In this document: positions 1 through 64,000 of the stretch, in pieces | Position numbering within the stretch: position 1 is the first letter of the stretch | How the letters are laid out: each line of letters starts with the position of its first letter | Origin: Tropicibacter sp. R16_0 | Lineage (GTDB): Bacteria; Pseudomonadota; Alphaproteobacteria; Rhodobacterales; Rhodobacteraceae | Length of the DNA stretch: 64,000 bases | Reading direction: 5' to 3' | Assembly (NCBI RefSeq): GCF_017743935.1 | Contig: NZ_JAGHRE010000002.1 | Span: forward strand, 248,001-312,000 | Made by a program: the position numbers and the translations under genes | The notes under the pieces: model-generated | Seen by the model: the letters and a program-made list of their open reading frames with translations, nothing else | The model's database searches: none | Told to the model about the DNA's origin: nothing

Positions 1-3000
1 GCCACAACACGGCGGGGCTGGTGACAGGCTATCGCGGCTCGCCCTTGGGGGCCGTAGACATGCAGATGAACCGTGCTGCCAAACAGTTGGCCGAGGCGGA
101 TGTCACGTTTCAATATGGCCTGAACGAAGATCTGGCAGCCACCGCGCTGTGGGGGTCGCAGCAGGCAGGTTTGCGCGGCGACGGCAAATATGACGGTGTC
201 TTCGGCCTTTGGTACGGAAAAGGCCCGGGCGTCGACCGGTCCGGTGATGCGATCCGGCACGCCAACATGGCCGGCACCGCACCATTGGGCGGCGTGGTGA
301 TGGCCATGGGGGATGATCACACCGGCGAAAGCTCGACCGTGCTGCATCAGTCGGAATGGGCGTTAATGGATGCCTATATGCCCATCGTCAGTCCTGCTGG
401 TGTGCAGGAGATCCTGGATTATGGCCTTTATGGCATGGCGTTGTCGCGGTTTTCGGGTCTCTGGGTTGGCCTGAAGACGATGAAAGACACGATCGAAGTC
501 ACATCCGTGGTCGATGGCGACCCGAACCGGATGCAGATCGTGACGCCAGAGTTCGACATGCCCGAAGGCGGGTTGAACATCCGTCTTGTCGACGACCGCA
601 CCCCGCAAGAGGCACGGATCATCGACCACAAACGCTTTGCGGCCGAGGCATTCAGCCATGCCAACAAGATGGACAAACGGGTCTGGGGCAAAGCCGGGGC
701 CAAGATTGGTTTTGTCGCGGCGGGCAAGAACTGGCTGGATCTGGTTCACGCGATGGCGTTGCTCAACATTGACGAGGCCGAAGCCGAACGGTTGGGCATC
801 ACCACTTACAAAGTGGGGCAGGTGTTCCCGCTGGACATGAAAGGATTCCACGATTGGGCCGAGGGGCTCGACCTTATTGTTGTGGTCGAGGAAAAGCGCA
901 AGCTGATCGAGGTGCAGATCAAGGAAGCCATCTTTGACGACCGCCGCGGCCGCCGCGTTTATGGCTGGCACAAGGGTGGCGGCGCGGGCTCGATGCATGG
1001 CGAAGAGCTGTTCCCGACGCGCGGAGCGCTGGACCCGATTATGATTGCCGAAAAGCTGGGGCAGATCCTGATCGACGAGGGCCATGACACCGATGGCGTT
1101 CGGGCGGGCCTTCAGGCATTGGACGACGCGCGTCGTGCCGACAATGCGCAAGAGATCGCAGCGCGCCTGCCGTACTTCTGTTCGGGTTGCCCGCATAACA
1201 CCGGAACAAAGGTGCCGGATGGCAGCCGGGCGTATGCCGGGATCGGATGCCATTTCATGGTGCAGTGGATGGACCGTGAAACACTTGGCTATACCCATAT
1301 GGGCGGCGAAGGCGCGAACTGGATCGGCGAGGCGCCTTTTTCGACCACTGATCACGTGTTCCAGAACCTGGGTGACGGAACGTACAACCATTCGGGCGTG
1401 CAGGCTATTCGTGCCGCCTTGGCCGCCGGAACAAACATCACCTACAAAATCCTGTACAACGATGCCGTCGCGATGACTGGGGGACAGGACAACGAGGGTG
1501 GCCTGAGCGCCGAACGCATCGTGGCCGAGGTCAAGGCGATGGGGGTCAAGGACGTCGCCGTTGTCTATGACGAGAAAGAAGACGTGAACTTCAAAGCGCT
1601 GCCGGCGGGCATCGAGACCCACGAACGCGCCGAGTTGATGAACGTGCAGGAAAAGTTCCGCAAAATTGAGGGCGTCAGCGTCATTGTCTACATCCAGACC
1701 TGCGCCGCCGAAAAGCGCCGCCGCCGCAAGCGGGGCACATTCCCGGATCCCGACAAACGCGTGTTCATCAACACCGACATTTGCGAAGGCTGCGGTGATT
1801 GTGGCGTGCAGTCGAACTGTGTCTCGATCGTGCCCAAGGAAACCGAACTGGGCCGCAAGCGCGCAATCGACCAATCAAGCTGCAACAAGGACTTCTCTTG
1901 CGTCAAAGGGTTCTGTCCGTCGTTTGTCACGCTAGAGGGCGCCAAGCTGCGCAAGGAAGCCACGACTGAGATTGATCTGCCGGATCTGCCGATGCCAAAG
2001 GTGCCGACTATAAACGGCACCCATAACGTGGTGATCACGGGCGTTGGTGGCACAGGTGTTGTGACCATCGGCGCGGTGCTTGCGCAGGCCGCTCAGATCG
2101 ACGGCAAAGGCGCCGGCATGATGGAAATGGCCGGGCTGGCACAAAAGGGTGGGGCAGTTCACATCCACTGTCGCCTGGCCAATGACCCCAATGACATCAG
2201 CGCCATTCGTGTGGCCACCGGTGAATGTGATGCGCTGATCGGCGGCGATCTGGTTGTAAGTGCCGGGGCCAAGACCATTGGTCTGCTGCGCAACGAAACG
2301 GCTGGTGCCGTGGTCAACTCTCATGAAATCATTACCGGAGATTTCACCCGCAACACCGAATTCCAGATCCCCTCAGATCGGCTCGAGCTGGCGCTAGAGG
2401 CGCGTCTGAAGGATCGGTTGGCTCTGTTTGATGCCTCTGATCTGGCGCGGGCTGTGATGGGTGATTCCATCTTCTCTAACATGATGGTCTTTGGCGCGGC
2501 CTGGCAGCGCGGGCTTTTGCCGCTCAGCCATGACGCGATCATGGCGGCGATTGAGCTGAACGGCGCCGCGGTCGAGCGCAACAAGCGCGCGTTTGAAATT
2601 GGCCGTTGGGCCGTCCTGCATCCTGATCAAGTGGCCAAGGTGCTGACACCCAATGTGGTCGAGCTGCCCAAGTCGCTGGACGAAAAGATCGCATATCGTA
2701 TGGATCACCTGACCGCCTATCAGAGCAAGCGCTTGGCAAAACGCTATGCCAAGATGCTCGACGGGATCGAAGATGCCGAAGTGAAAGAGGCGGTGGCCTT
2801 GGGCTATCACAAGCTTTTGTCCTACAAGGATGAATACGAGGTTGCGCGCCTGCTTCTGGACAGTCGGAGCAAGGCTGCGGCCGAGTTTGATGGCGATCTG
2901 AAGATGACCCTGCATTTGGCACCGCCGATCCTGGGTGGCACCGGTTCGGATGGGCGCCCCAAGAAGCGCGAGTTCGGGGAATGGATGCTTGGGCCCATGA

Positions 3001-3299
3001 AGCTCTTGTCGCGCATGAAAGGCCTGCGGGGTACGCCGCTCGACATCTTTGGCTATACTGCAGAGCGCAAGATGGAACGCGCATTGATCCGTCAGTTTGA
3101 GAAGGACATGAAAGATGCGCTGGCCAAGCTGAGCCCTGAAACCAAGGACGCAGTTTGCGCACTTGCGCGGTTGCCGTTGGATATTCGCGGCTTCGGCCCG
3201 GTCAAAATGCAAAATGAAGCTAAGGCCGCCAAACGTCGCGAAGAGCTGCTGGCCGCGATCCGTCAGGGTGGTGCTGATCTGAAGCAGGCGGCTGAGTAA
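1..3299 (+). CDS. Indolepyruvate:ferredoxin oxidoreductase, fused alpha/beta (5' partial)
   Basis: Catalyses oxidative decarboxylation of aryl-2-oxoacids (indolepyruvate, phenylpyruvate) to aryl-acetyl-CoA with ferredoxin as acceptor. The reading frame is open to the left edge, from base 3 (HNTAGLVTGYRGSPLG), so the N-terminus is missing; the GTG at 21 is an internal valine. An N-terminal pyrimidine-binding region is followed by a TPP-binding region (GEGANWIGEAPF, NDAVAMTGGQ). Next come ferredoxin-like cysteines (CEGCGDCG near residue 590 and later cysteines), and a gamma-type domain starting TGVGGTGVVTIG around residue 680. About 1100 residues on one chain matches the fused IorA/IorB type common in Rhodobacterales. 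Family assignment is strong; substrate preference is inferred from the family. Confidence 0.93.
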   Translation, partial: HNTAGLVTGYRGSPLGAVDMQMNRAAKQLAEADVTFQYGLNEDLAATALWGSQQAGLRGDGKYDGVFGLWYGKGPGVDRSGDAIRHANMAGTAPLGGVVMAMGDDHTGESSTVLHQSEWALMDAYMPIVSPAGVQEILDYGLYGMALSRFSGLWVGLKTMKDTIEVTSVVDGDPNRMQIVTPEFDMPEGGLNIRLVDDRTPQEARIIDHKRFAAEAFSHANKMDKRVWGKAGAKIGFVAAGKNWLDLVHAMALLNIDEAEAERLGITTYKVGQVFPLDMKGFHDWAEGLDLIVVVEEKRKLIEVQIKEAIFDDRRGRRVYGWHKGGGAGSMHGEELFPTRGALDPIMIAEKLGQILIDEGHDTDGVRAGLQALDDARRADNAQEIAARLPYFCSGCPHNTGTKVPDGSRAYAGIGCHFMVQWMDRETLGYTHMGGEGANWIGEAPFSTTDHVFQNLGDGTYNHSGVQAIRAALAAGTNITYKILYNDAVAMTGGQDNEGGLSAERIVAEVKAMGVKDVAVVYDEKEDVNFKALPAGIETHERAELMNVQEKFRKIEGVSVIVYIQTCAAEKRRRRKRGTFPDPDKRVFINTDICEGCGDCGVQSNCVSIVPKETELGRKRAIDQSSCNKDFSCVKGFCPSFVTLEGAKLRKEATTEIDLPDLPMPKVPTINGTHNVVITGVGGTGVVTIGAVLAQAAQIDGKGAGMMEMAGLAQKGGAVHIHCRLANDPNDISAIRVATGECDALIGGDLVVSAGAKTIGLLRNETAGAVVNSHEIITGDFTRNTEFQIPSDRLELALEARLKDRLALFDASDLARAVMGDSIFSNMMVFGAAWQRGLLPLSHDAIMAAIELNGAAVERNKRAFEIGRWAVLHPDQVAKVLTPNVVELPKSLDEKIAYRMDHLTAYQSKRLAKRYAKMLDGIEDAEVKEAVALGYHKLLSYKDEYEVARLLLDSRSKAAAEFDGDLKMTLHLAPPILGGTGSDGRPKKREFGEWMLGPMKLLSRMKGLRGTPLDIFGYTAERKMERALIRQFEKDMKDALAKLSPETKDAVCALARLPLDIRGFGPVKMQNEAKAAKRREELLAAIRQGGADLKQAAE

Positions 3300-3378
3300 T
3301 ACCGTCACACTGCTGTCATGCATTCTTTGCAAAATGGATGCCCGTTCTTATCTATCGGGCATCCAAACGGAGAAGACC

Positions 3379-4257
3379 ATGACCTCGCGCCGTCATATCG
3401 CACGCGACATTTCCTACGCTCACTCGGCAGCCACTAAAGGTGGCCGTACTGTCATCCGGTTGATGGAAAACTCGACCGGACGGATCGGGCTGATCAAGCG
3501 GGCGGACGGGTATGAGCACGAGGTGGCCAACGGGCGCGACTTCTGGACGGTCATGGTTGAACGATATGGCCTGTCTTTGGATGTGATAGGGGGGTCCCTG
3601 TCGAACATCCCCAAGGATGGACCTGTGATTCTGATCGCGAACCATCCTTATGGCATTCTGGATGGGTTGATGATGGGTCACATCCTGTCTCAGACGCGTG
3701 GTGATTTTCGTATTCTGGCACACCGCGTGTTCCGCAAGGCCGAGGACATCAATCGCATCATCCTGCCGATCTCGTTTGATCAGACGAAAGAGGCGATGAA
3801 GCTGAACCTGGACACGCGCAAGACCTCGCTGAACTATCTCGGTCGGGGCGGCGCGATCGGGATCTTCCCGGGCGGCACTGTCAGCACTGCGGTCAAGCCC
3901 TTTGGTCAGCCGATGGACCCCGGCTGGCGCGGGTTCACGGCGCGCATGGTGGGCAAATCGAACGCCACGGTTGTCCCGGTCTACTTCGACGGTCACACAA
4001 GTCGCCTGTTCCAGATCGCCAGCCATCTGCACAACACCCTGCGCATGGGGCTTTTGATCAAAGAGTTCAAAAAGCGCGTCGATACGCCGGTGAAAGTTGT
4101 GGTGGGAGAGCCCATTGGCCGTGACATTCTGGACCCGATGGCAAAAGATAGCCGCGCGATGATGGATTTCCTGCGCAAAGCCACGTATGAGCTGTCTCCG
4201 AAGCCGTTGAAGTCTTACGACTACGGCTATGAGTTTGAGGAACGGCATCGCGCCTAA
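3379..4257 (+). CDS. Lysophospholipid acyltransferase family protein
   Basis: A 292-residue PlsC-like acyltransferase. The acyl-transfer signature is NHPYGILDG (His and Asp of the HX(4-5)D class), followed by a glycine-rich FPGGTVS segment that resembles the phosphate-binding motif of this fold. It would transfer an acyl chain to a lysophospholipid or related lipid at the inner membrane. I chose ATG 3379 because GGAGAAG lies about 5 bases upstream; ATG 3334 would add 15 unremarkable residues. Its end nearly abuts murI, so the two may be co-transcribed. Which lipid it acylates (glycerolipid, ornithine lipid or other) cannot be told from sequence. Confidence 0.8.
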
Positions 4258-4264
4258 GGGGCAA

Positions 4265-5074
4265 ATGGCAGTAGGTATCTTTGATTCTGGTCTGGGCGGG
4301 TTGACTGTCCTGAACGCAGCGCAAAAGCGGCTGCCTGACGTGGATTTTCTGTACTATGCAGATAGTGATCACGCACCCTATGGCGTGCGCGATGCCGAAG
4401 ATATCTTTCAGCTCACGAACAAGGCGGTGCATCACCTTTGGGATGCGGGCTGCAACCTGGTGATCCTGGCCTGCAACACGGCAAGCGCTGCAGCCCTGCG
4501 TCGGATGCAAGAGGCAGGCGTGCCCGAAGGCAAGCGTGTCCTGGGTGTGTTCGTTCCGCTGATCGAGGCGCTGACCGAGCGGAACTGGGGCGACAACTCT
4601 CCGCCGCGTGAGGTGGAAACCAAGCATGTCGCTCTGTTTGCCACGCCCACGACCGTGATGAGCCGTGCGTTTCAGCGGGAACTTGCGTTTCGGGCCATCG
4701 GTGTTGATGTCGAAGCGCAGGCCTGTGGTGGCGTTGTCGATGCCATCGAAGACGGCGACATGATCCTGGCCGAAGCTTTGGTGCGCTCGCATGTCGAAGC
4801 GTTGCAGCGCAAGATGCCCCATCCCCAGGCCGCAATTCTGGGCTGCACGCATTACCCGCTCATGGAAGAGGCGTTTCAGGCCGCGTTGGGACCGGATGTA
4901 AAGGTGTTCAGCCAGGGGTCGCTTGTGGCCGATTCACTGGCGGACTACTTGGACCGGCACCCGCATATGCTGGGTTCGGGCGAGGCGGGTTTTCTGACCA
5001 CGGGCAACCCGACCCGCGTCAGTGACCGGGCGACGCAGTTCCTCCGACGACAAATCACCTTTCAAGCCGCTTGA
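4265..5074 (+). CDS. murI: Glutamate racemase
   Basis: Interconverts L- and D-glutamate to supply D-Glu for peptidoglycan. The N-terminus [12 protein letters not shown] is diagnostic, and the two catalytic cysteines lie in ACNTAS and GCTHYPL. ATG 4265 gives a 269-residue protein, normal for MurI, with AAGGGG a few bases upstream. An earlier in-frame ATG at 4229 would overlap the acyltransferase gene and add 12 residues with no homologous look. Identification is secure. Confidence 0.95.
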
Positions 5075-5090
5075 CCCTGATCAAGGACGG

Positions 5091-5132
5091 CGGGCATCTT
5101 GCCCGGTAACTCCGGACCGCGGTGCGCGGTCC
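5091..5132 (+). promoter_or_regulatory. Two tandem hairpins in the murI-argC gap (argC leader)
   Basis: CGGGCA-TCT-TGCCCG (5091-5105) and GGACCGCG-GTG-CGCGGTCC (5114-5132) are two perfect short-loop stems 36 bases before the argC start. Neither is followed by a T run, so they are not ordinary intrinsic terminators. They may be a processing or attenuation leader; function unknown. Confidence 0.4.
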
Positions 5133-5167
5133 ATGACTGCACGACATATGAAGAGAAGAGGTCTGAC

Positions 5168-6196
5168 ATGACCCACAAGATCGCAATTCTGGGCGCCAGC
5201 GGGTACACCGGCGCCGAACTGGTGCGGCTGATCGCCGAGCACCCGAACATGGACATCGTGGCGCTTGCCGCTGAACGCAAGGCGGGCATGAGCATGGCCC
5301 AGGTGTTCCCGCACCTGCGTCACATGAACTTGCCGGATCTGTGCAAGATCAGCGAGATTGATTTCAGCCAGATCGACCTGTGTTTCTGCGCCCTGCCGCA
5401 CAAAACCAGCCAAGAGGTCATTCGTGAGCTGCCCAAGACCCTGAAGATCGTCGACCTGTCGGCGGACTTCCGGCTGCGTGATCCGGCGGAATATGAAAAG
5501 TGGTACGGCAACCCGCACGTTGCCTTGGAGCAGCAGGAAGAGGCCGTTTATGGCCTGACCGAGTTCTATCGTGATGATATCCGGTCAGCGCGGTTAGTGG
5601 CTGGTACAGGTTGCAACGCAGCCACGGGTCAATATGTACTGCGGCCGTTGATTGCGGCCAATGTGATCGACTTGGACGACATCATTCTGGATCTGAAGTG
5701 CGCCGTGTCTGGCGCGGGACGGAGCCTGAAGGAGAACCTGCTGCATGCCGAGCTGAGCGAGGGCTACAATGCCTATGCCGTCGGCGGTACGCATCGGCAC
5801 CTGGGCGAGTTCGATCAGGAGTTTTCCAAGATTGCGGGCCGGACCGTACATGTCCAGTTTACCCCGCATCTGGTGCCAGCAAACCGGGGCATTCTGGCGA
5901 CCACCTATGTGCATGGTGATCCGCAGAGCATTTATGAAACCCTTTGCCACGCCTACGAAAACGAACCCTTCATCCAGATGCTGCCGTTTGGAGAGGCGCC
6001 GTCGACGCATCACGTGCGCGGCTCGAATTTTTGCCACATCGGGGTGACCGCAGACCGGATCGAACGGCGTGCCATCGTGATAGGGGCCTTGGATAACCTG
6101 ACAAAAGGTAGCAGTGGCCAAGCCTTGCAGAACGCCAACCTGATGTTAGCTGAGGACGAGACGCGCGGCCTGATGATGGCGCCGCTGTTCCCCTAA
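5168..6196 (+). CDS. argC: N-acetyl-gamma-glutamyl-phosphate reductase
   Basis: Third step of arginine biosynthesis: NADPH-dependent reduction of N-acetylglutamyl phosphate to the semialdehyde. The dinucleotide-binding N-terminus reads [15 protein letters not shown], and the active-site cysteine is in [13 protein letters not shown] 5168 gives 342 residues (type 1 ArgC length) and is preceded by a purine-rich AAGAGAAGAGG. An earlier in-frame start at 5099 would translate through the leader hairpins and is unlikely. The next gene, ccmE, begins 18 bases downstream. Confidence 0.96.
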
Positions 6197-6214
6197 GCCA
6201 CCGCTGAGGTCGCC

Positions 6215-6658
6215 ATGAAGTCGCTCAAGAAACAACGTCGAATTCAGGTCATCATGCTGGCTGTTGTGGCCCTTGTGGTTGCGACGGGCCTGATTGGTTA
6301 CGCCATGCGCGATGGCATCAACTTCTTTCGTTCGCCCAGCCAGATCGCGGCCGAACCGCCACAACCGAGCGAGGTGTTTCGGATCGGTGGACTGGTCGAG
6401 GAAGGCAGTATCGAACGCGGTGAGGGCGCGGTTGTACGCTTTTCCGTAACCGATGGCGGGGCGACGATTCCGGTCGAGTTTTCAGGCGTGCTGCCGGATC
6501 TGTTTGCCGAGAACCAAGGCATGGTTGGAACCGGGAACTACGTGAACGGCGTCTTCCAAGCCTCTGAAATTTTGGCAAAACATGATGAAACCTATATGCC
6601 GAAAGAGGTCGTTGACGCTCTGAAGGAACAAGGTGTGTATCAGGGGGAAGACAGCTGA
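6215..6658 (+). CDS. ccmE: Cytochrome c maturation protein CcmE (heme chaperone)
   Basis: Periplasmic, membrane-anchored chaperone that binds heme covalently and hands it to the CcmF/CcmH ligation machinery. The 147-residue protein has one N-terminal membrane segment (VIMLAVVALVVATGLIGYAM), an OB-fold region and the heme-attachment motif LAKHDETYMP, with His at about residue 123. The rest of the system in this window (ccmF, ccmH) lies beyond a terminator and two lysis genes. ccmABCD are not in the window. Confidence 0.96.
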   Translation: MKSLKKQRRIQVIMLAVVALVVATGLIGYAMRDGINFFRSPSQIAAEPPQPSEVFRIGGLVEEGSIERGEGAVVRFSVTDGGATIPVEFSGVLPDLFAENQGMVGTGNYVNGVFQASEILAKHDETYMPKEVVDALKEQGVYQGEDS

Positions 6659-6711
6659 AAGCCGTCGGCGCTGCCTGCCGTCGGCACGCGTAATTTGAAC
6701 AAGAAGATACA

Positions 6712-6745
6712 AAGGGCGTTGCTTTGGCAGCGCCCTTGTTCTTTT
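6712..6745 (+). terminator. Intrinsic terminator after ccmE
   Basis: An 11-bp stem AAGGGCGTTGC (6712-6722) pairs with GCAGCGCCCTT (6727-6737), one wobble, tetraloop TTTG, followed by the T-rich GTTCTTTT. It should end argC-ccmE transcription and separates ccmE from the lysis genes. Confidence 0.7.
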
Positions 6746-6773
6746 GGCGGCGTTAACCAGGCTGTGGCGTGAT

Positions 6774-6795
6774 CTACGTCTATTTTGATGTAGGA
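6774..6795 (+). promoter_or_regulatory. Hairpin touching the endolysin ribosome-binding site
   Basis: CTACGTC (6774-6780) pairs with GATGTAG (6787-6793) across the loop TATTTT. The right arm covers the first bases of the AGGA (6792-6795) that serves the ATG at 6804. It could limit translation of the endolysin until opened. This is inference from pairing alone. Confidence 0.35.
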
Positions 6796-6803
6796 CCAAC
6801 TCA

Positions 6804-7415
6804 ATGCTGACAGTGGAACAGATCGCAGAAGAGATCGTGGCCCGCGAAGGTGGCTACGTGAATGATCCCGATGATCCGGGTGGTGCAACGAACTTTGGTG
6901 TGACCATCTATACGATGCGAAGGTTGGGCATGGATCTGACCGGAGATGGGCGTGTGTCGGTGGCCGATGTCAAGGCGTTGACCCGCGATCAAGCCGTCGA
7001 AATCTTTATCGAACACTATTTCAAACGCCCGCGTATCGATCGGTTGCCGCGCATCATTCAGGCCTCGGTTTTCGACATGTACGTCAATGCAGGCGCGAAC
7101 GCGGTCAAGATCTTGCAACGGTTGCTGCGGGACATGGGGTTCACCGTGTCTGTAGACGGCGCCTTGGGGCCCCAGACCGAAGGAGCGGCCGCAAGGGCGG
7201 CAGAGCAGGGCGCGCACGCCTTTCGGGATGCATACGGCGTGGCGCGGAGGAATTACTACTTCCGACTGGCAGACCGGCGCGTGCAAAGCCGCAAATACGC
7301 CCGCACACGCCGTGGTGGTAAGGGTGGCTGGATCAAGCGGGCCGAAGAGTTCATCTCGCCCCGGTATCACCTGACAGACACTCAGTTTCGCGAAAGGGTT
7401 GCATCATGGGCTTGA
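6804..7415 (+). CDS. GTA-type endolysin: N-acetylmuramidase (GH108) with C-terminal PG-binding domain
   Basis: A 203-residue peptidoglycan hydrolase. Residues 1-90 are a glycoside hydrolase 108 domain: the catalytic Glu is in REGGYVNDP, followed by GGATNFGVT. Residues about 95-175 resemble peptidoglycan-binding domain 3, with KILQRLLRDMGF and DGALGPQTE. There is no signal peptide, so it needs the holin to cross the membrane; the holin gene overlaps its end by 10 bases. Holin-associated muramidases of this type are used by Rhodobacter capsulatus to release gene transfer agent particles from a locus apart from the capsid genes. I infer the same role here; a prophage remnant is the alternative, but no phage gene is nearby. 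Confidence 0.85.
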   Translation: MLTVEQIAEEIVAREGGYVNDPDDPGGATNFGVTIYTMRRLGMDLTGDGRVSVADVKALTRDQAVEIFIEHYFKRPRIDRLPRIIQASVFDMYVNAGANAVKILQRLLRDMGFTVSVDGALGPQTEGAAARAAEQGAHAFRDAYGVARRNYYFRLADRRVQSRKYARTRRGGKGGWIKRAEEFISPRYHLTDTQFRERVASWA

Positions 7416-7990
7416 TGACAGGCGTTTTTGAATTGCTGTTTGGGGGCGGACGCAATGTCGTGCGTGAAACGGCCGAAGTGTTCCGCGAGAACGCCGAAGC
7501 AGGCGCGCAGCGGGCGCAATCGATGCAAACGCAGGCGATGACCCAATTCGGGGCCGAGTTTGCGGTGCCGCGCAAGGGCTGGTTTGATCGGTTCATGGAT
7601 GGGCTCAACCGGCTACCACGTCCGGCTTTGGCGCTTGGCACCTTGGGGCTGTTCGTTTCGGCGATGGTGGATCCGTTGTGGTTTTCCGCGCGCATGCAGG
7701 GGATTGCGCTGGTGCCAGAGCCGCTCTGGTGGCTGTTGGGCGTGATCGTGTCGTTTTACTTTGGCGCGCGTCATCAGGCCAAGGTGCAGGATCTGCAGCG
7801 TGATCTGGCCGGTACAATGTCACGGGCACCGCAAGTGATGGCCAACATCGCGACACTGCAGACCATGCGGGCGGACAGTCCCGGTGTCGCCAACCCCAGT
7901 GATGGGGCCCGCGCGGTTGTCAAAGCTTTGGCCCCCACGGACAATCCGGCGCTGGAGGATTGGAAGGCGCTGCAGCGAAAATCGGCCTGA
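7406..7990 (+). CDS. Holin (3TM family, gene transfer agent release)
   Basis: A 194-residue membrane protein of the 3TM 'holin for gene-transfer release' family. An amphipathic N-terminal part (residues 1-60) is followed by hydrophobic segments around LPRPALALGTLGLFVSAMV and PLWWLLGVIVSFYFGA, then a charged cytosolic tail rich in Ala, Asp and Lys. ATG 7406 sits inside the last codons of the endolysin and is preceded by CGAAAGGG, which argues for translational coupling. It would form pores letting the muramidase reach the cell wall. The partner and order are what is known for the R. capsulatus GTA lysis cassette; the present function is inferred. Confidence 0.83.
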   Translation: MGLMTGVFELLFGGGRNVVRETAEVFRENAEAGAQRAQSMQTQAMTQFGAEFAVPRKGWFDRFMDGLNRLPRPALALGTLGLFVSAMVDPLWFSARMQGIALVPEPLWWLLGVIVSFYFGARHQAKVQDLQRDLAGTMSRAPQVMANIATLQTMRADSPGVANPSDGARAVVKALAPTDNPALEDWKALQRKSA

Positions 7991-8064
7991 TCCGCGACAC
8001 TATGCGCTGAGACCTCGCACGAAAGCGATTGGACCGTCCCGTTGGGCGGTCTATACCCATGGGC

Positions 8065-10029
8065 ATGATTACAGAGCTTGGTCACTTCGCCCTCATCCTG
8101 GCCTTCATGGTCGCAATCGTTCAGATGATCGTGCCCATGGTGGGCGCGCAGAAACGCTGGTCCGGCTGGATGGCCGTGGCAGAACCTGCCGCAAATGTAC
8201 AATTTCTGCTGACGGCGTTTTCATTTGCCGCGCTGACCTGGGCCTTTGTCACCTCGGATTTCTCGCTGCGACTGGTGGTGCTGAACAGCCATTCCGCCAA
8301 GCCGATGCTGTACAAGATCAGCGGCACCTGGGGGAATCACGAAGGGTCGATGCTGCTGTGGGTGCTGATCGTTACCCTGTTTGGCGCTATGGCGGCCTGG
8401 TTCGGGGGCAACCTACCGCCCGGTCTGCGGGCCCGAGTGCTGAGCGTTCAATCGGCCATCGCGGTGGCGTTCTTTGCCTTCATCCTTTTCACGTCGAACC
8501 CGTTTCTGCGCATGGCGGTGCCGCCCTTTGACGGGCAGGACCTGAACCCGCTGCTGCAAGACCCAGGTTTGGCCTTTCACCCGCCGTTCCTGTATCTGGG
8601 CTATGTCGGTCTGAGCATGTCGTTTTCCTTTGCCGTGGCCGCCCTGATCGAAGGGCGCGTTGATGCGGCTTGGGGCCGTTGGGTGCGGCCCTGGACGTTG
8701 GCGGCCTGGGTGTTCCTGACCATCGGCATCGCACTTGGGTCCTGGTGGGCCTATTACGAGCTTGGCTGGGGCGGGTTCTGGTTCTGGGATCCGGTTGAAA
8801 ACGCGTCTTTCATGCCCTGGCTGCTGGCCGCCGCTTTGCTTCATTCCGCCATCGTCGTCGAAAAACGTGAGGCGCTGAAAAGCTGGACCATTCTGCTTGC
8901 GATCCTGGCCTTTGGGTTCTCGCTGATTGGCACATTCATCGTGCGTTCGGGGCTGCTGACCTCGGTCCACGCCTTTGCCAATGACCCCGAACGTGGCGTG
9001 TTCATCCTGTTGATCCTCGCGTTCTTTACCGGCGGCGCCCTGACGCTTTTTGCTGCGCGCGCGCAAGAGATGGAGGCCAAGGGCGTCTTTGGCATCGTCA
9101 GCCGAGAGAGCGCGCTGGTGGTCAACAACATCCTGTTGGCGGTCAGTTGCTTTGTGGTCTTCTTCGGCACCATGTGGCCCATCGTGGCCGAAATGTTCTT
9201 TGACCGGAAACTGTCGGTCGGACCGCCGTTCTTTAACGCGGCCTTCACTCCGTTCATGGTGCTGTTGGGCCTGGCTTTGCCGATTGGGTCAATGTTGCCG
9301 TGGAAACGCGGCCGCTTGGGGCGAACCGCCTGGTCGCTGCGATATGCCTTTGTTCTGTCGGTGGCCCTGGCGCTGCTCGTCTGGGTGATGCAAACCGGGC
9401 AGAGCGCCCTTGGCCCAGCTGGGCTTTTCCTTGGGGCTTGGGTGGTCTCTGGCGCGGTCATGGACTTGTGGAGCCGAACGGGGCGTACGGGTCGCCTGGC
9501 CCGTCTTGCCCGTCTGCCTCGGGCCGATTGGGGCAAGGCCGTGGCCCATGCCGGGCTTGGGATCACAATCTTTGCCGTTGCCGGGCTGACCGCCTGGGAA
9601 AAAGAAGACATCCGTGTCGTGCAATTCAACGAGCCCTTCGAAGTCGGCGGATATACGTTGACGCTTGAGATGGTCGAGCGTGTGCCCGGACCGAACTACA
9701 TCTCCACCATGGGGTTTGTGCGCCTCGAGGATGACGGGCAGGAAATCGCCCTGCTGCGGCCGGAAAAGCGAGATTACCCAGTCGCTCGCATGCCCACGAC
9801 CGAGGCTGCCATCGACTATCGCCTGATGCGTGACGTCTATGTCGTGATCGGGGATCAGCAGAACAATGGCGGCTGGACTGTACGGACCTACATCAAGCCC
9901 TTTGCCAACTGGATCTGGGGCGGCTGTATCCTGATGGCGCTTGGTGGGTTCATCAGCCTGTCGGATCGTCGGTTCCGCGTCGCGGCCGGAGCGCGCAAAG
10001 CGCCTCAAGGCGGAGTGCCCGCGGAATGA
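8065..10029 (+). CDS. ccmF: Heme lyase CcmF (cytochrome c-type biogenesis)
   Basis: Polytopic membrane protein that attaches heme to apocytochrome c together with CcmH. It shows the heme-handling WWD segment (LGWGGFWFWDPVENASFMPW), WGNHEGSMLLW near the N-terminus, and many membrane helices; 654 residues is normal. I start at ATG 8065 (MITELGHFALIL); ATG 8059 (two residues longer) is equally possible, and 8029 is too far upstream. A GACCG hairpin (8032-8051) lies just before it. The stop overlaps ccmH. Confidence 0.95.
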   Translation: MITELGHFALILAFMVAIVQMIVPMVGAQKRWSGWMAVAEPAANVQFLLTAFSFAALTWAFVTSDFSLRLVVLNSHSAKPMLYKISGTWGNHEGSMLLWVLIVTLFGAMAAWFGGNLPPGLRARVLSVQSAIAVAFFAFILFTSNPFLRMAVPPFDGQDLNPLLQDPGLAFHPPFLYLGYVGLSMSFSFAVAALIEGRVDAAWGRWVRPWTLAAWVFLTIGIALGSWWAYYELGWGGFWFWDPVENASFMPWLLAAALLHSAIVVEKREALKSWTILLAILAFGFSLIGTFIVRSGLLTSVHAFANDPERGVFILLILAFFTGGALTLFAARAQEMEAKGVFGIVSRESALVVNNILLAVSCFVVFFGTMWPIVAEMFFDRKLSVGPPFFNAAFTPFMVLLGLALPIGSMLPWKRGRLGRTAWSLRYAFVLSVALALLVWVMQTGQSALGPAGLFLGAWVVSGAVMDLWSRTGRTGRLARLARLPRADWGKAVAHAGLGITIFAVAGLTAWEKEDIRVVQFNEPFEVGGYTLTLEMVERVPGPNYISTMGFVRLEDDGQEIALLRPEKRDYPVARMPTTEAAIDYRLMRDVYVVIGDQQNNGGWTVRTYIKPFANWIWGGCILMALGGFISLSDRRFRVAAGARKAPQGGVPAE

Positions 10030-10496
10030 TCCGGTTGCGTGTCCTTTGTGCTGCCTTGCTGGCGTGTCTTTTGATCCCGCTCACAGCGATGGCTGTGGAA
10101 CCTGACGAGGTTCTGGATGACCCGGTGCTGGAACAGCGCGCCCGTGACCTGAGTCAGGGCTTGCGGTGTCTTGTCTGTCGTAACGAAAGCATTGATGAGA
10201 GCAACGCGGATCTGGCGCGAGATCTGCGCCTTCTGGTGCGCGAACGTCTGGTGGCCGGCGATACAAACGACGAAGCCATCGAGTTCATTGTCGATCGCTA
10301 TGGCGAGTATGTTCTGCTCAAACCTACGGTCACGGGGGCCAACTGGCTGTTGTGGGCGGCGGGTCCGATCATGCTGCTGATTGCTGCGGGTGTCGGGATG
10401 CTCTACCTGCGTGGGCGGTCTCAGGCGGCCCCCACGCCCGAGGAAAAACTCAGCGACAGCGAACAGGCGCGGCTGAAAGAAATTCTCGACGATTGA
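10026..10496 (+). CDS. ccmH: Cytochrome c-type biogenesis protein CcmH
   Basis: Thioredoxin-like subunit that keeps apocytochrome CXXC cysteines reduced for CcmF. An N-terminal signal/anchor (LCAALLACLLIPLTAMA) is followed by the redox motif LRCLVCRNES, then a C-terminal membrane helix (NWLLWAAGPIMLLIAAGVGML). At 156 residues it is the short, CcmI-less form (CycL/Ccl2 type). ATG overlaps the ccmF stop as ATGA, so the two are translationally coupled. Confidence 0.95.
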   Translation: MIRLRVLCAALLACLLIPLTAMAVEPDEVLDDPVLEQRARDLSQGLRCLVCRNESIDESNADLARDLRLLVRERLVAGDTNDEAIEFIVDRYGEYVLLKPTVTGANWLLWAAGPIMLLIAAGVGMLYLRGRSQAAPTPEEKLSDSEQARLKEILDD

Positions 10497-10571
10497 CGCG
10501 CCGTCCCCCTTTTCTCGGGCGCGCGCTTGGGTCAGGCTGCGCCAAAACCTGCATATGTGAAGGCCATTGTC

Positions 10572-11348
10572 ATGGAATATCATACCATCACGCTCGACAT
10601 CACGGACGGTCTGGCCGTTCTGACCCTCAATCGCCCCGACAAGATGAACTCGCTCACCTCGCAGATGCGGGCCGAGATCACCTATGCGATGCGAGAAGCC
10701 GCCAAGACGGCACGCGCCATCGTGCTGACCGGGGCAGGCGGGGCGTTCTGCACGGGCCAGGACCTGGGCGATGCGGGCTCTTCGGGCAAGATCGACCTGG
10801 AGCGGACCTTGCGCGACGAATACACTCCCATGTTGGAAGCGATCTATGATTGTCCCGTGCCGACCATCGCGGCGGTGAACGGCCCGGCGGCAGGTGCAGG
10901 TGCAAGCCTGGCCTTGGCCACGGACGTGGTGATCGCGACCGAAAGCGCCTATTTCTTGCAGGCCTTCGCGCGGATTGGCCTGATGCCGGATGCAGGCGGC
11001 ACCTGGTTCATGCCGCGCCAGATGGGCATGGCCAAGGCAATGGGGGCGGCGCTCTTCGCCGACAAGATCAGCGCCCGTCAGGCCGATGACTGGGGCATGA
11101 TCTGGGAAGCGGTGTCAGACGAAGCCTTTGACGCCCATTGGCGCAAGCGGGCGGCGAGCCTGGCCAAGGGGCCAACAGCAGCTTACGGCGCGATCAAGAA
11201 AGCGATCCGGGGAACTTACGAGAATCCGTTGCCAGACCAACTGAACCGCGAGGCGCACTTGCAGGGCGAATGCGGGCGGACACGCGATTTTCAGGAGGGC
11301 GTCGTGGCCTTCATGCAGAAACGACCCGCAGAATTCGAGGGCCGTTGA
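10572..11348 (+). CDS. paaG: Enoyl-CoA hydratase/isomerase, PaaG-like
   Basis: Crotonase-fold protein of 258 residues. Oxyanion-hole segments are TGAGGAFCTGQDL and AVNGPAAGAGASLA, and IGLMPDAGGTW carries the acidic residue typical of PaaG, the 1,2-epoxyphenylacetyl-CoA isomerase of aerobic phenylacetate degradation. A generic fatty-acid enoyl-CoA hydratase cannot be excluded, because no other paa genes are nearby. The start at ATG 10572 (GAAGG upstream) is preferred over an upstream TTG at 10527. It follows ccmH by 75 bases and converges on bmt, with a terminator between. Confidence 0.78.
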   Translation: MEYHTITLDITDGLAVLTLNRPDKMNSLTSQMRAEITYAMREAAKTARAIVLTGAGGAFCTGQDLGDAGSSGKIDLERTLRDEYTPMLEAIYDCPVPTIAAVNGPAAGAGASLALATDVVIATESAYFLQAFARIGLMPDAGGTWFMPRQMGMAKAMGAALFADKISARQADDWGMIWEAVSDEAFDAHWRKRAASLAKGPTAAYGAIKKAIRGTYENPLPDQLNREAHLQGECGRTRDFQEGVVAFMQKRPAEFEGR

Positions 11349-11400
11349 GGTCGGACCGGGGCCAGGCCCCGGACCTCGAGGTGTTACGTGGAAGTAGAAG

Positions 11401-11428
11401 GGGAGCGCTGGTGGGCGCTCCCTTTTTT
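11401..11428 (+). terminator. Intrinsic terminator between convergent paaG-like gene and bmt
   Basis: GGGAGCGC (11401-11408), loop TGGTGG, GCGCTCCC (11415-11422), then six T. Correct polarity for the plus-strand hydratase. Confidence 0.8.
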
Positions 11429-11429
11429 G

Positions 11430-12449
11430 TTACGCGCGACGGCGGCGGCGGGTGCGGCGCTCGGGTGCAGCGGCCGCGTCGTCGCCGGTGCCATCGCTGG
11501 CCGAGGTGAATGCGCCCAGTTTCTCGGCGATTTGATCCAGCGTCGGGCGTTCGCCGCGCGGCGTGGTGTCCAGAGCTTCGCGCATCGAGCGCAGGTGCGC
11601 AGGCATGGTGCCACAGCAACCGCCGATGATCTTGGCGCCCGAGTTGCGCGCCATTACCGCGTATTCGCCCATTAATTCCGGCGTGCCGTCATAGTGGATG
11701 TGGCCGTCGACATATTTCGGGATGCCTGCGTTGCCTTTGGAAATGATCGGACGCTCGGTTCCTTGGGCGGCAAAGCCCAGAACGGTACGCAGGATGTCGG
11801 ACGAGCCGGTGCCGCAGTTGGCACCAAAGGCCAGCGGTGCATTTGGCAGGCTTTCGACCAGCTGGACCATATCTGCGGACGTCACGCCCATCATGGTGCG
11901 GCCTGCGGTGTCAAAGCTCATTGTGCCGACCCAGGGCATGTCGGCCAGGGCAAAGGCTTCGGCGGCCGCGCGGTACTCTTCGGGCGCAGAAATCGTCTCG
12001 AGCCACAGAACGTCAACGCCGCCCTCTTTCAGGCCCTCGGCCTGTTCCTGGAACATTTCGACTGCCGCAGCATGGCTCAGCGCGCCGACAGGTTCCATGA
12101 TCTCGCCGGTGGGGCCTACGGAGCCTGCAACGATGATCTTGCGGTCTGCCTTGTCGGCGACTTCGCGACCCAACTCGGCACCTGCGCGGTTCAGCTCGCG
12201 CACGCGATCCTGGGCGTCATGCAATTTGAGACGCGCGGCGGTGCCACCAAAGGTGTTGGTCAGAAACAGATCGCTGCCCGCATCGACCGAACCCTGATAG
12301 AGCGCGCGGATCTTTGCAGGTTCATCCACGTTCCACAGCTCGGGGGCGTCGCCCGACTGCAGGCCCATGTTGAACAGGTTGGTGCCGGTTGCGCCATCAG
12401 CAAGGATGACATCGTGGCTTTCCAGCATGGCGGAGAACGCATTGGTCAT
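11430..12449 (-). CDS. bmt: Betaine/homocysteine S-methyltransferase
   Basis: A 339-residue homocysteine methyltransferase of the Zn-dependent Hcy domain family. N-terminal ILADGATGTNLFNMGL is followed by the first Zn cysteine in FGANCGTG and the CysCys pair in IIGGCCGTMP. It transfers a methyl group, probably from glycine betaine or a related onium compound, to homocysteine to make methionine. Rhodobacterales use this stand-alone enzyme, which is distinct from the N-terminal domain of full-length MetH. The last 20 residues are an odd low-complexity tail ending ERRTRRRRRA. The methyl donor is inferred; DMSP as donor is conceivable given dmdA elsewhere in the window. Confidence 0.85.
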   Translation of the reverse strand: MTNAFSAMLESHDVILADGATGTNLFNMGLQSGDAPELWNVDEPAKIRALYQGSVDAGSDLFLTNTFGGTAARLKLHDAQDRVRELNRAGAELGREVADKADRKIIVAGSVGPTGEIMEPVGALSHAAAVEMFQEQAEGLKEGGVDVLWLETISAPEEYRAAAEAFALADMPWVGTMSFDTAGRTMMGVTSADMVQLVESLPNAPLAFGANCGTGSSDILRTVLGFAAQGTERPIISKGNAGIPKYVDGHIHYDGTPELMGEYAVMARNSGAKIIGGCCGTMPAHLRSMREALDTTPRGERPTLDQIAEKLGAFTSASDGTGDDAAAAPERRTRRRRRA

Positions 12450-12470
12450 GATCGTGTTCCTGAGAAAAGG

Positions 12471-12525
12471 GGGCCGGAATCCGGGCCCGGAAATACAGAC
12501 ACCCCGTCTCTCATGAACGGGGTGT
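12471..12525 (-). promoter_or_regulatory. Structured leader upstream of bmt (two hairpins)
   Basis: On the minus strand, ACACCCCGT pairs with ACGGGGTGT (12499-12525), then GGGCC pairs with GGCCC (12471-12488), followed by CCCCTTTTCTC just before the AGGA-containing start region of bmt. The second hairpin plus T-rich tract could act as an attenuator. I could not match it to SAM-II, SAM-V or SAH riboswitch consensus. Confidence 0.35.
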
Positions 12526-12539
12526 CAAATCAAATTCAT

Positions 12540-12560
12540 AAAACTCATGAAGATCATGAG
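12540..12560 (-). terminator. Intrinsic terminator after the ATPase zeta inhibitor gene
   Basis: Read on the minus strand: CTCATGA-TCT-TCATGAG (12560-12544) followed by TTTTATG. It lies 17 bases past the stop of the DUF1476 gene. Confidence 0.6.
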
Positions 12561-12577
12561 CTTTTCAGCAAGTCGGC

Positions 12578-12895
12578 TTAGCCGACCTCATTCATGATCT
12601 GCTCTTTGGCCTCAGGCATCAGCTCGGCCATCTTGGCGCGGATCGCGTCAGCGTCGGCCAGACCGTTCAGATCACCCTCGACCTTGCGCACGACATCTTC
12701 GTGGCCTGCTTCTTCGAAATCGGCCAGAACGACGGTCTTGGCATATTCTGCAGCTTCGTCGCCGGATTTGCCCATCAGCTCTGCGGCCCAAAGCCCCACC
12801 AGCTTGTTGCGGCGCGCAACGGCTTTGAATTGCATTTCCTCGTCATGCGCGAACTTGTTTTCAAACGCATTTTCGCGATCGTCGAATGTGCTCAT
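12578..12895 (-). CDS. F1-ATPase inhibitor subunit zeta (DUF1476)
   Basis: A 105-residue protein matching the alphaproteobacterial DUF1476 family, whose Paracoccus member is the zeta subunit that blocks ATP hydrolysis by F1. The N-terminus MSTFDDRENAFENKFAHDEE is the inhibitory segment; the rest is predicted four-helix (KAVARRNKLVGLWAAELMG, then an acidic helical C-terminus). I chose ATG 12895 over the upstream 12970 because homologues begin at this Met and AAGGG precedes it. It is divergent from purC and cytosolic. Confidence 0.88.
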   Translation of the reverse strand: MSTFDDRENAFENKFAHDEEMQFKAVARRNKLVGLWAAELMGKSGDEAAEYAKTVVLADFEEAGHEDVVRKVEGDLNGLADADAIRAKMAELMPEAKEQIMNEVG

Positions 12896-13055
12896 TGGAT
12901 AGGCCCTTTTGTCCGTATAACCGTTGATCAACATATGACGCCGGACAATCATATCTGCAAGAGGGCGCACCCAACTTGCGACACTGCGGCGCTTGCACTA
13001 TGAGAGCGGCAAAGCGGGGGGACTCATTTCCCCACACATCCTGGAAAGGTTGCCC

Positions 13056-13817
13056 ATGGCACGTCGCAAGAAGATCTACGAAGGCAAAGCCAAGACCCTG
13101 TACGAAGGCCCCGAACCGGGCACCATCGTGCAGTATTTCAAGGATGACGCCACCGCCTTCAACGCCGAAAAGAAGGATGTGATCGAAGGCAAGGGTGTTC
13201 TGAACAACCTGCTGAGCGAATACTTCATGCTGGGTCTGGGGCAGGTGGGTGTGCCCACGCACTTTCTGAAACGCCTGAATATGCGCGAGCAGCTGGTCCG
13301 ATCCTGCGAGATCGTGCCGCTGGAAGTCATCGTGCGCAACTATGCCGCTGGCACCATGTCCAAGCGTCTTGGCATTGCCGAGGGCACGCAGCTGCCGCGC
13401 CCGATCGTTGAATATTGCTACAAGGACGACAGCCTGGGCGATCCGCTGGTCACTGAAGAGCATATCGCTGCATTTGGCTGGGCCAGCCAGCAGGACATGG
13501 ACGACATCCTGAGCCTGGCGCTGCGGGTGAACGACTTCCTGTCGGGCATCATGTATGGCGTCGGCATCAAGCTGATCGACTTCAAGATCGAGATCGGCCG
13601 TATTTATGACGGCGATTTCCAGCGCCTGGTCGTGGCGGATGAAATCAGCCCCGACAGCTGCCGCCTGTGGGACATCAAGACCGAACAGAAGCTGGACAAG
13701 GACGTGTTCCGCCGCGATCTGGGTAGCCTGACCGACGCCTACTCCGAGGTCGCGCGCCGTCTGGGTCTGATGCCGAACAACCCGGCCTCGATCACCAAGC
13801 CGACGCTGATCAACTGA
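13056..13817 (+). CDS. purC: Phosphoribosylaminoimidazole-succinocarboxamide synthase
   Basis: SAICAR synthetase: ATP-dependent condensation of CAIR with aspartate in purine synthesis. The protein has 253 residues. [13 protein letters not shown] is the nucleotide-binding start, followed by [20 protein letters not shown] and the [10 protein letters not shown] segment of the active site. ATG 13056 follows GGAAAGG by 6 bases; the ORF extension to 12993 lacks any ribosome-binding site. purS and purQ follow, separated by 94 bases that hold a dispersed repeat. Confidence 0.96.
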
Positions 13818-13849
13818 ACTCTGCGCCCGGCTGCGGGTGTTGGGGAATT

Positions 13850-13871
13850 GAGTATTTTTGAAAAGATGAAG
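13850..13871 (+). repeat. Dispersed intergenic element, copy 1
   Basis: Intergenic GAGTATTTTTG followed by AAAAGATGAAG. Similar tracts (GTATTTT/GTACTTTG, a few A, then AAGA-GAAG) lie at 18023, 37371 and 42019, always just after or between genes. Confidence 0.5.
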
Positions 13872-13911
13872 CCTAGATAGGTTTCGAACCTGAGCCAAAG
13901 GACGACGCGAC

Positions 13912-14145
13912 ATGAAAGCACGGGTGCATGTGATGCTGAAGAACGGGGTTCTGGACCCGCAGGGCGAGGCCGTGCGCCACGCGTTGGGGGCCATGGGCTT
14001 TGACAAGGTCGAAGGCGTGCGTCAGGGCAAGGTGATCGACCTGGATCTGGCCGCTGGCGCAACCGAGGCGGACGTGACCGCCATGTGCGAAAAGCTGCTG
14101 GCCAACACCGTGATCGAATCCTACAGCATCGAGATGCAGGGATGA
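13912..14145 (+). CDS. purS: Phosphoribosylformylglycinamidine synthase subunit PurS
   Basis: A 77-residue subunit that bridges PurL and PurQ in the three-part FGAM synthetase of alphaproteobacteria and Gram-positives. It shows the family pattern [20 protein letters not shown] and ends [11 protein letters not shown]. An AAAGGACG box lies ahead of ATG 13912. Its stop overlaps the purQ start (ATGA), which supports a coupled PurS-PurQ pair; purL is outside the window. Confidence 0.95.
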
Positions 14146-14810
14146 AGGCGGCGGTCGTAGTTTTCCCGGGTTCAAACTGTGACCGCGATCTGGCGGTTGC
14201 ATTTGAACAGGCAGGGTTCGATGTCTCGATGGTCTGGCACAAGGACAATGCGCTGCCCGAAGGGGTGGACATCGTTGGCGTGCCGGGCGGGTTTTCGTAC
14301 GGCGACTATCTGCGCTGCGGCGCAATTGCCGCGCAATCGCCGATTTGCAAGGCCGTGGCGGCGCACACCGAGCGTGGCGGCTATGCTTTTGGTGTCTGCA
14401 ACGGCTTTCAGGTGCTGACCGAAACCGGCATCCTGCCGGGCGCGCTGCTGCGCAATGCCGGGTTGAAATACATCTGCAAGACTGTCGGCCTGAAGGTGGA
14501 AACCAGCGACAGTGCCTTCACCGAAGGCTACAACGCAGGCGATGTGATCGGCATTCCGATCGCGCACCACGATGGCAACTATTTTGCCGATGACGAGACC
14601 CTGGCCGCACTGCGCGACCAGGACCGGATCGCCTTCACTTATGCCGAGAACCCCAATGGCTCGCGCGACGACATCGCCGGCATCCTGTCGGAAAACCGTC
14701 GCGTGCTTGGCATGATGCCGCACCCCGAGCGGGCAGCGGACGAAGGCCACGGTGGCACCGACGGAACGGCGCTCTTCCGCGCATTGGCGGGCGTTCTGAC
14801 GCCGGCCTGA
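14142..14810 (+). CDS. purQ: Phosphoribosylformylglycinamidine synthase subunit PurQ
   Basis: Glutamine amidotransferase (class I) subunit providing ammonia for FGAM synthesis. The N-terminus [16 protein letters not shown] is typical, the nucleophile is in [10 protein letters not shown], and the His/Glu of the triad are in [10 protein letters not shown]. It is 222 residues long. The start at 14142 overlaps the purS stop by four bases; the upstream 14085 start would overlap purS out of frame. Confidence 0.96.
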
Positions 14811-14846
14811 CTTGAGTAGATGGCCCCGGGCGCGTAGCGTGGGGCC

Positions 14847-16622
14847 ATGAACACCACCCCTAGGAAAACATCGGAACCTGCATTGGCTTGGCCCAGATCC
14901 ACAGCGATCAGTTGGCGTGTGCGGCTGGCCTTGGTTGTTCTGCTGGTGGTGGCAACAGCGACAGTCTGGATCACCAACCGTCTGCTGACCGACCGGTTTA
15001 CCGAAAGCACCCGCAACCGCGCGGAACTGCGCCTGACGCTATATTCCGGAAACCTGCTGAGCGAGCTGCGCCGAAACGCTATCGTGCCACAGCTTCTGGC
15101 ACGTGACCCCACACTCATTTCGGCGCTGCAATCCAATGACTTCAGCCGATCGACCCAACGTCTGATCTCGTTCGTCGAAGAGATCGGGGCGGCTTCACTG
15201 ATGCTGCTGGATGCGGACGGCCGAACTGTGGCCGCGACCGACCGCAACCGTTTGGGTGAACCGCACCGGGGTGAGCCGCATTTCGTCGACGCGATGCGCG
15301 CCAACGCCACGGTCTTTACCGTGCTCCCGCGTGAGGCGGGCGGGTACAGCTTTACCTATGCGCGCCGGTTGGAAGACGGGGCCGAGGTTCTGGGCGTTAT
15401 CGTGGTTGAGGTTGATCTGGCCAAATTCGAACGCGCCTGGGCGGGGATTTCCGATGCGGTCATGGTCACCGACAGCACCGGGTCGATCATCCTGGCGACC
15501 GAGCCGCGCTGGCGCGGGCTGAACGAGGCCGAGGCGCTGCAACGCCAAACGCCGCAGGGTGCCATTCAGCGTGCCATTCGGGTGACATCGGATTGGACGG
15601 CGCTGCCGGCCGATGCCTATCTTCAAGGCGAGGCAGTGATGCGGATGGAAAGCCGCATTCCCTTCCGCGGCTGGCAGATGACGTCGTTCACCACCTATGC
15701 CTCGATCCGCGAGCGGGTGAACGGGGTGCTGGCGCTAGAGATCATGGGATTCGCGATTCTGCTGGCGCTGGCGTTCTATGCGCTGAGCCGAAAGACCGCC
15801 GTGCGTATGGCGTTGTTCCAGCGCGAGTCGGCAGAGCTTCGCGCATTGAACGCACGCCTCCAGCGGGAAATTGCTGAACGGGAACGGGTGCAAAAGACGC
15901 TGGAAGTAGCGGAACAAAGCCTGGCGCAAAGCTCGAAACTCGCCGCTTTGGGCGAGATGTCGGCGGCCGTCAGCCACGAGTTGAACCAGCCCTTGGCGGC
16001 GATGAAAACCTATCTGGCGGGCGCGCGTCTGCTGCTGCGCCGTAACCGCCCCGAGGAGGCACTGGCCAGCTTTGGTCGGATTGACAGCCTGATCGAACGG
16101 ATGGGCGCGATCACCCGCCAGCTCAAGTCATATGCCCGCAAGGGCGGAGAGACGCTTTCGCCTGTAAACATGGGTGATGCGCTGGCTGCGAGCCTGTCGA
16201 TGATGGAGCCGCAACTGCGCCAGCGACAGGTGCAGATCACCCAGATCCTGCCTGATGAACAGGTCCAGGTCATGGGGGACCGTCTGCGCATTGAACAGGT
16301 GATGGTGAACCTCTTGCGCAATGCGCTCGACGCCACCAAATCAGTACGAGACCCCGAGGTGGAAATCATTCTGGCCGCAGGGGAAACCGCGACGCTGACC
16401 GTGCGCGACAATGGCCAGGGGATCGAAGATTTCGATGCCCTGTTCGAGCCGTTCTACACCACCAAGCAACCGGGTGATGGTGTGGGGCTGGGGCTTGCCA
16501 TCTCGTCCGGGATCGTGAACGACCTTGGGGGGCGCCTGACGGCGCGCAACGGGCAAAACGGCGGCGCGGTCTTTGAAATGCAGCTGCCGATTCTAGAGGG
16601 CGGCCTAGAAGCCGCGGAATGA
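14847..16622 (+). CDS. dctB: Sensor histidine kinase, DctB-like
   Basis: A 591-residue membrane sensor. There is a TM helix at about residues 26-48, a periplasmic double-Cache (PDC) sensing region (residues 50-290, with LLDADGRTVAATDRNRLG and the conserved aromatic stretch around YSFTYARRL), and a second TM helix about 298-316. A coiled coil follows, then HisKA with SHELNQPLAAMK, and an HATPase_c domain (NLLRNALDA, DNGQGI, GVGLGLAIS). This is the DctB architecture that senses C4-dicarboxylates and phosphorylates the adjacent DctD. No TRAP or DctA transporter gene lies in the window, so the ligand is inferred. Confidence 0.85.
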   Translation: MNTTPRKTSEPALAWPRSTAISWRVRLALVVLLVVATATVWITNRLLTDRFTESTRNRAELRLTLYSGNLLSELRRNAIVPQLLARDPTLISALQSNDFSRSTQRLISFVEEIGAASLMLLDADGRTVAATDRNRLGEPHRGEPHFVDAMRANATVFTVLPREAGGYSFTYARRLEDGAEVLGVIVVEVDLAKFERAWAGISDAVMVTDSTGSIILATEPRWRGLNEAEALQRQTPQGAIQRAIRVTSDWTALPADAYLQGEAVMRMESRIPFRGWQMTSFTTYASIRERVNGVLALEIMGFAILLALAFYALSRKTAVRMALFQRESAELRALNARLQREIAERERVQKTLEVAEQSLAQSSKLAALGEMSAAVSHELNQPLAAMKTYLAGARLLLRRNRPEEALASFGRIDSLIERMGAITRQLKSYARKGGETLSPVNMGDALAASLSMMEPQLRQRQVQITQILPDEQVQVMGDRLRIEQVMVNLLRNALDATKSVRDPEVEIILAAGETATLTVRDNGQGIEDFDALFEPFYTTKQPGDGVGLGLAISSGIVNDLGGRLTARNGQNGGAVFEMQLPILEGGLEAAE

Positions 16623-16634
16623 CGAGGTACCAGT

Positions 16635-17969
16635 ATGGCACAGGCCATGAAAATCGCGATTGTCGACGACGAACAGGATATGCGCCAGTCCATCAGCCAG
16701 TGGCTGGCCCTGTCGGGCTATGACACCGAAACCTTCAGCAGTGCCGAAGAGGCGCTCAAGGTGCTGGGGCCTGAGTATCCTGGCATCGTGATTTCCGACA
16801 TCAAGATGCCAGGCATCGACGGGATGCAGTTCCTGAAAAAACTGATGGGGTCAGACAGCACCCTGCCTGTGATCATGATCACCGGACATGGCGATGTGCC
16901 GATGGCGGTCGAGGCGATGCGCGTTGGCGCGTTCGATTTCCTTGAAAAGCCGTTCAACCCCGACCGCATGTCCGAGCTGGCCAAGCGCGCGACCAACGCG
17001 CGGCGCCTGACCCTCGACAACCGGGCTCTGCGGCGCGAGCTGAGCGATGGCACCCAGTTGATGAACAAGCTAATTGGGGCCAGCCCGGTGATGGAGCGGT
17101 TGAAAGAGGATATTCTCGATCTGGGACAGGCGGACGGCCACGTGCTGATCGACGGCGAAACCGGAACCGGTAAGACGCTGGTAGCCCATGCATTGCATGC
17201 GGTTGGCAGCCGGGCAGGCAAAAAGTTCGTTCTGGTGTCCTGCGGCGCTTTGGAGGAAGAGGCCCTCGCCAAGCGCCTCTTTGGTCCGATGTTGCCCGAA
17301 GACACCCAACTGCCCGCCATCGAAGAGGCCCGTGGCGGCACGCTGGTACTGGAAGATATCGAAGCACTCAGTGACACCCTGCAGGCGCGGCTGCTCAACG
17401 TAATTAACGAGCAGGGCACGCCGGCCGAGACGCGCATCATCGCCATCTCGAACCTGCAAGAAGCGGGTCGCACCTGCGAAGATGCGCTGCGCCCGGATCT
17501 GTTCTATCGCCTGGCGGCGCTGCGGATCACCATGCCGCCGCTGCGTCAACGGGGCGAGGATATCCTGTCGCTCTTTACCCGCCTCAGCGAACAGTTTGCC
17601 GATGAGTACGGCTGTGAGGCGCCGCAGGTGTCGGCACAGGAAGCCGCACAGCTGTTGCAGGCGCCTTGGCCGGGCAATGTGCGTCAACTGATCAACATCG
17701 CCGAGCGCGCCGTGCTGCAAGCGCGGCGTGGATCGGGCACGATCGCGTCACTGCTGATGTCCGATCACGAAGAGATGCAGCCGGTGATGACGACCGAGGG
17801 CAAGCCGCTCAAGGAATATGTCGAGGCGTTCGAACGTATGCTCATCGACAACACAATGCGGCGCCACAAGGGCTCGATCGCCAGCGTAATGGAAGAGCTC
17901 TGCCTGCCGCGCCGGACGTTGAACGAAAAGATGGCCAAATACGGTCTGCAACGGTCCGACTACCTGTGA
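16635..17969 (+). CDS. dctD: Response regulator, DctD/NtrC family, lacking the GAFTGA motif
   Basis: A 444-residue NtrC-type regulator. The receiver domain has the phosphorylation site Asp55 (VISDIKMPG). The AAA+ domain has Walker A GETGTGKT (174-181), a weak Walker B (LVLEDIEAL instead of LFLDEIG), FYRL, and GNVRQL. The C-terminal Fis-type helix-turn-helix is SIASVMEELCLPRRTLNEKM. The loop where GAFTGA should be is missing: LFG is followed directly by PMLPEDTQLPAIEEARGGTL, about ten residues shorter than normal. GAFTGA contacts sigma-54, so this protein may work with sigma-70 polymerase, as R. capsulatus NtrC does. It sits 12 bases after dctB. Confidence 0.85.
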   Translation: MAQAMKIAIVDDEQDMRQSISQWLALSGYDTETFSSAEEALKVLGPEYPGIVISDIKMPGIDGMQFLKKLMGSDSTLPVIMITGHGDVPMAVEAMRVGAFDFLEKPFNPDRMSELAKRATNARRLTLDNRALRRELSDGTQLMNKLIGASPVMERLKEDILDLGQADGHVLIDGETGTGKTLVAHALHAVGSRAGKKFVLVSCGALEEEALAKRLFGPMLPEDTQLPAIEEARGGTLVLEDIEALSDTLQARLLNVINEQGTPAETRIIAISNLQEAGRTCEDALRPDLFYRLAALRITMPPLRQRGEDILSLFTRLSEQFADEYGCEAPQVSAQEAAQLLQAPWPGNVRQLINIAERAVLQARRGSGTIASLLMSDHEEMQPVMTTEGKPLKEYVEAFERMLIDNTMRRHKGSIASVMEELCLPRRTLNEKMAKYGLQRSDYL

Positions 17970-17980
17970 CTTCTGGGCGA

Positions 17981-17998
17981 GGGGGGCAGCCCCCCTTT
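17981..17998 (+). terminator. Terminator after dctD
   Basis: GGGGGG (17981-17986), loop CAG, CCCCCC (17990-17995), then TTT; 12 bases past the dctD stop. Very stable stem but short T tract. Confidence 0.55.
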
Positions 17999-18502
17999 GC
18001 CGCCTCCGGGGATGGTCACCTTGCGGTATTTTCAACAAAGAGAAGAGTGGTCCTTGTTCCGTTCGCGCCGCAGCGGCTTGAAGATGCATTGACCTATTGT
18101 CTTTTCCACAGGCTTGGTCTTATGGTGACCGGACGGGCGTTGCGAATGTCGCATTGTAAGTCCCCGACTTGAGATTCGCTGTTTGATCCTACCCGGCAAA
18201 CCCCGTGGCGATCGAACAGACCGATTGAGCCCTGCATAGGTTGCGACTTGTTCAGGGCAATGTAGTGCCTTCGCCCCACGTGGGGTGAAAGGAAATAATG
18301 GGCAGGCGATTGGGACAGACCCCGCCTGTCGGAGAAGAACCGCGATGACGCGCGCGCAAGTTTCGAGAGTTCGGGCAGGGGGCCAATTGGCCAGACCCTG
18401 CCGCGCGCCGTTCTCTATCGCCCCTACAAGACACCTCCCCAATCTCACCGGACCACCAGGACAGGTCAGGTGCGGGCGATTGCGGCGGTGCACCAAGGTA
18501 AC
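17999..18502 (+). promoter_or_regulatory. Long leader region upstream of rne, no gene seen
   Basis: About 500 bases with no convincing reading frame. It holds one copy of the dispersed element (18023-18047), a perfect palindrome CCCCACGTGGGG (18274-18285) extended by CG/TG, and a GACAG...CTGTC hairpin around 18325-18342. E. coli rne has a long 5' UTR through which RNase E autoregulates its own mRNA. A similar role is plausible here but the structures are not those of the E. coli element. Confidence 0.4.
18023..18047 (+). repeat. Dispersed intergenic element, copy 2
   Basis: GCGGTATTTTCAACAAAGAG followed by AAGAG, preceded by GCCTCCGGGG (18002-18011). This pairs the same two blocks (GCCTCCGG and the GTATTTT...AAGA tract) seen at 42019-42052. 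Confidence 0.45.
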
Positions 18503-21500
18503 ATGGCAAAGAAGATGCTTATCGATGCCACCCACGCCGAGGAAACTCGGGTTGTGGTGGTCGATGGAAACAAGGTCGAGGAGTTCGATTTTGAATCCGA
18601 AAACAAACGCCAGCTTGCTGGCAACATCTACCTCGCAAAGGTAACACGGGTCGAGCCGTCGTTGCAGGCGGCTTTTGTGGACTATGGCGGCAACCGCCAT
18701 GGATTCCTGGCCTTTTCTGAAATCCATCCTGACTACTATCAGATCCCGGTCGCCGACCGCGAAGCTCTGATGGAAGAAGAACGCGCCTATGCCGAGGCAA
18801 TGAAAGCGCGGGATGAAGAAGAAGAGACCAAGCCCAAGCGCAAGTCCCGCTCGCGGTCCAAATCCAAGGCGGCCAAGGTCACAACCGAAGATGCAGTCGA
18901 GACCAAAGAGGTCGAGACCGAGATCAGCGGCATGGAAACCATTGATCTGACCGACGAGTCGGATGAGGTTGACGTGATCGATCCGCATGAGGGCAGCTCG
19001 CCGATGGAGCGGGTGGCAGAAACCCCCGTCGAAGAACCCGAAGCCACAGAGGGTGAAGAGGCTGCTGCGCCTGCAGTCGAAGCTGCAGACAGTGCGGAAC
19101 AGCCTGTAGAAGCAGATCCTGCTACCGAAGACGCGCCCGCTGAAGAAGCAGCACCTGCTGAGGATGCTGAAGTCGCGGAAACCAACGAAACCCCGGCTGA
19201 GGCTGTTGAAGCACCAGCCGAGGAGGCAGAAGCCGCGCCCGCAGAAGACAGTTCGACCGATGCGCAGCCGGAAGAGGCGGCTGCTGCTGAAGCAGGTGAC
19301 GCCAAGGCAGAAGACGTCCAGGCAGATGCGGAAGATGACGCACAGGACAGCCAGGACGACGACGGCGAGGAAGAGACCGCCCGTAAAGCGGATGCGACCT
19401 CAAAAGATGACAGCATCGAATCCGTGGCCGACGAAGACGACAGCGAGGACATCCGTCCCCGTCGCAAGCCCCGTCCACGCCGTTACAAGATCCAGGAAGT
19501 CATCAAGGTCCGTCAGGTCCTTTTGGTACAGGTTGTCAAGGAAGAGCGCGGCAACAAGGGCGCGGCGCTGACCACGTATCTGTCGCTGGCAGGTCGCTAT
19601 TGCGTCCTGATGCCCAACACCGCCCGTGGCGGTGGCATCAGCCGCAAGATCACCAATGCCGCCGACCGCAAGAAGCTGAAGGAAATTGCCGCCGAGATCG
19701 ACGTGCCGACCGGTGCAGGCCTGATCGTGCGCACCGCTGGTGCCAAACGCACCAAAGCCGAGATCAAGCGCGACTATGAATACCTGCAACGTCTGTGGGA
19801 GCAGATCCGCGAACTGACGCTCAAGTCGATCGCGCCTGCGAAAATCTATGAAGAAGGCGACCTGATCAAACGCTCGATCCGCGATCTCTATAACCGCGAG
19901 ATCGACGAGGTCTTTGTCGAGGGCGAGCGCGGCTACCGCATCGCCAAGGACTTCATGAAGATGATCATGCCGTCGCACGCCAAAAACGTGAAACGGTATG
20001 AGGACGCGCTGCCTCTGTTTGCGCGCTATCAGGTGGAAAGCTACCTTGCGGGCATGTTCAACCCGACCGTGCAGCTGAAATCGGGTGGCTACATCGTCAT
20101 CGGCGTGACCGAAGCCTTGGTCGCCATCGACGTCAACTCTGGCCGGGCCACCAAGGAAGGCTCGATCGAGGAGACCGCGCTCAAGACCAACCTTGAGGCC
20201 GCTGAGGAAGTGGCCCGCCAGCTGCGTCTGCGCGACCTCGCCGGCCTGATCGTCATCGACTTCATCGACATGGACGAGCGCAAGAACAATGCCGCCGTCG
20301 AAAAGCGGATGAAGGACAAGCTCAAAACCGACCGCGCGCGTATCCAGGTGGGCCGCATCTCGGGCTTTGGCCTGATGGAGATGAGCCGCCAGCGTCTGCG
20401 CCCCGGCATGATCGAGGCCACGACGCAGCCGTGCCCGCATTGCCACGGCACAGGCCTGATCCGCTCGGATGACAACATGGCGTTGTCGATCCTGCGCCAG
20501 ATCGAAGAGGAAGGCACACGCCGTCGCTCGCGCGAGGTTCTGGTGCGTTGCCCGGTTGGTATCGCGAATTTCCTGATGAACCAGAAACGCGAGCACATCG
20601 CCCAAATCGAAGCGCGCTATGGACTGTCCGTGCGTATCGAAGGGGACGTGCATCTGGTGAGCCCCGATTTCTCGATCGAGAAGTTCAAGACCGCGACCCG
20701 CGTTGTGCCCGAGGCCAACGCGCCGGTGGTTTCTGTCGATACCTCGCTGATGGATCAGATCGACGCGGACGAGGCGGATGAGGCCGAAACAGAGGCCGAA
20801 ACTGCGGAAACCGCGGAAACGGATGATGCCAACAAGCCAAAGCGCAAGCGCCGTCGTCGCCGTCGTCGGCGTGGTGGCAACGGTGGGGATCAGGCGCAGC
20901 AGCAGGCGGATGGTGACGGCACCGAAGAGGGTGCGGCCAAACCGGAAGGTGACGCATCAGACGAAGCTGAAACCGCGCCTGAAGGCGAGCAAGCGGCTGA
21001 CGAGACCGCAGCAGCAGAAGCTGAAGCAACCGAAGAGGCCCCGAAGCCCAAACGCCGCCGCCGGACGCGCAAGAAAGCCGACGATACTGCGGACGAGGTA
21101 AAGACTGCCGAAGAGGGCGATGCCGGGTCGGTCGAAGGTGACGCCAAGGCAGAGGGCGAAGAAGAGCCCAAGACCGAGGCCAAGCCCAAACGTCGCCGCA
21201 CGCGCAAGAAAGCCGAGCCCGAGGCTGTCGTATCAGAGCCTGCAGCAGAAACTCCGGCTGAGGAAGCACCTGCGGACGCCGCGGATGAACCCGTTGCAGC
21301 GAGTGAAGAACCCGAGGGGGCGCCTGTTGAGGCTGCAGAGGTGACCAACGACGCCCCTGTGACCGAAGAGGCGACCGAGGATGCGCCTGCGGAAGTGGCC
21401 GCTGAAGAACAACCGGCCGAAACGCCGGTGGTCGAAGAACCGGCTGTGGCAGAGGTGGCACCAGAACCCGAAGCCCAGGTGGAAGAGCCTGCTGCGGACG

Positions 21501-21637
21501 TGGCGCCTGAAGCTCCGGCAGAGGAGCCGCAACCCGAACCGGTTCTGGAAACCGTGGCCGAGGAACCCGCTCCAGCGCCTGAGGCCGCCGAGCCGCCAAA
21601 GCCCAAAAAACGCGGCTGGTGGTCGCTGGGAAGCTAA
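18503..21637 (+). CDS. rne: Ribonuclease E/G with large acidic inserts
   Basis: Endoribonuclease of the degradosome and of rRNA/tRNA processing, 1044 residues from ATG 18503. Residues 1-90 and about 325-400 form the RNase H-like/S1 region, interrupted by an insert (about 95-325) rich in Glu, Ala, Pro and Asp, with basic ends (KPKRKSRSRSKSK, RPRRKPRPRR). The catalytic part shows VAIDVNSGRATK (about 541) and VIDFIDMDERKN (about 585, the Mg-binding aspartates). CPHCHGTG (about 643) is the Zn-link for tetramerisation. From about residue 750 the protein is disordered, with arginine blocks (KRKRRRRRRRRGG and repeated KPKRRRTRKKA) between acidic repeats, a likely RNA/partner-binding scaffold. A conserved GWWSLGS closes it. 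Confidence 0.93.
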   Translation: MAKKMLIDATHAEETRVVVVDGNKVEEFDFESENKRQLAGNIYLAKVTRVEPSLQAAFVDYGGNRHGFLAFSEIHPDYYQIPVADREALMEEERAYAEAMKARDEEEETKPKRKSRSRSKSKAAKVTTEDAVETKEVETEISGMETIDLTDESDEVDVIDPHEGSSPMERVAETPVEEPEATEGEEAAAPAVEAADSAEQPVEADPATEDAPAEEAAPAEDAEVAETNETPAEAVEAPAEEAEAAPAEDSSTDAQPEEAAAAEAGDAKAEDVQADAEDDAQDSQDDDGEEETARKADATSKDDSIESVADEDDSEDIRPRRKPRPRRYKIQEVIKVRQVLLVQVVKEERGNKGAALTTYLSLAGRYCVLMPNTARGGGISRKITNAADRKKLKEIAAEIDVPTGAGLIVRTAGAKRTKAEIKRDYEYLQRLWEQIRELTLKSIAPAKIYEEGDLIKRSIRDLYNREIDEVFVEGERGYRIAKDFMKMIMPSHAKNVKRYEDALPLFARYQVESYLAGMFNPTVQLKSGGYIVIGVTEALVAIDVNSGRATKEGSIEETALKTNLEAAEEVARQLRLRDLAGLIVIDFIDMDERKNNAAVEKRMKDKLKTDRARIQVGRISGFGLMEMSRQRLRPGMIEATTQPCPHCHGTGLIRSDDNMALSILRQIEEEGTRRRSREVLVRCPVGIANFLMNQKREHIAQIEARYGLSVRIEGDVHLVSPDFSIEKFKTATRVVPEANAPVVSVDTSLMDQIDADEADEAETEAETAETAETDDANKPKRKRRRRRRRRGGNGGDQAQQQADGDGTEEGAAKPEGDASDEAETAPEGEQAADETAAAEAEATEEAPKPKRRRRTRKKADDTADEVKTAEEGDAGSVEGDAKAEGEEEPKTEAKPKRRRTRKKAEPEAVVSEPAAETPAEEAPADAADEPVAASEEPEGAPVEAAEVTNDAPVTEEATEDAPAEVAAEEQPAETPVVEEPAVAEVAPEPEAQVEEPAADVAPEAPAEEPQPEPVLETVAEEPAPAPEAAEPPKPKKRGWWSLGS

Positions 21638-21677
21638 AAGGCAAGAGCGTTCGTTCGATCCTCTAAAGCACAAGAGA

Positions 21678-21710
21678 AAGCTCCCGAAGTCATCTTCGGG
21701 AGCTTTTTTT
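21678..21710 (+). terminator. Intrinsic terminator after rne
   Basis: A perfect 12-bp stem AAGCTCCCGAAG (21678-21689) with CTTCGGGAGCTT (21694-21705), loop TCAT, followed by a run of T to 21710. Confidence 0.9.
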
Positions 21711-21839
21711 GCTCTTTCTTTAGATAGTGTCTGCTCGTCTCAAGCTGCCGTTCCGTTTTGAGCAAGATCAAAGCGAGCACTGGCATTTTCTGCACCATTA
21801 TGCCGCACGCTGATGGTATCAATGGAGGAGGTTCAGCAA

Positions 21840-22343
21840 ATGCCAGAAGACAAGCAGACACCGCAACTGATCCTTGGGGCCCATCCCTTGGCCGATAATT
21901 TTCGGCGCGAGATGGATTCCATGATGTCACGTTTCTTTGGAGGCGCTTCACCATTCATGCCGCTGGAGACAGCTGCGCAGCGGACGGGGTTTCCCTCGCT
22001 TGATATGACCGGAGCAATTTCTCCGGCCATCGACATCAATGAAACAGAAGATGCGATCGAATTGTCAGCCGAGTTGCCTGGTCTGTCCGAGGATGACGTC
22101 GAACTCGAACTTCGAGATGGAAGACTGACAATCCGCGGTCAAAAGAATATTATGCACGACGAAAAGGGCGAGCGGCGCATAAGCGAGCGGAGCTATGGCA
22201 GTTTTGCACGAACGATGACTTTGCCTGACACGGTAGACATCGATAATATTACCGCCGAGTTTGACAAAGGCGTTTTGCATGTCACGATGCCGAAAACCGG
22301 GCCAAAAGAACCAAGCCGGAAAATCAAGGTGTCTTCAAAATAG
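21840..22343 (+). CDS. Small heat shock protein, Hsp20 family
   Basis: ATP-independent chaperone that holds unfolding proteins. A 167-residue protein: a variable N-terminus with a Met/Phe-rich segment (DSMMSRFFGG), then the alpha-crystallin domain. That domain is DINETEDAIELSAELPGLSE through RISERSYGSFARTMTLP, ending with GVLHVTMPK and the C-terminal I-K-V type tail. I chose ATG 21840 because a near-perfect GGAGGAGG precedes it by 7 bases; ATG 21813 lies before that site. The gene is more A+T-rich than its neighbours, as is the following hydrolase gene. Confidence 0.9.
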   Translation: MPEDKQTPQLILGAHPLADNFRREMDSMMSRFFGGASPFMPLETAAQRTGFPSLDMTGAISPAIDINETEDAIELSAELPGLSEDDVELELRDGRLTIRGQKNIMHDEKGERRISERSYGSFARTMTLPDTVDIDNITAEFDKGVLHVTMPKTGPKEPSRKIKVSSK

Positions 22344-22588
22344 CCACCCAGCCAGTCTTGGGCAGCTTCAAGCGCGAAGTTGGAGTTCGTGAACACTTAG
22401 AACGAAGCATGGCTGGGGGCAGCACCCGTGGCCATGCCGTCTGGGATAGTCCTCTCCGGTCTTGATGCAGTCGTTGGCTGCGAACTGCCCGGAGAACCAC
22501 CATGCGGGACAAGGCAGACCGTCGCATTCGCATAATTTGGTGGTTTCGGTTTCCAGGTAGAATTTCGAAGGAAATGGGGAAGGGAACG

Positions 22589-23872
22589 ATGAAAACACTA
22601 TGCTATTTCTGTGCCTTAGCATTTGCCAGTGCGGCGTTTGCGCAAGACAACACTGTCGAAGGACGGCCAATGACTGCGGCCGAGATGGGGATCATGCAAG
22701 GGACTCCTCCTACCCGAACAATCGACATTTCTGCTTGGGACAAAGGCCCGGACAATCGTTGGGCGTTTCAGCACATCAGCGAGTTTCTGCACGTTGCAAA
22801 TATCAGCCGTGGTTCAGGACCGGCCGCGCCTTTCAACCTCGCGCCTCAAGACCTCTCAGGGCTTCAGTTTGACGGGTTGGACGGTCAACCGATGACGGTC
22901 GCGGACATGCTGGTCCGGACGTACACCGATGGCCTCATCGTTCTGCATAACGGCGATATCGTCTTTGAAAAGTACTTCAATGGAATGACTCCGGACACGA
23001 GGCACCTTTTGATGTCCGTGTCGAAGTCCGTTACTGGCACTCTGGCCGGGATACTCGTGAATGAAGGACGACTGAACCCGACGGCGATGGTCACGGACTA
23101 TATCCCGGAGATGGATGGCGCTCCGGGTTTTGGTGAGGCGACGGTTCGGCAAGTTCTTGATATGACAACCTCTATCGTCTTCAGCGAGGACTACGCCGAC
23201 CCTGAAGCAGAAGTTGTCGCACACGAGGCCTCAACAGCTTGGCGCGGTAAAAACGCACCCATGGCCGAGGAAGGGGTCTATGCCTTTGCCACTACCATTG
23301 AAAAAGACACGTCGCGACCACACGGTCAGCAGTTTCAATATGCATCGATCAACACTGACGTTCTTGGCTGGTTAATCGAAAGAGCTTCGGGACAGCGGTT
23401 TGCAGACTACATGAGCGCCGCAATCTGGTCGCATCTCGGAGCTGACCACGATGGCCAAATCACGGTCGACTACAAGGGCGCCGCCGCCGCGAACGGCGGA
23501 TTCGTTCTGACCTTGCGCGACCTGGCCAGATTCTCGCAAATGGTCTTGGACGATGGCTTCTACAATGATCGACAGATTATACCGTCTGGGTGGATCGACG
23601 ATATCCGCTTTAACGGGGACAACGCGGCTTGGCAGCCGACATTCTACTCTAAGATTTGGCCCGAAGGCTTCTACCGAAATCAGTGGTATGTGACCAAGGA
23701 CGACCACGGTTCGTTCTTCGCGGTCGGCGTCAACGGTCAGCACATTTGGATTAACCCCACGACCCGGACGGCAATCGTTAAGTTCTCATCGCTTCCGGTG
23801 AGCGCAGACAAGGAGAATATCGCGTTGGGCTGGGCTGCAATGGACGCGATCTCACGTTCATTTGAGGAGTAG
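22589..23872 (+). CDS. Secreted serine hydrolase, beta-lactamase fold (6-aminohexanoate-dimer hydrolase-like)
   Basis: A 427-residue class C beta-lactamase-fold hydrolase. The signal peptide MKTLCYFCALAFASAAFAQ points to export. The nucleophile is Ser143 in MSVSKSVTG (SXXK motif), with a Tyr in FQYASINTD as the likely second motif and a late HIWINP segment. The overall order resembles NylB-type esterase/amidases rather than true beta-lactamases, so the substrate is unknown. ATG 22589 has GGGGAAGGGAA upstream; the longer form from 22502 is unlikely, since it would hide the signal peptide. A GTCGGG-CAA-CCCGAC hairpin (23872-23886) spans its stop. Lower G+C and lack of functional link to neighbours hint at acquisition. 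Confidence 0.78.
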   Translation: MKTLCYFCALAFASAAFAQDNTVEGRPMTAAEMGIMQGTPPTRTIDISAWDKGPDNRWAFQHISEFLHVANISRGSGPAAPFNLAPQDLSGLQFDGLDGQPMTVADMLVRTYTDGLIVLHNGDIVFEKYFNGMTPDTRHLLMSVSKSVTGTLAGILVNEGRLNPTAMVTDYIPEMDGAPGFGEATVRQVLDMTTSIVFSEDYADPEAEVVAHEASTAWRGKNAPMAEEGVYAFATTIEKDTSRPHGQQFQYASINTDVLGWLIERASGQRFADYMSAAIWSHLGADHDGQITVDYKGAAAANGGFVLTLRDLARFSQMVLDDGFYNDRQIIPSGWIDDIRFNGDNAAWQPTFYSKIWPEGFYRNQWYVTKDDHGSFFAVGVNGQHIWINPTTRTAIVKFSSLPVSADKENIALGWAAMDAISRSFEE

Positions 23873-24036
23873 TCGGGCAACCCGACCATTCCCCTTATGA
23901 AGACACACAAGCAAATGCACTTTGATCGTCCGTTCCGGGTTCTAAGCGGATGTTTGTGTCAGCGGGGGGGCACCTCGCTTACGTCTCTTCTTGCCTTGTC
24001 CGAATGAAAGCGAACCGTGGGCCAAGCAGATTGTCT

Positions 24037-24267
24037 CTACCGTCGTTCGATCACATAGACCTGATGGCCACCTGTTTCTGATTGTGACACCAACCGGTGA
24101 CCGCTTTCATTGCAGAAATGCGGCACGTCGATCACTGCGGCGGGATCGTCAGCCAACAGGCGCAATTGCGTGCCAGGGGCCATGGATTTGAGCCGTTTGC
24201 GGGCCTTGAGGACGGGCAGGGGGCACAACAGCCCCAGGGCATCCAGCGTATCGGGTTCATCAGTCAT
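24037..24267 (-). CDS. tusA: TusA-family sulfurtransferase
   Basis: A 76-residue sulfur carrier. LGLLCPLPVLKARKRL contains the CPxP motif whose cysteine carries persulfide, and DPAAVIDVPHFCNESGH is the second conserved stretch. Candidate roles are tRNA thiouridine synthesis, molybdenum-cofactor sulfuration or sulfur trafficking. The true start is ATG 24267; the frame continues upstream but that part is antisense to ccdA. It is divergent from ccdA, with a perfect palindrome between them. Confidence 0.88.
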   Translation of the reverse strand: MTDEPDTLDALGLLCPLPVLKARKRLKSMAPGTQLRLLADDPAAVIDVPHFCNESGHRLVSQSETGGHQVYVIERR

Positions 24268-24300
24268 GCCCTTGAGATATTCCGCTTGATCACGGCTGTC

Positions 24301-24323
24301 CACATCCTCACCACGAGGATGTG
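24301..24323. promoter_or_regulatory. Perfect palindrome between divergent tusA and ccdA
   Basis: CACATCCTC (24301-24309), spacer ACCAC, GAGGATGTG (24315-24323): a 9-bp perfect inverted repeat, 34 bases before tusA and 50 before ccdA. Geometry suggests a dimeric regulator site controlling one or both genes; the regulator is unknown. Confidence 0.45.
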
Positions 24324-24372
24324 ACCGGATGGCCTCGTGACGACAGCCCATTGATGGCTTAAGTGCTGAGGC

Positions 24373-25125
24373 ATGTTCGGAATTGAGATCATAGACGCGG
24401 GCCTGATTCCCGCCATGATGGTGGCCCTGCTTGGTGGCGTCATCAGCTTTCTGTCGCCCTGCGTGCTGCCCATTGTGCCGCCTTATCTGGCCTATATGAG
24501 CGGCGTGACGATCAACGAAATGCAGGACGAAGCCCGCGCGCGGCGCAAGGCGACCATTGCGGCGCTGTTTTTTGTGCTGGGCCTGTCGACGGTCTTTTTG
24601 CTGCTGGGGTTCACGGCGTCGGCCTTTGGGGCATTTGTGCTGCAAAACCAGGAGCTGTTCACCAAGATCTCGGGCGGTGTGGTCATCCTGTTCGGTCTGC
24701 ATTTCCTTGGCATCTTCCGCATTTCGATCCTGGACCGCGAGGCGCGGATGGAAACCGGTGATGCGGGCGGGTCGAGTTTCGGAGCCTATGTTCTGGGGCT
24801 GGCCTTTGCCTTTGGCTGGACACCTTGCATCGGGCCGCAGTTGGGCGCGATCCTGTCTTTGGCCGCGTCCGAGGCCTCGGTGGCGCGGGGTACGCTGTTG
24901 CTGGGTGTCTATGCCGCAGGTCTTGGCATTCCCTTCCTGCTCGCAGCGATGTTCCTGAACCGCTCGATGCGGGTGATGAACAAGATCAAGCCGCACATGG
25001 GCACCATCGAAAAGGTGATGGGTGGCTTGTTGTTGCTGGTTGGTGTGATGCTGGTCACCGGCGCGTTCACCCAGTTCAGCTGGTGGCTGTTGGAAACCTT
25101 CCCCGGGTTGGCTCTGCTGGGCTAA
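24373..25125 (+). CDS. ccdA: CcdA-family thiol-disulfide membrane transporter
   Basis: A 250-residue, six-helix membrane protein that carries reducing equivalents from cytoplasmic thioredoxin to the periplasm, for cytochrome c maturation and other thiol proteins. Both CcdA cysteine motifs are present: SPCVLPIVPPYLAYM near residue 37 and GWTPCIGPQLGAILSL near residue 155. ccm genes lie 17 kb away. Divergent from tusA. Confidence 0.92.
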   Translation: MFGIEIIDAGLIPAMMVALLGGVISFLSPCVLPIVPPYLAYMSGVTINEMQDEARARRKATIAALFFVLGLSTVFLLLGFTASAFGAFVLQNQELFTKISGGVVILFGLHFLGIFRISILDREARMETGDAGGSSFGAYVLGLAFAFGWTPCIGPQLGAILSLAASEASVARGTLLLGVYAAGLGIPFLLAAMFLNRSMRVMNKIKPHMGTIEKVMGGLLLLVGVMLVTGAFTQFSWWLLETFPGLALLG

Positions 25126-25306
25126 TTGTTAGGTCCGACGAGGCAAGCACTCCCGCCCGTCGTCAATTTTCCCTGACGGAAAAATCTCCTCCCGTTGGGC
25201 GGAGCCTCGCTTCGCTCGGCAGTTGGCGCTTGGGGCCGGTCAAAGCCTGCAAATTGCTATAGTCTTGCCGCATTGATGGGGTATGGTCACGCCAAGAGGC
25301 CAGAGC

Positions 25307-26548
25307 ATGAGCAGTTCAGAACCCGCAACCACCGTCCGCCGACGCCGGGTGTTTTACATCCCCGGTTATGACCCGATTCACCCGCGCCGTTACCGCGAGC
25401 TTTATCGCAAGGAAAGCGCCGCGCAGGCGGGGATTTCGGGGTATGAGGTCGGCCTGAAACCCAAAACGACCAAGGGGCCTTATGGCTGGCACGTGGCCTC
25501 GACCCAAGATGGGGTTGAGGTGGCGGTCGATGTCGAAGTCCTTGTTTGGTCCGATATCGTGCGGGATAGCATGTCATCGACCATTCCTGCCACCTATCTG
25601 CAACTGGCGCGCACGGCGTGGACCTACATCATGTCGGGTGCGTTGTGGCGGTTGATGAAGCTGCGCAAGGGGCCGGTGATTGCTGCACTCTATCCGGTCG
25701 GGATGTTGCTGTTGCAACTGCTGCTGGCCGTGCTTCTTTGCTGGGGCGTGACACGCGCGGTCATGCTCTTGGACGCCTTTTTGCCGTCAATTGCGCTGCA
25801 GCTAATGGGCCTCGTTCTGGGGCTGGGTGCTGGTATTGCGGTGCTTCGGTGGTTTCGGGCGCGGGACGGCAAGTTCTTTGCCTATTACCTGATGCATGAT
25901 TATGCCTATTCGGCGCAGTCCCGTGGTGCCAACCCGCCCGAGCTGGAAGCGCGGATTGCTGAATTCACAGCTCTGGTGGCCGACGCGCTGAAAAGCGATG
26001 TCGACGAGGTGCTGGTGGTCGGTCATTCGTCGGGCGCGCATGTCGGCGTCTCGGTTCTGGCCGATCTGATCCGGCAGGGTCGGGTGCCTGCAGAGGGGCC
26101 TGCGCTTGGGTTTCTTTCGCTGGGGCAGGTGGTGCCGATGGTGTCGTTCCTGCCCAATGCCACCCGTCTGCGCGCCGACTTGCAGTACCTGTCGACCCGT
26201 CACGAGCTGGCCTGGGTCGACGTGTCCGCGCCCGGGGACGGCTGTGCATTTGCGTTGTGTGATCCGGTAACCGTGAGCGGTGTGGCCCCCGAGGGCAAGC
26301 GCTGGCCGCTGGTCTTTTCTGCGGCCTTCACGCAGACCCTGTCGCCTGAGCGGTGGTCGGAACTGCGCTGGCGGTTTTTCCGCCTGCATTTCCAGTACCT
26401 CTGCGCCTTTGATCGCCCAGGTGACTATGATTACTTCCGCATCACGGCGGGGCCGATGACCCTGGCCGAGCGGTACCGTGATCGCGCCCCGTCGAAGTCT
26501 CGCATCGATGTGGCCGTGTCCAAATACACCTCGGTGGCCGCTGCATGA
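25307..26548 (+). CDS. Membrane-associated alpha/beta hydrolase
   Basis: A 413-residue protein. The N-terminal VFYIPGYDP is typical of hydrolase strand 1, and the nucleophile elbow VVGHSSGAHVG holds the likely catalytic Ser (GxSxG). Two adjacent hydrophobic helices near residues 125-180 (PVGMLLLQLLLAVLLCWGV, LQLMGLVLGLGAGIAVL) would anchor it in the membrane mid-chain, which is uncommon for this fold. ATG 25307 has AGAGG upstream; 25283 is an alternative. Its stop overlaps the P450 start (ATGA), so the two are one operon. Substrate unknown. Confidence 0.72.
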   Translation: MSSSEPATTVRRRRVFYIPGYDPIHPRRYRELYRKESAAQAGISGYEVGLKPKTTKGPYGWHVASTQDGVEVAVDVEVLVWSDIVRDSMSSTIPATYLQLARTAWTYIMSGALWRLMKLRKGPVIAALYPVGMLLLQLLLAVLLCWGVTRAVMLLDAFLPSIALQLMGLVLGLGAGIAVLRWFRARDGKFFAYYLMHDYAYSAQSRGANPPELEARIAEFTALVADALKSDVDEVLVVGHSSGAHVGVSVLADLIRQGRVPAEGPALGFLSLGQVVPMVSFLPNATRLRADLQYLSTRHELAWVDVSAPGDGCAFALCDPVTVSGVAPEGKRWPLVFSAAFTQTLSPERWSELRWRFFRLHFQYLCAFDRPGDYDYFRITAGPMTLAERYRDRAPSKSRIDVAVSKYTSVAAA

Positions 26549-27894
26549 TCCCACCAAAACCGCCCGCACGGCCCGACAAGGTCTCACTTGGCCGCTACAT
26601 GCGTCTGTTTCGACAGGACATCCTTTCGGCGCAGCCTGCGCGCCTCTATCGGGCGTGGATGGCCGAGTTCAAGACGCCGTTCTTTCGCTCGTTCCTGATG
26701 AACCAGCCAGAGCTGGTGGATGAGGTGCTGAAACAGCGCCCTGATGATTTCCCCAAGTCCAGCCGTATCAGCGAAGGGTTGCGCCCGCTGCTGGGGGAGT
26801 CCGTCTTTCTGACCAATGGAGAGACGTGGAAACGCCAACGCCGGATCATCGACCCCGCGTTCGAGGGCGGCAGGTTGCGCGATACCTTCCCCGCCATGTG
26901 GCAAGCGGCTGAGGCTTGTGTGGCACGGATGCAAGGCCAGGCCGGGCAGGAAGTGGAAGTCGAAGAGATCACCAGCCACGCCGCGGCCGATGTGATCTTT
27001 CGCACGTTGTTTTCCCTGCCGATCGAGCATGAGGTGGCGTCTCAGGTCTTTCACCAGTTCCGCGCCTATCAGCGGGAACAGCCGATCCTGAACATTGCGG
27101 CCTTCGTCCCTTTGCCGCGTTGGATACCCCGGTTTCATTCGCGCAAAACCAAAGCGACCGCCAAGACGATCCGCGATCTGATCACACAGCTCACAACCGA
27201 GCGTATGGCGCAGATCGAAGCGGGGACAGCCCCTAATGATCTCGCGACCAAGATCATGACCACGGCGGACCCCAAGACGGGGGACCGGTTCAGCACGCAA
27301 GAGATGGTCGATCAGGTCGCGATCTTTTTCCTGGCAGGCCATGAAACCAGCGCATCCGCGCTTGCCTGGACGCTGTATCTGATGGCGCTCTACCCCGAGT
27401 GGCAGGAGAAACTGGCGGCCGAAGCGCAGGTGCTGGGCGCCCCCGAGTTTTCGGTGATGTCGAAACTCCGCCTATCCCGCGATGTGTTCCGCGAGGCGCT
27501 GCGTCTGTATCCACCTGTGCCGATGATGGTGCGACAGGCCACATGCCCTGAACGGTTTAGGGACCGCGATGTCCCCAAGGGCTCGCAGATCGTGCTGAGC
27601 CCCTGGCATCTGCACCGGCATGAGCGGCTTTGGGACAATCCCGATGGGTTTGATCCGACCCGGTGGGGCACAGAGAATGGCAAGAAATGCCAGCGAGAGG
27701 CCTATATGCCGTTTTCGGCGGGCGCGCGCGTCTGCACAGGGGCAGGTTTTGCCATGGTCGAGGGGCCATTGATCCTGTCGATGATCCTGCGGGCCTATCG
27801 TGTGGAACGGATCGAAGGGCGCGATCCGGTCCCGGTGGCGCATCTGACGGTGCGGTCCAAGGATGGCATCTGGCTCCGGCTTGTCCGGCGCTAA
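26545..27894 (+). CDS. Cytochrome P450
   Basis: Heme-thiolate monooxygenase of 449 residues. I-helix AGHETSASALAW (oxygen activation), K-helix FREALRLYPP (ExxR), and the heme loop FSAGARVCTGAGFA with the axial Cys397. There is no membrane anchor, so it is a soluble bacterial type needing ferredoxin and reductase from elsewhere. Overlaps the preceding hydrolase gene by four bases, suggesting the hydrolase releases or processes the P450 substrate or product, possibly a lipid. Substrate not predictable. Confidence 0.92.
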   Translation: MIPPKPPARPDKVSLGRYMRLFRQDILSAQPARLYRAWMAEFKTPFFRSFLMNQPELVDEVLKQRPDDFPKSSRISEGLRPLLGESVFLTNGETWKRQRRIIDPAFEGGRLRDTFPAMWQAAEACVARMQGQAGQEVEVEEITSHAAADVIFRTLFSLPIEHEVASQVFHQFRAYQREQPILNIAAFVPLPRWIPRFHSRKTKATAKTIRDLITQLTTERMAQIEAGTAPNDLATKIMTTADPKTGDRFSTQEMVDQVAIFFLAGHETSASALAWTLYLMALYPEWQEKLAAEAQVLGAPEFSVMSKLRLSRDVFREALRLYPPVPMMVRQATCPERFRDRDVPKGSQIVLSPWHLHRHERLWDNPDGFDPTRWGTENGKKCQREAYMPFSAGARVCTGAGFAMVEGPLILSMILRAYRVERIEGRDPVPVAHLTVRSKDGIWLRLVRR

Positions 27895-27963
27895 CACGCT
27901 ATCATCCCGCGATTTCTTGGGGTATGCCGTGCGCGACGAGGAATCAATTTACGGGAAAGTGAT

Positions 27964-28845
27964 ATGTCCAAGGCAGAACAGCGCGAACAGATGGCCAACG
28001 GCGCGGGTTTCATCGCGGCCCTCGATCAGAGCGGCGGCTCGACCCCCAAGGCGCTGGCGCTTTATGGCGTTGACGCGGCACAGTACGGATCCGAAGAGGA
28101 AATGTTCGCCGAGATCCAGAACATGCGCGCCCGCATCATCCTGTCGGACGACTTTGACAAGAACAAGGTGATCGGCGCGATCCTGTTCGAACGCACCCTG
28201 GGCGAGCAGATCAACGGTAAATCCGTGGCCGATTTCATCTGGTCGGAAAAAGGCGTGGTTCCCTTCCTGAAAATCGACAAGGGCCTGGAAGATGAGGCCA
28301 ATGGCGTTCAGATGATGAAGCCAATCCCGGGTCTGGCGGATACTCTGGCCAAGGCGACAGGTGTGTTTGGCACCAAGGAACGCTCGGTCATCCATGAGGC
28401 CAACGCCGAAGGTATTGCCGCCGTTGTCGCGCAGCAGTTCGACGTGGCGCGCGAAGTGATCGCAGCGGGCATGGTTCCGATCGTCGAGCCCGAGGTGAAC
28501 ATCCATTCGGAAACCAAGGCCGAGGCCGAGGCGATCCTGAAGGCGGAAATCCTGAAAAACCTGGACACCCTCGAAGAGGGGCAGGACGTGATGCTCAAGC
28601 TGACCATCCCGTCCGAGGCGAACCTGTATGACGTGCTGGCCGATCACGCCCGCGTTGTGCGTGTGGTGGCCCTGTCAGGCGGCTATTCGACCGAGCAGGC
28701 CTGCGACCTGCTGAGCCAGAACGGCAAGATGATCGCATCGTTCTCGCGTGCGCTGACCGAAGGCCTGTCTAAGCAGCAGTCGGACGACGAATTCAACGCA
28801 GCGCTTGGCAGCAACATCGACAAAATCTATCGCGCGTCGATCTGA
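27964..28845 (+). CDS. Fructose-bisphosphate aldolase, class I
   Basis: Schiff-base aldolase of glycolysis/gluconeogenesis. The 293-residue chain has the class I pattern AALDQSGGSTPKAL, PFLKIDKGLE, IVEPEVNIHS and VALSGGYSTEQAC, including the lysine-bearing segment VMLKLTIPSE. It is the short bacterial class I form found in Rhodobacterales. AGTGAT precedes ATG 27964, a weak ribosome site. A terminator follows. Confidence 0.92.
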   Translation: MSKAEQREQMANGAGFIAALDQSGGSTPKALALYGVDAAQYGSEEEMFAEIQNMRARIILSDDFDKNKVIGAILFERTLGEQINGKSVADFIWSEKGVVPFLKIDKGLEDEANGVQMMKPIPGLADTLAKATGVFGTKERSVIHEANAEGIAAVVAQQFDVAREVIAAGMVPIVEPEVNIHSETKAEAEAILKAEILKNLDTLEEGQDVMLKLTIPSEANLYDVLADHARVVRVVALSGGYSTEQACDLLSQNGKMIASFSRALTEGLSKQQSDDEFNAALGSNIDKIYRASI

Positions 28846-28894
28846 TTGATATTTAACAAAACAGTCAGCCCCGGCTGACCGAATGTGTGAGATT

Positions 28895-28923
28895 GACCTG
28901 CCAAGGGATTGGCGGGTCTTTTT
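28895..28923 (+). terminator. Intrinsic terminator after aldolase gene
   Basis: GACCTGCCAA (28895-28904), loop GGGA, TTGGCGGGTC (28909-28918), one T-G pair, followed by TTTTT. A second T-less stem GTCAGCC/GGCTGAC lies just before it (28863-28878). Confidence 0.75.
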
Positions 28924-29067
28924 CTTTCCCCTGTCAGCCCGTGGGGTGAAACGATGGGGACTTTACTCTCTCTTCGCGACCATTAGATTGCACACATCGG
29001 GCGTCGCATCGGGCCGAAAATCGCCTGTCCGCGCATCCATCAGCAAGCGAAAAGGGTTGCCTTCTTC

Positions 29068-30117
29068 ATGTCCGAACCTCGTGTTCCTGTCACGTTGCTT
29101 ACCGGGTTCTTGGGGGCGGGGAAGACAACCCTCCTCAACAAGGTTCTGACGCATCCTGACACCGGGCGGGTGGCGGTTGTCGTGAATGAGTTTGGCGACG
29201 CCGGGTTGGACCACGAGATCATCGAGGCCACCCCCGAAGATGTCACCTTGTTGTCCTCGGGCTGCATCTGCTGTTCGCTGCGCGGTGATCTGGTCGAGGC
29301 AATTCCCAATCTGCTGGCACGCCGAGAACGCGGTGAACTGGAATTCGATCGGATCGTGATCGAGACAACCGGGCTTGCCGATCCCAGCCCGATCCAACGC
29401 ACGCTGATCATGGAGCCATCTCTGGTCAAGCTGATCAAACTCGACGGCATCGTGACCTTGGTGGATGCGGTCAACGGGGCGAAAACCCTGGATGCGCATT
29501 TCGAGGCGGTTTCACAGGCGACGATGGCGGATCTGATTGTGTTGACCAAGACGGACCTAGCCGAGGCCGCAGAGGCCCAACATTTGCGCGCGCGGTTGGA
29601 GCGTCTGAATGCGGCGCGGATCATTGAGGTGGACGAAGTGATCGCCCAACCCGCGCTGCTTTGGGGGTGTTCGGTGGTCACTCCGGATGCACCACAGGGG
29701 CATGTTCTGAGCTGGTTGACGCCACAGCCGGACAGGGCCAAGGGCGATCCCTTTGCAAACCTGTCAGGGCTTACCCCAAGCGCGACCGCCAATGTTGCAG
29801 CTTTGTCGGCCCATGAGGGGCGTATCGAGTCCGCTTCCTTGGTGATGGACAAACCCTTGGATCGTCAAAAGCTTGGGATGTGGCTCAGCGATCTGATCAT
29901 GGGGCAGGGCGACACCATCTTGCGGGTCAAAGGGATTGTCTTTTTCGAAGGCGAGGACACCCCGACAGTGTTCCACTGTGTGCAGCACACCATTGAGCCC
30001 CCAGTGCGGCTGAAAACCTGGCATGGGGGCGACCGACGCTCAAAGATCGTCATCATTGCGCGGGATACAACAAGCAGTCGTTTGCAGCGATTGCTGGGTG
30101 CGATTGAAACGGCATGA
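29068..30117 (+). CDS. COG0523 GTP-binding protein (CobW/YeiR family)
   Basis: A 349-residue G3E-family GTPase thought to deliver metals to enzymes. P-loop GFLGAGKT (13-20), the metal-binding CxCC in SGCICCSLRGDL (Cys66/68/69), ETTGLADP and the NKxD-like TKTD motif are all present. The C-terminal half (from about residue 245) is the CobW_C domain, ending with HGGDRRSKIVIIARD. No cobalamin, nitrile hydratase or Zur-regulated genes adjoin it and I see no clear Zur box, so the metal (Zn, Co or other) is open. Confidence 0.88.
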   Translation: MSEPRVPVTLLTGFLGAGKTTLLNKVLTHPDTGRVAVVVNEFGDAGLDHEIIEATPEDVTLLSSGCICCSLRGDLVEAIPNLLARRERGELEFDRIVIETTGLADPSPIQRTLIMEPSLVKLIKLDGIVTLVDAVNGAKTLDAHFEAVSQATMADLIVLTKTDLAEAAEAQHLRARLERLNAARIIEVDEVIAQPALLWGCSVVTPDAPQGHVLSWLTPQPDRAKGDPFANLSGLTPSATANVAALSAHEGRIESASLVMDKPLDRQKLGMWLSDLIMGQGDTILRVKGIVFFEGEDTPTVFHCVQHTIEPPVRLKTWHGGDRRSKIVIIARDTTSSRLQRLLGAIETA

Positions 30118-30134
30118 GCAAGAGCTCGCCGCGT

Positions 30135-30743
30135 TCAAACAGGTTTCACAAAGTTCTTTCGCAGCTCTGTTGCCTTGTCGCGCATGACGCAGCCAACGGC
30201 GTGGTCATTGACCAGCCCCATGGCTTGCATGAATGCAAAGACGGTTGTGGGGCCGACAAACTTCCACCCGCGTTTTTTCAAATCCTTGGACATCGCGGTT
30301 GAGGCCGGAATGATGCTGGCGGTCTGGGGTTCGGGCAGGTCGGCGGGGTCGGGTTCGTAGGACCAGACATAAGCGGCCAGTGATCCCCGCTCAGCCACCA
30401 GCTCTTGCGCGCGCTTGGCGTTGTTAATCACCGCCTCGATCTTGCCGCGATGGCGGATGATGCCCGCGTCTTGCAACAATCGCTGTACGTCGCTGTCGTC
30501 GAACTTGGCCATCTTGTTGAAATCGAACTGCGCAAAAGCCGCGCGAAAGTTCTCGCGTTTTGCCAGAATGGTTCGCCAACTGAGGCCCGATTGAAAACTC
30601 TCGAGACAGAGCTTTTCGAACAAGCGCTGATCGTCGCCGACGGGGTATCCCCATTCGGTGTCGTGATACTCCACGAACTCGGGCGCCGAGGCGCTCCATG
30701 CGCAACGGGGTTGGCCGTCTGGGCCGGTGATCAGCTTTGTCAT
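30135..30743 (-). CDS. tag: DNA-3-methyladenine glycosylase I
   Basis: Removes 3-methyladenine from alkylated DNA. The 202-residue protein has the Tag zinc-binding set (Cys14 in PRCAWSAS, His in VEYHDTEWG, and the late His/Cys in VNDHAVGCVMR) and the catalytic-region sequence FQSGLSWRTIL. Its ATG overlaps the stop of the YciI gene as ATGA, making it last in the fumC operon. Confidence 0.94.
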   Translation of the reverse strand: MTKLITGPDGQPRCAWSASAPEFVEYHDTEWGYPVGDDQRLFEKLCLESFQSGLSWRTILAKRENFRAAFAQFDFNKMAKFDDSDVQRLLQDAGIIRHRGKIEAVINNAKRAQELVAERGSLAAYVWSYEPDPADLPEPQTASIIPASTAMSKDLKKRGWKFVGPTTVFAFMQAMGLVNDHAVGCVMRDKATELRKNFVKPV

Positions 30744-31039
30744 CTTGCGTCCTCGGGGATCAGATGGATCATTGCATCACTGGCAACACTTGGAGACATT
30801 TCCAAGATCTCGGGCTGTGCCACGCCATGGATTACAAACGGGTCGCTTGCGATGCGCGCCTCAATTTCCGCACGCGTGGTGTTTCGGGCCAAAATCGCCC
30901 CGCCCACATCGCTGAGCCGCCCGGCCAGGTCAAAAACTCCATCCTCAAAGCCTTGGGTCAACCAAGCCTTGTGTGCGGGAAAGTGATGCTCGGCCAAATG
31001 GCCGTTGTCTTTGGACAGTCGTAATAGAACAATGAACAT
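30740..31039 (-). CDS. YciI-like protein
   Basis: A 99-residue dimeric alpha/beta-barrel protein. It begins MFIVLLRLSKDNG, with HFPAHKAWLTQGFEDG (the His common in YciI active-site regions) and SDPFVIHGVAQPEI (the Asp/Pro-Phe motif). YciI homologues have no agreed function. It lies between an RHH protein gene (18 bases) and tag (4-base overlap), so it is co-expressed with both. Confidence 0.72.
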   Translation of the reverse strand: MFIVLLRLSKDNGHLAEHHFPAHKAWLTQGFEDGVFDLAGRLSDVGGAILARNTTRAEIEARIASDPFVIHGVAQPEILEMSPSVASDAMIHLIPEDAR

Positions 31040-31057
31040 GATCCGACTGTACGAAGC

Positions 31058-31291
31058 CTATCCAGTCTTGTCCTGCGAATTCTGATACCAGTTGAGCACA
31101 AAGACGCGAATGGCTGAGGCTAGGCCGGTTTCGGGATCGCGTTCTACATCAATTTCAGCAGCCAATATATTGATTGGTTTATCTTTTGCTTTGGCGATCT
31201 CGCGGAAGGCCAACCAAAATTCATCTTCCAGTGAAACCGAAGTCCGGTGTCCCTTGAGTGTCAGAGAGCGTTTGATCGGAGGGCCGCTCAT
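31058..31291 (-). CDS. Ribbon-helix-helix domain protein
   Basis: A 77-residue protein with an RHH_4-type fold: strand KRSLTLKGHRTSVSLED, then helix FWLAFREIAKAKDKPINILAAEID. RHH proteins are usually DNA-binding dimers. Here it overlaps DUF4169 by four bases in the fumC operon, an arrangement conserved in Rhodobacterales as far as I know. Whether it regulates fumC is untested. Confidence 0.78.
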   Translation of the reverse strand: MSGPPIKRSLTLKGHRTSVSLEDEFWLAFREIAKAKDKPINILAAEIDVERDPETGLASAIRVFVLNWYQNSQDKTG

Positions 31292-31464
31292 TCGTCGGCC
31301 TTGTGCCCGTCCAGATCGCGTTTTGCCTTGTCCACGCGCGCCCGGTTCAAGTCTTTTTCGGCCTTGGTGCGTCCAAACTTCACGGCGTTCTGGTCAGCGC
31401 GGGCCTTTTTCTCGGCCCGCGCTTTGTCTTTTCGAAACCGGTTCAGGTTGACCGGTTCAGCCAT
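31288..31464 (-). CDS. DUF4169 family small basic protein
   Basis: A 58-residue gene. The translation runs [20 protein letters not shown] and continues as a single highly charged Lys/Arg/Ala helix to GHKADE. Start ATG (31464-31462) overlaps the fumC stop and its stop overlaps the RHH start, both as ATGA, so translation of fumC, this gene and the RHH gene is chained. Family DUF4169, function unknown; a nucleic-acid-binding or scaffold role would suit the charge. Confidence 0.8.
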   Translation of the reverse strand: MAEPVNLNRFRKDKARAEKKARADQNAVKFGRTKAEKDLNRARVDKAKRDLDGHKADE

Positions 31465-32858
31465 CAGTCTTTTGGCCCGATCATCTGTTCGGGGCGGACA
31501 ACCGCGTCAAACGTCGCCTCGTCCACAAAGCCAAGCGCGATGGCTTCCTCTTTCAAGGTGGTGCCATTCTTGTGCGCTGTCTTGGCGACCTTGGTGGCGT
31601 TGTCATAGCCGATGGTCGGCGCCAGAGCCGTCACCAGCATCAGCGATTCCTTCATCAGCTTGTCGATGCGCGGCTCGTTGGCCTGAATGCCAAGCAGCAT
31701 CCGCTCGGTAAAGCTGTCGGCGACATCCCCCAACAGCTGCATCGATTGCAGCAGGTTGTAGGACATCATCGGGTTGTAGACGTTCAGCTCGAAATGGCCT
31801 TGCGATCCGGCGAATGTCATCGCGGCGTTGTTGCCCATGACGTGGGCTGCAACCTGCGTCATCGCCTCGGCCTGGGTCGGGTTGACCTTGCCCGGCATGA
31901 TCGACGAGCCCGGCTCGTTTTCCGGCAGGATCAGTTCGCCCAGACCCGAACGCGGACCAGAGCCCAGGAAGCGGATGTCATTGGCGATCTTGTACATCGA
32001 ACCGGCAACAGTGGCCAAAGCACCCGACATGAACACCATGGCGTCATGCGCGGCCAGCGCTTCGAACTTGTTTGGCGCGGTGACAAAGGGCAGGCCGGTG
32101 ATCTCGGCCATATTGGCAGCGACCTTCTCGCCCCAACCTTTTTGCGTGTTCAGGCCTGTGCCGACAGCGGTGCCGCCTTGTGCAAGCTCATAAATGCCAG
32201 GCAGGGCTGCTTCGACGCGTGCGATGCCCTGACGGATCTGATGGGCATAGCCGCCAAATTCCTGGCCCAAGGTCAGCGGGGTCGCGTCCTGAGTGTGTGT
32301 GCGACCGATCTTGATGATGTCCTTGAATTCCTCGGCCTTCTGCTCCAGCCCCTCGGCCAGTTTGGTCAAGCCAGGCAACAACACATCGCGCACGGTCATC
32401 GCGGCTGCGATGTGCATAGCGGTGGGGAAGGTGTCGTTCGAAGACTGGCCCATGTTGCAGTGGTCGTTCGGGTGAACCGGGTCCTTGGACCCGATGACGC
32501 CGCCCAGGATCTCGATCGCGCGGTTGGCGATCACCTCGTTCGAGTTCATGTTCGACTGCGTGCCCGAACCAGTCTGCCAGACAACCAGAGGGAAATTGTC
32601 GTCAAACTTGCCCTCGAACACTTCGCCCGCGGCCTGAATGACGGCATCGGCAATGTTTGCATCCAACTTGCCGCTTTCCTTGTTCGCCATGGCGCAGGCT
32701 TTTTTGATCACGCCAAGCGCGCGCACGATGGCGACGGGCTGCTTTTCCCAACCGATGGGGAAGTTCATGATCGAACGCTGCGTTTGCGCGCCCCAATACT
32801 TGTCTGTGGGGACCTCCAGCGGGCCAAAGCTGTCGGTTTCGGTGCGGGTATCGGACAT
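31464..32858 (-). CDS. fumC: Fumarate hydratase, class II
   Basis: TCA-cycle hydration of fumarate to malate, iron-independent tetramer. A 464-residue protein with [15 protein letters not shown], the [17 protein letters not shown] segment, and the superfamily signature [14 protein letters not shown] start at ATG 32858 ([12 protein letters not shown]) with GGAG 9 bases upstream, not the upstream 32948 codon. First gene of a five-gene minus-strand operon; a 22-base palindrome sits 55 bases before it. Confidence 0.96.
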
Positions 32859-32912
32859 GTATTCACTCCGGTTGGTATGCGTTTGTATGCCGTTTAGCCA
32901 AGGCAGCCCAGT

Positions 32913-32934
32913 CGCGCAATTGGCCAGTTGCGCG
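32913..32934. promoter_or_regulatory. 22-base palindrome upstream of fumC
   Basis: CGCGCAA-T-TGGCCA-G-TTGCGCG, symmetric throughout except for one T/G position pair. Located 55 bases before fumC and 140 before the divergent secreted-protein gene. Looks like an operator; regulator unknown. Confidence 0.45.
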
Positions 32935-33073
32935 CAGCATAAAACCAACGCCCGCCAAGGTATAGACGCCGATCACGTTCATTTTTCCGCGCGCAGTGTG
33001 AACTGGGCCATTGTTCCCGGGTCGCCGCAGGTTAGAATAAAACGGAGAACCTCACCCCGCGAAAGGACATCTG

Positions 33074-33637
33074 ATGCGCCATACCAGCTTGAGACCAATG
33101 AGACCCGCGATTTGGGTCCTGGCGTCTGCACTTGTTCTTTTGCTGACAGGGATGGCGCAGGCCGGCACCGCCTTGATCGAACCTTTTGTGGGTGAATACA
33201 AAGGGTCAGCCGAGGTTGTTAATGCAGATGGCTCCAGCACGCCGCGCGACATGAGCGTCGAAATCGGCGAGACCAAGGACGGGTTCAACGTCACTTGGAG
33301 TTCGACCACTTACAAGCCGGACGGGCGCACCAAGGAGAAATCTTATTCCGTTGATTTCCTGCCGACAGACCGTGCCGGCGTTTTCTCTGCGGCGATGAAG
33401 CGCAATGTGTTCGGGCATGCAACGCAGCTCGACCCGATGAAGGGCGAACCCTATGTTTGGGGACAGATCGTGAGCGACACTTTGACGGTCTACAACCTGT
33501 TCATCGATGCTACGGGCGGTTACGAATTGCAGCAGTTTGATCGCACAATTACCGAAGGTGGTCTGATGTTGGAGTTTTCGCGTCTGAGCAACGGGAAAGA
33601 GGCGCGAACCGTCGAGACCTTTCTAGAAAAACAGTGA
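33074..33637 (+). CDS. Secreted protein of unknown function
   Basis: A 187-residue protein with an N-terminal signal peptide (IWVLASALVLLLTGMAQA, cleavage likely after AQA). The mature part is rich in beta-strand and has no motif I recognise. GEYKGSAEV and LPTDRAGVFSAAMK are ordinary soluble-domain sequence, possibly a lipocalin-like barrel. GAAAGGAC precedes ATG 33074. Flanked by fumC (divergent) and a bidirectional terminator, it is likely a single-gene unit. Confidence 0.65.
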   Translation: MRHTSLRPMRPAIWVLASALVLLLTGMAQAGTALIEPFVGEYKGSAEVVNADGSSTPRDMSVEIGETKDGFNVTWSSTTYKPDGRTKEKSYSVDFLPTDRAGVFSAAMKRNVFGHATQLDPMKGEPYVWGQIVSDTLTVYNLFIDATGGYELQQFDRTITEGGLMLEFSRLSNGKEARTVETFLEKQ

Positions 33638-33649
33638 GCTCAAACAGAA

Positions 33650-33680
33650 AAACGCCCGCAACTTGCGGGCGTTTTCTTTT
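33650..33680. terminator. Bidirectional terminator between convergent genes
   Basis: AAACGCCCGC pairs with GCGGGCGTTT around 33650-33675; T-rich TTTTCTTTT follows on the plus strand and TTTTTCTGTTT on the minus strand. It would end both the secreted-protein gene and sspB. Confidence 0.85.
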
Positions 33681-33694
33681 GCAAGATCAATTTG

Positions 33695-34165
33695 TTACTT
33701 GCGGAAGCTGTCCAGCGATACAACCTCGGCGTCATGGGGCGTGTCATCTTCGACCTCTTCCACCATGTCTGCCTCTACCACGATGGGTTTGTCTTCTTCG
33801 TCCTCTTCGGCCTCGCCGGTTTCAAACCGCAGACCAAATTCCACGGATGGGTCCACAAAGGTCTTGATCGCATCGTATGGGATATAAAGCGGTTCGGGCG
33901 CGTCGCCAAAGTTCAACGTGATCGCGAACCCTTCGTCACCGACGTCCAGGTTTTCGAACCAATGCTGCATGACAACGGTCATTTCCCCGGGATAGCGATC
34001 TGACAGCCAATCGGCCAATTCAGCATCGGGGTGCGAGGTGTCGAAGGTGATGAAAAAGTGGTGTGCACCAGGCAGTCCATGCTGGGCGACATCTTGCAGA
34101 ACAGTCTTGATCAGACCGCGCATCGCCGTGTGCATGAGGTTTCCGTAGTCGATGTCCCGAGACAT
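33695..34165 (-). CDS. sspB: SspB-like ClpXP adaptor
   Basis: Adaptor that hands ssrA-tagged proteins to the ClpXP protease. The 156-residue chain has an SspB fold core (HHFFITFDTSHPDAELADWL, GEMTVVMQHWFENL), an acidic flexible linker, and a C-terminal ClpX-docking tail EVVSLDSFRK. It belongs to the alphaproteobacterial SspB-alpha type. The tmRNA gene that makes the ssrA tag lies only 2.8 kb away on the same strand, a suggestive though not operonic pairing. Confidence 0.9.
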   Translation of the reverse strand: MSRDIDYGNLMHTAMRGLIKTVLQDVAQHGLPGAHHFFITFDTSHPDAELADWLSDRYPGEMTVVMQHWFENLDVGDEGFAITLNFGDAPEPLYIPYDAIKTFVDPSVEFGLRFETGEAEEDEEDKPIVVEADMVEEVEDDTPHDAEVVSLDSFRK

Positions 34166-34242
34166 GTCATTTCCTCAAAAAGTCTTGTCCTCACCATAGT
34201 GGATTCGGAGGGAAACGAAAGAGCAGCCGACACACTAAATGC

Positions 34243-35490
34243 TCAAAGCAGATGGACGGCCGCCCCCAGTGCCGCCATAAGGATCAATGTCTCGCCCAAG
34301 CCGCGCTTTAGACCCCACATCCAGACGGCAGCAACCGCGCAAAAGACGCCTGCCATCAGGTCAAATGTTGCCCATTCCGGCACCGGAAACGACAAAACAA
34401 CCCAGGTGCTTTGTCCGACATTTGCAAACAGAACATGCAAGGCAAACCACACCGACAGGTTCAGGATGATGCCGACCACAGTGGCTGTGATGGCCTGCAA
34501 CGCGGCGGCCAGACGAGGGCGTGCCGAGATATGGTCCAGGTATGGCGCGGCCAGGAAGATCCAAAGAAAACAGGGCACAAAGGTTGCCCAAAGCGCGACG
34601 AGCCCGGCTGCAATCGCCAGCGTCGCGCCACCCTGCAGATACCCGGTGAGCGTGGCCACGAATTGAGTCACCAGGATCAGCGGCCCCGGCGTCGTTTCGG
34701 CGAGACCAAGCGCGTCAATCATCTGGTCGGTGCCGATCCAGCCGTATTGGTCAACGATGGTTTGCGTCATATAGGCCAACACCGCATAGGCGCCGCCAAA
34801 GGTGACAACGGCGAGCTTGGCAAAGAACCAGCCCAGATCCGCAAGCAGCGTTTGTTGCCTCAGGGTCAACGCCACAAGCGGCAGCAACCACAAGCCGCCC
34901 CAGATCACAGCTGTCCGCAGCGTCGCACCAGTGTCGACTTGGGGCAGGGGTGGGGTCTCTCCCGGCTGCGCTGTTGCATAGCCCCATAGTGCAGCGGCAG
35001 CGATGATCAGAGGGAAGGGCAGGTTCAGGGCAAAGATCGCCAGAAACCCGAGCCCCGCCAAAACCCAAGAGGATCTTCCTTTGAGGGCCTTGCGCGACAA
35101 ATTTCTAAGCGCCTGCAAAACGATGACGATCACCGCGGCCTTGATGCCCAGAAACATGGATTGCACCAGCGGCAAGTCCCCATACTGCGCATAAAGCCCC
35201 ACGAGGATTGCGATTACAAAGGCGCCGGGCAGCACAAACAATCCGCCCGCCAGCAGACCGCCCCAGACGCCGCGCAATTTCCAACCAGAATAGGTGGCCA
35301 ATTGCATCGCCTCGGGCCCCGGCAACAGCATGCACAGCGACAGCGCCCGCAGGTAGGTTTGCTCGTCCAGCCAGGGGCGGTCTTCGACAAGTTCCTTGTG
35401 CATCAGGGCGATCTGGGCCGCAGGCCCGCCAAAGGACATCACCCCTATATGGCCAAAGACGCGGGCCATCTCTGGATAGCTCGGGGTCAT
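34243..35490 (-). CDS. chrA: Chromate efflux transporter ChrA
   Basis: A 415-residue, two-domain CHR transporter exporting chromate. Each half begins with the family motif: MSFGGPAAQIALMH in the first and VTFGGAYAVLAYM in the second. PGPEAMQLATY and TPGPLILVTQFVA are the paired pore-region motifs. About ten hydrophobic helices are evident. ATG 35490 overlaps the stop of the rhodanese/ChrB gene upstream, so the two are coupled. The longer frame start at 35544 lies inside that upstream gene. Confidence 0.92.
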   Translation of the reverse strand: MTPSYPEMARVFGHIGVMSFGGPAAQIALMHKELVEDRPWLDEQTYLRALSLCMLLPGPEAMQLATYSGWKLRGVWGGLLAGGLFVLPGAFVIAILVGLYAQYGDLPLVQSMFLGIKAAVIVIVLQALRNLSRKALKGRSSWVLAGLGFLAIFALNLPFPLIIAAAALWGYATAQPGETPPLPQVDTGATLRTAVIWGGLWLLPLVALTLRQQTLLADLGWFFAKLAVVTFGGAYAVLAYMTQTIVDQYGWIGTDQMIDALGLAETTPGPLILVTQFVATLTGYLQGGATLAIAAGLVALWATFVPCFLWIFLAAPYLDHISARPRLAAALQAITATVVGIILNLSVWFALHVLFANVGQSTWVVLSFPVPEWATFDLMAGVFCAVAAVWMWGLKRGLGETLILMAALGAAVHLL

Positions 35491-36299
35491 GCGCCGTGTC
35501 CTTCGGACCAGGTGTGCTGCTCGCCCTGGCCGTCGCGCGCCCACCGATAGAGCGCGTCATAAAGGATCATTCCCGCGTCCAATTGCTCCAGATCCGACTT
35601 ATGGGCCCGCGACAAGCCAACCGAGATCGCGAGCAACCCTGCGGCTTGCGGGGCAAGTTCATGCCGGTCGGTGTCGGCGGCCCTGACGACGGTCGCCATT
35701 TGCTCGAGCGCGGGGGTTTGCAGGCCGAAACCCCGAACCATCACGTCAAATGTGCAAAGCTCTCCCTCATGGGTCCAAGGGGCGTTGACCGTGTCAAAGG
35801 CGGTGGCGCCGAATTTTTCAGCCACCGCATCCACCTCGGACGGAGGAACGAATAGAAAGCGGGCGTTGGTGTCGACAAAGCGGCGGATCAACCAGGCACA
35901 GGCGATGCGGTCCACCTTGGGTCGGTGGCGCGTCACCCAGGTGGTTTGACCGCCCTTAGGCGCGGGAAGTACTGCGGGGTTCACCGTTGGATATGTCGTA
36001 TCGCGCCAGGCAAACATACCGCCTTGAAGCACCTGAGCGTTCACATCTGTGCATCGCAAAATCGCCGCTGCGCCATGGCTCAGCTTCAGGCCTTTTTGGC
36101 AGACGACAACGACGTCCTTGCCACGCAGTTCAGAACTCAGCTCTTCCACGCGGGCACGGGGCCAGCGAAATGAGCTTGGGATCAAATGCGGGTCATCGTC
36201 GAAATCGGCGTCAATGCGCACGTCGATGATCACAGGGCAATCGGGCGTCCCGATCCGACGCATCAACACGTTTGGAGAAACAGAATTAAAGGCAGGCAT
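35487..36299 (-). CDS. Rhodanese plus ChrB C-terminal domain protein (chromate resistance)
   Basis: A 270-residue fusion. Residues 1-105 are a rhodanese domain, with the active-site cysteine in VVVVCQKGLKLSHG. Residues 125-265 are the chromate-resistance ChrB domain, with RHRPKVDRIACAWLIRRF and FDVMVRGFGL. The DNA-binding N-terminal part of classical ChrB regulators is absent, so it is more likely enzymatic or chromate-sensing than a repressor. It leads the chrA operon and is preceded by two strong inverted repeats. Confidence 0.85.
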   Translation of the reverse strand: MPAFNSVSPNVLMRRIGTPDCPVIIDVRIDADFDDDPHLIPSSFRWPRARVEELSSELRGKDVVVVCQKGLKLSHGAAAILRCTDVNAQVLQGGMFAWRDTTYPTVNPAVLPAPKGGQTTWVTRHRPKVDRIACAWLIRRFVDTNARFLFVPPSEVDAVAEKFGATAFDTVNAPWTHEGELCTFDVMVRGFGLQTPALEQMATVVRAADTDRHELAPQAAGLLAISVGLSRAHKSDLEQLDAGMILYDALYRWARDGQGEQHTWSEGHGA

Positions 36300-36371
36300 G
36301 TCAGCATCCTTCCGCTTTGGTACAGCAAAGAATGCGAAACTTGGGCCTGAGCCTGACGGGGCGTTCGCACG

Positions 36372-36440
36372 TTGACCCCTTGCGCCATGGGTAACGGAAA
36401 GTGGCGCATGGGGTCAATGGCCTGGCCGATTATCGGCCAG
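36372..36440. promoter_or_regulatory. Two inverted repeats upstream of the chromate operon
   Basis: First: TTGACCCCTTGCGCCA (36372-36387) against TGGCGCATGGGGTCAA (36402-36417), 15 of 16 positions pairing around a 14-base spacer. Second: CTGGCCGAT-T-ATCGGCCAG (36422-36440). Neither has a T tract. They lie 73-141 bases before the rhodanese/ChrB start and just after the SnoaL-like gene, so operator or 3' structure are both possible. Confidence 0.5.
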
Positions 36441-36455
36441 ATTGGCAACCCGGGT

Positions 36456-36887
36456 TTAGGCCCAGGAAAGCTGCTGTCCGGTCATGCAGACGGGCAGGGT
36501 ATCTTCGGGCAGTTGGCCCAGCTGTTCAAACAGCGAGATAAAGTCGAACTGGTTATAGGCCTCGACCACTTTGTCATCCTTGAACCGCGCCATGACCTGG
36601 CCTGTGACCTCGATCGGGGCACCATTGTCAGCCCGGGACGTGTGAACGTGCAGCATCGCCGCCACCCAATCGCCGTTTTCGATGGTTTTGGGCAGTTTCA
36701 CGTCAATTTCGCCCACGTGGTAGCGAAAGGCCGTCACAAGGTCGCGAAAGTCATCAACGCCCACCTGCATTTCCGGGATGATCCCTTCGGCCATCGTTTC
36801 AGGGTCAAAGAACTTTTCAATCGCGTCAACATCGCCATGGACCCAAACCTGGTCGTACCATTCCTTCAACAACTCGGATTTTGTCAT
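36456..36887 (-). CDS. SnoaL/NTF2-like protein
   Basis: A 143-residue protein with the cone-shaped NTF2/SnoaL fold. The helical N-terminus (MTKSELLKEWYDQVWVHGDV) and strands ending GQVMARFKDDKVVEAYNQFD are the usual order for the ester-cyclase-like group. The function is not predictable; polyketide-cyclase-type and unrelated enzymes share this fold. A GGAGGTGCACG region precedes ATG 36887. It lies between the tmRNA gene and the chromate genes on the same strand. Confidence 0.72.
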   Translation of the reverse strand: MTKSELLKEWYDQVWVHGDVDAIEKFFDPETMAEGIIPEMQVGVDDFRDLVTAFRYHVGEIDVKLPKTIENGDWVAAMLHVHTSRADNGAPIEVTGQVMARFKDDKVVEAYNQFDFISLFEQLGQLPEDTLPVCMTGQQLSWA

Positions 36888-36987
36888 CGTGCACCTCCAT
36901 CGTTGCGAGGACCAAACTGAGACTGCGAGGTGAACAAATGGTGAATAACCCTGCGCCGACTTGAAAATAACACCAACAATTTAGGGA

Positions 36988-37330
36988 TAAAGTGCAGGTT
37001 TCTGTTGCCAGGTACCTGCGAACCCCGCCTTACGCGGCTAGGCATAAGGGCTTAAAGTCGGTTCGACTCGAACTGCTTACGCAGCCAGAGCAACCGGAGC
37101 ACGATTGTCGTTTGCAATTGTACTGTTTTCGCCGGTAACGGTGGCAGACAGCCGAGACAAAGCTAACCCCTTTAGACGTCCGTCGATCCTATTTCGGCCC
37201 CACGATTTCGAAAGTGATCCCCAAACGAAGGATACCGCCGAAAGTGGTTGGTGGAGCCGCCGGGTACCGCCCCCGGGTCCGATCCGTTTATTACGAGCGC
37301 GTTTATGTCCATAGTCCCGAAGGACATCCC
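36988..37330 (-). ncRNA. ssrA: Two-piece (permuted) tmRNA
   Basis: Read on the minus strand, the acceptor piece comes first and ends CGGCTCCACCA (3' end at 37249). After an intervening segment of about 47 bases, the coding piece begins GGGGCCGAAATAGGATCG at 37201. GGGGCCG pairs with CGGCTCC (one G-T) to make the tRNA-like acceptor stem, so the order is circularly permuted as in other alphaproteobacteria. The tag frame is GCA at 37115 to TAA at 37077, encoding ANDNRAPVALAA, ending in the ALAA degron that ClpXP/SspB reads. A pseudoknot-like GCAGGT...ACCTGC closes the 3' side near 36992. Outer boundaries are approximate. It rescues stalled ribosomes. Confidence 0.93.
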
Positions 37331-37331
37331 C

Positions 37332-37360
37332 TATATAGGCAGTCGAAGCCGGGGATGCAA
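37332..37360 (-). promoter_or_regulatory. Sigma-70-type promoter for tmRNA
   Basis: Minus strand: -35 TTGCAT (37360-37355), 17-base spacer, -10 TATATA (37337-37332), giving transcription from about 37326 at the start of the acceptor piece. Confidence 0.65.
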
Positions 37361-37370
37361 TCGTCGGGTT

Positions 37371-37398
37371 TTCCGTATTTTTGACAAAGAGAAGCAGG
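37371..37398 (-). repeat. Dispersed intergenic element, copy 3
   Basis: Plus-strand TTCCGTATTTTTGACAAAGA followed by GAAGCAGG; matches the pattern at 13850 and 18023. It lies between the DUF4345 stop and the tmRNA promoter. Confidence 0.45.
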
Positions 37399-37401
37399 GA
37401 G

Positions 37402-37764
37402 TTACGCGCTGCGGCTCATGTTAGCAAGGATCAGGAAAGCGGCCAAAGCGGCCTCGATTCCGCCAAAGGCGAAGGCCTTGACGAAGGGGGGATTGTCCAA
37501 AGCAAGCGAGACAAACCGCCCCAGAGCCGCACCGGCATAGACGAAGCCCAGCATGGTGAACGCCGTCGGCGTGCCCAGCCACAGCGCCGCAGCGGCGGTC
37601 ACCACAAACAGACCACCAACCGAGGCGCGCATTTCGCTGAGCCCCATATTGCTGTTGGTTGGGGCCAGGTCCAAGGCTCCCAGGGTGTAACTGGGCGCGA
37701 GAAACCCGAACAGGCCGAACCCGATGGTCAGCAGTGCGGCGATTGTGTTGAGGATTGGGATCAT
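37402..37764 (-). CDS. DUF4345 membrane protein
   Basis: A 120-residue protein with four hydrophobic segments (LNTIAALLTIGFGLFGFLAP, VGGLFVVTAAAALWLG, AFTMLGFVYAGAALGRFVSL, GGIEAALAAFLILANM). It contains the family sequence NSNMGLSEMRASVGG. It is an inner-membrane protein of unknown function. I chose ATG 37764 because AGGAG lies 6-10 bases upstream; the frame extends further but runs into the tenA-like gene. It follows that gene by 49 bases on the same strand. Confidence 0.82.
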   Translation of the reverse strand: MIPILNTIAALLTIGFGLFGFLAPSYTLGALDLAPTNSNMGLSEMRASVGGLFVVTAAAALWLGTPTAFTMLGFVYAGAALGRFVSLALDNPPFVKAFAFGGIEAALAAFLILANMSRSA

Positions 37765-37813
37765 GCGGAGCTCCTTTGTTCGCGATTTAGAACCCCGCAG
37801 GATCGGGGCAAGA

Positions 37814-38461
37814 TCAGGCGGCGTAAGACGCATTAAAGAAGGCGCGTTCCAATTCAACGGCCTTAGTAAAGAGTTCTTCGACCTCAGATTGCGCAGCTGC
37901 ATCCAGCGTGGGCCAGACCTTGTCGAGTTGCGTGCGCAGATATTCGACGACACCTTCGAACCCGTCGCCTGCGTGAAGCGTGATCCACTCGGCAAACCAA
38001 AACGGCAGGTCCTCGCGCGGTGGGTTAACCGGGGTGGCCCAGCTGAGATACGTCCATTCCGCAACAACCAAAACGGCCAGCATCAGCTCGTACCGGCCCG
38101 ACGCGGCGGCCTCTGCCATCAAGGCCTGGAAATCGCGGGTGGCAGGGGCAGGGGCGGCGTTCTGCTGGTCGGTAGTCACGTCCAATGCCTCGAAGGACCG
38201 CAGGAAGTAGGTATTTTCCGGCCCCGTGATTACCGCCAAGAACTGCGCGGCGGGCACGCTGTCAGCCAAAGACGGTGCATGGGCGATGGCGCTGGCCAAC
38301 AGGCGCACAAAGCCGTCGATGAACTGATAGTCCTGCGCCAGATACCAGCGCATCTTGTCCAGCGGCAGCGAGCCATCGGCCAATTCAGTGGTAAAGGCAT
38401 GCGTTGTGGCGGCATGCCAATCGTCGGCGGCCAGTTGGCGCAGGTGTTCAGTGGGGCGCAT
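37814..38461 (-). CDS. tenA: TenA-family protein
   Basis: A 215-residue all-helical thiaminase II/TenA homologue. QDYQFIDGFVRLLASAIAHAP and VVAEWTYLSWATP hold the conserved aromatic and acidic residues of the pocket. The cysteine nucleophile of classical TenA is replaced by the AEWTYL segment, which places it in the TenA_E group. It may act in salvage of degraded thiamin pyrimidine. No other thiamin genes are nearby and I see no TPP riboswitch. Confidence 0.85.
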   Translation of the reverse strand: MRPTEHLRQLAADDWHAATTHAFTTELADGSLPLDKMRWYLAQDYQFIDGFVRLLASAIAHAPSLADSVPAAQFLAVITGPENTYFLRSFEALDVTTDQQNAAPAPATRDFQALMAEAAASGRYELMLAVLVVAEWTYLSWATPVNPPREDLPFWFAEWITLHAGDGFEGVVEYLRTQLDKVWPTLDAAAQSEVEELFTKAVELERAFFNASYAA

Positions 38462-38525
38462 TGGGTTCTCTCTGATCCAAGTCTTTGACCCTGCGTCTAG
38501 GACGGATCAGACCATCGGCACAAGA

Positions 38526-39281
38526 TCAGCTTTTGTCGCGCGCCGCGCGGGCCGCCATGACGTTGTCTTTCAGCGTGAGCGTATAGGCGGTGAGCTCTTG
38601 CAGAGCTGCATCGGCAGCTGCGGCATCGTTGGCCTCGATCGCGTCGGCAATCCGCGTGTGAAGGGCCACGATCTCTTCGCGCGAACGGGCGGTGAAGGTG
38701 ATCATGTTCATCAAAGGTTGCATCGCTTCGACCGCACCGGCCAGTTGATAGGACAGCACCGGATTGTCGGCCCCATCCACCAGCGCCCGGTGAAAGGCCA
38801 CGTCAGAGGCACAGAATGCCTCATCGGTCAGGCCCGGCTGGCTCTGGCGCACGATTTCGGCCCGCATGGTGGCAAGATGGTCCGGGGTGCGGCGGTCGGC
38901 CGAGAGCGGCGCACAGGCGCGCTCCAGTGCAAAGCGCGCCTCACAGGCCGTATCAAAGCTGACCGCGTTCATGCTGAGCAAGAGGGTCGAGGTTGTGACC
39001 TGTTGAGGATAGGCGTCCTCAAAACTCAACCGGTTGACGAATGCGCCCCCTGATGCGCCGCGTTGGGTTCGGATCAGGGATTGCGCAGCAAGGCGTTTCA
39101 GGGCTTCGCGTACCGTGGAACGGGACACTTGAAACTGCTCGCACAGCTCGGTTTCAGAGGGGAGGCGTTCGTCGACGATCAGCTCACCACCGATGATCGC
39201 ATCTTTGATCGCCTGGGCGATTTGCACCGAAAGATCGGCCGAACTGTTGGGATCAATTTTCACGACATCACCATTTTTCAT
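38526..39281 (-). CDS. GntR/FadR-family transcriptional regulator
   Basis: A 251-residue regulator. The winged helix at residues 15-82 has LPSETELCEQFQVSRSTVRE and LIRTQRGASGGAFV. The FCD effector domain follows (residues about 100-235), with metal-ligand-type residues in DVAFHRAL and ALHTRIADAI. It is divergent from DUF2182-DUF1326-dmdA-acuI. In Ruegeria pomeroyi a GntR regulator also sits beside dmdA, so it probably controls DMSP demethylation, with a DMSP metabolite as inducer. A FadR-type operator lies immediately before its own start, suggesting autoregulation. Confidence 0.9.
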   Translation of the reverse strand: MKNGDVVKIDPNSSADLSVQIAQAIKDAIIGGELIVDERLPSETELCEQFQVSRSTVREALKRLAAQSLIRTQRGASGGAFVNRLSFEDAYPQQVTTSTLLLSMNAVSFDTACEARFALERACAPLSADRRTPDHLATMRAEIVRQSQPGLTDEAFCASDVAFHRALVDGADNPVLSYQLAGAVEAMQPLMNMITFTARSREEIVALHTRIADAIEANDAAAADAALQELTAYTLTLKDNVMAARAARDKS

Positions 39282-39282
39282 T

Positions 39283-39309
39283 TGTCTGACATTTAAAAGT
39301 CTGACATTT
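39283..39309. promoter_or_regulatory. Putative GntR operator with tandem half-copy
   Basis: TTGTCTGACAT around 39282-39292 fits the FadR-group pattern TNGTNNNACNA, with the core TGTC-T-GACA a perfect palindrome. GTCTGACATTT recurs at 39284 and 39299, 15 bases apart. The whole divergent gap is only 59 bases, so binding here would cover both promoters. Confidence 0.55.
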
Positions 39310-39340
39310 GAGTCGTAGGGGATGACTCGGGGAGGATCAA

Positions 39341-40132
39341 GTGAGCCGTCTGTCTGTCAGATCATTTTTGTGGCTTGGGTTCTACGGAATCATCCTGGCG
39401 GCGTGGTGGGTCCTGTATTCCATGGCGATCGACATGGATCTGGATCTGATCGGTCGTCCCGGTCCGATGGGCGAAGCCATGCGCCAGATGGACCCGCGCA
39501 TGGACATGTATATGCCCATGGCCGAGTTTGGCCCGCTGTTCTGGATGTGGGGCATCATGATGGCGGCGATGATGTTGCCGACTTTGGTCCCGACCTTGCA
39601 AAGTTACGAAGACCTGATGACGTCGGCCGACGGAACAAGAGCCGGCTGGATCGGTGTTCTGTTGGGCTATTTCCTGGTTTGGCTGGCGTTTGCCGCCGCC
39701 ATCACAGGAGTCCAATTGGCGCTGCTCTTCGGCGGCGCCGTGGATATGCTGGGGATCGCAAAATCCCCCTGGTTGTCAGCCGGTCTGCTGATCGCAGTCG
39801 GGGCTTTTCAGTTTTCCCGCACCAAAGAAGTCTGTCACGGCGTGTGTCACGCCCCGATGATGTACTTCATTGGCAATTGGCGCACCGGGTTTGCCGGCGG
39901 GTTGCGCATGGGGCTGGGTCTGGGCGCGTTTTGTGCCGTCTGCTGCTGGGGGTTCATGGCGCTCGGCTTTGTCGGCGGTGTCATGAGCCTGCTGTGGATG
40001 GGCCTCGCCACCTTTTTCATGGTTCTGGAAAAACTACCGCAAATCGGCCACCGTGTGACCAAACCCCTTGGCGTTCTGCTGATCGCCGCGGGTCTGGCCT
40101 TGCTGGTCTATGTATACGTAATTGGAGGATAA
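39341..40132 (+). CDS. DUF2182 metal-binding-type membrane protein
   Basis: A 263-residue integral membrane protein with about seven hydrophobic segments. Residues 28-78 hold 14 methionines (for example MRQMDPRMDMYMPM and WGIMMAAMMLP), and near residue 164 there is EVCHGVCHAPMM. Both are soft-metal (copper-like) ligand arrangements. DUF2182 is annotated as a predicted metal-binding membrane protein without known function. GTG start at 39341 follows a clear GGAGG. The next gene, DUF1326, begins 3 bases after its stop. Position between the GntR regulator and dmdA ties it to the DMSP operon. Confidence 0.85.
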   Translation: MSRLSVRSFLWLGFYGIILAAWWVLYSMAIDMDLDLIGRPGPMGEAMRQMDPRMDMYMPMAEFGPLFWMWGIMMAAMMLPTLVPTLQSYEDLMTSADGTRAGWIGVLLGYFLVWLAFAAAITGVQLALLFGGAVDMLGIAKSPWLSAGLLIAVGAFQFSRTKEVCHGVCHAPMMYFIGNWRTGFAGGLRMGLGLGAFCAVCCWGFMALGFVGGVMSLLWMGLATFFMVLEKLPQIGHRVTKPLGVLLIAAGLALLVYVYVIGG

Positions 40133-40135
40133 CCG

Positions 40136-40840
40136 ATGGCAGTGAAACGTAAGCCCAATGCCGACCGCCTGCCGGTCAGCCAACGGATCGACAGCCGCAT
40201 GGCCAATCCCAGCCGTCGCGACAAGACGCCCACCGATTGGGCGATCAAAGGCGAGCTGATCCTGAACTGTTCCTGCGATGTGTTCTGTCCTTGTGTGGTG
40301 TCCTTGGGCGCACACCCGCCGACCGAAGGGCATTGCCACGCCTGGATGGGGATCATCATCGACGAAGGCCACTACGAAGGAGAGGACCTGTCGGGCCTGA
40401 ACGTGGGCCTGCTGGTCGACATCCCCGGTCGTATGGGCGAAGGCCAGTGGAAGGTTGCGGCCTATGTGGACGAGAACGCCAGCGGCAAAGCCTATAACGG
40501 TCTGCTCGAGATCTTCTCGGGCAAGGCGGGCGGCACGACCGGTCTGTTCACCATGTTGGTGAGCGAAATCATCGGAGCCGAGCGCGCACCTGTTGTCATC
40601 GAACGCGACGGGGCCAAGCGCCGCATCACCATCGGTCGCAAGATCCAGGGCGAGATCGAGATGCTGGGCGGGTTGGATCCCGAACACCCCGTCATGGTCA
40701 GCAACTCCAAATACTGGATGGGCCCTGACATCATCGTGGCCCGCGGTACCAAATCCAAGGTGCGCGACTATGGCCGCGTCTGGGATTTTGGCGGCAAATC
40801 GGCCGAAATCTGCCCGATCAACTGGAGCGGCGCCCGCTGA
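40136..40840 (+). CDS. DUF1326 cysteine-motif protein
   Basis: A 234-residue soluble protein with the DUF1326 signature LNCSCDVFCPCVVSLG, cysteines 45, 47, 51 and 53, probably a metal or redox site. The rest is beta-rich (AYNGLLEIFSGKAGGTTGLF, EIEMLGGLDPEHPVM) without other motifs. It is preceded by GGAGG and sits 3 bases behind DUF2182, so the pair is translated together. Function unknown; a metal-handling partnership with the membrane protein is my inference. An 8-bp hairpin (40852-40877) separates it from dmdA. Confidence 0.85.
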   Translation: MAVKRKPNADRLPVSQRIDSRMANPSRRDKTPTDWAIKGELILNCSCDVFCPCVVSLGAHPPTEGHCHAWMGIIIDEGHYEGEDLSGLNVGLLVDIPGRMGEGQWKVAAYVDENASGKAYNGLLEIFSGKAGGTTGLFTMLVSEIIGAERAPVVIERDGAKRRITIGRKIQGEIEMLGGLDPEHPVMVSNSKYWMGPDIIVARGTKSKVRDYGRVWDFGGKSAEICPINWSGAR

Positions 40841-40906
40841 GAAAGCACTTTGCCGCCGTAGAAAAAGCAACGGTGGCGGATCATCAACTGTTTGAGGAGA
40901 CAAGGC

Positions 40907-42001
40907 ATGGCCATCATCATGCCATCGCGCCGCGTGCGCAAAACACCGTTTTCGCCCGGGGTCGAGGCGGCCGGGGTCAAGGGCTACACCGTCTATAACC
41001 ACATGTTGCTGCCGACGTTCTTCGAAAGCGTCGAGGCGGACGCCGCGCATCTGAAACAGCATGTGCAGGTCTGGGATGTGGCCGTTGAACGCCAGGTGCA
41101 GATCAAAGGGCCGGATGCCTTGCGGTTGATGAAAATGATCAGCCCGCGCGACATGGACAAGATGGCGGATGATCAGTGCTATTATGTCCCATCCGTGGAT
41201 CACAACGGGGGCATGCTGAACGATCCGGTATCGATCAAGCTGGCCGACGATCATTATTGGCTCTCGGTCGCGGATGGCGATCTGTGGCAATATGCACTTG
41301 GCATCGCCATCGCGCTTGGCCTGGATGTCGAAGTGGATGAGCCCGACGTCTCGCCGCTGGCGGTGCAAGGACCCAAGGCTGACGATCTGATGGCGCGGGT
41401 GTTTGGGGACGTGGTGCGGGACATCAAGTTCTTCCGCTACAAGCGTCTGCCGTTCGAGGGGCAGCAGTTTATCGTGGCGCGCTCGGGCTGGTCCAAGCAG
41501 GGCGGGTTCGAGATTTACGTTGAGGGCACGGAATACGGCATGCCGCTGTGGGATGCTCTGTTTGCTGCAGGTGAGGATCTGAACGTGCGGGCAGGGTGCC
41601 CCAACAACATCGAGCGGGTCGAGAGTGGGTTGCTCAGCTTCGGCTCGGACATGCGTCGGGACAACACGCCCTATGAATGTGGGCTTGGGCGGTTCTGTAA
41701 CTCGCCCGAGGCCTATATCGGCAAGGCGGCATTGGCAGAACAGGCCAAGAACGGCCCGCCGCGTCAGATCCGGCCGATTGTGATCGAGGGCGAGATCGGC
41801 GCATGCACCGGCTCTTGGCCGTTGCTCGCGGATGGTCGTCAAGTGGGGCAGGTGGCCTCGGCGGTGTTCAGCCCCGAGTTTGCCGTGAACGTCGCCATTG
41901 GCATGGTGGATCGCTCCCATTGGGATGCGGGAACCCGAATGGAGATCGAAACCGAGCACGGGCTGCGCGGCGCCGTAGTGCAGGAGAAATTCTGGCGGTG
42001 A
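40907..42001 (+). CDS. dmdA: Dimethylsulfoniopropionate demethylase
   Basis: Tetrahydrofolate-dependent removal of a methyl group from DMSP, giving methylmercaptopropionate; first step of the demethylation pathway. The protein is GcvT-fold, 364 residues, the same length as Ruegeria pomeroyi DmdA and closely similar as I recall its sequence (AAGVKGYTVYNHMLLPT, LMKMISPRDMDKMADDQCYY, GWSKQGGFEIYVEG, NTPYECGLGRFCNSPE). Those stretches separate it from glycine cleavage T-protein. ATG 40907 follows GAGGAG; the frame extension to 40892 is not needed. acuI follows, as in Ruegeria, and the DUF1326 gene lies 66 bases upstream. Confidence 0.96.
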   Translation: MAIIMPSRRVRKTPFSPGVEAAGVKGYTVYNHMLLPTFFESVEADAAHLKQHVQVWDVAVERQVQIKGPDALRLMKMISPRDMDKMADDQCYYVPSVDHNGGMLNDPVSIKLADDHYWLSVADGDLWQYALGIAIALGLDVEVDEPDVSPLAVQGPKADDLMARVFGDVVRDIKFFRYKRLPFEGQQFIVARSGWSKQGGFEIYVEGTEYGMPLWDALFAAGEDLNVRAGCPNNIERVESGLLSFGSDMRRDNTPYECGLGRFCNSPEAYIGKAALAEQAKNGPPRQIRPIVIEGEIGACTGSWPLLADGRQVGQVASAVFSPEFAVNVAIGMVDRSHWDAGTRMEIETEHGLRGAVVQEKFWR

Positions 42002-42018
42002 GTATTGCCCCGTCGGAT

Positions 42019-42052
42019 GCCTCCGGCGGGAGTACTTTGGAAAAGATGAAGG
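42019..42052 (+). repeat. Dispersed intergenic element, copy 4
   Basis: GCCTCCGGCGGG followed by AGTACTTTGG and AAAAGATGAAGG between dmdA and acuI: the fullest copy of the element seen also at 13850, 18002-18047 and 37371. Confidence 0.5.
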
Positions 42053-42089
42053 TGGGCGCGTAAGGCGCTGTAACCAGGGGAGAAACGAT

Positions 42090-43085
42090 ATGTTCAATGC
42101 ATTGGTTGTTGAAAAAGACGAAGAGAGTGGCAAGGCAAGCGCCGCGGTCCAGCAAATCGGTCTGGATGCTCTGCCTGAGGGTGAAGTGACCGTTGCGGTG
42201 GAGTATTCCACCGTCAACTACAAGGATGGTCTGTGCCTGAGTTCGAGCGGCGGTGGTCTGGTCCGCAAGTATCCGCATATTCCCGGCATCGACTTTGCTG
42301 GCACGGTCGAGGCGTCCAGCGATGACCGTTACAAGCCGGGCGACAAGGTGGTTCTGACCGGCTGGCGCGTGGGTGAGGCGCATTGGGGCGGTTACAGCCA
42401 AAAGGCCAACGTACGGGCCGATTGGCTGGTGCCGCTGCCCGAGGGGCTGGATGCACGACAGGCGATGGCTGTCGGAACGGCGGGTTTCACTGCGATGTTG
42501 GCCGTCATGGCGTTGGAAGATCACGGCATGACCCCGAACCACGGCCCGGTTCTGGTTACCGGTGCAGCAGGCGGCGTGGGCTCGGTCGCAACCGCGATCC
42601 TGGCCAACCTGGGCTATGAGGTGGCAGGTGTCACCGGGCGGCCCGAAACGGCCGATTACTTGAAATCCCTGGGCGCTACGCAGATCGTGGCGCGTGAAGA
42701 GATCAACGAGACCACCAAACGCCCGCTGGAAAGCGAAACATGGGCGGGCTGCGTCGATGCGGTTGGCGGTGCCATGTTGGCGCGGGTGTTGGGGCAGATG
42801 AAATACGGCGCTTCGGTCGCGTCGGTTGGTCTGGCCGGCGGTGCGGGCTTGCCTGCGACCGTCATCCCCTTCTTGCTGCGCGGTGTGAACCTTTTGGGCA
42901 TCGACAGCGTCATGCAGCCCTATGACAACCGTTTGCGCGCCTGGCAGCGGGTTGCAACCGATCTGCCGATGGACAAACTTGAGGCAATGATCCAGCCCGC
43001 GACGCTCAGCGACCTGCCGCAACTTGGCGCAGACATTCTGCAGGGTCAGGTAAAGGGCCGCGTCGTTGTTGATGTGAACGCCTGA
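42090..43085 (+). CDS. acuI: Acryloyl-CoA reductase (NADPH)
   Basis: MDR-family oxidoreductase reducing toxic acryloyl-CoA, formed from DMSP catabolism, to propionyl-CoA. 331 residues: YSTVNYKDGLCLSS and PHIPGIDFAGTVEASSDDRY match the AcuI subgroup (YhdH-like). The nucleotide-binding motif is VTGAAGGVGSVATAIL. Directly downstream of dmdA (88 bases) as in Ruegeria, so the two are co-expressed. A GGGGAGAAACG site precedes ATG 42090 and a strong terminator ends the unit. Confidence 0.95.
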   Translation: MFNALVVEKDEESGKASAAVQQIGLDALPEGEVTVAVEYSTVNYKDGLCLSSSGGGLVRKYPHIPGIDFAGTVEASSDDRYKPGDKVVLTGWRVGEAHWGGYSQKANVRADWLVPLPEGLDARQAMAVGTAGFTAMLAVMALEDHGMTPNHGPVLVTGAAGGVGSVATAILANLGYEVAGVTGRPETADYLKSLGATQIVAREEINETTKRPLESETWAGCVDAVGGAMLARVLGQMKYGASVASVGLAGGAGLPATVIPFLLRGVNLLGIDSVMQPYDNRLRAWQRVATDLPMDKLEAMIQPATLSDLPQLGADILQGQVKGRVVVDVNA

Positions 43086-43118
43086 ACCTACATTCAAAAT
43101 GTCGCTTTTGACACAGGA

Positions 43119-43146
43119 CCCCGCAGCGCAATCTGCGGGGTTTTTT
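43119..43146 (+). terminator. Intrinsic terminator after acuI
   Basis: CCCCGCAG (43119-43126), loop CGCAAT, CTGCGGGG (43133-43140), then TTTTTT. Marks the end of the DMSP operon and puts the BCCT gene in its own unit. Confidence 0.9.
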
Positions 43147-43338
43147 ATTGATCGCCTAATCAAAAACCCTTGCGACACTTGATGTTGCGTTTCCGACTTC
43201 GCATTCCGAAGACTGAATTGATCTCGAGAAAAAACCGACCGGGATGTCGTTTTCGTCCGCCATGGCGTCCCTTTTGCTGCGCCCATCGGGCCGGTATTTC
43301 CGGATCACGGCCACACTCAATCATGGGAGTGAGCCTAT

Positions 43339-44919
43339 ATGTCCGAAAAGAAGGAGACCGACTATGAGGTCGGTCAAGACAATGTTCAGGTCTTGGGCCT
43401 GGACATCCACAACCCGGTGTTTGCCGTATCCGGTCTGACGATCGTTGCATTTGTTTTTTTCTCGCTGGTCTTTCGCGAACAGGCCGGTGAATTCTTCGGC
43501 TGGCTGCGGGTGGCGCTGACCTCGCGGTTCGACTGGGTCTTCATGATCGCCTGCAACATCTTTGTGCTGTTTTCGCTGCTGCTGATCGTGACGCCCTATG
43601 GCTCGATCCGTTTGGGTGGGGCCGATGCGAAGCCTGACTACAGCTATGCGGGCTGGATTTCGATGCTGTTTGCCGCTGGCATGGGCATCGGGCTGGTGTT
43701 CTGGGGCGTGGCCGAGCCGATCTCGCACTATGGTGCCAGCCTGGGTGGCGTTGCCACGGGCGAGGATGGCCTGCGCACCGACTGGGCACCGCTTGGGGCA
43801 GCAGCCGACAACCCACAGGGCGCGCGTGACCTGGCCATGGCCGCCACCATCTTCCACTGGGGTCTGCACCCTTGGGCGATCTACGCAGTCGTGGCCCTGG
43901 CGCTGGCCTTCTTCAGCTTCAACAAGGGACTGCCGCTGACGATGCGGTCGGTGTTCTATCCAATCTTTGGTGAGGCAACCTGGGGCCCCTTGGGTCACAT
44001 CGTTGACGTTCTGGCGGTGTTTGCCACCATCTTTGGTCTGGCGACGTCTCTGGGTCTGGGTGCAACGCAGGCGCTGGCGGGGCTCAACTATCTGTTTGGT
44101 GTGCCGGTGTCTGATGGCATGAAGGTGCTCTTGATCATCATCATCACCGCGTTTGCGCTGGTCTCGGTGGTTGCCGGGCTGGACAAGGGCGTCAAACGTC
44201 TGTCCGAGGCCAACATGATGCTGGCCGCTGCTCTGCTGGTGCTGGTTCTGATTGTCGGGCCGACCATCGCGATCTTGTCGGGATTCTTCACCAACTTGGT
44301 GGATTACGCCGTACAACTGCCCGCATTGTCGAACTGGATTGGCCGTGAAGACACCAACTTCATGCAGGGCTGGACCACATTCTACTGGGCGTGGTGGATT
44401 TCCTGGTCACCCTTTGTGGGTATGTTCATTGCACGCATTTCGCGCGGCCGTACCGTGCGTGAGTTCGTGACTTGTGTTCTGCTGATCCCAACCCTCGTGG
44501 GTGCCCTTTGGATGAGCGTGTTCGGCAACGCCGGACTGGAACAGGTCATGGCCGGTGGTGCCGAGGCGCTGCAAGACGCTGGCCTTGAGTTGAAGATGTT
44601 CGTGATGTTCGAGGCCTTCCCGCTGTCCAGCCTTCTGTCACTGGTGGGGATCATCCTGGTGGTGGTCTTCTTCGTGACCTCGTCCGATTCCGGCTCGTTG
44701 GTGATCGACACCATCACCGCAGGCGGCAAGACCAACGCACCCACGGCACAGCGCGTGTTCTGGTGCATCCTGGAAGGTGCGATCGCGATCGTGCTGCTGT
44801 TGGGCGGCGGTCTGGGGGCGCTTCAGGCAGCGGCGATTGCAACGGGCTTTCCCTTTGCCATCATCCTGGTGCTGATGTGCGTGTCGATCTTCATCGGCCT
44901 GTCGCGCGAAAAGCGGTAG
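43339..44919 (+). CDS. BCCT-family transporter (betaine/DMSP type)
   Basis: A 526-residue, 12-helix sodium-coupled carrier for quaternary ammonium or sulfonium compounds. GMGIG (114-118) in FAAGMGIGLVFWGVAEP is the substrate/sodium motif of glycine-betaine-type members. TTFYWAWWISWSPFVGMFIA is the aromatic binding box and BCCT signature, and SSDSGSLVIDT is the late helix. Next to dmdA-acuI it most probably imports DMSP, with glycine betaine as a second substrate. GGGAGTGAG precedes ATG 43339. Short N- and C-terminal tails give little room for an osmosensor domain like that of BetP. Confidence 0.9.
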   Translation: MSEKKETDYEVGQDNVQVLGLDIHNPVFAVSGLTIVAFVFFSLVFREQAGEFFGWLRVALTSRFDWVFMIACNIFVLFSLLLIVTPYGSIRLGGADAKPDYSYAGWISMLFAAGMGIGLVFWGVAEPISHYGASLGGVATGEDGLRTDWAPLGAAADNPQGARDLAMAATIFHWGLHPWAIYAVVALALAFFSFNKGLPLTMRSVFYPIFGEATWGPLGHIVDVLAVFATIFGLATSLGLGATQALAGLNYLFGVPVSDGMKVLLIIIITAFALVSVVAGLDKGVKRLSEANMMLAAALLVLVLIVGPTIAILSGFFTNLVDYAVQLPALSNWIGREDTNFMQGWTTFYWAWWISWSPFVGMFIARISRGRTVREFVTCVLLIPTLVGALWMSVFGNAGLEQVMAGGAEALQDAGLELKMFVMFEAFPLSSLLSLVGIILVVVFFVTSSDSGSLVIDTITAGGKTNAPTAQRVFWCILEGAIAIVLLLGGGLGALQAAAIATGFPFAIILVLMCVSIFIGLSREKR

Positions 44920-44942
44920 GCGCGCGGTAGCATGTTGAATCG

Positions 44943-44975
44943 GGGCCCCTGGGAGCAATCCTTGGGGCCCTTTTT
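44943..44975 (+). terminator. Intrinsic terminator after BCCT gene
   Basis: GGGCCCC (44943-44949), loop TGGGAGCAATCCTT, GGGGCCC (44964-44970), then TTTTT. Confidence 0.8.
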
Positions 44976-45054
44976 CTGTGGCTTGACCGAATTGGTGCAA
45001 AAGGTTTACCTCGACCCGTCCATCGGGTCGGAATCGACTTGAAGGGCTGCCGCG

Positions 45055-45180
45055 ATGTCGCATTATCTCTGCCAGAGAAATGACGGCGACACGGCTCGGC
45101 TGGAAGACCTGCCCTGTTCCGGAGACCCCGAAACAAGGATGGGGCGACCGGTCGAGATGTGGAGCTGCAAAAGGACATAG
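45055..45180 (+). CDS. Possible 41-residue leader peptide ORF
   Basis: ATG 45055 to TAG 45178-45180 encodes 41 residues beginning MSHYLCQRNDGD and ending VEMWSCKRT, with three cysteines. AAGGG lies upstream and its stop is 5 bases before the start of the desulfurase-like gene, whose own AAGGA lies in its last codons. That geometry suits translational coupling. There is no homologue I recognise; it may be fortuitous. Confidence 0.25.
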   Translation: MSHYLCQRNDGDTARLEDLPCSGDPETRMGRPVEMWSCKRT

Positions 45181-45185
45181 TGGCG

Positions 45186-46415
45186 ATGACAACCCTGGAT
45201 ATTGATTTTGTGCGCGCGCAGTTTCCGGCTTTTTCCGAAGCGGTTCTGCAAGGACAGGCTTTTTTTGAGAATGCAGGTGGCTCGTACACCTGTCAGCAGG
45301 TCATCAACCGACTGACCCGCTATTACACTCAGCGCAAGGTGCAACCCTATGCACCTTATGATGCCAGCCGTCTTGCGGGCGAGGAGATGGATGAGGCGCG
45401 CACGCGCATGGCTGCGATCCTGGGCGTTGAAACGGACGAACTGAGTTTTGGCCCATCGACGACGCAGAATACCTATGTGCTGGCGCAAGCCTTTCGTCAG
45501 TGGATGAAACCGGGCGAGGCCATCGTTGTTACCAATCAGGATCACGAGGCCAACAGTGGCCCCTGGCGGCGTCTGGCGGACGAGGGCATCGAGGTGCGCG
45601 AGTGGGCCATCGATCCGGAAACGGGGCATCTGAACCCAAGCGATCTAGAGGCTTTGCTGGACGAAAAGGTGCGCCTGGTCTGCTTTCCGCATTGCTCGAA
45701 TGTTGTCGGAGAGATCAACCCGGTGACCGAGATCACGGCCATCGCCCATGCGGCCGGTGCCTTTGTCTGTGTTGATGGCGTTTCCTACGCGCCGCACGGG
45801 TTCGCAAATGTGGGTGAGTTGGGGCCGGACATCTATCTGTTCTCGGCTTACAAGACCTATGGCCCGCATCAGGGCTGCATGGTGATCCGCCGTGCCTTGG
45901 GGGAACTGCTGCCGAACCAGGCGCATTATTTCAACGCCGATGTGCTGTACAAACGCTTCACACCCGCCGGACCGGATCATGCCCAAATCGCGGCCTGCGC
46001 CGGTATGGCGGACTATATCGAAGATCTGAGCGGCCATCATGGCGGCCCATCCGAAGGGCTGGCAGAAAAAGGGGCCTTTGCCCATGATCTTATGCGTGCG
46101 CATGAGGTGGCTTTGCTGCAGCCTCTGTTGGATTCCGTCAAGGACCGCAACTCTGTCCGGCTGATCGGCCCGGCGAACGCCGAACAGCGCGCGCCCACGG
46201 TTGCTTTGGGCCTGAACCGCCCTGCAGAGCCGGTGGCGGCAGAGTTGGCTAAGCATGGCATCATGGCAGGTGGTGGTGATTTTTATGCGGTGCGCGCCTT
46301 GCAGGCGATGGGGATTGATCCTGAAAATCAAGGTGTTCTGCGGTTGAGTTTCACGCATTACACCTCGAAGGATGAAGTGAACAAGCTGATCGAGGCCCTG
46401 GATCACGTGCTCTGA
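45186..46415 (+). CDS. Cysteine desulfurase-like aminotransferase class V (VC1184 type)
   Basis: A PLP enzyme of 409 residues related to SufS/Csd. FENAGGSYTCQQVI begins it, FGPSTTQNTYVLAQ and DHEANSGPWRRLA form the cofactor pocket, VCVDGVSYAPHG holds the Asp, and Lys223 in FSAYKTYGPHQG is the Schiff-base lysine. It lacks the typical SufS cysteine-loop signature, so desulfurase activity is uncertain; the subfamily is usually annotated only by similarity. ATG 45186 is taken as the start; ATG 45159 is an alternative, since the best AAGGA lies between them. Confidence 0.85.
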   Translation: MTTLDIDFVRAQFPAFSEAVLQGQAFFENAGGSYTCQQVINRLTRYYTQRKVQPYAPYDASRLAGEEMDEARTRMAAILGVETDELSFGPSTTQNTYVLAQAFRQWMKPGEAIVVTNQDHEANSGPWRRLADEGIEVREWAIDPETGHLNPSDLEALLDEKVRLVCFPHCSNVVGEINPVTEITAIAHAAGAFVCVDGVSYAPHGFANVGELGPDIYLFSAYKTYGPHQGCMVIRRALGELLPNQAHYFNADVLYKRFTPAGPDHAQIAACAGMADYIEDLSGHHGGPSEGLAEKGAFAHDLMRAHEVALLQPLLDSVKDRNSVRLIGPANAEQRAPTVALGLNRPAEPVAAELAKHGIMAGGGDFYAVRALQAMGIDPENQGVLRLSFTHYTSKDEVNKLIEALDHVL

Positions 46416-46444
46416 TCCGTACCCCAATACTGAAACCATGAAGT

Positions 46445-46476
46445 TCAACGGCGCCCTTTCCACACGGCGCCGTTGA
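46445..46476 (+). terminator. Strong hairpin after desulfurase-like gene
   Basis: TCAACGGCGCC (46445-46455), loop CTTTCCACAC, GGCGCCGTTGA (46466-46476): an 11-bp perfect stem but no T run, so it may be a Rho-assisted or mRNA-stabilising 3' end. Confidence 0.5.
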
Positions 46477-46615
46477 TCATTCAGACAATCAGGCATCCGC
46501 GCACTGCGTCGAAAACAGGCTGTTTCGCCCTGAAAACGGGGCTAAATCATTCAAAACTTGCCAGAAACACCATCTCGGCCTAGCCTTTACCCCAGAGCCA
46601 CCATGGGGAGGAAAG

Positions 46616-47824
46616 ATGGTTCTAACTTCGACCGAAGGGCAGAAAGATCTGCCAAGGTATTTCGCGCAGGTCCATCGGATGCTGCACAAGATGGAAGCTG
46701 GGCGTCTGGACATCGTCTTGCCAGACGGTCGAACGTTTCGATCCGAGGGTTCAAAACCTGGCCCAGTGGCGCAGATCGACGTGCATCATCCTGATCTTTT
46801 TGCAAGATTGATCCGCGAGGGGGACCTCGGTTTTTCCGATGCCTACCTTGAGGAATGGTGGAGCTCACCGGATTTGCGCGCCTTTATGGATCTTGTGCAT
46901 CAAGGCTCTGAAACCGTGTATGACCATTTCCCGGGCCGTGGGTTGATCCGCGCTTATGAGCGACTGCGCTTTTGGCTGCATCGCAATCACAAGGAGCAAG
47001 CCAAGAAGAACATCTCGTATCACTATGATTTGGGTAACGATTTCTACGCCCTCTGGCTCGATGATACGATGACCTATTCCAGCGCGTTGTATGAAACCGG
47101 ACAGGAAAGTCTGGAGAACGCGCAGACCGCCAAATACGCAAGCTTGATCGATGAAATGGGCGTGAAACCAGGTGATCACGTGTTGGAAATCGGTTGTGGC
47201 TGGGGCGGGTTCGCAGAATATGCGGCCAAGGAGCGGGGGTTGAAAGTCACGGGGCTGACCATCAGTCAGGAGCAGTTCAACTATGCGAAAGAGCGCATTG
47301 AAAACGCTGGACTTTCTGATCAGGTGACTTTCAAGCTGCAAGACTATCGCGATGAAACCGGCAGCTATGACGGTATCGCCAGCATTGAGATGTTCGAGGC
47401 GGTTGGGCAAAAATATTGGCCAACCTATTTCAGCACGGTTCATGACCGGCTGAAGCCCGGCGCCCAAGCCACCCTGCAGATCATCACGGTCAATGATACC
47501 CGATGGGAGGTCTACAAGAACGGTGTCGATTTCATCCAGAAACACATCTTTCCGGGCGGCATGCTGCCTGCGCCGAAGATCTTGCGCGAGCAGGTCGATC
47601 TGGCCGGGCTGACTTTCGTCAAATCCAAGGAGTTCGGCCAAAGTTATGATCTGACGCTGCGCCGATGGTACGACACGTTCAACGCCAAGTGGGAGCAGAT
47701 CACCGAAATGGGGTTTGACGACCGGTTCCGGCGGATGTGGAACTTTTACCTGACCTCTTGCGGTGCGGCCTTTTACATGGGCAACTGTGACGTGACCCAG
47801 ATCACCATTGCCCGCAAGGGCTGA
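46616..47824 (+). CDS. cfa: Cyclopropane-fatty-acyl-phospholipid synthase
   Basis: SAM-dependent methylation of unsaturated membrane lipid acyl chains to cyclopropane rings. The 402-residue chain has an N-terminal lipid-binding domain. The SAM site is VLEIGCGWGGFAEYA, and GLTISQEQFNYA and SIEMFEAVGQKYW are characteristic of Cfa. The catalytic-region QKHIFPGGMLP is intact. GGGGAGG precedes ATG 46616. It is followed 27 bases later by trgA. Confidence 0.93.
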   Translation: MVLTSTEGQKDLPRYFAQVHRMLHKMEAGRLDIVLPDGRTFRSEGSKPGPVAQIDVHHPDLFARLIREGDLGFSDAYLEEWWSSPDLRAFMDLVHQGSETVYDHFPGRGLIRAYERLRFWLHRNHKEQAKKNISYHYDLGNDFYALWLDDTMTYSSALYETGQESLENAQTAKYASLIDEMGVKPGDHVLEIGCGWGGFAEYAAKERGLKVTGLTISQEQFNYAKERIENAGLSDQVTFKLQDYRDETGSYDGIASIEMFEAVGQKYWPTYFSTVHDRLKPGAQATLQIITVNDTRWEVYKNGVDFIQKHIFPGGMLPAPKILREQVDLAGLTFVKSKEFGQSYDLTLRRWYDTFNAKWEQITEMGFDDRFRRMWNFYLTSCGAAFYMGNCDVTQITIARKG

Positions 47825-47851
47825 AGCTCGACCAAGGAAAGACCCCCCGAA

Positions 47852-48292
47852 ATGCCCGACGCCGCCCGTCTTGTTGCCGCCCTGAGCCTGGCCCTGATTG
47901 CCTTTATTGTTTCGGGCCTGGTTATGCCGCTGATGCCCGAAGGGATGGATTTCGGCTATTTTACCTGGGTGAATGTGGGCTTAGGGGTGATCTGCGGCTG
48001 GGTTGTCATGGGCAAGCGGGCAGGGCGCGGCATCACGCCTGCGATCAACAACGGCGTAACCGGAGTTTTGGCACTGCTCTTCTGGGGGCTGTTTGTGCAA
48101 GGCGCGTACGAGATGTTCCGCCAGGCCATGCGCAACCGGTTTGACGGCCCGTTCGAAGCTTTGGGTGCTATTTTCACGATCGGGTTCGATTATGGGCTTA
48201 CCATCATGGTTCCCAGTATTATATGGACCTTGCTTGTCGGCGGCGTGCTGGCCGGTCTCGCGACCGAGTTTGCTTGGCGTCAGTGGCGGTAA
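47852..48292 (+). CDS. trgA: TrgA-family membrane protein (tellurite resistance)
   Basis: A 146-residue protein with four hydrophobic helices (AALSLALIAFIVSGLVMPLM, FTWVNVGLGVICGWVVMG, VTGVLALLFWGLFVQGAYEM, IMVPSIIWTLLVGGVLAGLA). The order trgA-trgB-cysK matches the tellurite-resistance locus described in Rhodobacter sphaeroides. Molecular action is unknown. AAGGAAAG precedes ATG 47852. trgB starts 25 bases after. Confidence 0.83.
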   Translation: MPDAARLVAALSLALIAFIVSGLVMPLMPEGMDFGYFTWVNVGLGVICGWVVMGKRAGRGITPAINNGVTGVLALLFWGLFVQGAYEMFRQAMRNRFDGPFEALGAIFTIGFDYGLTIMVPSIIWTLLVGGVLAGLATEFAWRQWR

Positions 48293-48317
48293 GTTTTCTG
48301 AACAAAAGGTTCATTTC

Positions 48318-49439
48318 GTGTCCGATCTTTTTTTCTACGGCACCCTTCGGTACGTGCCGCTGCTGGAACTTGTGCTGGGCCGCACTGCGGATCACATCAA
48401 TCTGACGAAGGCTGAATTGCACGGCTATGGCGCCTACGCGGTGCGCGATCAGATTTTCCCCATGGTCGACAAGGGTGAGGGGCGCGTTACCCACGGCCTG
48501 CTGGTGCAGGGGCTGACGCCCGAAGATATCGAACGCCTGATCTATTACGAAGGCGGGTTTGACTATGACCTGCATACCTTGCCGCTGCGCACCGCCAAGG
48601 GCGAGGATGTGATGGCAGAGGTGTTCATTCCCGCACCTGGCCTATGGGAGCCGTCGACGCCCTGGTCGCTCGACGATTGGGCCGCCGAATGGGGAGAGTT
48701 GACGGTTCTGGCCGCCGAAGAGGTCATGTCGCATTTTGGCCACCTACCAGCGTCCGAGATCGTACCACGCTTTCCGGCGATCCGCATGCGGGCGCAAGGA
48801 CGGCTGGCAGCGCGTCGGCGCGAGGCAAGCCCCGACTGGGACACATCCCGCGACGTGGTGTTGCAGGAACATGGGCGTCCGTATCTGGGATATTTCACCA
48901 TGGAAGATGCGACGCTGCGACATCGCCACTTTGATGGCTCGATGGGGCCTGTCCTGCACCGCAGCGCCCTGGTGAACGGCCAAGCAGCGGTCATCCTGCC
49001 TTACGACCCGGTCCGCGATTGCGTGCTGGTGGTCGAACAGTTCCGGGCACCGGCTTATCTCATCGGCGATCCCAACCCCTGGCAGATCGAAGCGGTCGCG
49101 GGAATGGTCGATCCCGGGGAATCACCCGAGCAGGCCGCTCGCCGTGAAACCCGTGAAGAGGCCAATGTCGAGGTCACAGAGCTGTTTTCAGCGGGCGATG
49201 GCTATTCCAGCAGCGGCTCGTCGACGGAATTCCTTCATCTTTTTGTGGGTCTGGCCGATCTGGCCGAACCTGCCTCGACTGGCGGGCTCGAGACTGAAGG
49301 CGAGGACATTCGCAGCCATATCGTTCCCTTCGCGGCATTCATGGACCAGTTGGATCAAGGCAAGCTGAAAAACGTTCCGCTCATCTCGATTGCCAATTGG
49401 CTGGCCCGAAACCGTGAGCGGCTGCGCGCCGATATTTGA
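48318..49439 (+). CDS. trgB: TrgB: gamma-glutamylcyclotransferase-like plus NUDIX hydrolase fusion
   Basis: A 373-residue two-domain protein. The N-terminus (SDLFFYGTLRYVPLLELVLG) is a GGCT-like cyclotransferase fold. From about residue 190 it is a NUDIX domain whose box reads GMVDPGESPEQAARRETREE followed by ANVEV, with the usual second Gly replaced by Asn. ADP-ribose pyrophosphatase-like activity is likely for the NUDIX half. GTG 48318 is the start: homologues begin at SDLFFYGTL and AAAAGG lies upstream; earlier in-frame ATGs lie inside trgA. Adjacent to trgA and cysK as in R. sphaeroides. Confidence 0.85.
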   Translation: MSDLFFYGTLRYVPLLELVLGRTADHINLTKAELHGYGAYAVRDQIFPMVDKGEGRVTHGLLVQGLTPEDIERLIYYEGGFDYDLHTLPLRTAKGEDVMAEVFIPAPGLWEPSTPWSLDDWAAEWGELTVLAAEEVMSHFGHLPASEIVPRFPAIRMRAQGRLAARRREASPDWDTSRDVVLQEHGRPYLGYFTMEDATLRHRHFDGSMGPVLHRSALVNGQAAVILPYDPVRDCVLVVEQFRAPAYLIGDPNPWQIEAVAGMVDPGESPEQAARRETREEANVEVTELFSAGDGYSSSGSSTEFLHLFVGLADLAEPASTGGLETEGEDIRSHIVPFAAFMDQLDQGKLKNVPLISIANWLARNRERLRADI

Positions 49440-49523
49440 TCGGCGCCGAGGTGCGATGACAGCTTGAGGTCGCGTCACCTGAACGATAAACCTGTTACAC
49501 ATCTTCAGAACTTTGGGGGCACC

Positions 49524-50558
49524 ATGCGCATTGCACGCGATCTGGCCGACGCCGTAGGCAAAACACCTTTGATCCGGCTGCGCCGCGTCAGCGAAGAAAC
49601 GGGTTGTGAAATCCTGGGCAAGGCCGAGTTCATGAACCCCGGCCAATCTGTCAAGGACCGTGCGGCACTGTACATCATCAAGGATGCAATCGCGCGCGGT
49701 GATCTGAAGCCCGGCGGCACCATCGTCGAGGGCACCGCAGGCAACACCGGGATCGGTCTGGCGCTGGTTGGCGCGTCCATGGGGTTCAAGACGGTGATCG
49801 TGATCCCCGAAACCCAATCCGAAGAGAAAAAGGACATGCTGCGTTTGGCCGGTGCCCAGCTGGTGCAGGTCCCCGCGGCCCCGTACCGCAATCCCAACAA
49901 CTTTGTGCGCTATTCCGAACGTTTGGCGCATGAATTGAACAAGACCGAGCCCAATGGCGCGATCTGGGCCAACCAGTTCGACAACGTCGCGAACCGCCAG
50001 GCGCATATCGAAACCACCGGGCCCGAGATCTGGGAACAGACCGGCGGTAAGGTGGACGGCTTTGTTGCCGCGGTTGGTTCAGGCGGCACGCTTGTTGGTG
50101 TGTCCGAGGTGCTCCAGCCCAAGGGCGTCAAAATCGGCCTGGCCGATCCCATGGGCGCGGCCCTGTTCAGCTATTACACCACGGGTGAGTTGGCGATGGA
50201 GGGCGGCTCAATCGCCGAAGGCATTGGCCAGGTGCGCATCACCAAGAACCTCGAAGGGTTCAAACCCGATCACGCCTATCAGATCCCGGATGCCGAGGCG
50301 CTGCCTTACATCTTTGACCTGCTGCGGGACGAGGGGCTGGTCATGGGCGGCTCGACCGCCATCAACATTGCGGGCGCCGTGCGCCTGGCCAAGGAGCTTG
50401 GCCCGGGCCACACCATCGTGACGATCCTGTGCGACTACGGCACGCGGTATCAGTCGAAGCTCTTCAACCCGGATTTCCTGCGCGAAAAAGAATTGCCAGT
50501 GCCCGAGTGGATGACCCGCGCCCCCAGCTCGATCCCCGGCGTGTTCGAGGACGTCTGA
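49524..50558 (+). CDS. cysK: Cysteine synthase A
   Basis: PLP-dependent O-acetylserine sulfhydrylase. The cofactor lysine is Lys44 in NPGQSVKDRAAL; EGTAGNTGIGLALVG is the substrate loop, and VGSGGTLVGVSEVL binds the phosphate. 344 residues is the longer Rhodobacterales form, with a C-terminal extension (YQSKLFNPDFL...SSIPGVFEDV). ATG 49524 is chosen; the region upstream to 49464 lacks an N-terminus like the family. Sits behind trgAB, and tellurite resistance in R. sphaeroides has been linked to cysK. Confidence 0.93.
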   Translation: MRIARDLADAVGKTPLIRLRRVSEETGCEILGKAEFMNPGQSVKDRAALYIIKDAIARGDLKPGGTIVEGTAGNTGIGLALVGASMGFKTVIVIPETQSEEKKDMLRLAGAQLVQVPAAPYRNPNNFVRYSERLAHELNKTEPNGAIWANQFDNVANRQAHIETTGPEIWEQTGGKVDGFVAAVGSGGTLVGVSEVLQPKGVKIGLADPMGAALFSYYTTGELAMEGGSIAEGIGQVRITKNLEGFKPDHAYQIPDAEALPYIFDLLRDEGLVMGGSTAINIAGAVRLAKELGPGHTIVTILCDYGTRYQSKLFNPDFLREKELPVPEWMTRAPSSIPGVFEDV

Positions 50559-50559
50559 C

Positions 50560-52980
50560 GTGGTCGGCCTGTGCCGTATCCTGTGGGCGGCCTGTGTCGT
50601 CATTCTGCTGGCCTTTGCCAGCACCGCTCAGGCGCAACTGACCGACGAAAGCCGTGACTATTACCGAGGCTGGGTCGAAACTGCCGATCGCGCCGAAAAA
50701 GCCGTGGACGCCAACAAGGCGTCCAATGCCGCGTTTGAACAGCTGCGGGCAGACATCAACGACTATCGTGAGATCTTTGACCGGGTGCGCAACCAGAATT
50801 CGGAACGCATCCGTACGTTAGAGGGGCAGATCGCGGCCCTTGGCCCTGCGCCCACCGATGGCAAGACCGAGCCGCCGGACCTAGCTCAACTGCGCAAACA
50901 CCTCGAAGATCAACTCAACGCGGTTCAAGTTCCCCGCATCATTGCACAAGAGGCATTCAGCCGTGCCAACGGTTTGATCGACGAAATTGACCGGGTGATC
51001 CGGGCGCGCAAGACCAAGACACTCTTGGAACGCGGTCCGACACCTCTCAATCCGATCTATTGGGCACCGGCGTGGCAGGACATCCAGGAATCCGCCAGCG
51101 CCCTTGTGAACGAAACCATCGTGAACATCCGTACCGATACGGTGCGCGAAAAAGTACAAAACAACGCTCCGGCAATCGTGGTGTTGCTTGTAATCGGCGT
51201 AGTCCTTCTGTGGCGGGGCAAGGCTTGGTCGCAATTTGCCGGTGACTACCTACGCTCGCTCGGCGGTCGCGGCACAGGTGTCTGGACCTTTGTTATCTCG
51301 TTGTTCCGGATTTTGCTTCCTTGGATCGGTGTTATGTGCCTGTGGTCGGCCGTCTATCTGACGGGCGCCTTGGGTATTCGCGGGTTGTTGCTGTGGGAAC
51401 ATGTGCCCGGGTGGGCGGCGGCCATCCTGTATTTCAACTGGATCGGTCGACAGCTGTTTCTGCTTGGAGAGCGCGAGGGCTTCAAAATCCTAACGGCCCC
51501 GCAAATTGCCGTGTTGAGGGTCTATGTGGATCTGCTGGCTATCATGCTGGTTCTGCATGATCTGGTTTTGCTGCAAGAGCAGATCGAGAACATATCTGAT
51601 GCAAGCCGCGCCGTGATCTCCTTCCCCGTGATCCTTGCGACGGCCTTTCTGTTGTTCCAATTGCAACGTGTACGCTCGCAAGACATCGCTGAGGATCCAG
51701 AAGACAGCCCCAAAGGGGCGGGCTTTGGCAAGCTGGTCAATCTGTTTCGGCGCGGCCTTTACCTTTTGGGCATCTTCTCTCCGGTTCTGGCCGCTGCGGG
51801 TTACATCAACGCGGCTGAGGCGATCGTGTTCCCAGCGGTCAAGACCATCGCCCTGATCGCTGTTCTGGTGATCATCCAGCAGTTCCTGGGGAACCTTTAT
51901 GGATGGTTGTCTGGTAAGGGGGACGCGGGCCGAGATTCTCTGTTTTCGGTCGTTGTGGGCTTTATCTTGGCCATCATCGCCTTGCCAATCATCGCGCTCT
52001 ACTGGGGCGCGCGTGAGGCAGATCTGACCGAACAATGGGCACGCATGTTGCAAGGCATCGACATCGGCGGTGTCACCATTTCTCCGACGAATTTCCTGAC
52101 CTTTGCCGTGATCTTTGCCGTGGGATACGGGTTGACCCGGCTGGTGCAGGGCGGGTTGCGCACCTCGCTGTTGCCCAAGACGAAGCTGGACCCCGGCGGA
52201 CAGAATGCCATCGTTTCGGGCACCGGTTATGTCGGGATATTCTTGGCCGCGCTTGTCGCCATCACCGGGGCTGGCTTTGACCTGTCATCGCTTGCCATCG
52301 TCGCCGGTGCACTGTCGGTTGGCATCGGTTTTGGCTTGCAGACCATCGTGTCGAACTTTGTGTCGGGCATCATCCTGTTGGTCGAGCGCCCAATCTCCAA
52401 AGGTGATTGGATCGATGTGAATGGTCAGATGGGATATGTGCGCGACATCTCTGTCCGCTCGACCCGGATCGAGACCTTTGACCGCACGGATGTGATTGTT
52501 CCCAACTCGGACCTGATCAGCGGCTCGGTCACGAACTACACCCGTGGCAATACCGTGGGCCGGGTGATCGTCCCGGTCGGTGTGGCCTATGGGACCGATA
52601 CGCGTGTCGTCGAGGAAATTCTGCGCGAGATCGCCAACGGCCATCCGATGGTTCTGGCAAACCCTGCGCCAAGCGTGGTTTTCCAGGGTTTCGGTGCCGA
52701 TTCATTGGATTTTGAAATCCGGGCAATCCTGCGGGACGTGAACTGGGTCCTGTCGGTCAAATCCGACATGAACCACGAGATTGCCAAACGGTTCACGGAA
52801 GAAGGGATCGAAATCCCCTTTGCACAACGCGACATCTGGCTGCGCAACCCCGAGGCCTTGCGCCCGCAAATGGCGGCAAACGCGTCGGCTGCTCCGAGCG
52901 CGGCACAAACCCCTGTCGAGTTGACAGAGGCAGATCTGGACGCAGACAGCGATGGAGACGCAGATGGCGACACCCACTGA
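50560..52980 (+). CDS. Large MscS-type mechanosensitive channel with DUF3772 domain
   Basis: An 806-residue membrane protein. A signal peptide (ILWAACVVILLAFASTAQA) is followed by a periplasmic coiled-coil DUF3772 region (residues 25-190), then about eight membrane helices. The MscS pore and beta domain follow around residues 560-760, with IVAGALSVGIGFGLQTIVSN, the Gly/Ala-rich pore helix, and RPISKGDWIDVNGQMGYV. It ends in an acidic tail (TEADLDADSDGDADGDTH). It releases solutes on osmotic downshift, like MscK/YbdG-class proteins. GTG 50560 begins one base after the cysK stop, with GAGGAC upstream, so the genes are coupled. Confidence 0.88.
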   Translation: MVGLCRILWAACVVILLAFASTAQAQLTDESRDYYRGWVETADRAEKAVDANKASNAAFEQLRADINDYREIFDRVRNQNSERIRTLEGQIAALGPAPTDGKTEPPDLAQLRKHLEDQLNAVQVPRIIAQEAFSRANGLIDEIDRVIRARKTKTLLERGPTPLNPIYWAPAWQDIQESASALVNETIVNIRTDTVREKVQNNAPAIVVLLVIGVVLLWRGKAWSQFAGDYLRSLGGRGTGVWTFVISLFRILLPWIGVMCLWSAVYLTGALGIRGLLLWEHVPGWAAAILYFNWIGRQLFLLGEREGFKILTAPQIAVLRVYVDLLAIMLVLHDLVLLQEQIENISDASRAVISFPVILATAFLLFQLQRVRSQDIAEDPEDSPKGAGFGKLVNLFRRGLYLLGIFSPVLAAAGYINAAEAIVFPAVKTIALIAVLVIIQQFLGNLYGWLSGKGDAGRDSLFSVVVGFILAIIALPIIALYWGAREADLTEQWARMLQGIDIGGVTISPTNFLTFAVIFAVGYGLTRLVQGGLRTSLLPKTKLDPGGQNAIVSGTGYVGIFLAALVAITGAGFDLSSLAIVAGALSVGIGFGLQTIVSNFVSGIILLVERPISKGDWIDVNGQMGYVRDISVRSTRIETFDRTDVIVPNSDLISGSVTNYTRGNTVGRVIVPVGVAYGTDTRVVEEILREIANGHPMVLANPAPSVVFQGFGADSLDFEIRAILRDVNWVLSVKSDMNHEIAKRFTEEGIEIPFAQRDIWLRNPEALRPQMAANASAAPSAAQTPVELTEADLDADSDGDADGDTH

Positions 52981-53692
52981 GCTATTGTTTCGGCAAGATG
53001 CCTATTTGCGCCAAGCCCCGGCGACAGTCGTGGGGCATACCGATCAGGGTGGAGTGGTTCTGGATCAGAGCTTGTTCTATGCCACGGGCGGCGGCCAACC
53101 CGGTGACGCAGGCACCCTGCAGTGGGAGGGAGGCGAGATGGTTGTGGCCACCACCGTCAAGGCGGATGGCGACACGATTGCCTGCGTTCCTGCAGAGGGT
53201 GCCCAATTGCCGCCGATCGGTACGGGCGTGGTCCAGCATCTGGACTGGGATCAACGCTTTGCCCTCATGCGCGTCCATACGGCCTTGCATCTCTTGTCTG
53301 TCGTGATCCCGCTTGAGGTCACCGGCGGCTCGATCAGCGCGGGAAAGGGGCGTCTGGACTTCAACATGCCCGACGCGCCCGAAGACAAGGAAGCGCTGCA
53401 AGCGCAACTCCAGGAGTTGATCGACCGGGACTTGCCAGTGACCGAGGACTGGATCACCGACGCCGAGTTGGACGCCAACCCGGGTCTGGTCAAAACGATG
53501 TCGGTGCAGCCCCCGCGTGGATCGGGCCAAATCCGTCTGGTTCGGATCGGTCAGGGCGACGCGCAGGTCGATCTGCAACCTTGCGGCGGCACCCATGTGG
53601 CGCGCACTGGCGAGATCGGAAAAATCCGCCTGGGCAAAGTCGAAAAGAAGGGTCGGCAGAACCGTCGCGTCTACTTGCATTTAGATGCATGA
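52964..53692 (+). CDS. Alanyl-tRNA editing protein (AlaX type)
   Basis: Deacylates Ser/Gly-tRNA(Ala). The Zn site is HxxxH at residues 105-109 (RVHTALHLLS) plus the late PCGGTHVARTGEIG. YATGGGQPGD is the typical N-terminal editing-core motif. 242 residues from ATG 52964, which has GGAGA five bases upstream and overlaps the end of the channel gene. ATG 52952 is a less likely alternative. Its tRNA-Ser neighbour is probably coincidental. Confidence 0.9.
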   Translation: MATPTELLFRQDAYLRQAPATVVGHTDQGGVVLDQSLFYATGGGQPGDAGTLQWEGGEMVVATTVKADGDTIACVPAEGAQLPPIGTGVVQHLDWDQRFALMRVHTALHLLSVVIPLEVTGGSISAGKGRLDFNMPDAPEDKEALQAQLQELIDRDLPVTEDWITDAELDANPGLVKTMSVQPPRGSGQIRLVRIGQGDAQVDLQPCGGTHVARTGEIGKIRLGKVEKKGRQNRRVYLHLDA

Positions 53693-53709
53693 TCCGCGCG
53701 ATTATCCCC

Positions 53710-53738
53710 TTGCAAATCCCCGGCAGATCATCCAAATA
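53710..53738 (+). promoter_or_regulatory. Promoter for tRNA-Ser
   Basis: -35 TTGCAA (53710-53715), 17-base spacer, -10 CAAATA (53733-53738), 10 bases before the tRNA. Confidence 0.55.
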
Positions 53739-53748
53739 ACCCCGACAC

Positions 53749-53838
53749 GGAGAGGTGGCCGAGTGGTCGAAGGCGCACGCCTGGAAAGTGTGTAGGCGGG
53801 AAACCGTCTCCAGGGTTCGAATCCCTGTCTCTCCGCCA
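53749..53838 (+). tRNA. tRNA-Ser (anticodon GGA)
   Basis: Acceptor stem GGAGAGG pairs with TCTCTCC (one G-T). The D-arm is TGGCCGAGTGGTCGAAGGC. The anticodon loop CTGGAAA gives GGA, reading UCC/UCU. The long variable arm typical of class II tRNAs follows, the T-arm is GGGTTCGAATCCC, and CCA is encoded (53836-53838). 90 bases. No integrase or duplicated tRNA end nearby, so no sign of use as an attachment site. Confidence 0.97.
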
Positions 53839-53844
53839 CTACCC

Positions 53845-55128
53845 CTAGATTTCGGTTTGGTTCTGATGCTGCCTTAGGGCCTCGGCGATCATCCAAAGGC
53901 GATCCTGGCCCCAGGTGACGGTTTGACCCACACGAAAGCTCGGCACGCCCCACAAACCCATATCGGTAAGCGCCTGGCGGTTCGCCTCGACTTCTGATTT
54001 CCAAGCGGTGTTGTTGATCAGCGGCTTGGCCTCTGACCATTTCAATCCTGCTCGTTCCACGATGCGCGCCAAACCCCGGTCGGTGCGACCATCAATGCCC
54101 TCGGACCACACCCCGCGCAGAAAGCTGGAGGTGAAGGTTTCCAGACGGCCAGCGTTGCGCACGTAGCTGATCAACGCATAGGCCCGTTCGACCGCTTCGC
54201 CGAGCGGGTCACAGATTCGCCCAAAGGGAACACCCAGTCGACGCGCTTCGCGGGAGACATCCATCAGGATGTACATGCGTTTGGCTTTGGGAACGGGCAA
54301 TCCACGCATGACCATCGGCAGAACCGGTCGAATGCGCAACGTCGCACCGGACTGGCTGGCCAGTTCGCGCAAGCGTTCAAACGCCAAATAGCTGTACGGG
54401 CTGCGAAAGGACAAAAAGGCCTCGATCTCAAGGTTCGCGTTGGTACCGGGCAGCAGTTTGATTGGATCCGGGGGAACAAAGGGGTCGCGCGCAGATGGAT
54501 CACGGTCAAGCCCAAGTTCCATCAACCGCGCCTCAAGGTAGTGAAGCCGGTCAACGCCCCAATACCATTCGCCGCCGTAGTGAAACGTGGCACCCAAATA
54601 GTGGCCCAAACGGTCAAGCTCTCTGTCTCCCTGAGCTTTTGTGTCAGAAACATCATTGATCAAGGATCCCGATAGGGTGCCGGACCACAGTTGTTCTCCG
54701 ACACTCACAGCCGTTTCAGCAAATGCTTCAGCGCCCAAGTTTGCGCAGATTTGAGTTTCGGCGACGCCTACTTCATCCGTGTCTGGACTGTGGGGCTGAG
54801 AGGGAAAGGACAATCCGGCCCTGCGCGCCAGGTGAGCTGCATCAGACCGGGCAAAGGATTTCAACTGCTCAGGGGCCGGGGTTGCCCAGTCAGGTGGGCC
54901 AGAGATCAAAAAGGTCTTCAGTTCAATGGCGTAACGGTCCTGCAATCGCTGCAGGACCTGCGCCGTCAGGTGGGAATAAGGATTGGACACATCGTGGAAA
55001 TAGGACACGACGTGCGGTTGCCCGCTGCGTTCCCGTTTGCGTTCTGCTGATCGCCGCCTTGCATTCAAGCGCGCCTCGGACGTGAGATGTGCTGCGATAC
55101 GGGACTTGATCAGGCTGTCGAATGACAT
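53845..55128 (-). CDS. Tandem DsbA/HCCA-isomerase-like protein
   Basis: A 427-residue protein with two thioredoxin-fold DSBA/2-hydroxychromene-2-carboxylate-isomerase-like domains. Domain 1 has YFHDVSNPYSHLTAQVL (Ser48-Asn-Pro-Tyr51); domain 2 has EAFLSFRSPYSYLAFERL (Ser243-Pro-Tyr245) and ends WGVPSFRVG, the cis-Pro motif. Neither has a CXXC, so it is closer to glutathione-dependent isomerases (kappa GST) than oxidases. Starts 5 bases past the molybdoenzyme stop, so likely in the same operon. The tandem arrangement is uncommon; substrate unknown. Confidence 0.75.
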   Translation of the reverse strand: MSFDSLIKSRIAAHLTSEARLNARRRSAERKRERSGQPHVVSYFHDVSNPYSHLTAQVLQRLQDRYAIELKTFLISGPPDWATPAPEQLKSFARSDAAHLARRAGLSFPSQPHSPDTDEVGVAETQICANLGAEAFAETAVSVGEQLWSGTLSGSLINDVSDTKAQGDRELDRLGHYLGATFHYGGEWYWGVDRLHYLEARLMELGLDRDPSARDPFVPPDPIKLLPGTNANLEIEAFLSFRSPYSYLAFERLRELASQSGATLRIRPVLPMVMRGLPVPKAKRMYILMDVSREARRLGVPFGRICDPLGEAVERAYALISYVRNAGRLETFTSSFLRGVWSEGIDGRTDRGLARIVERAGLKWSEAKPLINNTAWKSEVEANRQALTDMGLWGVPSFRVGQTVTWGQDRLWMIAEALRQHQNQTEI

Positions 55129-55133
55129 CTGGC

Positions 55134-57227
55134 TCAGTTAGCCGCAGCCAGAGCCACCGGCACACCGTTGAACGCGGCGTTGCCGCTTATTGGGTCAATG
55201 CGCTGGTCATCGGTCAGATCGTTGATCGACACGGTCTGCACCTGCGTCGCTGCCGACAGTTTCCCGTTCCGTTGGCCCCAACCCTGCGGGATCGACACCA
55301 CGCCGGGCGCCATCGCGTCGGTGATTTCTGCTGGGAGCGTGATTGATCCAACGCGGCCGCTGACCTGCACGTCGCTTTCGTTTTCGATCCCGAGCCGTGT
55401 CGCATCCACGGGGTTGATCTGCACCGTGCAGCGGTTGCGCCCCTTGACCAGGCGGGGGCTGTTCTGGGTCCAGCTGTTGTGGCTGCGCACCTGCCGTCTG
55501 CCGATCATCAAATAGGGTAAGGCGTCGGTATTGGCCGACGCACTTTCCAGCAACCGAGGCAGGTCGTTCAGGAAGACATCAGGTGCCAAGTTCAACCGAC
55601 CCTCGGGCGTTTCCAGCCGTTCTGCCAGATTGGGCACCATGGGGCCAAGGTCGATGGAACCTTGGGCCGCCTCCATCGCAGGGATCGTGACCTGATCGGC
55701 GTGGAACCCTTGGGTCAGGAGCATCGACAACACCTGATCCGGGGCCGGGCCAATCTGGTTTGCACCGGTCAGCTTGGCGGTCAGGCGCGCGATGACCTCC
55801 CATTCCTGGGGGTTGCCCTCGGGTGGGGCGAACATTGCAGGCGCGTAGGCGGCGGTGTTGCGGACGGCAAAGATGTGGAACACGATGTCATACATCATCT
55901 CTTCCAATGCCACTGTGCCCGGCAGGATCAGATCCGCATGGCGGGTGGTGTCGTTGAGATGGATGTCGATCGACATCATGAAATCAAGATCTTCAAGCGC
56001 CGCCTCAATCCGTCGCCCGTTTGGGGCAGTAAGAACCGGATTGCCGGCGACGGTGACCAAAGCCTTGATCTGACCGGGCCCTGGTGTCTCCATCTCTTCG
56101 GCCATGACCGAAACGGGGAATTCGCCGTTGTAGAGCGGTTGCCCGGACACGCGCGAGCGCCGCTCGGGGTAGGTGCGGTGCTTGCCCTTGCGGCTGGTCA
56201 TTCCGACGTAGTCCAACGCGGGGGTGGTGAACATCGCGCCCCCTTGGGCGTCGAAGTTGCCGGTAAGAATATTGAGCACGTTGCTGGCCCATTGGCACAA
56301 GCTTCCAAAGCTTTGGGTCGAGGCGCCCATGCGCGCGTAGCAGACGGCGGATTTTGCGTTGGCGAAATCCAGCGCCATCTGTTCGATCACTTCTTGCGCG
56401 ATGCCGGTGTGTTCCGCTGCAAGGGCAGGGGTGAGGGGTTTGATGGCCTCTTTCAGCGCATCCAATCCGTCGATCCGATCCGCCAGATGCCCCAGATCGA
56501 CCAGCCCGCGGTCCAGGATCACATGCACCATCGCCAACATCAGGAAGGCGTCTGTTTCAGGGCGGATAAAGTGATGGGCCGAGGCCTTTTCAGCCGTTTC
56601 GGTCCGGCGCGGATCGATGACCACGACCTGGCCGCCGCGGGCCTTGACCTCTTCAATCCGGCGACCAAAGCCGGGCGCGGTCATCATTGACCCGTTGGAC
56701 ACCACCGGATTGCCACCGATGATCAGCATGTAATCGGTGCGGTCGATGTCCGGCACCGGGATCAGCATCGGATGGCCCAGCATGTGAATCGAGGCGACGT
56801 GATGCGGGATCTGATCTGCCGTGGCCGAGCTGTAGCGGTTTGACGTGCCAATCGCTTTGACCAGGCTGGGCAGGTTCAGCAGGTTGCCAAATTTATGCGC
56901 GTTGGGATTGCCCAGATAGACGCCGACAGCGTCCCGGTCATAGGCCGATTGCACAGCGCGGATACGTTCAGCGGCATATTCCAGCGCCTCGTCCCAGCCG
57001 ATCTCGACAAACTCACCATTTACTTTGCGCAAAGGTTTGGTGATCCGATCTGGGTCAGTGCGGAAATCCTGCAAAGCGACAGCCTTGGGGCAGATGTGGC
57101 CGCGCGACAGTGGATCATTCGGATCGGGTTTGATCGACAGCACCTGGGTTTCGTCATGGGTGATGATCAACCCACACATGGCCTCGCAGATGTTGCAGGT
57201 GCGGTGTTGGGTGTGCGGCTGGGTCAT
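55134..57227 (-). CDS. Molybdopterin-dependent oxidoreductase (DMSO reductase superfamily)
   Basis: A 697-residue enzyme. The [4Fe-4S] site is Cys11, 14, 18 and 46 (CNICEAMCG, HICPKA). The bis-MGD domains run through NPVVSNGSMMT, VVVIDPRRTETAEKASA (nucleotide binding) and the C-terminal VQINPVDATRLGI. Where formate dehydrogenase and nitrate reductase have SeCys/Cys as Mo ligand, this protein reads SSATADQIPHH, so Asp138 is the best candidate. No TAT signal, so cytoplasmic. Substrate not known. It lies 72 bases after livK with a terminator-like hairpin between. Confidence 0.87.
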   Translation of the reverse strand: MTQPHTQHRTCNICEAMCGLIITHDETQVLSIKPDPNDPLSRGHICPKAVALQDFRTDPDRITKPLRKVNGEFVEIGWDEALEYAAERIRAVQSAYDRDAVGVYLGNPNAHKFGNLLNLPSLVKAIGTSNRYSSATADQIPHHVASIHMLGHPMLIPVPDIDRTDYMLIIGGNPVVSNGSMMTAPGFGRRIEEVKARGGQVVVIDPRRTETAEKASAHHFIRPETDAFLMLAMVHVILDRGLVDLGHLADRIDGLDALKEAIKPLTPALAAEHTGIAQEVIEQMALDFANAKSAVCYARMGASTQSFGSLCQWASNVLNILTGNFDAQGGAMFTTPALDYVGMTSRKGKHRTYPERRSRVSGQPLYNGEFPVSVMAEEMETPGPGQIKALVTVAGNPVLTAPNGRRIEAALEDLDFMMSIDIHLNDTTRHADLILPGTVALEEMMYDIVFHIFAVRNTAAYAPAMFAPPEGNPQEWEVIARLTAKLTGANQIGPAPDQVLSMLLTQGFHADQVTIPAMEAAQGSIDLGPMVPNLAERLETPEGRLNLAPDVFLNDLPRLLESASANTDALPYLMIGRRQVRSHNSWTQNSPRLVKGRNRCTVQINPVDATRLGIENESDVQVSGRVGSITLPAEITDAMAPGVVSIPQGWGQRNGKLSAATQVQTVSINDLTDDQRIDPISGNAAFNGVPVALAAAN

Positions 57228-57255
57228 GCGTGCCTCGCTGCGCTGTCGGGGAATA

Positions 57256-57285
57256 GAATAAGGGCGCCCGGTGTCCCGAACGCCC
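57256..57285 (-). terminator. Probable terminator after livK-like gene
   Basis: Minus strand: GGGCG and CGCCC (57285-57281 with 57266-57262) around an inner CGGG/CCGG stem, followed by TTATTCTATT. Weak T tract. Confidence 0.5.
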
Positions 57286-57299
57286 CCTCGATTAAGTTC

Positions 57300-58460
57300 T
57301 TATTCTTCGTGAACTTTTTTCCAGTTGCCGTCTTCCACGACCGATACGTACACGGTGTCGGCCCCCTGGTGATCATCGGCACTGTAGTCGATGTAGTTGC
57401 CGACCAGTTCATCCTCGTACTGCAGGCTTTCCATCGCCGCGATGAAGCTGTCGTGGGTCAGGTCCGGGCCAGCGGCCTCCAGGGCTTTGACCATCATCTC
57501 GGCTGCAGCATAGCCCAGCATCGAAAAGCCAACCGGGTCTTTGCCTGTGGCGGCCTTGTACTCTTCGATGAACGCTTTGGGAGCAGGCTCATCCGCACGC
57601 GCCCACAGGTCCTGCCAGCTGGCCGCTGCATAGAGGCCTTCGGTTACGCCACCGGGAACCTTGGCAACCACGGTCAGGAAACCAGCCGAGGTGTTCATGA
57701 ATTTCATGTCCGTGAGGCCCATCTTCTTGGCGGTGCCTGCGACGGTGATGCTCTGACGCACGGTCAGCGCCATCGAAACGATGTCACAGCCATCAGCCTT
57801 GAGCTTGGACAGCGACCCCACGAAATCGGATTCGTCCGGCTTGTGCGTGGTTTCCGAGGCAAAGGTGATACCCGCCTCTTTTGCACCAGCATGCGAGCCT
57901 TCCAGGATCTCTTTGCCAAAGTCGGTGGGCAGGTACATGGTGCAGACGTTTTTGGCGTCGTACTTTTCAGCCAGGTATTTCACACCGATGCGGGCCTGCT
58001 CGTAATAGTCGGCAAAGGACACGAACTTGTTGCGGACCGGCTCCTGCAGCATCTGACGTGCTGCTGACAGGGGTGCGACGTTCGGGATGCCCTTGGGGTC
58101 GAGAAGTTTGAAGCCTGCCAGGTTCATTGGCGTGCCAAGCGACTGCAACATCGCAAAGACCTTATCGCGGTTCAGCAGTTTGTTGTAGCCCTGCATCGCG
58201 CGTGGCATCTGATAGCCGTTGTCTTCGACAATGAACGTGATCTTGCGCCCGTGCACGCCACCTGCGGCGTTGACCTTGTCAAAGTACACGTTTGCACCTT
58301 CGGTGGCTGGCACACCAACAGCGGCAAAAACGCCTGACAGGTCGTTGACCGAACCGATGCGAATCTCGTCGTCAGTTACACCTTGCGTTTCGGCATGTGC
58401 CAGTGTCGCCGCAGCGGTCAGTGCCGTGGCTGCGACCAGCCGTTTGATGAGTGTCTTCAT
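57300..58460 (-). CDS. ABC transporter substrate-binding protein (LivK type)
   Basis: A 386-residue periplasmic binding protein of the branched-chain amino acid (HAAT) class. The signal peptide is KRLVAATALTAAATLAHA; the mature start IRIGSVNDLSGVFAAVG is typical, followed by KITFIVEDNGYQMPRAMQGY and NTSAGFLTVV. In this gene set an acyl-CoA ligase sits between it and the ABC ATPase genes, so the ligand may be a carboxylate such as an aromatic or fatty acid rather than leucine. Last gene of the operon, 31 bases after the ligase stop. Confidence 0.88.
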   Translation of the reverse strand: MKTLIKRLVAATALTAAATLAHAETQGVTDDEIRIGSVNDLSGVFAAVGVPATEGANVYFDKVNAAGGVHGRKITFIVEDNGYQMPRAMQGYNKLLNRDKVFAMLQSLGTPMNLAGFKLLDPKGIPNVAPLSAARQMLQEPVRNKFVSFADYYEQARIGVKYLAEKYDAKNVCTMYLPTDFGKEILEGSHAGAKEAGITFASETTHKPDESDFVGSLSKLKADGCDIVSMALTVRQSITVAGTAKKMGLTDMKFMNTSAGFLTVVAKVPGGVTEGLYAAASWQDLWARADEPAPKAFIEEYKAATGKDPVGFSMLGYAAAEMMVKALEAAGPDLTHDSFIAAMESLQYEDELVGNYIDYSADDHQGADTVYVSVVEDGNWKKVHEE

Positions 58461-58491
58461 AAGTTTCCTCCCTTTGGAACTTGTTATTATC

Positions 58492-60375
58492 TCAGTACAT
58501 GTCGTCGATCAGATGGGCGTGCGCCTTTTCTACATAGCTGCGTTTGAGCTTCATTGTGGCCGTAAGCTCCTCATCCTCGGCCGTCAGAAGCACGTCGATC
58601 AGGCGGAAGTCCTTGATCTGTTCGACCCGCGCAAACTCCTTGTTCACCGCCTTTACTTCTTCGGCGATCAGGTCCTTGACCTCTTGCGCAGCACAGAGCG
58701 ACGCAAAGTTCGAGAACGGGACCTTTCTGTCCTGAGCGTATTTCTCGACGTTCTCTTGATCAATCATTATCAGCGCCGTCAGGTACTTACGGCGGTCGCC
58801 AATGATCACCGCATCCGAGACATAGTGGCTGAACTTCAATCGGCTTTCGATCTCGGCCGGGGTGATGTTCTTGCCGCCTGCGGTGATGATGATGTCCTTG
58901 AGGCGCCCGGTGATCTTCAGATAGCCATCCGCGTCAATCTCACCGATGTCTCCGGTGCGCAGCCAGCCGTCGTCTGTAAAGGTTTCGGCTGTTTTTTCGT
59001 TGTTGCGCCAGTAGCCTTTGAAGTTGTTAAGGCCCTTGGTCTGGATCTCGCCATCGTCCGCGATGCGGATTTCATAACCGGGCACCGGCTTGCCGATGGA
59101 CCCGATCTTGTTTTCCTCGAACGTGTTGATCGACCCCAGGCCGGAGGTTTCGGTCATCCCCCAGCCTTCGAGCAGGGGCACACCAATGGCCCAGTACCAT
59201 TTCAGCAATTCGGGCGAGATCGGAGCCGCGCCCGTGCCACCGCGACGCATGTTGTCCATGCCCAGCATCCGGCGCAGGTTGCGCAGAACCAGACGATCCC
59301 ACAGCCAGAATTTGGCTGCAACACCCGCAGGCACCGGTTTGTTGGCAAGCAGATACTCGGCCCGTTCAAATCCGGCTTTCAGCGCCAGACCAAAGGCCGT
59401 ACGGCCCGCTGGTGTGGCCTCTTGCGCCAGGATCAGAACCTGAGAATAGATCTTTTCCCACACGCGCGGAACGGCCACAAAGGTTGCAGGTGACACCTCT
59501 TGCAGATTGGCAAACACCGTTTCCGGGCTTTCGGCAAAGTTCACCGTTGTCATGCCGGCAAGCGGAAAATAGATCGACACGTTGCGTTCCAGGATGTGAC
59601 AGAGCGGCAGGAAACACAGTTGCTCGTCGGTGCTTAGTACGGGCAGGCGGTGTGCGCCAGCCTCGATCCCGGCCATGATGTTTTCCTGGCTCAACATCGC
59701 GCCTTTGGGCATGCCCGTGGTGCCCGAGGTATAGATCAAAAGGCCGATGTCCTGTGGTTGCGCCTTGTCGATCTCGGCCTCGAAAACGCCGGGCTCATCC
59801 TTTTCCGCCTGCTGACCCATCTTGTAGAGGTCATCGATCATGATGCAGCGTGGGTGGTCCAGATCGTGCAGGCCTTCATCTTCCAGGATGATGACGTTCA
59901 ACAGCCCCGGCACGTCGGCTTCGATCTGCAGATATTTGTCCAACTGCTCTTCGTTTTCGACGATCAGAAAGCGGCTGTCGCTGTCGTTGATCAGATAGGC
60001 AAGCTGACTGGCACTGTCGGTTGTATAGACGCCCGACGCAATGCCGCCGACGCACTGAATGCCAAGGTCGGCATAGGCCCATTCCTTGCGGTCCTCGGAC
60101 AGGATCGAGACGACCTCGCCCCGTTGCAGACCCAGCTTGCGCAGGGCCATACCCAGCCATTTGGCATGGGTCCAATAGTCGGACCAAGAATAGGTCTTCC
60201 AGATCCCGAAGTCCTTTTCGCGGTGCGCGGTGCGGTCGCCCATTTCGGCGCAGCGTTTCTTGAACAGGGACACGATCGTCTGGGTGCCGTCCACCATGAC
60301 CGGGCGTTGTCCGGGCGTGGCATTGAACGATACACCGTTGATCACGGTTTGGGCGGGTAGGGTGGTTGCATCCAT
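58492..60375 (-). CDS. AMP-dependent acyl-CoA ligase (long-chain fatty-acid type)
   Basis: Activates a carboxylic acid to its CoA thioester through an acyl-adenylate. The 627-residue chain has the P-loop LIYTSGTTGMPKGAM, the A5-type GWGMTETSGLG, TGDIGEIDADGYLKITGR, and the catalytic lysine region GGKNITPAEIE. Length and the EWAYADLGIQCVGGIASGVY region match FadD15-like long-chain ligases. I start at ATG 60375, which has GGAGGTGAG 8 bases upstream; GTG 60390 is inside that site. Embedded between livF and livK genes. Confidence 0.88.
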   Translation of the reverse strand: MDATTLPAQTVINGVSFNATPGQRPVMVDGTQTIVSLFKKRCAEMGDRTAHREKDFGIWKTYSWSDYWTHAKWLGMALRKLGLQRGEVVSILSEDRKEWAYADLGIQCVGGIASGVYTTDSASQLAYLINDSDSRFLIVENEEQLDKYLQIEADVPGLLNVIILEDEGLHDLDHPRCIMIDDLYKMGQQAEKDEPGVFEAEIDKAQPQDIGLLIYTSGTTGMPKGAMLSQENIMAGIEAGAHRLPVLSTDEQLCFLPLCHILERNVSIYFPLAGMTTVNFAESPETVFANLQEVSPATFVAVPRVWEKIYSQVLILAQEATPAGRTAFGLALKAGFERAEYLLANKPVPAGVAAKFWLWDRLVLRNLRRMLGMDNMRRGGTGAAPISPELLKWYWAIGVPLLEGWGMTETSGLGSINTFEENKIGSIGKPVPGYEIRIADDGEIQTKGLNNFKGYWRNNEKTAETFTDDGWLRTGDIGEIDADGYLKITGRLKDIIITAGGKNITPAEIESRLKFSHYVSDAVIIGDRRKYLTALIMIDQENVEKYAQDRKVPFSNFASLCAAQEVKDLIAEEVKAVNKEFARVEQIKDFRLIDVLLTAEDEELTATMKLKRSYVEKAHAHLIDDMY

Positions 60376-60380
60376 TTGGC

Positions 60381-61154
60381 TCACCTCCACGTTTTCTTGC
60401 GTTTCCAGCGGCGGTTCTCCCGCTCGCCTTCCTCTTGCACACCCAGATAGAAGTTCTGGATGTCCTCGGACGCCATCAGTTGCTCGGCGGTGCCGTCCAT
60501 CACGATGCGGCCCACCTCCATCACATAGCCATCATGCGCCAGGTTCAGCGCCGCACTGGCGTTCTGTTCCACCAGCATCATGGTCATGTTCTGCTCTTCA
60601 TTGAGCCGTTTGAGGATGGCAAAGATCTCCTGCACCAAGAGTGGAGATAACCCGAGGCTGGGTTCGTCCAAGAGCATGATGCGCGGGTTGGCCATCAGCC
60701 CGCGACCGATTGCCAGCATCTGTTGTTGCCCGCCCGAAAGCGTGCCCGCTTCCTGGTTGCGCCGCTCTTTCAGGATCGGGAAATAGCTGAACACAAGCTC
60801 ACGATCGTGTTCGATCTGGCCTTTGTCCGTGCTGGTATATGCGCCCAGGCTCAGGTTTTCGTCCACCGTGAGCAACGGGAACACCTCGCGCCCTTCGGGC
60901 ACATGAACGATGCCCTGCTGCACGACTTTGTGCGGTTCCGAGCCTTGGATCTCTTGCCCGGCAAAGGTGATGGTGCCTTTTTCGGGATCCATCACGCCGG
61001 ACACGGTTTTCATGAGCGTTGTCTTGCCCGCGCCATTGGCGCCCAGAATCGACACCACGCGCCCCTCGTGCACGTCCAGGGACACGCCCCGGATCGCCAT
61101 GATGGGTCCGTAGAAACTCTCGATATTGCGGATTTTCAGGATGGGTTCGCTCAT
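60381..61154 (-). CDS. ABC transporter ATP-binding protein (LivF type)
   Basis: Second ATPase of the HAAT importer, 257 residues. Walker A GANGAGKTT, signature LSGGQQQMLAIGRGL, Walker B RIMLLDEPSLGLSP. The C-terminus extends past the usual LivF end with a basic tail (RRWKRKKTWR). It overlaps livG by four bases (ATGA) and ends 5 bases before the ligase start. Confidence 0.92.
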   Translation of the reverse strand: MSEPILKIRNIESFYGPIMAIRGVSLDVHEGRVVSILGANGAGKTTLMKTVSGVMDPEKGTITFAGQEIQGSEPHKVVQQGIVHVPEGREVFPLLTVDENLSLGAYTSTDKGQIEHDRELVFSYFPILKERRNQEAGTLSGGQQQMLAIGRGLMANPRIMLLDEPSLGLSPLLVQEIFAILKRLNEEQNMTMMLVEQNASAALNLAHDGYVMEVGRIVMDGTAEQLMASEDIQNFYLGVQEEGERENRRWKRKKTWR

Positions 61155-61915
61155 GAGGCCTTCCCCAGATATGCTTCGATCACGGCCGGGTGCGATTGCA
61201 CCTCGGCTGGGGTGCCAAGCGCCAGTTTCGCGCCGTCGGCCATGGCCAGAACCCGGTCGGACACGCCCGACACAAGCCCCATGTCATGTTCCACCATCAA
61301 CACGGTGATGCCCATCTGACGACGGATGTCGTCGATCCACCACCGCATGTCTGCTGTTTCCTCGACCGAGAGGCCCGAGGCGGGTTCATCCAAAAGCAGC
61401 AGTTTGGGGTCGGTCGAGAGTGCGCGCGCCACTTCGACCACCTTGCGGACGCCGTAAGGCAGCCCCGCGATCATCTTGTCGCGATAGGCCTGCAGGTCGA
61501 GGAAATCGATCACCTCTTCGACCTTTTCGCGGTTCTCCATCTCTTGCCGTTTGGCCGAAGAGGTGAAGAAGAGTTCCGACACCAGGTTGGTCTTGCGATG
61601 ACGATGCCGCCCGACCAGAAGGTTCTGCAGCACCGTGGCATGTTCGAACAGCTCGATGTTCTGGAACGTCCGCGCCACGCCGTAAGCGGCAACACCCGAT
61701 GGTTTCACCTGCAACAGATCGTGTCCATCGAACCGGATTTTGCCCGCATAGGGGTCGTAGAACCGCGAAATCAGGTTGAACACGGTCGATTTGCCTGCCC
61801 CGTTGGGCCCCACGATGGCGAAAACTTCGCCCTCTTCAACGCTGAACGACAGATCATCCACCGCCGTCAGCCCGCCAAACTTCAGTGTGACGTTTTCAAG
61901 CTCAAGCAAGCTCAT
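61151..61915 (-). CDS. ABC transporter ATP-binding protein (LivG type)
   Basis: First ATPase of the importer, 254 residues. Walker A GPNGAGKSTVFNLI, the LivG-type signature LPYGVRKVVEVARAL (degenerate LSGGQ), Walker B LLLLDEPASGLSVEE, and the switch His in VEHDMGLV. The start overlaps the livM stop by four bases. Confidence 0.93.
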   Translation of the reverse strand: MSLLELENVTLKFGGLTAVDDLSFSVEEGEVFAIVGPNGAGKSTVFNLISRFYDPYAGKIRFDGHDLLQVKPSGVAAYGVARTFQNIELFEHATVLQNLLVGRHRHRKTNLVSELFFTSSAKRQEMENREKVEEVIDFLDLQAYRDKMIAGLPYGVRKVVEVARALSTDPKLLLLDEPASGLSVEETADMRWWIDDIRRQMGITVLMVEHDMGLVSGVSDRVLAMADGAKLALGTPAEVQSHPAVIEAYLGKAS

Positions 61916-63009
61916 CTCAGGCGCTCCGTCTTGAGGTAGGATTTCTGCCGCTTGAACATGTCCTTGCGGTAGAAGGGGAAAAGCTCGAACCAGGTGCGGA
62001 TCTTGAGCCAGCGGCCATAGATCCCCATGGGTTCAAACAGGATAAAGGCGATCAGGATCATGCCGAAGATGCCAAACTCAAGGCCGGGAATGGCCACGGT
62101 GGATCCGCCAAAGACGGCACCGACGTATTCCTTGGCGATCGACAGGAACTGCGGCAGGAAGCCAATGACGATGGCGCCAAAGAACGCTCCGTGGATCGAG
62201 CCAAGACCGCCGATCACGATCATCATCAACAGCTGGATCGAGATCACGACGCTGAACGTCTCGTTGTTGAAGGCACCCGCATAAAGCCCCATCAGGGCGC
62301 CCGCCCATCCGGTGACCATGCAGCTGAGGCCAAACGAGATCGTCTTGGTGCGCGAGATGTCCACGCCCATGGCTTGCGCTGACACTTCGCTGTCACGGAC
62401 GGCGATGAACGACCGGCCCAACGGCGCGCGCAGCAGGTTGATGTAGCCAAGCGTGACCAGAACCACGACGCCAAGCGTCAGCCAGTAGAACTCGTTCGGG
62501 GTGCCCCAGCGATCCACCATGAAGCCAAAGACACCCACGGGCGGCGCGTATTTGCCTGCAACGCCGCCGGTGATCGGCTCGGCCAGAACGATGATGTCGT
62601 CCATCAGGATGGACATCGCCAGCGTGAAGATCGCCAGATAGATGCCGTGCAGACGCAGGGCAGGGACGGCGACTGTTGCGCCGATGATGCCCGTGATCAG
62701 ACCAGCGACCGGAAAGGCGATCATGAAGGGTACGCCCGCCTCGACCAGGATGATGTTGGCATAACACCCGATGGCCAGGAACGCGGCGTGGCCCAGGCTG
62801 GCCTGGCCGGTGTGCCCCGTTAGAACCATCAGCCCCAGGCCGGCAATGGCCCAGATCAACACATTGGTCAGCTCGCCCAGATAGAAGTCATCCAACCACC
62901 AGGGCGCGGCAATCGCCACCACCAGAAGCAGCAGGTAAAGGCTCAGCTGATATCCGTCCTTCCAGGGGCGGATGTCTTGCATGTAGTCGGTTTTGAATAC
63001 GATCCGCAT
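61912..63009 (-). CDS. ABC transporter permease (LivM type)
   Basis: Membrane subunit of the HAAT importer, 365 residues, with about eight to ten helices. GLMVLTGHTGQASLGHAAF is the first conserved motif, and RSFIAVRDSEVSAQAMG carries the EAA-like coupling loop to the ATPases. It begins with an unusual charged stretch (MRIVFKTDYMQDIRPWKDGY) and ends with a basic tail after the last helix. It follows livH by 4 bases. Confidence 0.92.
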   Translation of the reverse strand: MRIVFKTDYMQDIRPWKDGYQLSLYLLLLVVAIAAPWWLDDFYLGELTNVLIWAIAGLGLMVLTGHTGQASLGHAAFLAIGCYANIILVEAGVPFMIAFPVAGLITGIIGATVAVPALRLHGIYLAIFTLAMSILMDDIIVLAEPITGGVAGKYAPPVGVFGFMVDRWGTPNEFYWLTLGVVVLVTLGYINLLRAPLGRSFIAVRDSEVSAQAMGVDISRTKTISFGLSCMVTGWAGALMGLYAGAFNNETFSVVISIQLLMMIVIGGLGSIHGAFFGAIVIGFLPQFLSIAKEYVGAVFGGSTVAIPGLEFGIFGMILIAFILFEPMGIYGRWLKIRTWFELFPFYRKDMFKRQKSYLKTERLR

Positions 63010-63013
63010 GAGC

Positions 63014-63889
63014 TTATACCTTCTTAGTGCGCACTTGGCTGAACAGCCCGTGCGGACGGAAGATCAACACGGCAAGCAGCAGTGCGTAGGGCGCGATCTG
63101 GCTGTATCCGGCAGCGATATATCGGCTGGCAAAGGGTTCGATCACACCCACGATCAGTCCACCTGCTAGGGCACCGGGCAACGAGCCGAAGCCACCGATG
63201 ACCGCCGCGGCAAACGCTTTGATCCCAATGAGGCCAGTGGCCGGATCAACAGACCCCTTGGCGGCAAACAGGATCCCCGCAACACAGGCGACAACACCGC
63301 CCAATGCCCAGATCAGCCCCTGCACCTGCTTGACCGGCACGCCCATGTAATAGGCGGCCAACTGGTTTTGCGAGGCCCCTTGCATCGCCAAGCCCATCTT
63401 GGTTCTGGAAAAGAAGACATACAGGGACCATGTCAGCAGCACTGTGACCACGATGACGGCCACGTCTTCCATGCCCAAAACAAGTCCGCCAAGGGCGAGC
63501 TCTTTGCCGGCCAACGGGTTTTGCAAGGTTTGCGGTTCGTGACCCCAGATCAACCCGGCTACAAAGCGGATGACAAAGCCAAGCGCGATGGTCAGAATCA
63601 CGACCGAAGTCTGGCTTTCACCGAACATCTTGCGGATCAGGAAGCGATCCAGAAGATACCCGAGAACGGCCATCAACCCCAGTGAGATTGGCAAGGCCAT
63701 CCAGAAGGGCAGCCCCATATATTCTGTGTTGGTAAGCCCAATGGTAATAAATGCGCCCAGCATCATGAGATCGCCTTGCGCGAAATTCACGGCCTCGGTC
63801 GCCTTGTAGATCAGAACAAAGCCAAGCGCGATCAGGCCGTATACACAGCCATTCGCCAGCCCGCTGATCAGCAGCTGCAAATTGTCCAA
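63014..63889 (-). CDS. ABC transporter permease (LivH type), TTG start
   Basis: Membrane subunit of the importer, 291 residues, with about eight helices. GLANGCVYGLIALGFVLIYK and AVNFAQGDLMMLGAF are diagnostic, and QNQLAAYYMGVPVKQVQ is the ATPase-contacting loop. I start at TTG 63889 (LDNLQLL), which has GGGAGG 5 bases upstream. An earlier in-frame TTG at 63925 would add 12 basic residues and is less likely. First gene of the livHMGF-ligase-livK operon. Confidence 0.9.
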   Translation of the reverse strand: MDNLQLLISGLANGCVYGLIALGFVLIYKATEAVNFAQGDLMMLGAFITIGLTNTEYMGLPFWMALPISLGLMAVLGYLLDRFLIRKMFGESQTSVVILTIALGFVIRFVAGLIWGHEPQTLQNPLAGKELALGGLVLGMEDVAVIVVTVLLTWSLYVFFSRTKMGLAMQGASQNQLAAYYMGVPVKQVQGLIWALGGVVACVAGILFAAKGSVDPATGLIGIKAFAAAVIGGFGSLPGALAGGLIVGVIEPFASRYIAAGYSQIAPYALLLAVLIFRPHGLFSQVRTKKV

Positions 63890-63927
63890 ATTTTCCTCCC
63901 TGCGCCGGTTGACCGGCTTGTTCAACT

Positions 63928-63959
63928 GCCCCCCTTGATCCTCCTCATCATCGGGGGGC
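63928..63959. other. Inverted repeat upstream of livH
   Basis: GCCCCCC (63928-63934) and GGGGGGC (63953-63959), 18-base loop. It lies between a probable upstream gene end (63971) and livH, so it may terminate that gene or shape the livH leader. Confidence 0.4.
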
Positions 63960-63970
63960 GGTCACTCGTA

Positions 63971-64000
63971 CTATGGCGTGATCATGACCTTTCCGTCAGT
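63971..64000 (-). CDS. Possible C-terminal end of a further minus-strand gene (partial)
   Basis: Minus-strand frame entering from the right edge: residues TDGKVMITP then TAG (63973-63971). Only ten codons are visible; reading-frame openness beyond the edge is unknown. Reported because it would sit just upstream of the liv operon. Confidence 0.25.
   Translation of the reverse strand, partial: TDGKVMITP

Follow-up and report, generated by a model that had tools for sequence, protein, structure and literature searches.

A DUF2182 (PpoB2)–DUF1326 gene pair at the head of DMSP demethylation operons as a putative copper-handling unit

Introduction

DMSP demethylation is among the most studied marine sulfur pathways, and the locus described here raises the question of what two methionine- and cysteine-rich proteins do at the front of the operon that encodes it. 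In the window (the whole stretch of DNA analysed here, 64,000 nucleotides of a 5.24 Mb draft genome), a preliminary description had noticed a DUF2182–DUF1326 gene pair beside the demethylase gene dmdA, taken it for an insertion relative to the gene order in Ruegeria, and suggested that it may be a soft-metal or thiol-handling partner in DMSP catabolism. Our search of the open literature (subscription journals and supplements were outside its scope) found no published function for DUF2182 and DUF1326 in this position, and one relevant paper on either family (PMC2855505).

Results

Organization of the DMSP locus

The pair stands between a divergent GntR/FCD-family regulator gene and dmdA (Table 1), as had been described. 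Both of its genes are intact and separated by a gap of 3 bp; DUF2182 starts with GTG at 39341 and dmdA with ATG at 40907. Each of the two families is represented by a single copy in the window's genome. The predicted AcuI scores slightly below the cut-off of the equivalog model NF051456 (430.1 vs. 440 bits). Family profile searches recognised neither a copper enzyme nor a tyrosinase in the DMSP operon of the window.

Table 1. Features of the DMSP locus in the window (positions are those of the window).
Feature	Position	Strand	Basis or remark
GntR/FCD-family regulator gene	38526..39281	-	divergent from the pair; PF07729 and PF00392 matches
Double operator, two direct GTCTGACATTT copies 15 bp apart	39284..39309	.	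between regulator and DUF2182
DUF2182/PpoB2-family membrane protein, 263 aa	39341..40132	+	PF09948, 192.5 bits
DUF1326 protein, 234 aa	40136..40840	+	PF07040, 173.5 bits
8-bp hairpin, one G-U pair, T run absent	40852..40877	+	shuffle folding, terminator scan
dmdA, DMSP demethylase	40907..42001	+	NF009133, 612 bits (cut-off 410)
acuI-type acrylyl-CoA reductase	42090..43085	+	TIGR02823, 458 bits (over cut-off)
BCCT-family transporter	43339..44919	+	PF02028, 605.6 bits; in part of related loci

The 8-bp hairpin that had been reported before dmdA is indeed formed by GCCGCCGT and ACGGTGGC, but it is unremarkable and has no visible role: of 200 shuffled versions of the 70-nt stretch, 12 fold equally well (z -1.63), a scan for terminators called no site over it, and, with no T run present, its assignment as a terminator or a regulatory element was rejected.

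Further downstream, the window contains a cysteine-desulfurase-like gene (45159-46415; best match TIGR01976, 289.9 bits, under cut-off) and a gene that we take to encode a cyclopropane-fatty-acid synthase (46616-47824). Genes of these two kinds trail the DMSP cluster in many relatives, whether dmdA is present or not.

Linkage of the pair to dmdA and acuI

Profiles of PF09948, PF07040, DmdA and SBP56 were used to survey 246 genomes of the same family from 245 genera (244 of the genomes lie outside the window's genus); the survey covered all 132 genomes with DUF2182 and 127 of the 128 with DUF1326, and genes in part of the loci were called with a simple codon-usage script. DmdA scored above cut-off in 106 genomes, 84 of which have the pair, DUF2182 first, directly 5' of dmdA and read in the same direction; the DUF2182 and DmdA matches are 0.68-2.3 kb apart. 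In a Ruegeria-type genus, chosen because six named Ruegeria loci found their best blastn match there among the loci compared, DUF2182 is located no more than 3 kb upstream of dmdA in all 54 genomes. Therefore, the pair represents the usual arrangement rather than an insertion; the view that it interrupts the Ruegeria order had to be abandoned, and an insertion unique to the window's genome or genus is ruled out.

Among the 150 DUF2182 copies listed, 119 precede DUF1326 (DUF2182-first pairs), 84 of them linked to dmdA. Of the 35 such pairs without linked dmdA, 22 are followed by acuI within five genes on the same strand; the remaining ones include contig ends and three pairs with acuI on the opposite strand, while the gene caller gave no genes in three of the 35 loci (L058, L075, and L082) and several others reach a contig end. 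The opposite, DUF1326-first order was found in 25 copies, none of which lies within 8 kb of dmdA, and for six copies the match tables show no DUF1326 nearby, although one of these copies (G175) does have a neighbouring DUF1326.

Altogether, the pair is present in 90 of the 106 DmdA genomes. Its co-occurrence with DmdA (90 of 115 genomes with the pair vs. 16 of 131 without it) corresponds to an odds ratio of 25.9 and a p value of 3.7e-27, uncorrected for relatedness; four DUF2182-first copies outside the clade described below or absent from the tree were excluded from the pair count. The arrangement is less common in other families of the class, where 4 of 25 DmdA genomes contain any DUF2182, in two cases directly before dmdA. 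Since 16 of the 106 DmdA genomes lack the pair and 21 of these 25 lack DUF2182, demethylation as such does not need it.

The neighbours were also compared in 80 named loci, the best 80 of at least 570 confirmed matches; as the closest matches they are biased to near relatives of the window. DmdA is encoded within 3 kb downstream of DUF1326 in 68 of these best 80 loci and AcuI, the most constant partner, within 5 kb in 72, and a divergent GntR match accompanies 72. The closest loci among the matches listed are those of Falsiruegeria mediterranea (97%) and Tropicibacter sp. Alg240-R139 (92%).

In 59 of the same best 80 loci, a gene of the DinB family (PF05163) directly follows DUF1326, and the two genes frequently overlap by 1-4 bp. 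It normally occupies the third place in the operon (e.g., L034:7733-8245), but neither the window nor its two closest relatives have it. The DinB superfamily includes metal-dependent thiol transferases.

The arrangement occurs on plasmids as well. That of Antarctobacter heliothermus carries, divergently from a GntR gene, DUF2182, DUF1326, dmdA and a gene of an MDR oxidoreductase, while in Marinovum algicola DG 898 the corresponding order is DUF2182, DUF1326, acyl-CoA ligase, dmdA, alcohol dehydrogenase and SBP56. In the GenBank record of the latter the two proteins are labelled 'Transmembrane protein involved in DMSP breakdown' and 'protein involved in DMSP breakdown', which indicates that the submitters had already noticed the link of the pair with DMSP. 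No publication behind this label was found in the open literature (subscription journals and supplements being outside the scope of the search).

A shared operator before the pair

The regulator and DUF2182 genes are separated by a double site of the consensus GTCWGACA, with the two copies 15 bp apart. Its distribution was followed in 99 loci with a GntR gene within 400 bp, some genomes being present twice. The core GTCNGAC lies between -140 and +20 of DUF2182 in 87 of the 99 loci, in two or more copies in 65; of 66 pairs of sites counted, 57 are spaced by 15 bp. The same core was found before dmdA in none of the 92 loci with DUF1326 upstream of dmdA, before dmdA in 1 of 20 further, mostly pair-unlinked loci, and before acuI in 1 of 123, the background being 0.049 per 160 bp. 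The 23-base double site, with up to three mismatches allowed, occurs once in the 5.24 Mb genome of the window. In five dmdA loci with a GntR gene and no linked pair, the core is retained beside the regulator in four and represented by diverged copies in one.

A double operator before DUF2182, none before dmdA, and a single occurrence in the genome make it likely that the pair is co-transcribed with dmdA and acuI. The simplest reading of the sequences is that one promoter before DUF2182 serves all four genes and that the adjacent regulator would act at the double site. The name 'DmdR' did not occur in the papers listed by the literature search. The pair very probably belongs to the DMSP operon.

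Two further features of this region are worth recording. A GAGTCG or TGAGTCG box is present 3' of the double operator in the window (39309-39340) and in many relatives, and may be a promoter or start-site element. In one dmdA locus devoid of the pair (L220), operator-type sites downstream of the GntR gene are followed by a short frame that by eye resembles the start of DUF2182, possibly a decayed copy.

Phylogeny of DUF2182

The tree of 73 DUF2182 proteins is divided by a branch with support of 100/99, and one side of it holds 40 of the 41 copies that have dmdA or acuI downstream according to the neighbour rule. This side (46 rows), referred to here as the DMSP clade, contains six other copies, all DUF2182-first, most of which are at a contig end or lack acuI downstream. 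The other side has 27 rows: 22 DUF1326-first copies, whose neighbours vary, a solo copy, a copy labelled with acuI, and three DUF2182-first copies, two of which (L065 and L067) adjoin a GntR gene, with acuI divergent. The agreement between clade and genomic context is strong yet imperfect. Within the clade the dmdA label changes ten times, while acuI stays beside most copies. A second tree omitted five long-branch rows. Pairs far from sulfur genes, a concern of the preliminary description, do occur, but nearly all of those sampled lie in the separate part of the tree and usually have the opposite gene order.

Conserved residues and predicted structures of the two proteins

The Pfam name of the DUF2182 family (PF09948) is PpoB2, with the description 'Copper chaperone', and the window protein matches positions 1-187 of the 188 of its model (cut-off 28.7 bits). 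The sequence motifs reported earlier are all present: 14 of the 24 methionines of DUF2182 lie in residues 28-78 (methionine makes up 4.7% elsewhere), CHGVCH spans residues 165-170, and DUF1326 contains CxC...CPC. An alignment of 47 DUF2182 sequences, ten of them from DUF1326-first loci, has 24 invariant columns, among them W70, P80, M206, E230, the methionine cluster M69/M73/M77/M78, and the cysteines C165, C169, C198, C201, and C202. In the wider set of 73 sequences, M69 is conserved in 96% of the 24 DUF1326-first sequences, and only the two cysteines of CHGVCH are invariant, its histidines not being conserved. The conserved methionine and cysteine positions are thus common to relatives outside the DMSP clade. 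The methionine-rich loop that precedes the MWxxMxxAMM motif is typical of the window's half of the DMSP clade (mean of 7.6 methionines per 42 residues in 24 sequences, range 0-11), whereas the other half lacks it (mean of 1.7 in 18 sequences); this uneven conservation across the clade speaks against a copper reading.

The AlphaFold2 model of DUF2182 (pLDDT 92.2) has seven helices of at least 14 residues. A search of PDB structures with this model gave no credible match, which does not prove a new fold, and sequence relatives in the PDB were limited to two short, weak matches.

DUF1326 of the window matches positions 2-176 of the 177 of the PF07040 model (cut-off 25 bits), and no signal sequence is apparent by eye at its start. 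Its cysteines are located at positions 45, 47, 51, 53, 67, and 226 (CxC...CPC...C), and the first five of them (CxCxxxCPC...C) are invariant in an alignment of 50 sequences; in a wider alignment C45 is conserved in 96% of the DUF1326-first group. No sequence relatives were found in the PDB. The AlphaFold2 model (pLDDT 87.7) predicts an acetoacetate-decarboxylase-like barrel (Foldseek E 4.9e-05; VIA Z 10.8, rmsd 3.4 over 153 residues for 4jme_B), and the nine best structural matches are acetoacetate decarboxylases and MppR. Acetoacetate decarboxylase enzymes have a conserved catalytic lysine. As no column of the 76-sequence alignment contains lysine at 85% or more in either group, we do not class DUF1326 as an enzyme of this type despite the agreement in predicted fold.

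Copper-related relatives

PMC2855505 presents PpoB2 of Marinomonas mediterranea as the first COG5486 protein to be given a role: it delivers copper to PpoB1, the tyrosinase encoded in the same operon, but not to a different copper oxidase. A second indication comes from plasmids; of 35 plasmid records with a DUF2182 match, 14 were examined. The DUF2182 protein of Sulfitobacter mediterraneus plasmid P2 falls inside the DMSP clade (support of 100/100 for the 46-row clade) and into a subclade with the window protein (99/93, where the bootstrap is not fully settled). Its gene, in the region L194:1750-9693, directly follows one for DsbB, with no annotated DUF1326 beside it, and within about 7 kb there are genes of CueR, a heavy-metal P-type ATPase with HMA domains, and an HMA protein; a glutaredoxin/MauE protein is also encoded nearby. 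It is the only copper-island member of the DMSP clade found in the plasmid records examined. In 11 other plasmid regions, which have no annotated DMSP genes and span several bacterial groups and a haloarchaeon, an annotated DUF1326 adjoins DUF2182 in ten, and a CusA/CzcA efflux gene is near DUF2182 in one; the remaining ten regions, the gene tables of which are incomplete, contain no annotated copper gene.

Methanethiol oxidase and cupin lyases

Near-complete SBP56, for which matches had to reach about 430 bits (78 of 87 genomes), is absent from 55 of the 115 genomes with the pair, five of which have a distant, broken or fragmentary match. Among DmdA genomes it is somewhat more common with the pair (56 of 90) than without it (7 of 16), a difference without statistical significance (odds ratio 2.1, p 0.18); neither SBP56 subtype is significantly associated with the pair in these genomes. 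The two SBP56 proteins of the window's genome have no signal peptide apparent by eye, and the single genomic operator precedes neither of their genes. No SCO1 or MauG gene was found among the four flanking genes scanned for each. In the window's genome, SBP56 is followed by genes of a 2Fe-2S ferredoxin-domain and a CoA-binding-domain protein (L271:4088-6270), and by reading of the sequence the same order is present in another genome at L261:2310-3574.

The idea that the pair supplies metal to cupin DMSP lyases (PF16867) was also considered and rejected. The association is weak overall (odds ratio 1.9, p 0.014) and not significant within DmdA genomes (0.89, p 1.0) or DmdA-free genomes (1.9, p 0.17); 15 genomes with matches below cut-off were left out.

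Discussion

The pair is probably a unit that handles copper or another soft metal, copper being the metal that the comparisons point to. Three kinds of evidence make copper handling the best mechanism at hand: the activity of the tested family member, the invariant methionines and cysteines, and the DMSP-clade copy in an island with CueR and a P-type ATPase. In such a mechanism, DUF2182 would be a PpoB2-type membrane protein that moves Cu(I) along its invariant methionines and cysteines, and DUF1326 would be a soluble partner that holds the metal by five invariant cysteines on its acetoacetate-decarboxylase-like barrel. Produced together with DmdA and AcuI, the two proteins could match copper supply or protection to the flux from DMSP to methanethiol, which is a strong copper ligand. 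Thus, the earlier proposal of a soft-metal partner in DMSP catabolism is favoured by family, conserved residues, the copper-island relative, linkage and a shared operator, while copper as the metal, the transfer of Cu(I) between the two proteins and the methanethiol rationale are our inference. For the whole picture, a promoter-proximal copper unit of a DMSP/acrylate operon under GntR/FCD control that exists because of methanethiol, the chances seem about even. The pair persists before acuI where dmdA is unlinked, so methanethiol may not be the reason for its presence, and a link to acrylate or acryloyl-CoA stress may apply instead.

That the cysteine motifs serve metal trafficking at all can be questioned. 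They might form a disulfide or thiol relay, working with the DinB protein against methanethiol or acryloyl-CoA stress. The frequent position of the DinB gene directly after DUF1326, often with overlap, the constancy of acuI as a partner, the DsbB gene before DUF2182 in the Sulfitobacter island, and the resemblance of the predicted DUF1326 barrel to small-molecule enzymes would all suit such a relay. In DUF2182, however, the methionine cluster is as invariant as the cysteines, which fits Cu(I) better than redox chemistry, the window and its two closest relatives have no DinB gene, and the only tested family member found acts on copper, as stated in the available part of PMC2855505. We therefore regard a thiol relay as unlikely.

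Copper handling could also be narrower than proposed above, with the pair acting as a dedicated chaperone that loads SBP56/MtoX, the enzyme that clears the methanethiol made by the operon. The available part of PMC5739008 reports that MtoX of Hyphomicrobium requires copper and that many mtoX genes lie near a SCO1/SenC gene; since no SCO1 or MauG match lies among the flanking genes scanned for SBP56 in the window's genome, a chaperone might conceivably be encoded elsewhere. In the Marinovum cluster acuI is followed by SBP56, which also lies within 10 kb of DUF2182 in two genomes; in a third, a short contig carries SBP56, DUF2182 and, by eye, GntR and crotonase-like genes. Nevertheless, nearly half of the genomes with the pair lack near-complete SBP56, its association with the pair is a weak positive trend without statistical support, and the SBP56 proteins of the window's genome have no apparent signal peptide, unlike the periplasmic MtoX, which makes general copper handling preferable. 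With the operator not shared either, a chaperone for MtoX only was set aside as quite improbable.

A further reading, to which we give very little credence, is that the pair, along with the DinB protein in those loci that have it, would handle methanethiol itself and serve as a sink or export route independent of MtoX. A copper-thiolate centre in the DUF1326 barrel would capture methanethiol as a copper complex, and methanethiol or its metal would be handed to the membrane protein DUF2182. Ruegeria lacuscaerulensis, which has no mtoX, is inferred in the available part of PMC7157515 to turn methanethiol into sulfide by another mechanism, and such a route, if real, could explain methanethiol conversion in strains without mtoX. 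Finally, a general metal-homeostasis pair might have fallen under the regulator and been retained by descent with no functional coupling, much as related pairs form small units amid unrelated genes in the 11 non-DMSP plasmid regions, but this is very improbable given a position kept in 84 genomes from nearly as many genera, on plasmids and in two genomes of other families, surviving repeated loss or gain of dmdA, and an operator before the pair.

A copper-handling pair at the head of the operon would point to an unrecognised metal-handling step in a major sulfur pathway of the ocean. DMSP breakdown would then carry a built-in metal cost or protection step, and the supply of trace metals might be tied to the balance between methanethiol and DMS. 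In addition, the DMSP operon offers a genetically tractable host for finding the function of PpoB2/DUF1326 pairs of bacteria and haloarchaea.

Among known systems, the roseobacter dmdA-acuI operon has the same order of these two genes as the window: of 26 Roseobacter strains with dmdA, 24 have acuI 3' of it (PMC3338564), and genes upstream of dmdA are not mentioned in the available part of that paper. The DUF1326–DUF2182 pairs found elsewhere, on which the open literature yielded no study, consist of the same two adjacent families with the same conserved cysteine and methionine positions, but unlike the window pair they are usually DUF1326-first, have other regulators and neighbours, and belong to a separate part of the tree. 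In mtoX operons (PMC5739008, available part), SCO1/SenC and MauG likewise place a putative copper chaperone gene beside a gene of the methanethiol pathway; they belong to other protein families and are linked to mtoX, whereas the window pair is linked to dmdA and acuI. Finally, PpoB2 of M. mediterranea (COG5486, PF09948) is of the same Pfam family as DUF2182 of the window and shares its operon with the enzyme that receives the copper, PpoB1 (PMC2855505, available part); in contrast, the window DUF2182, putatively a copper-transfer protein too, pairs with DUF1326 and heads a DMSP operon.
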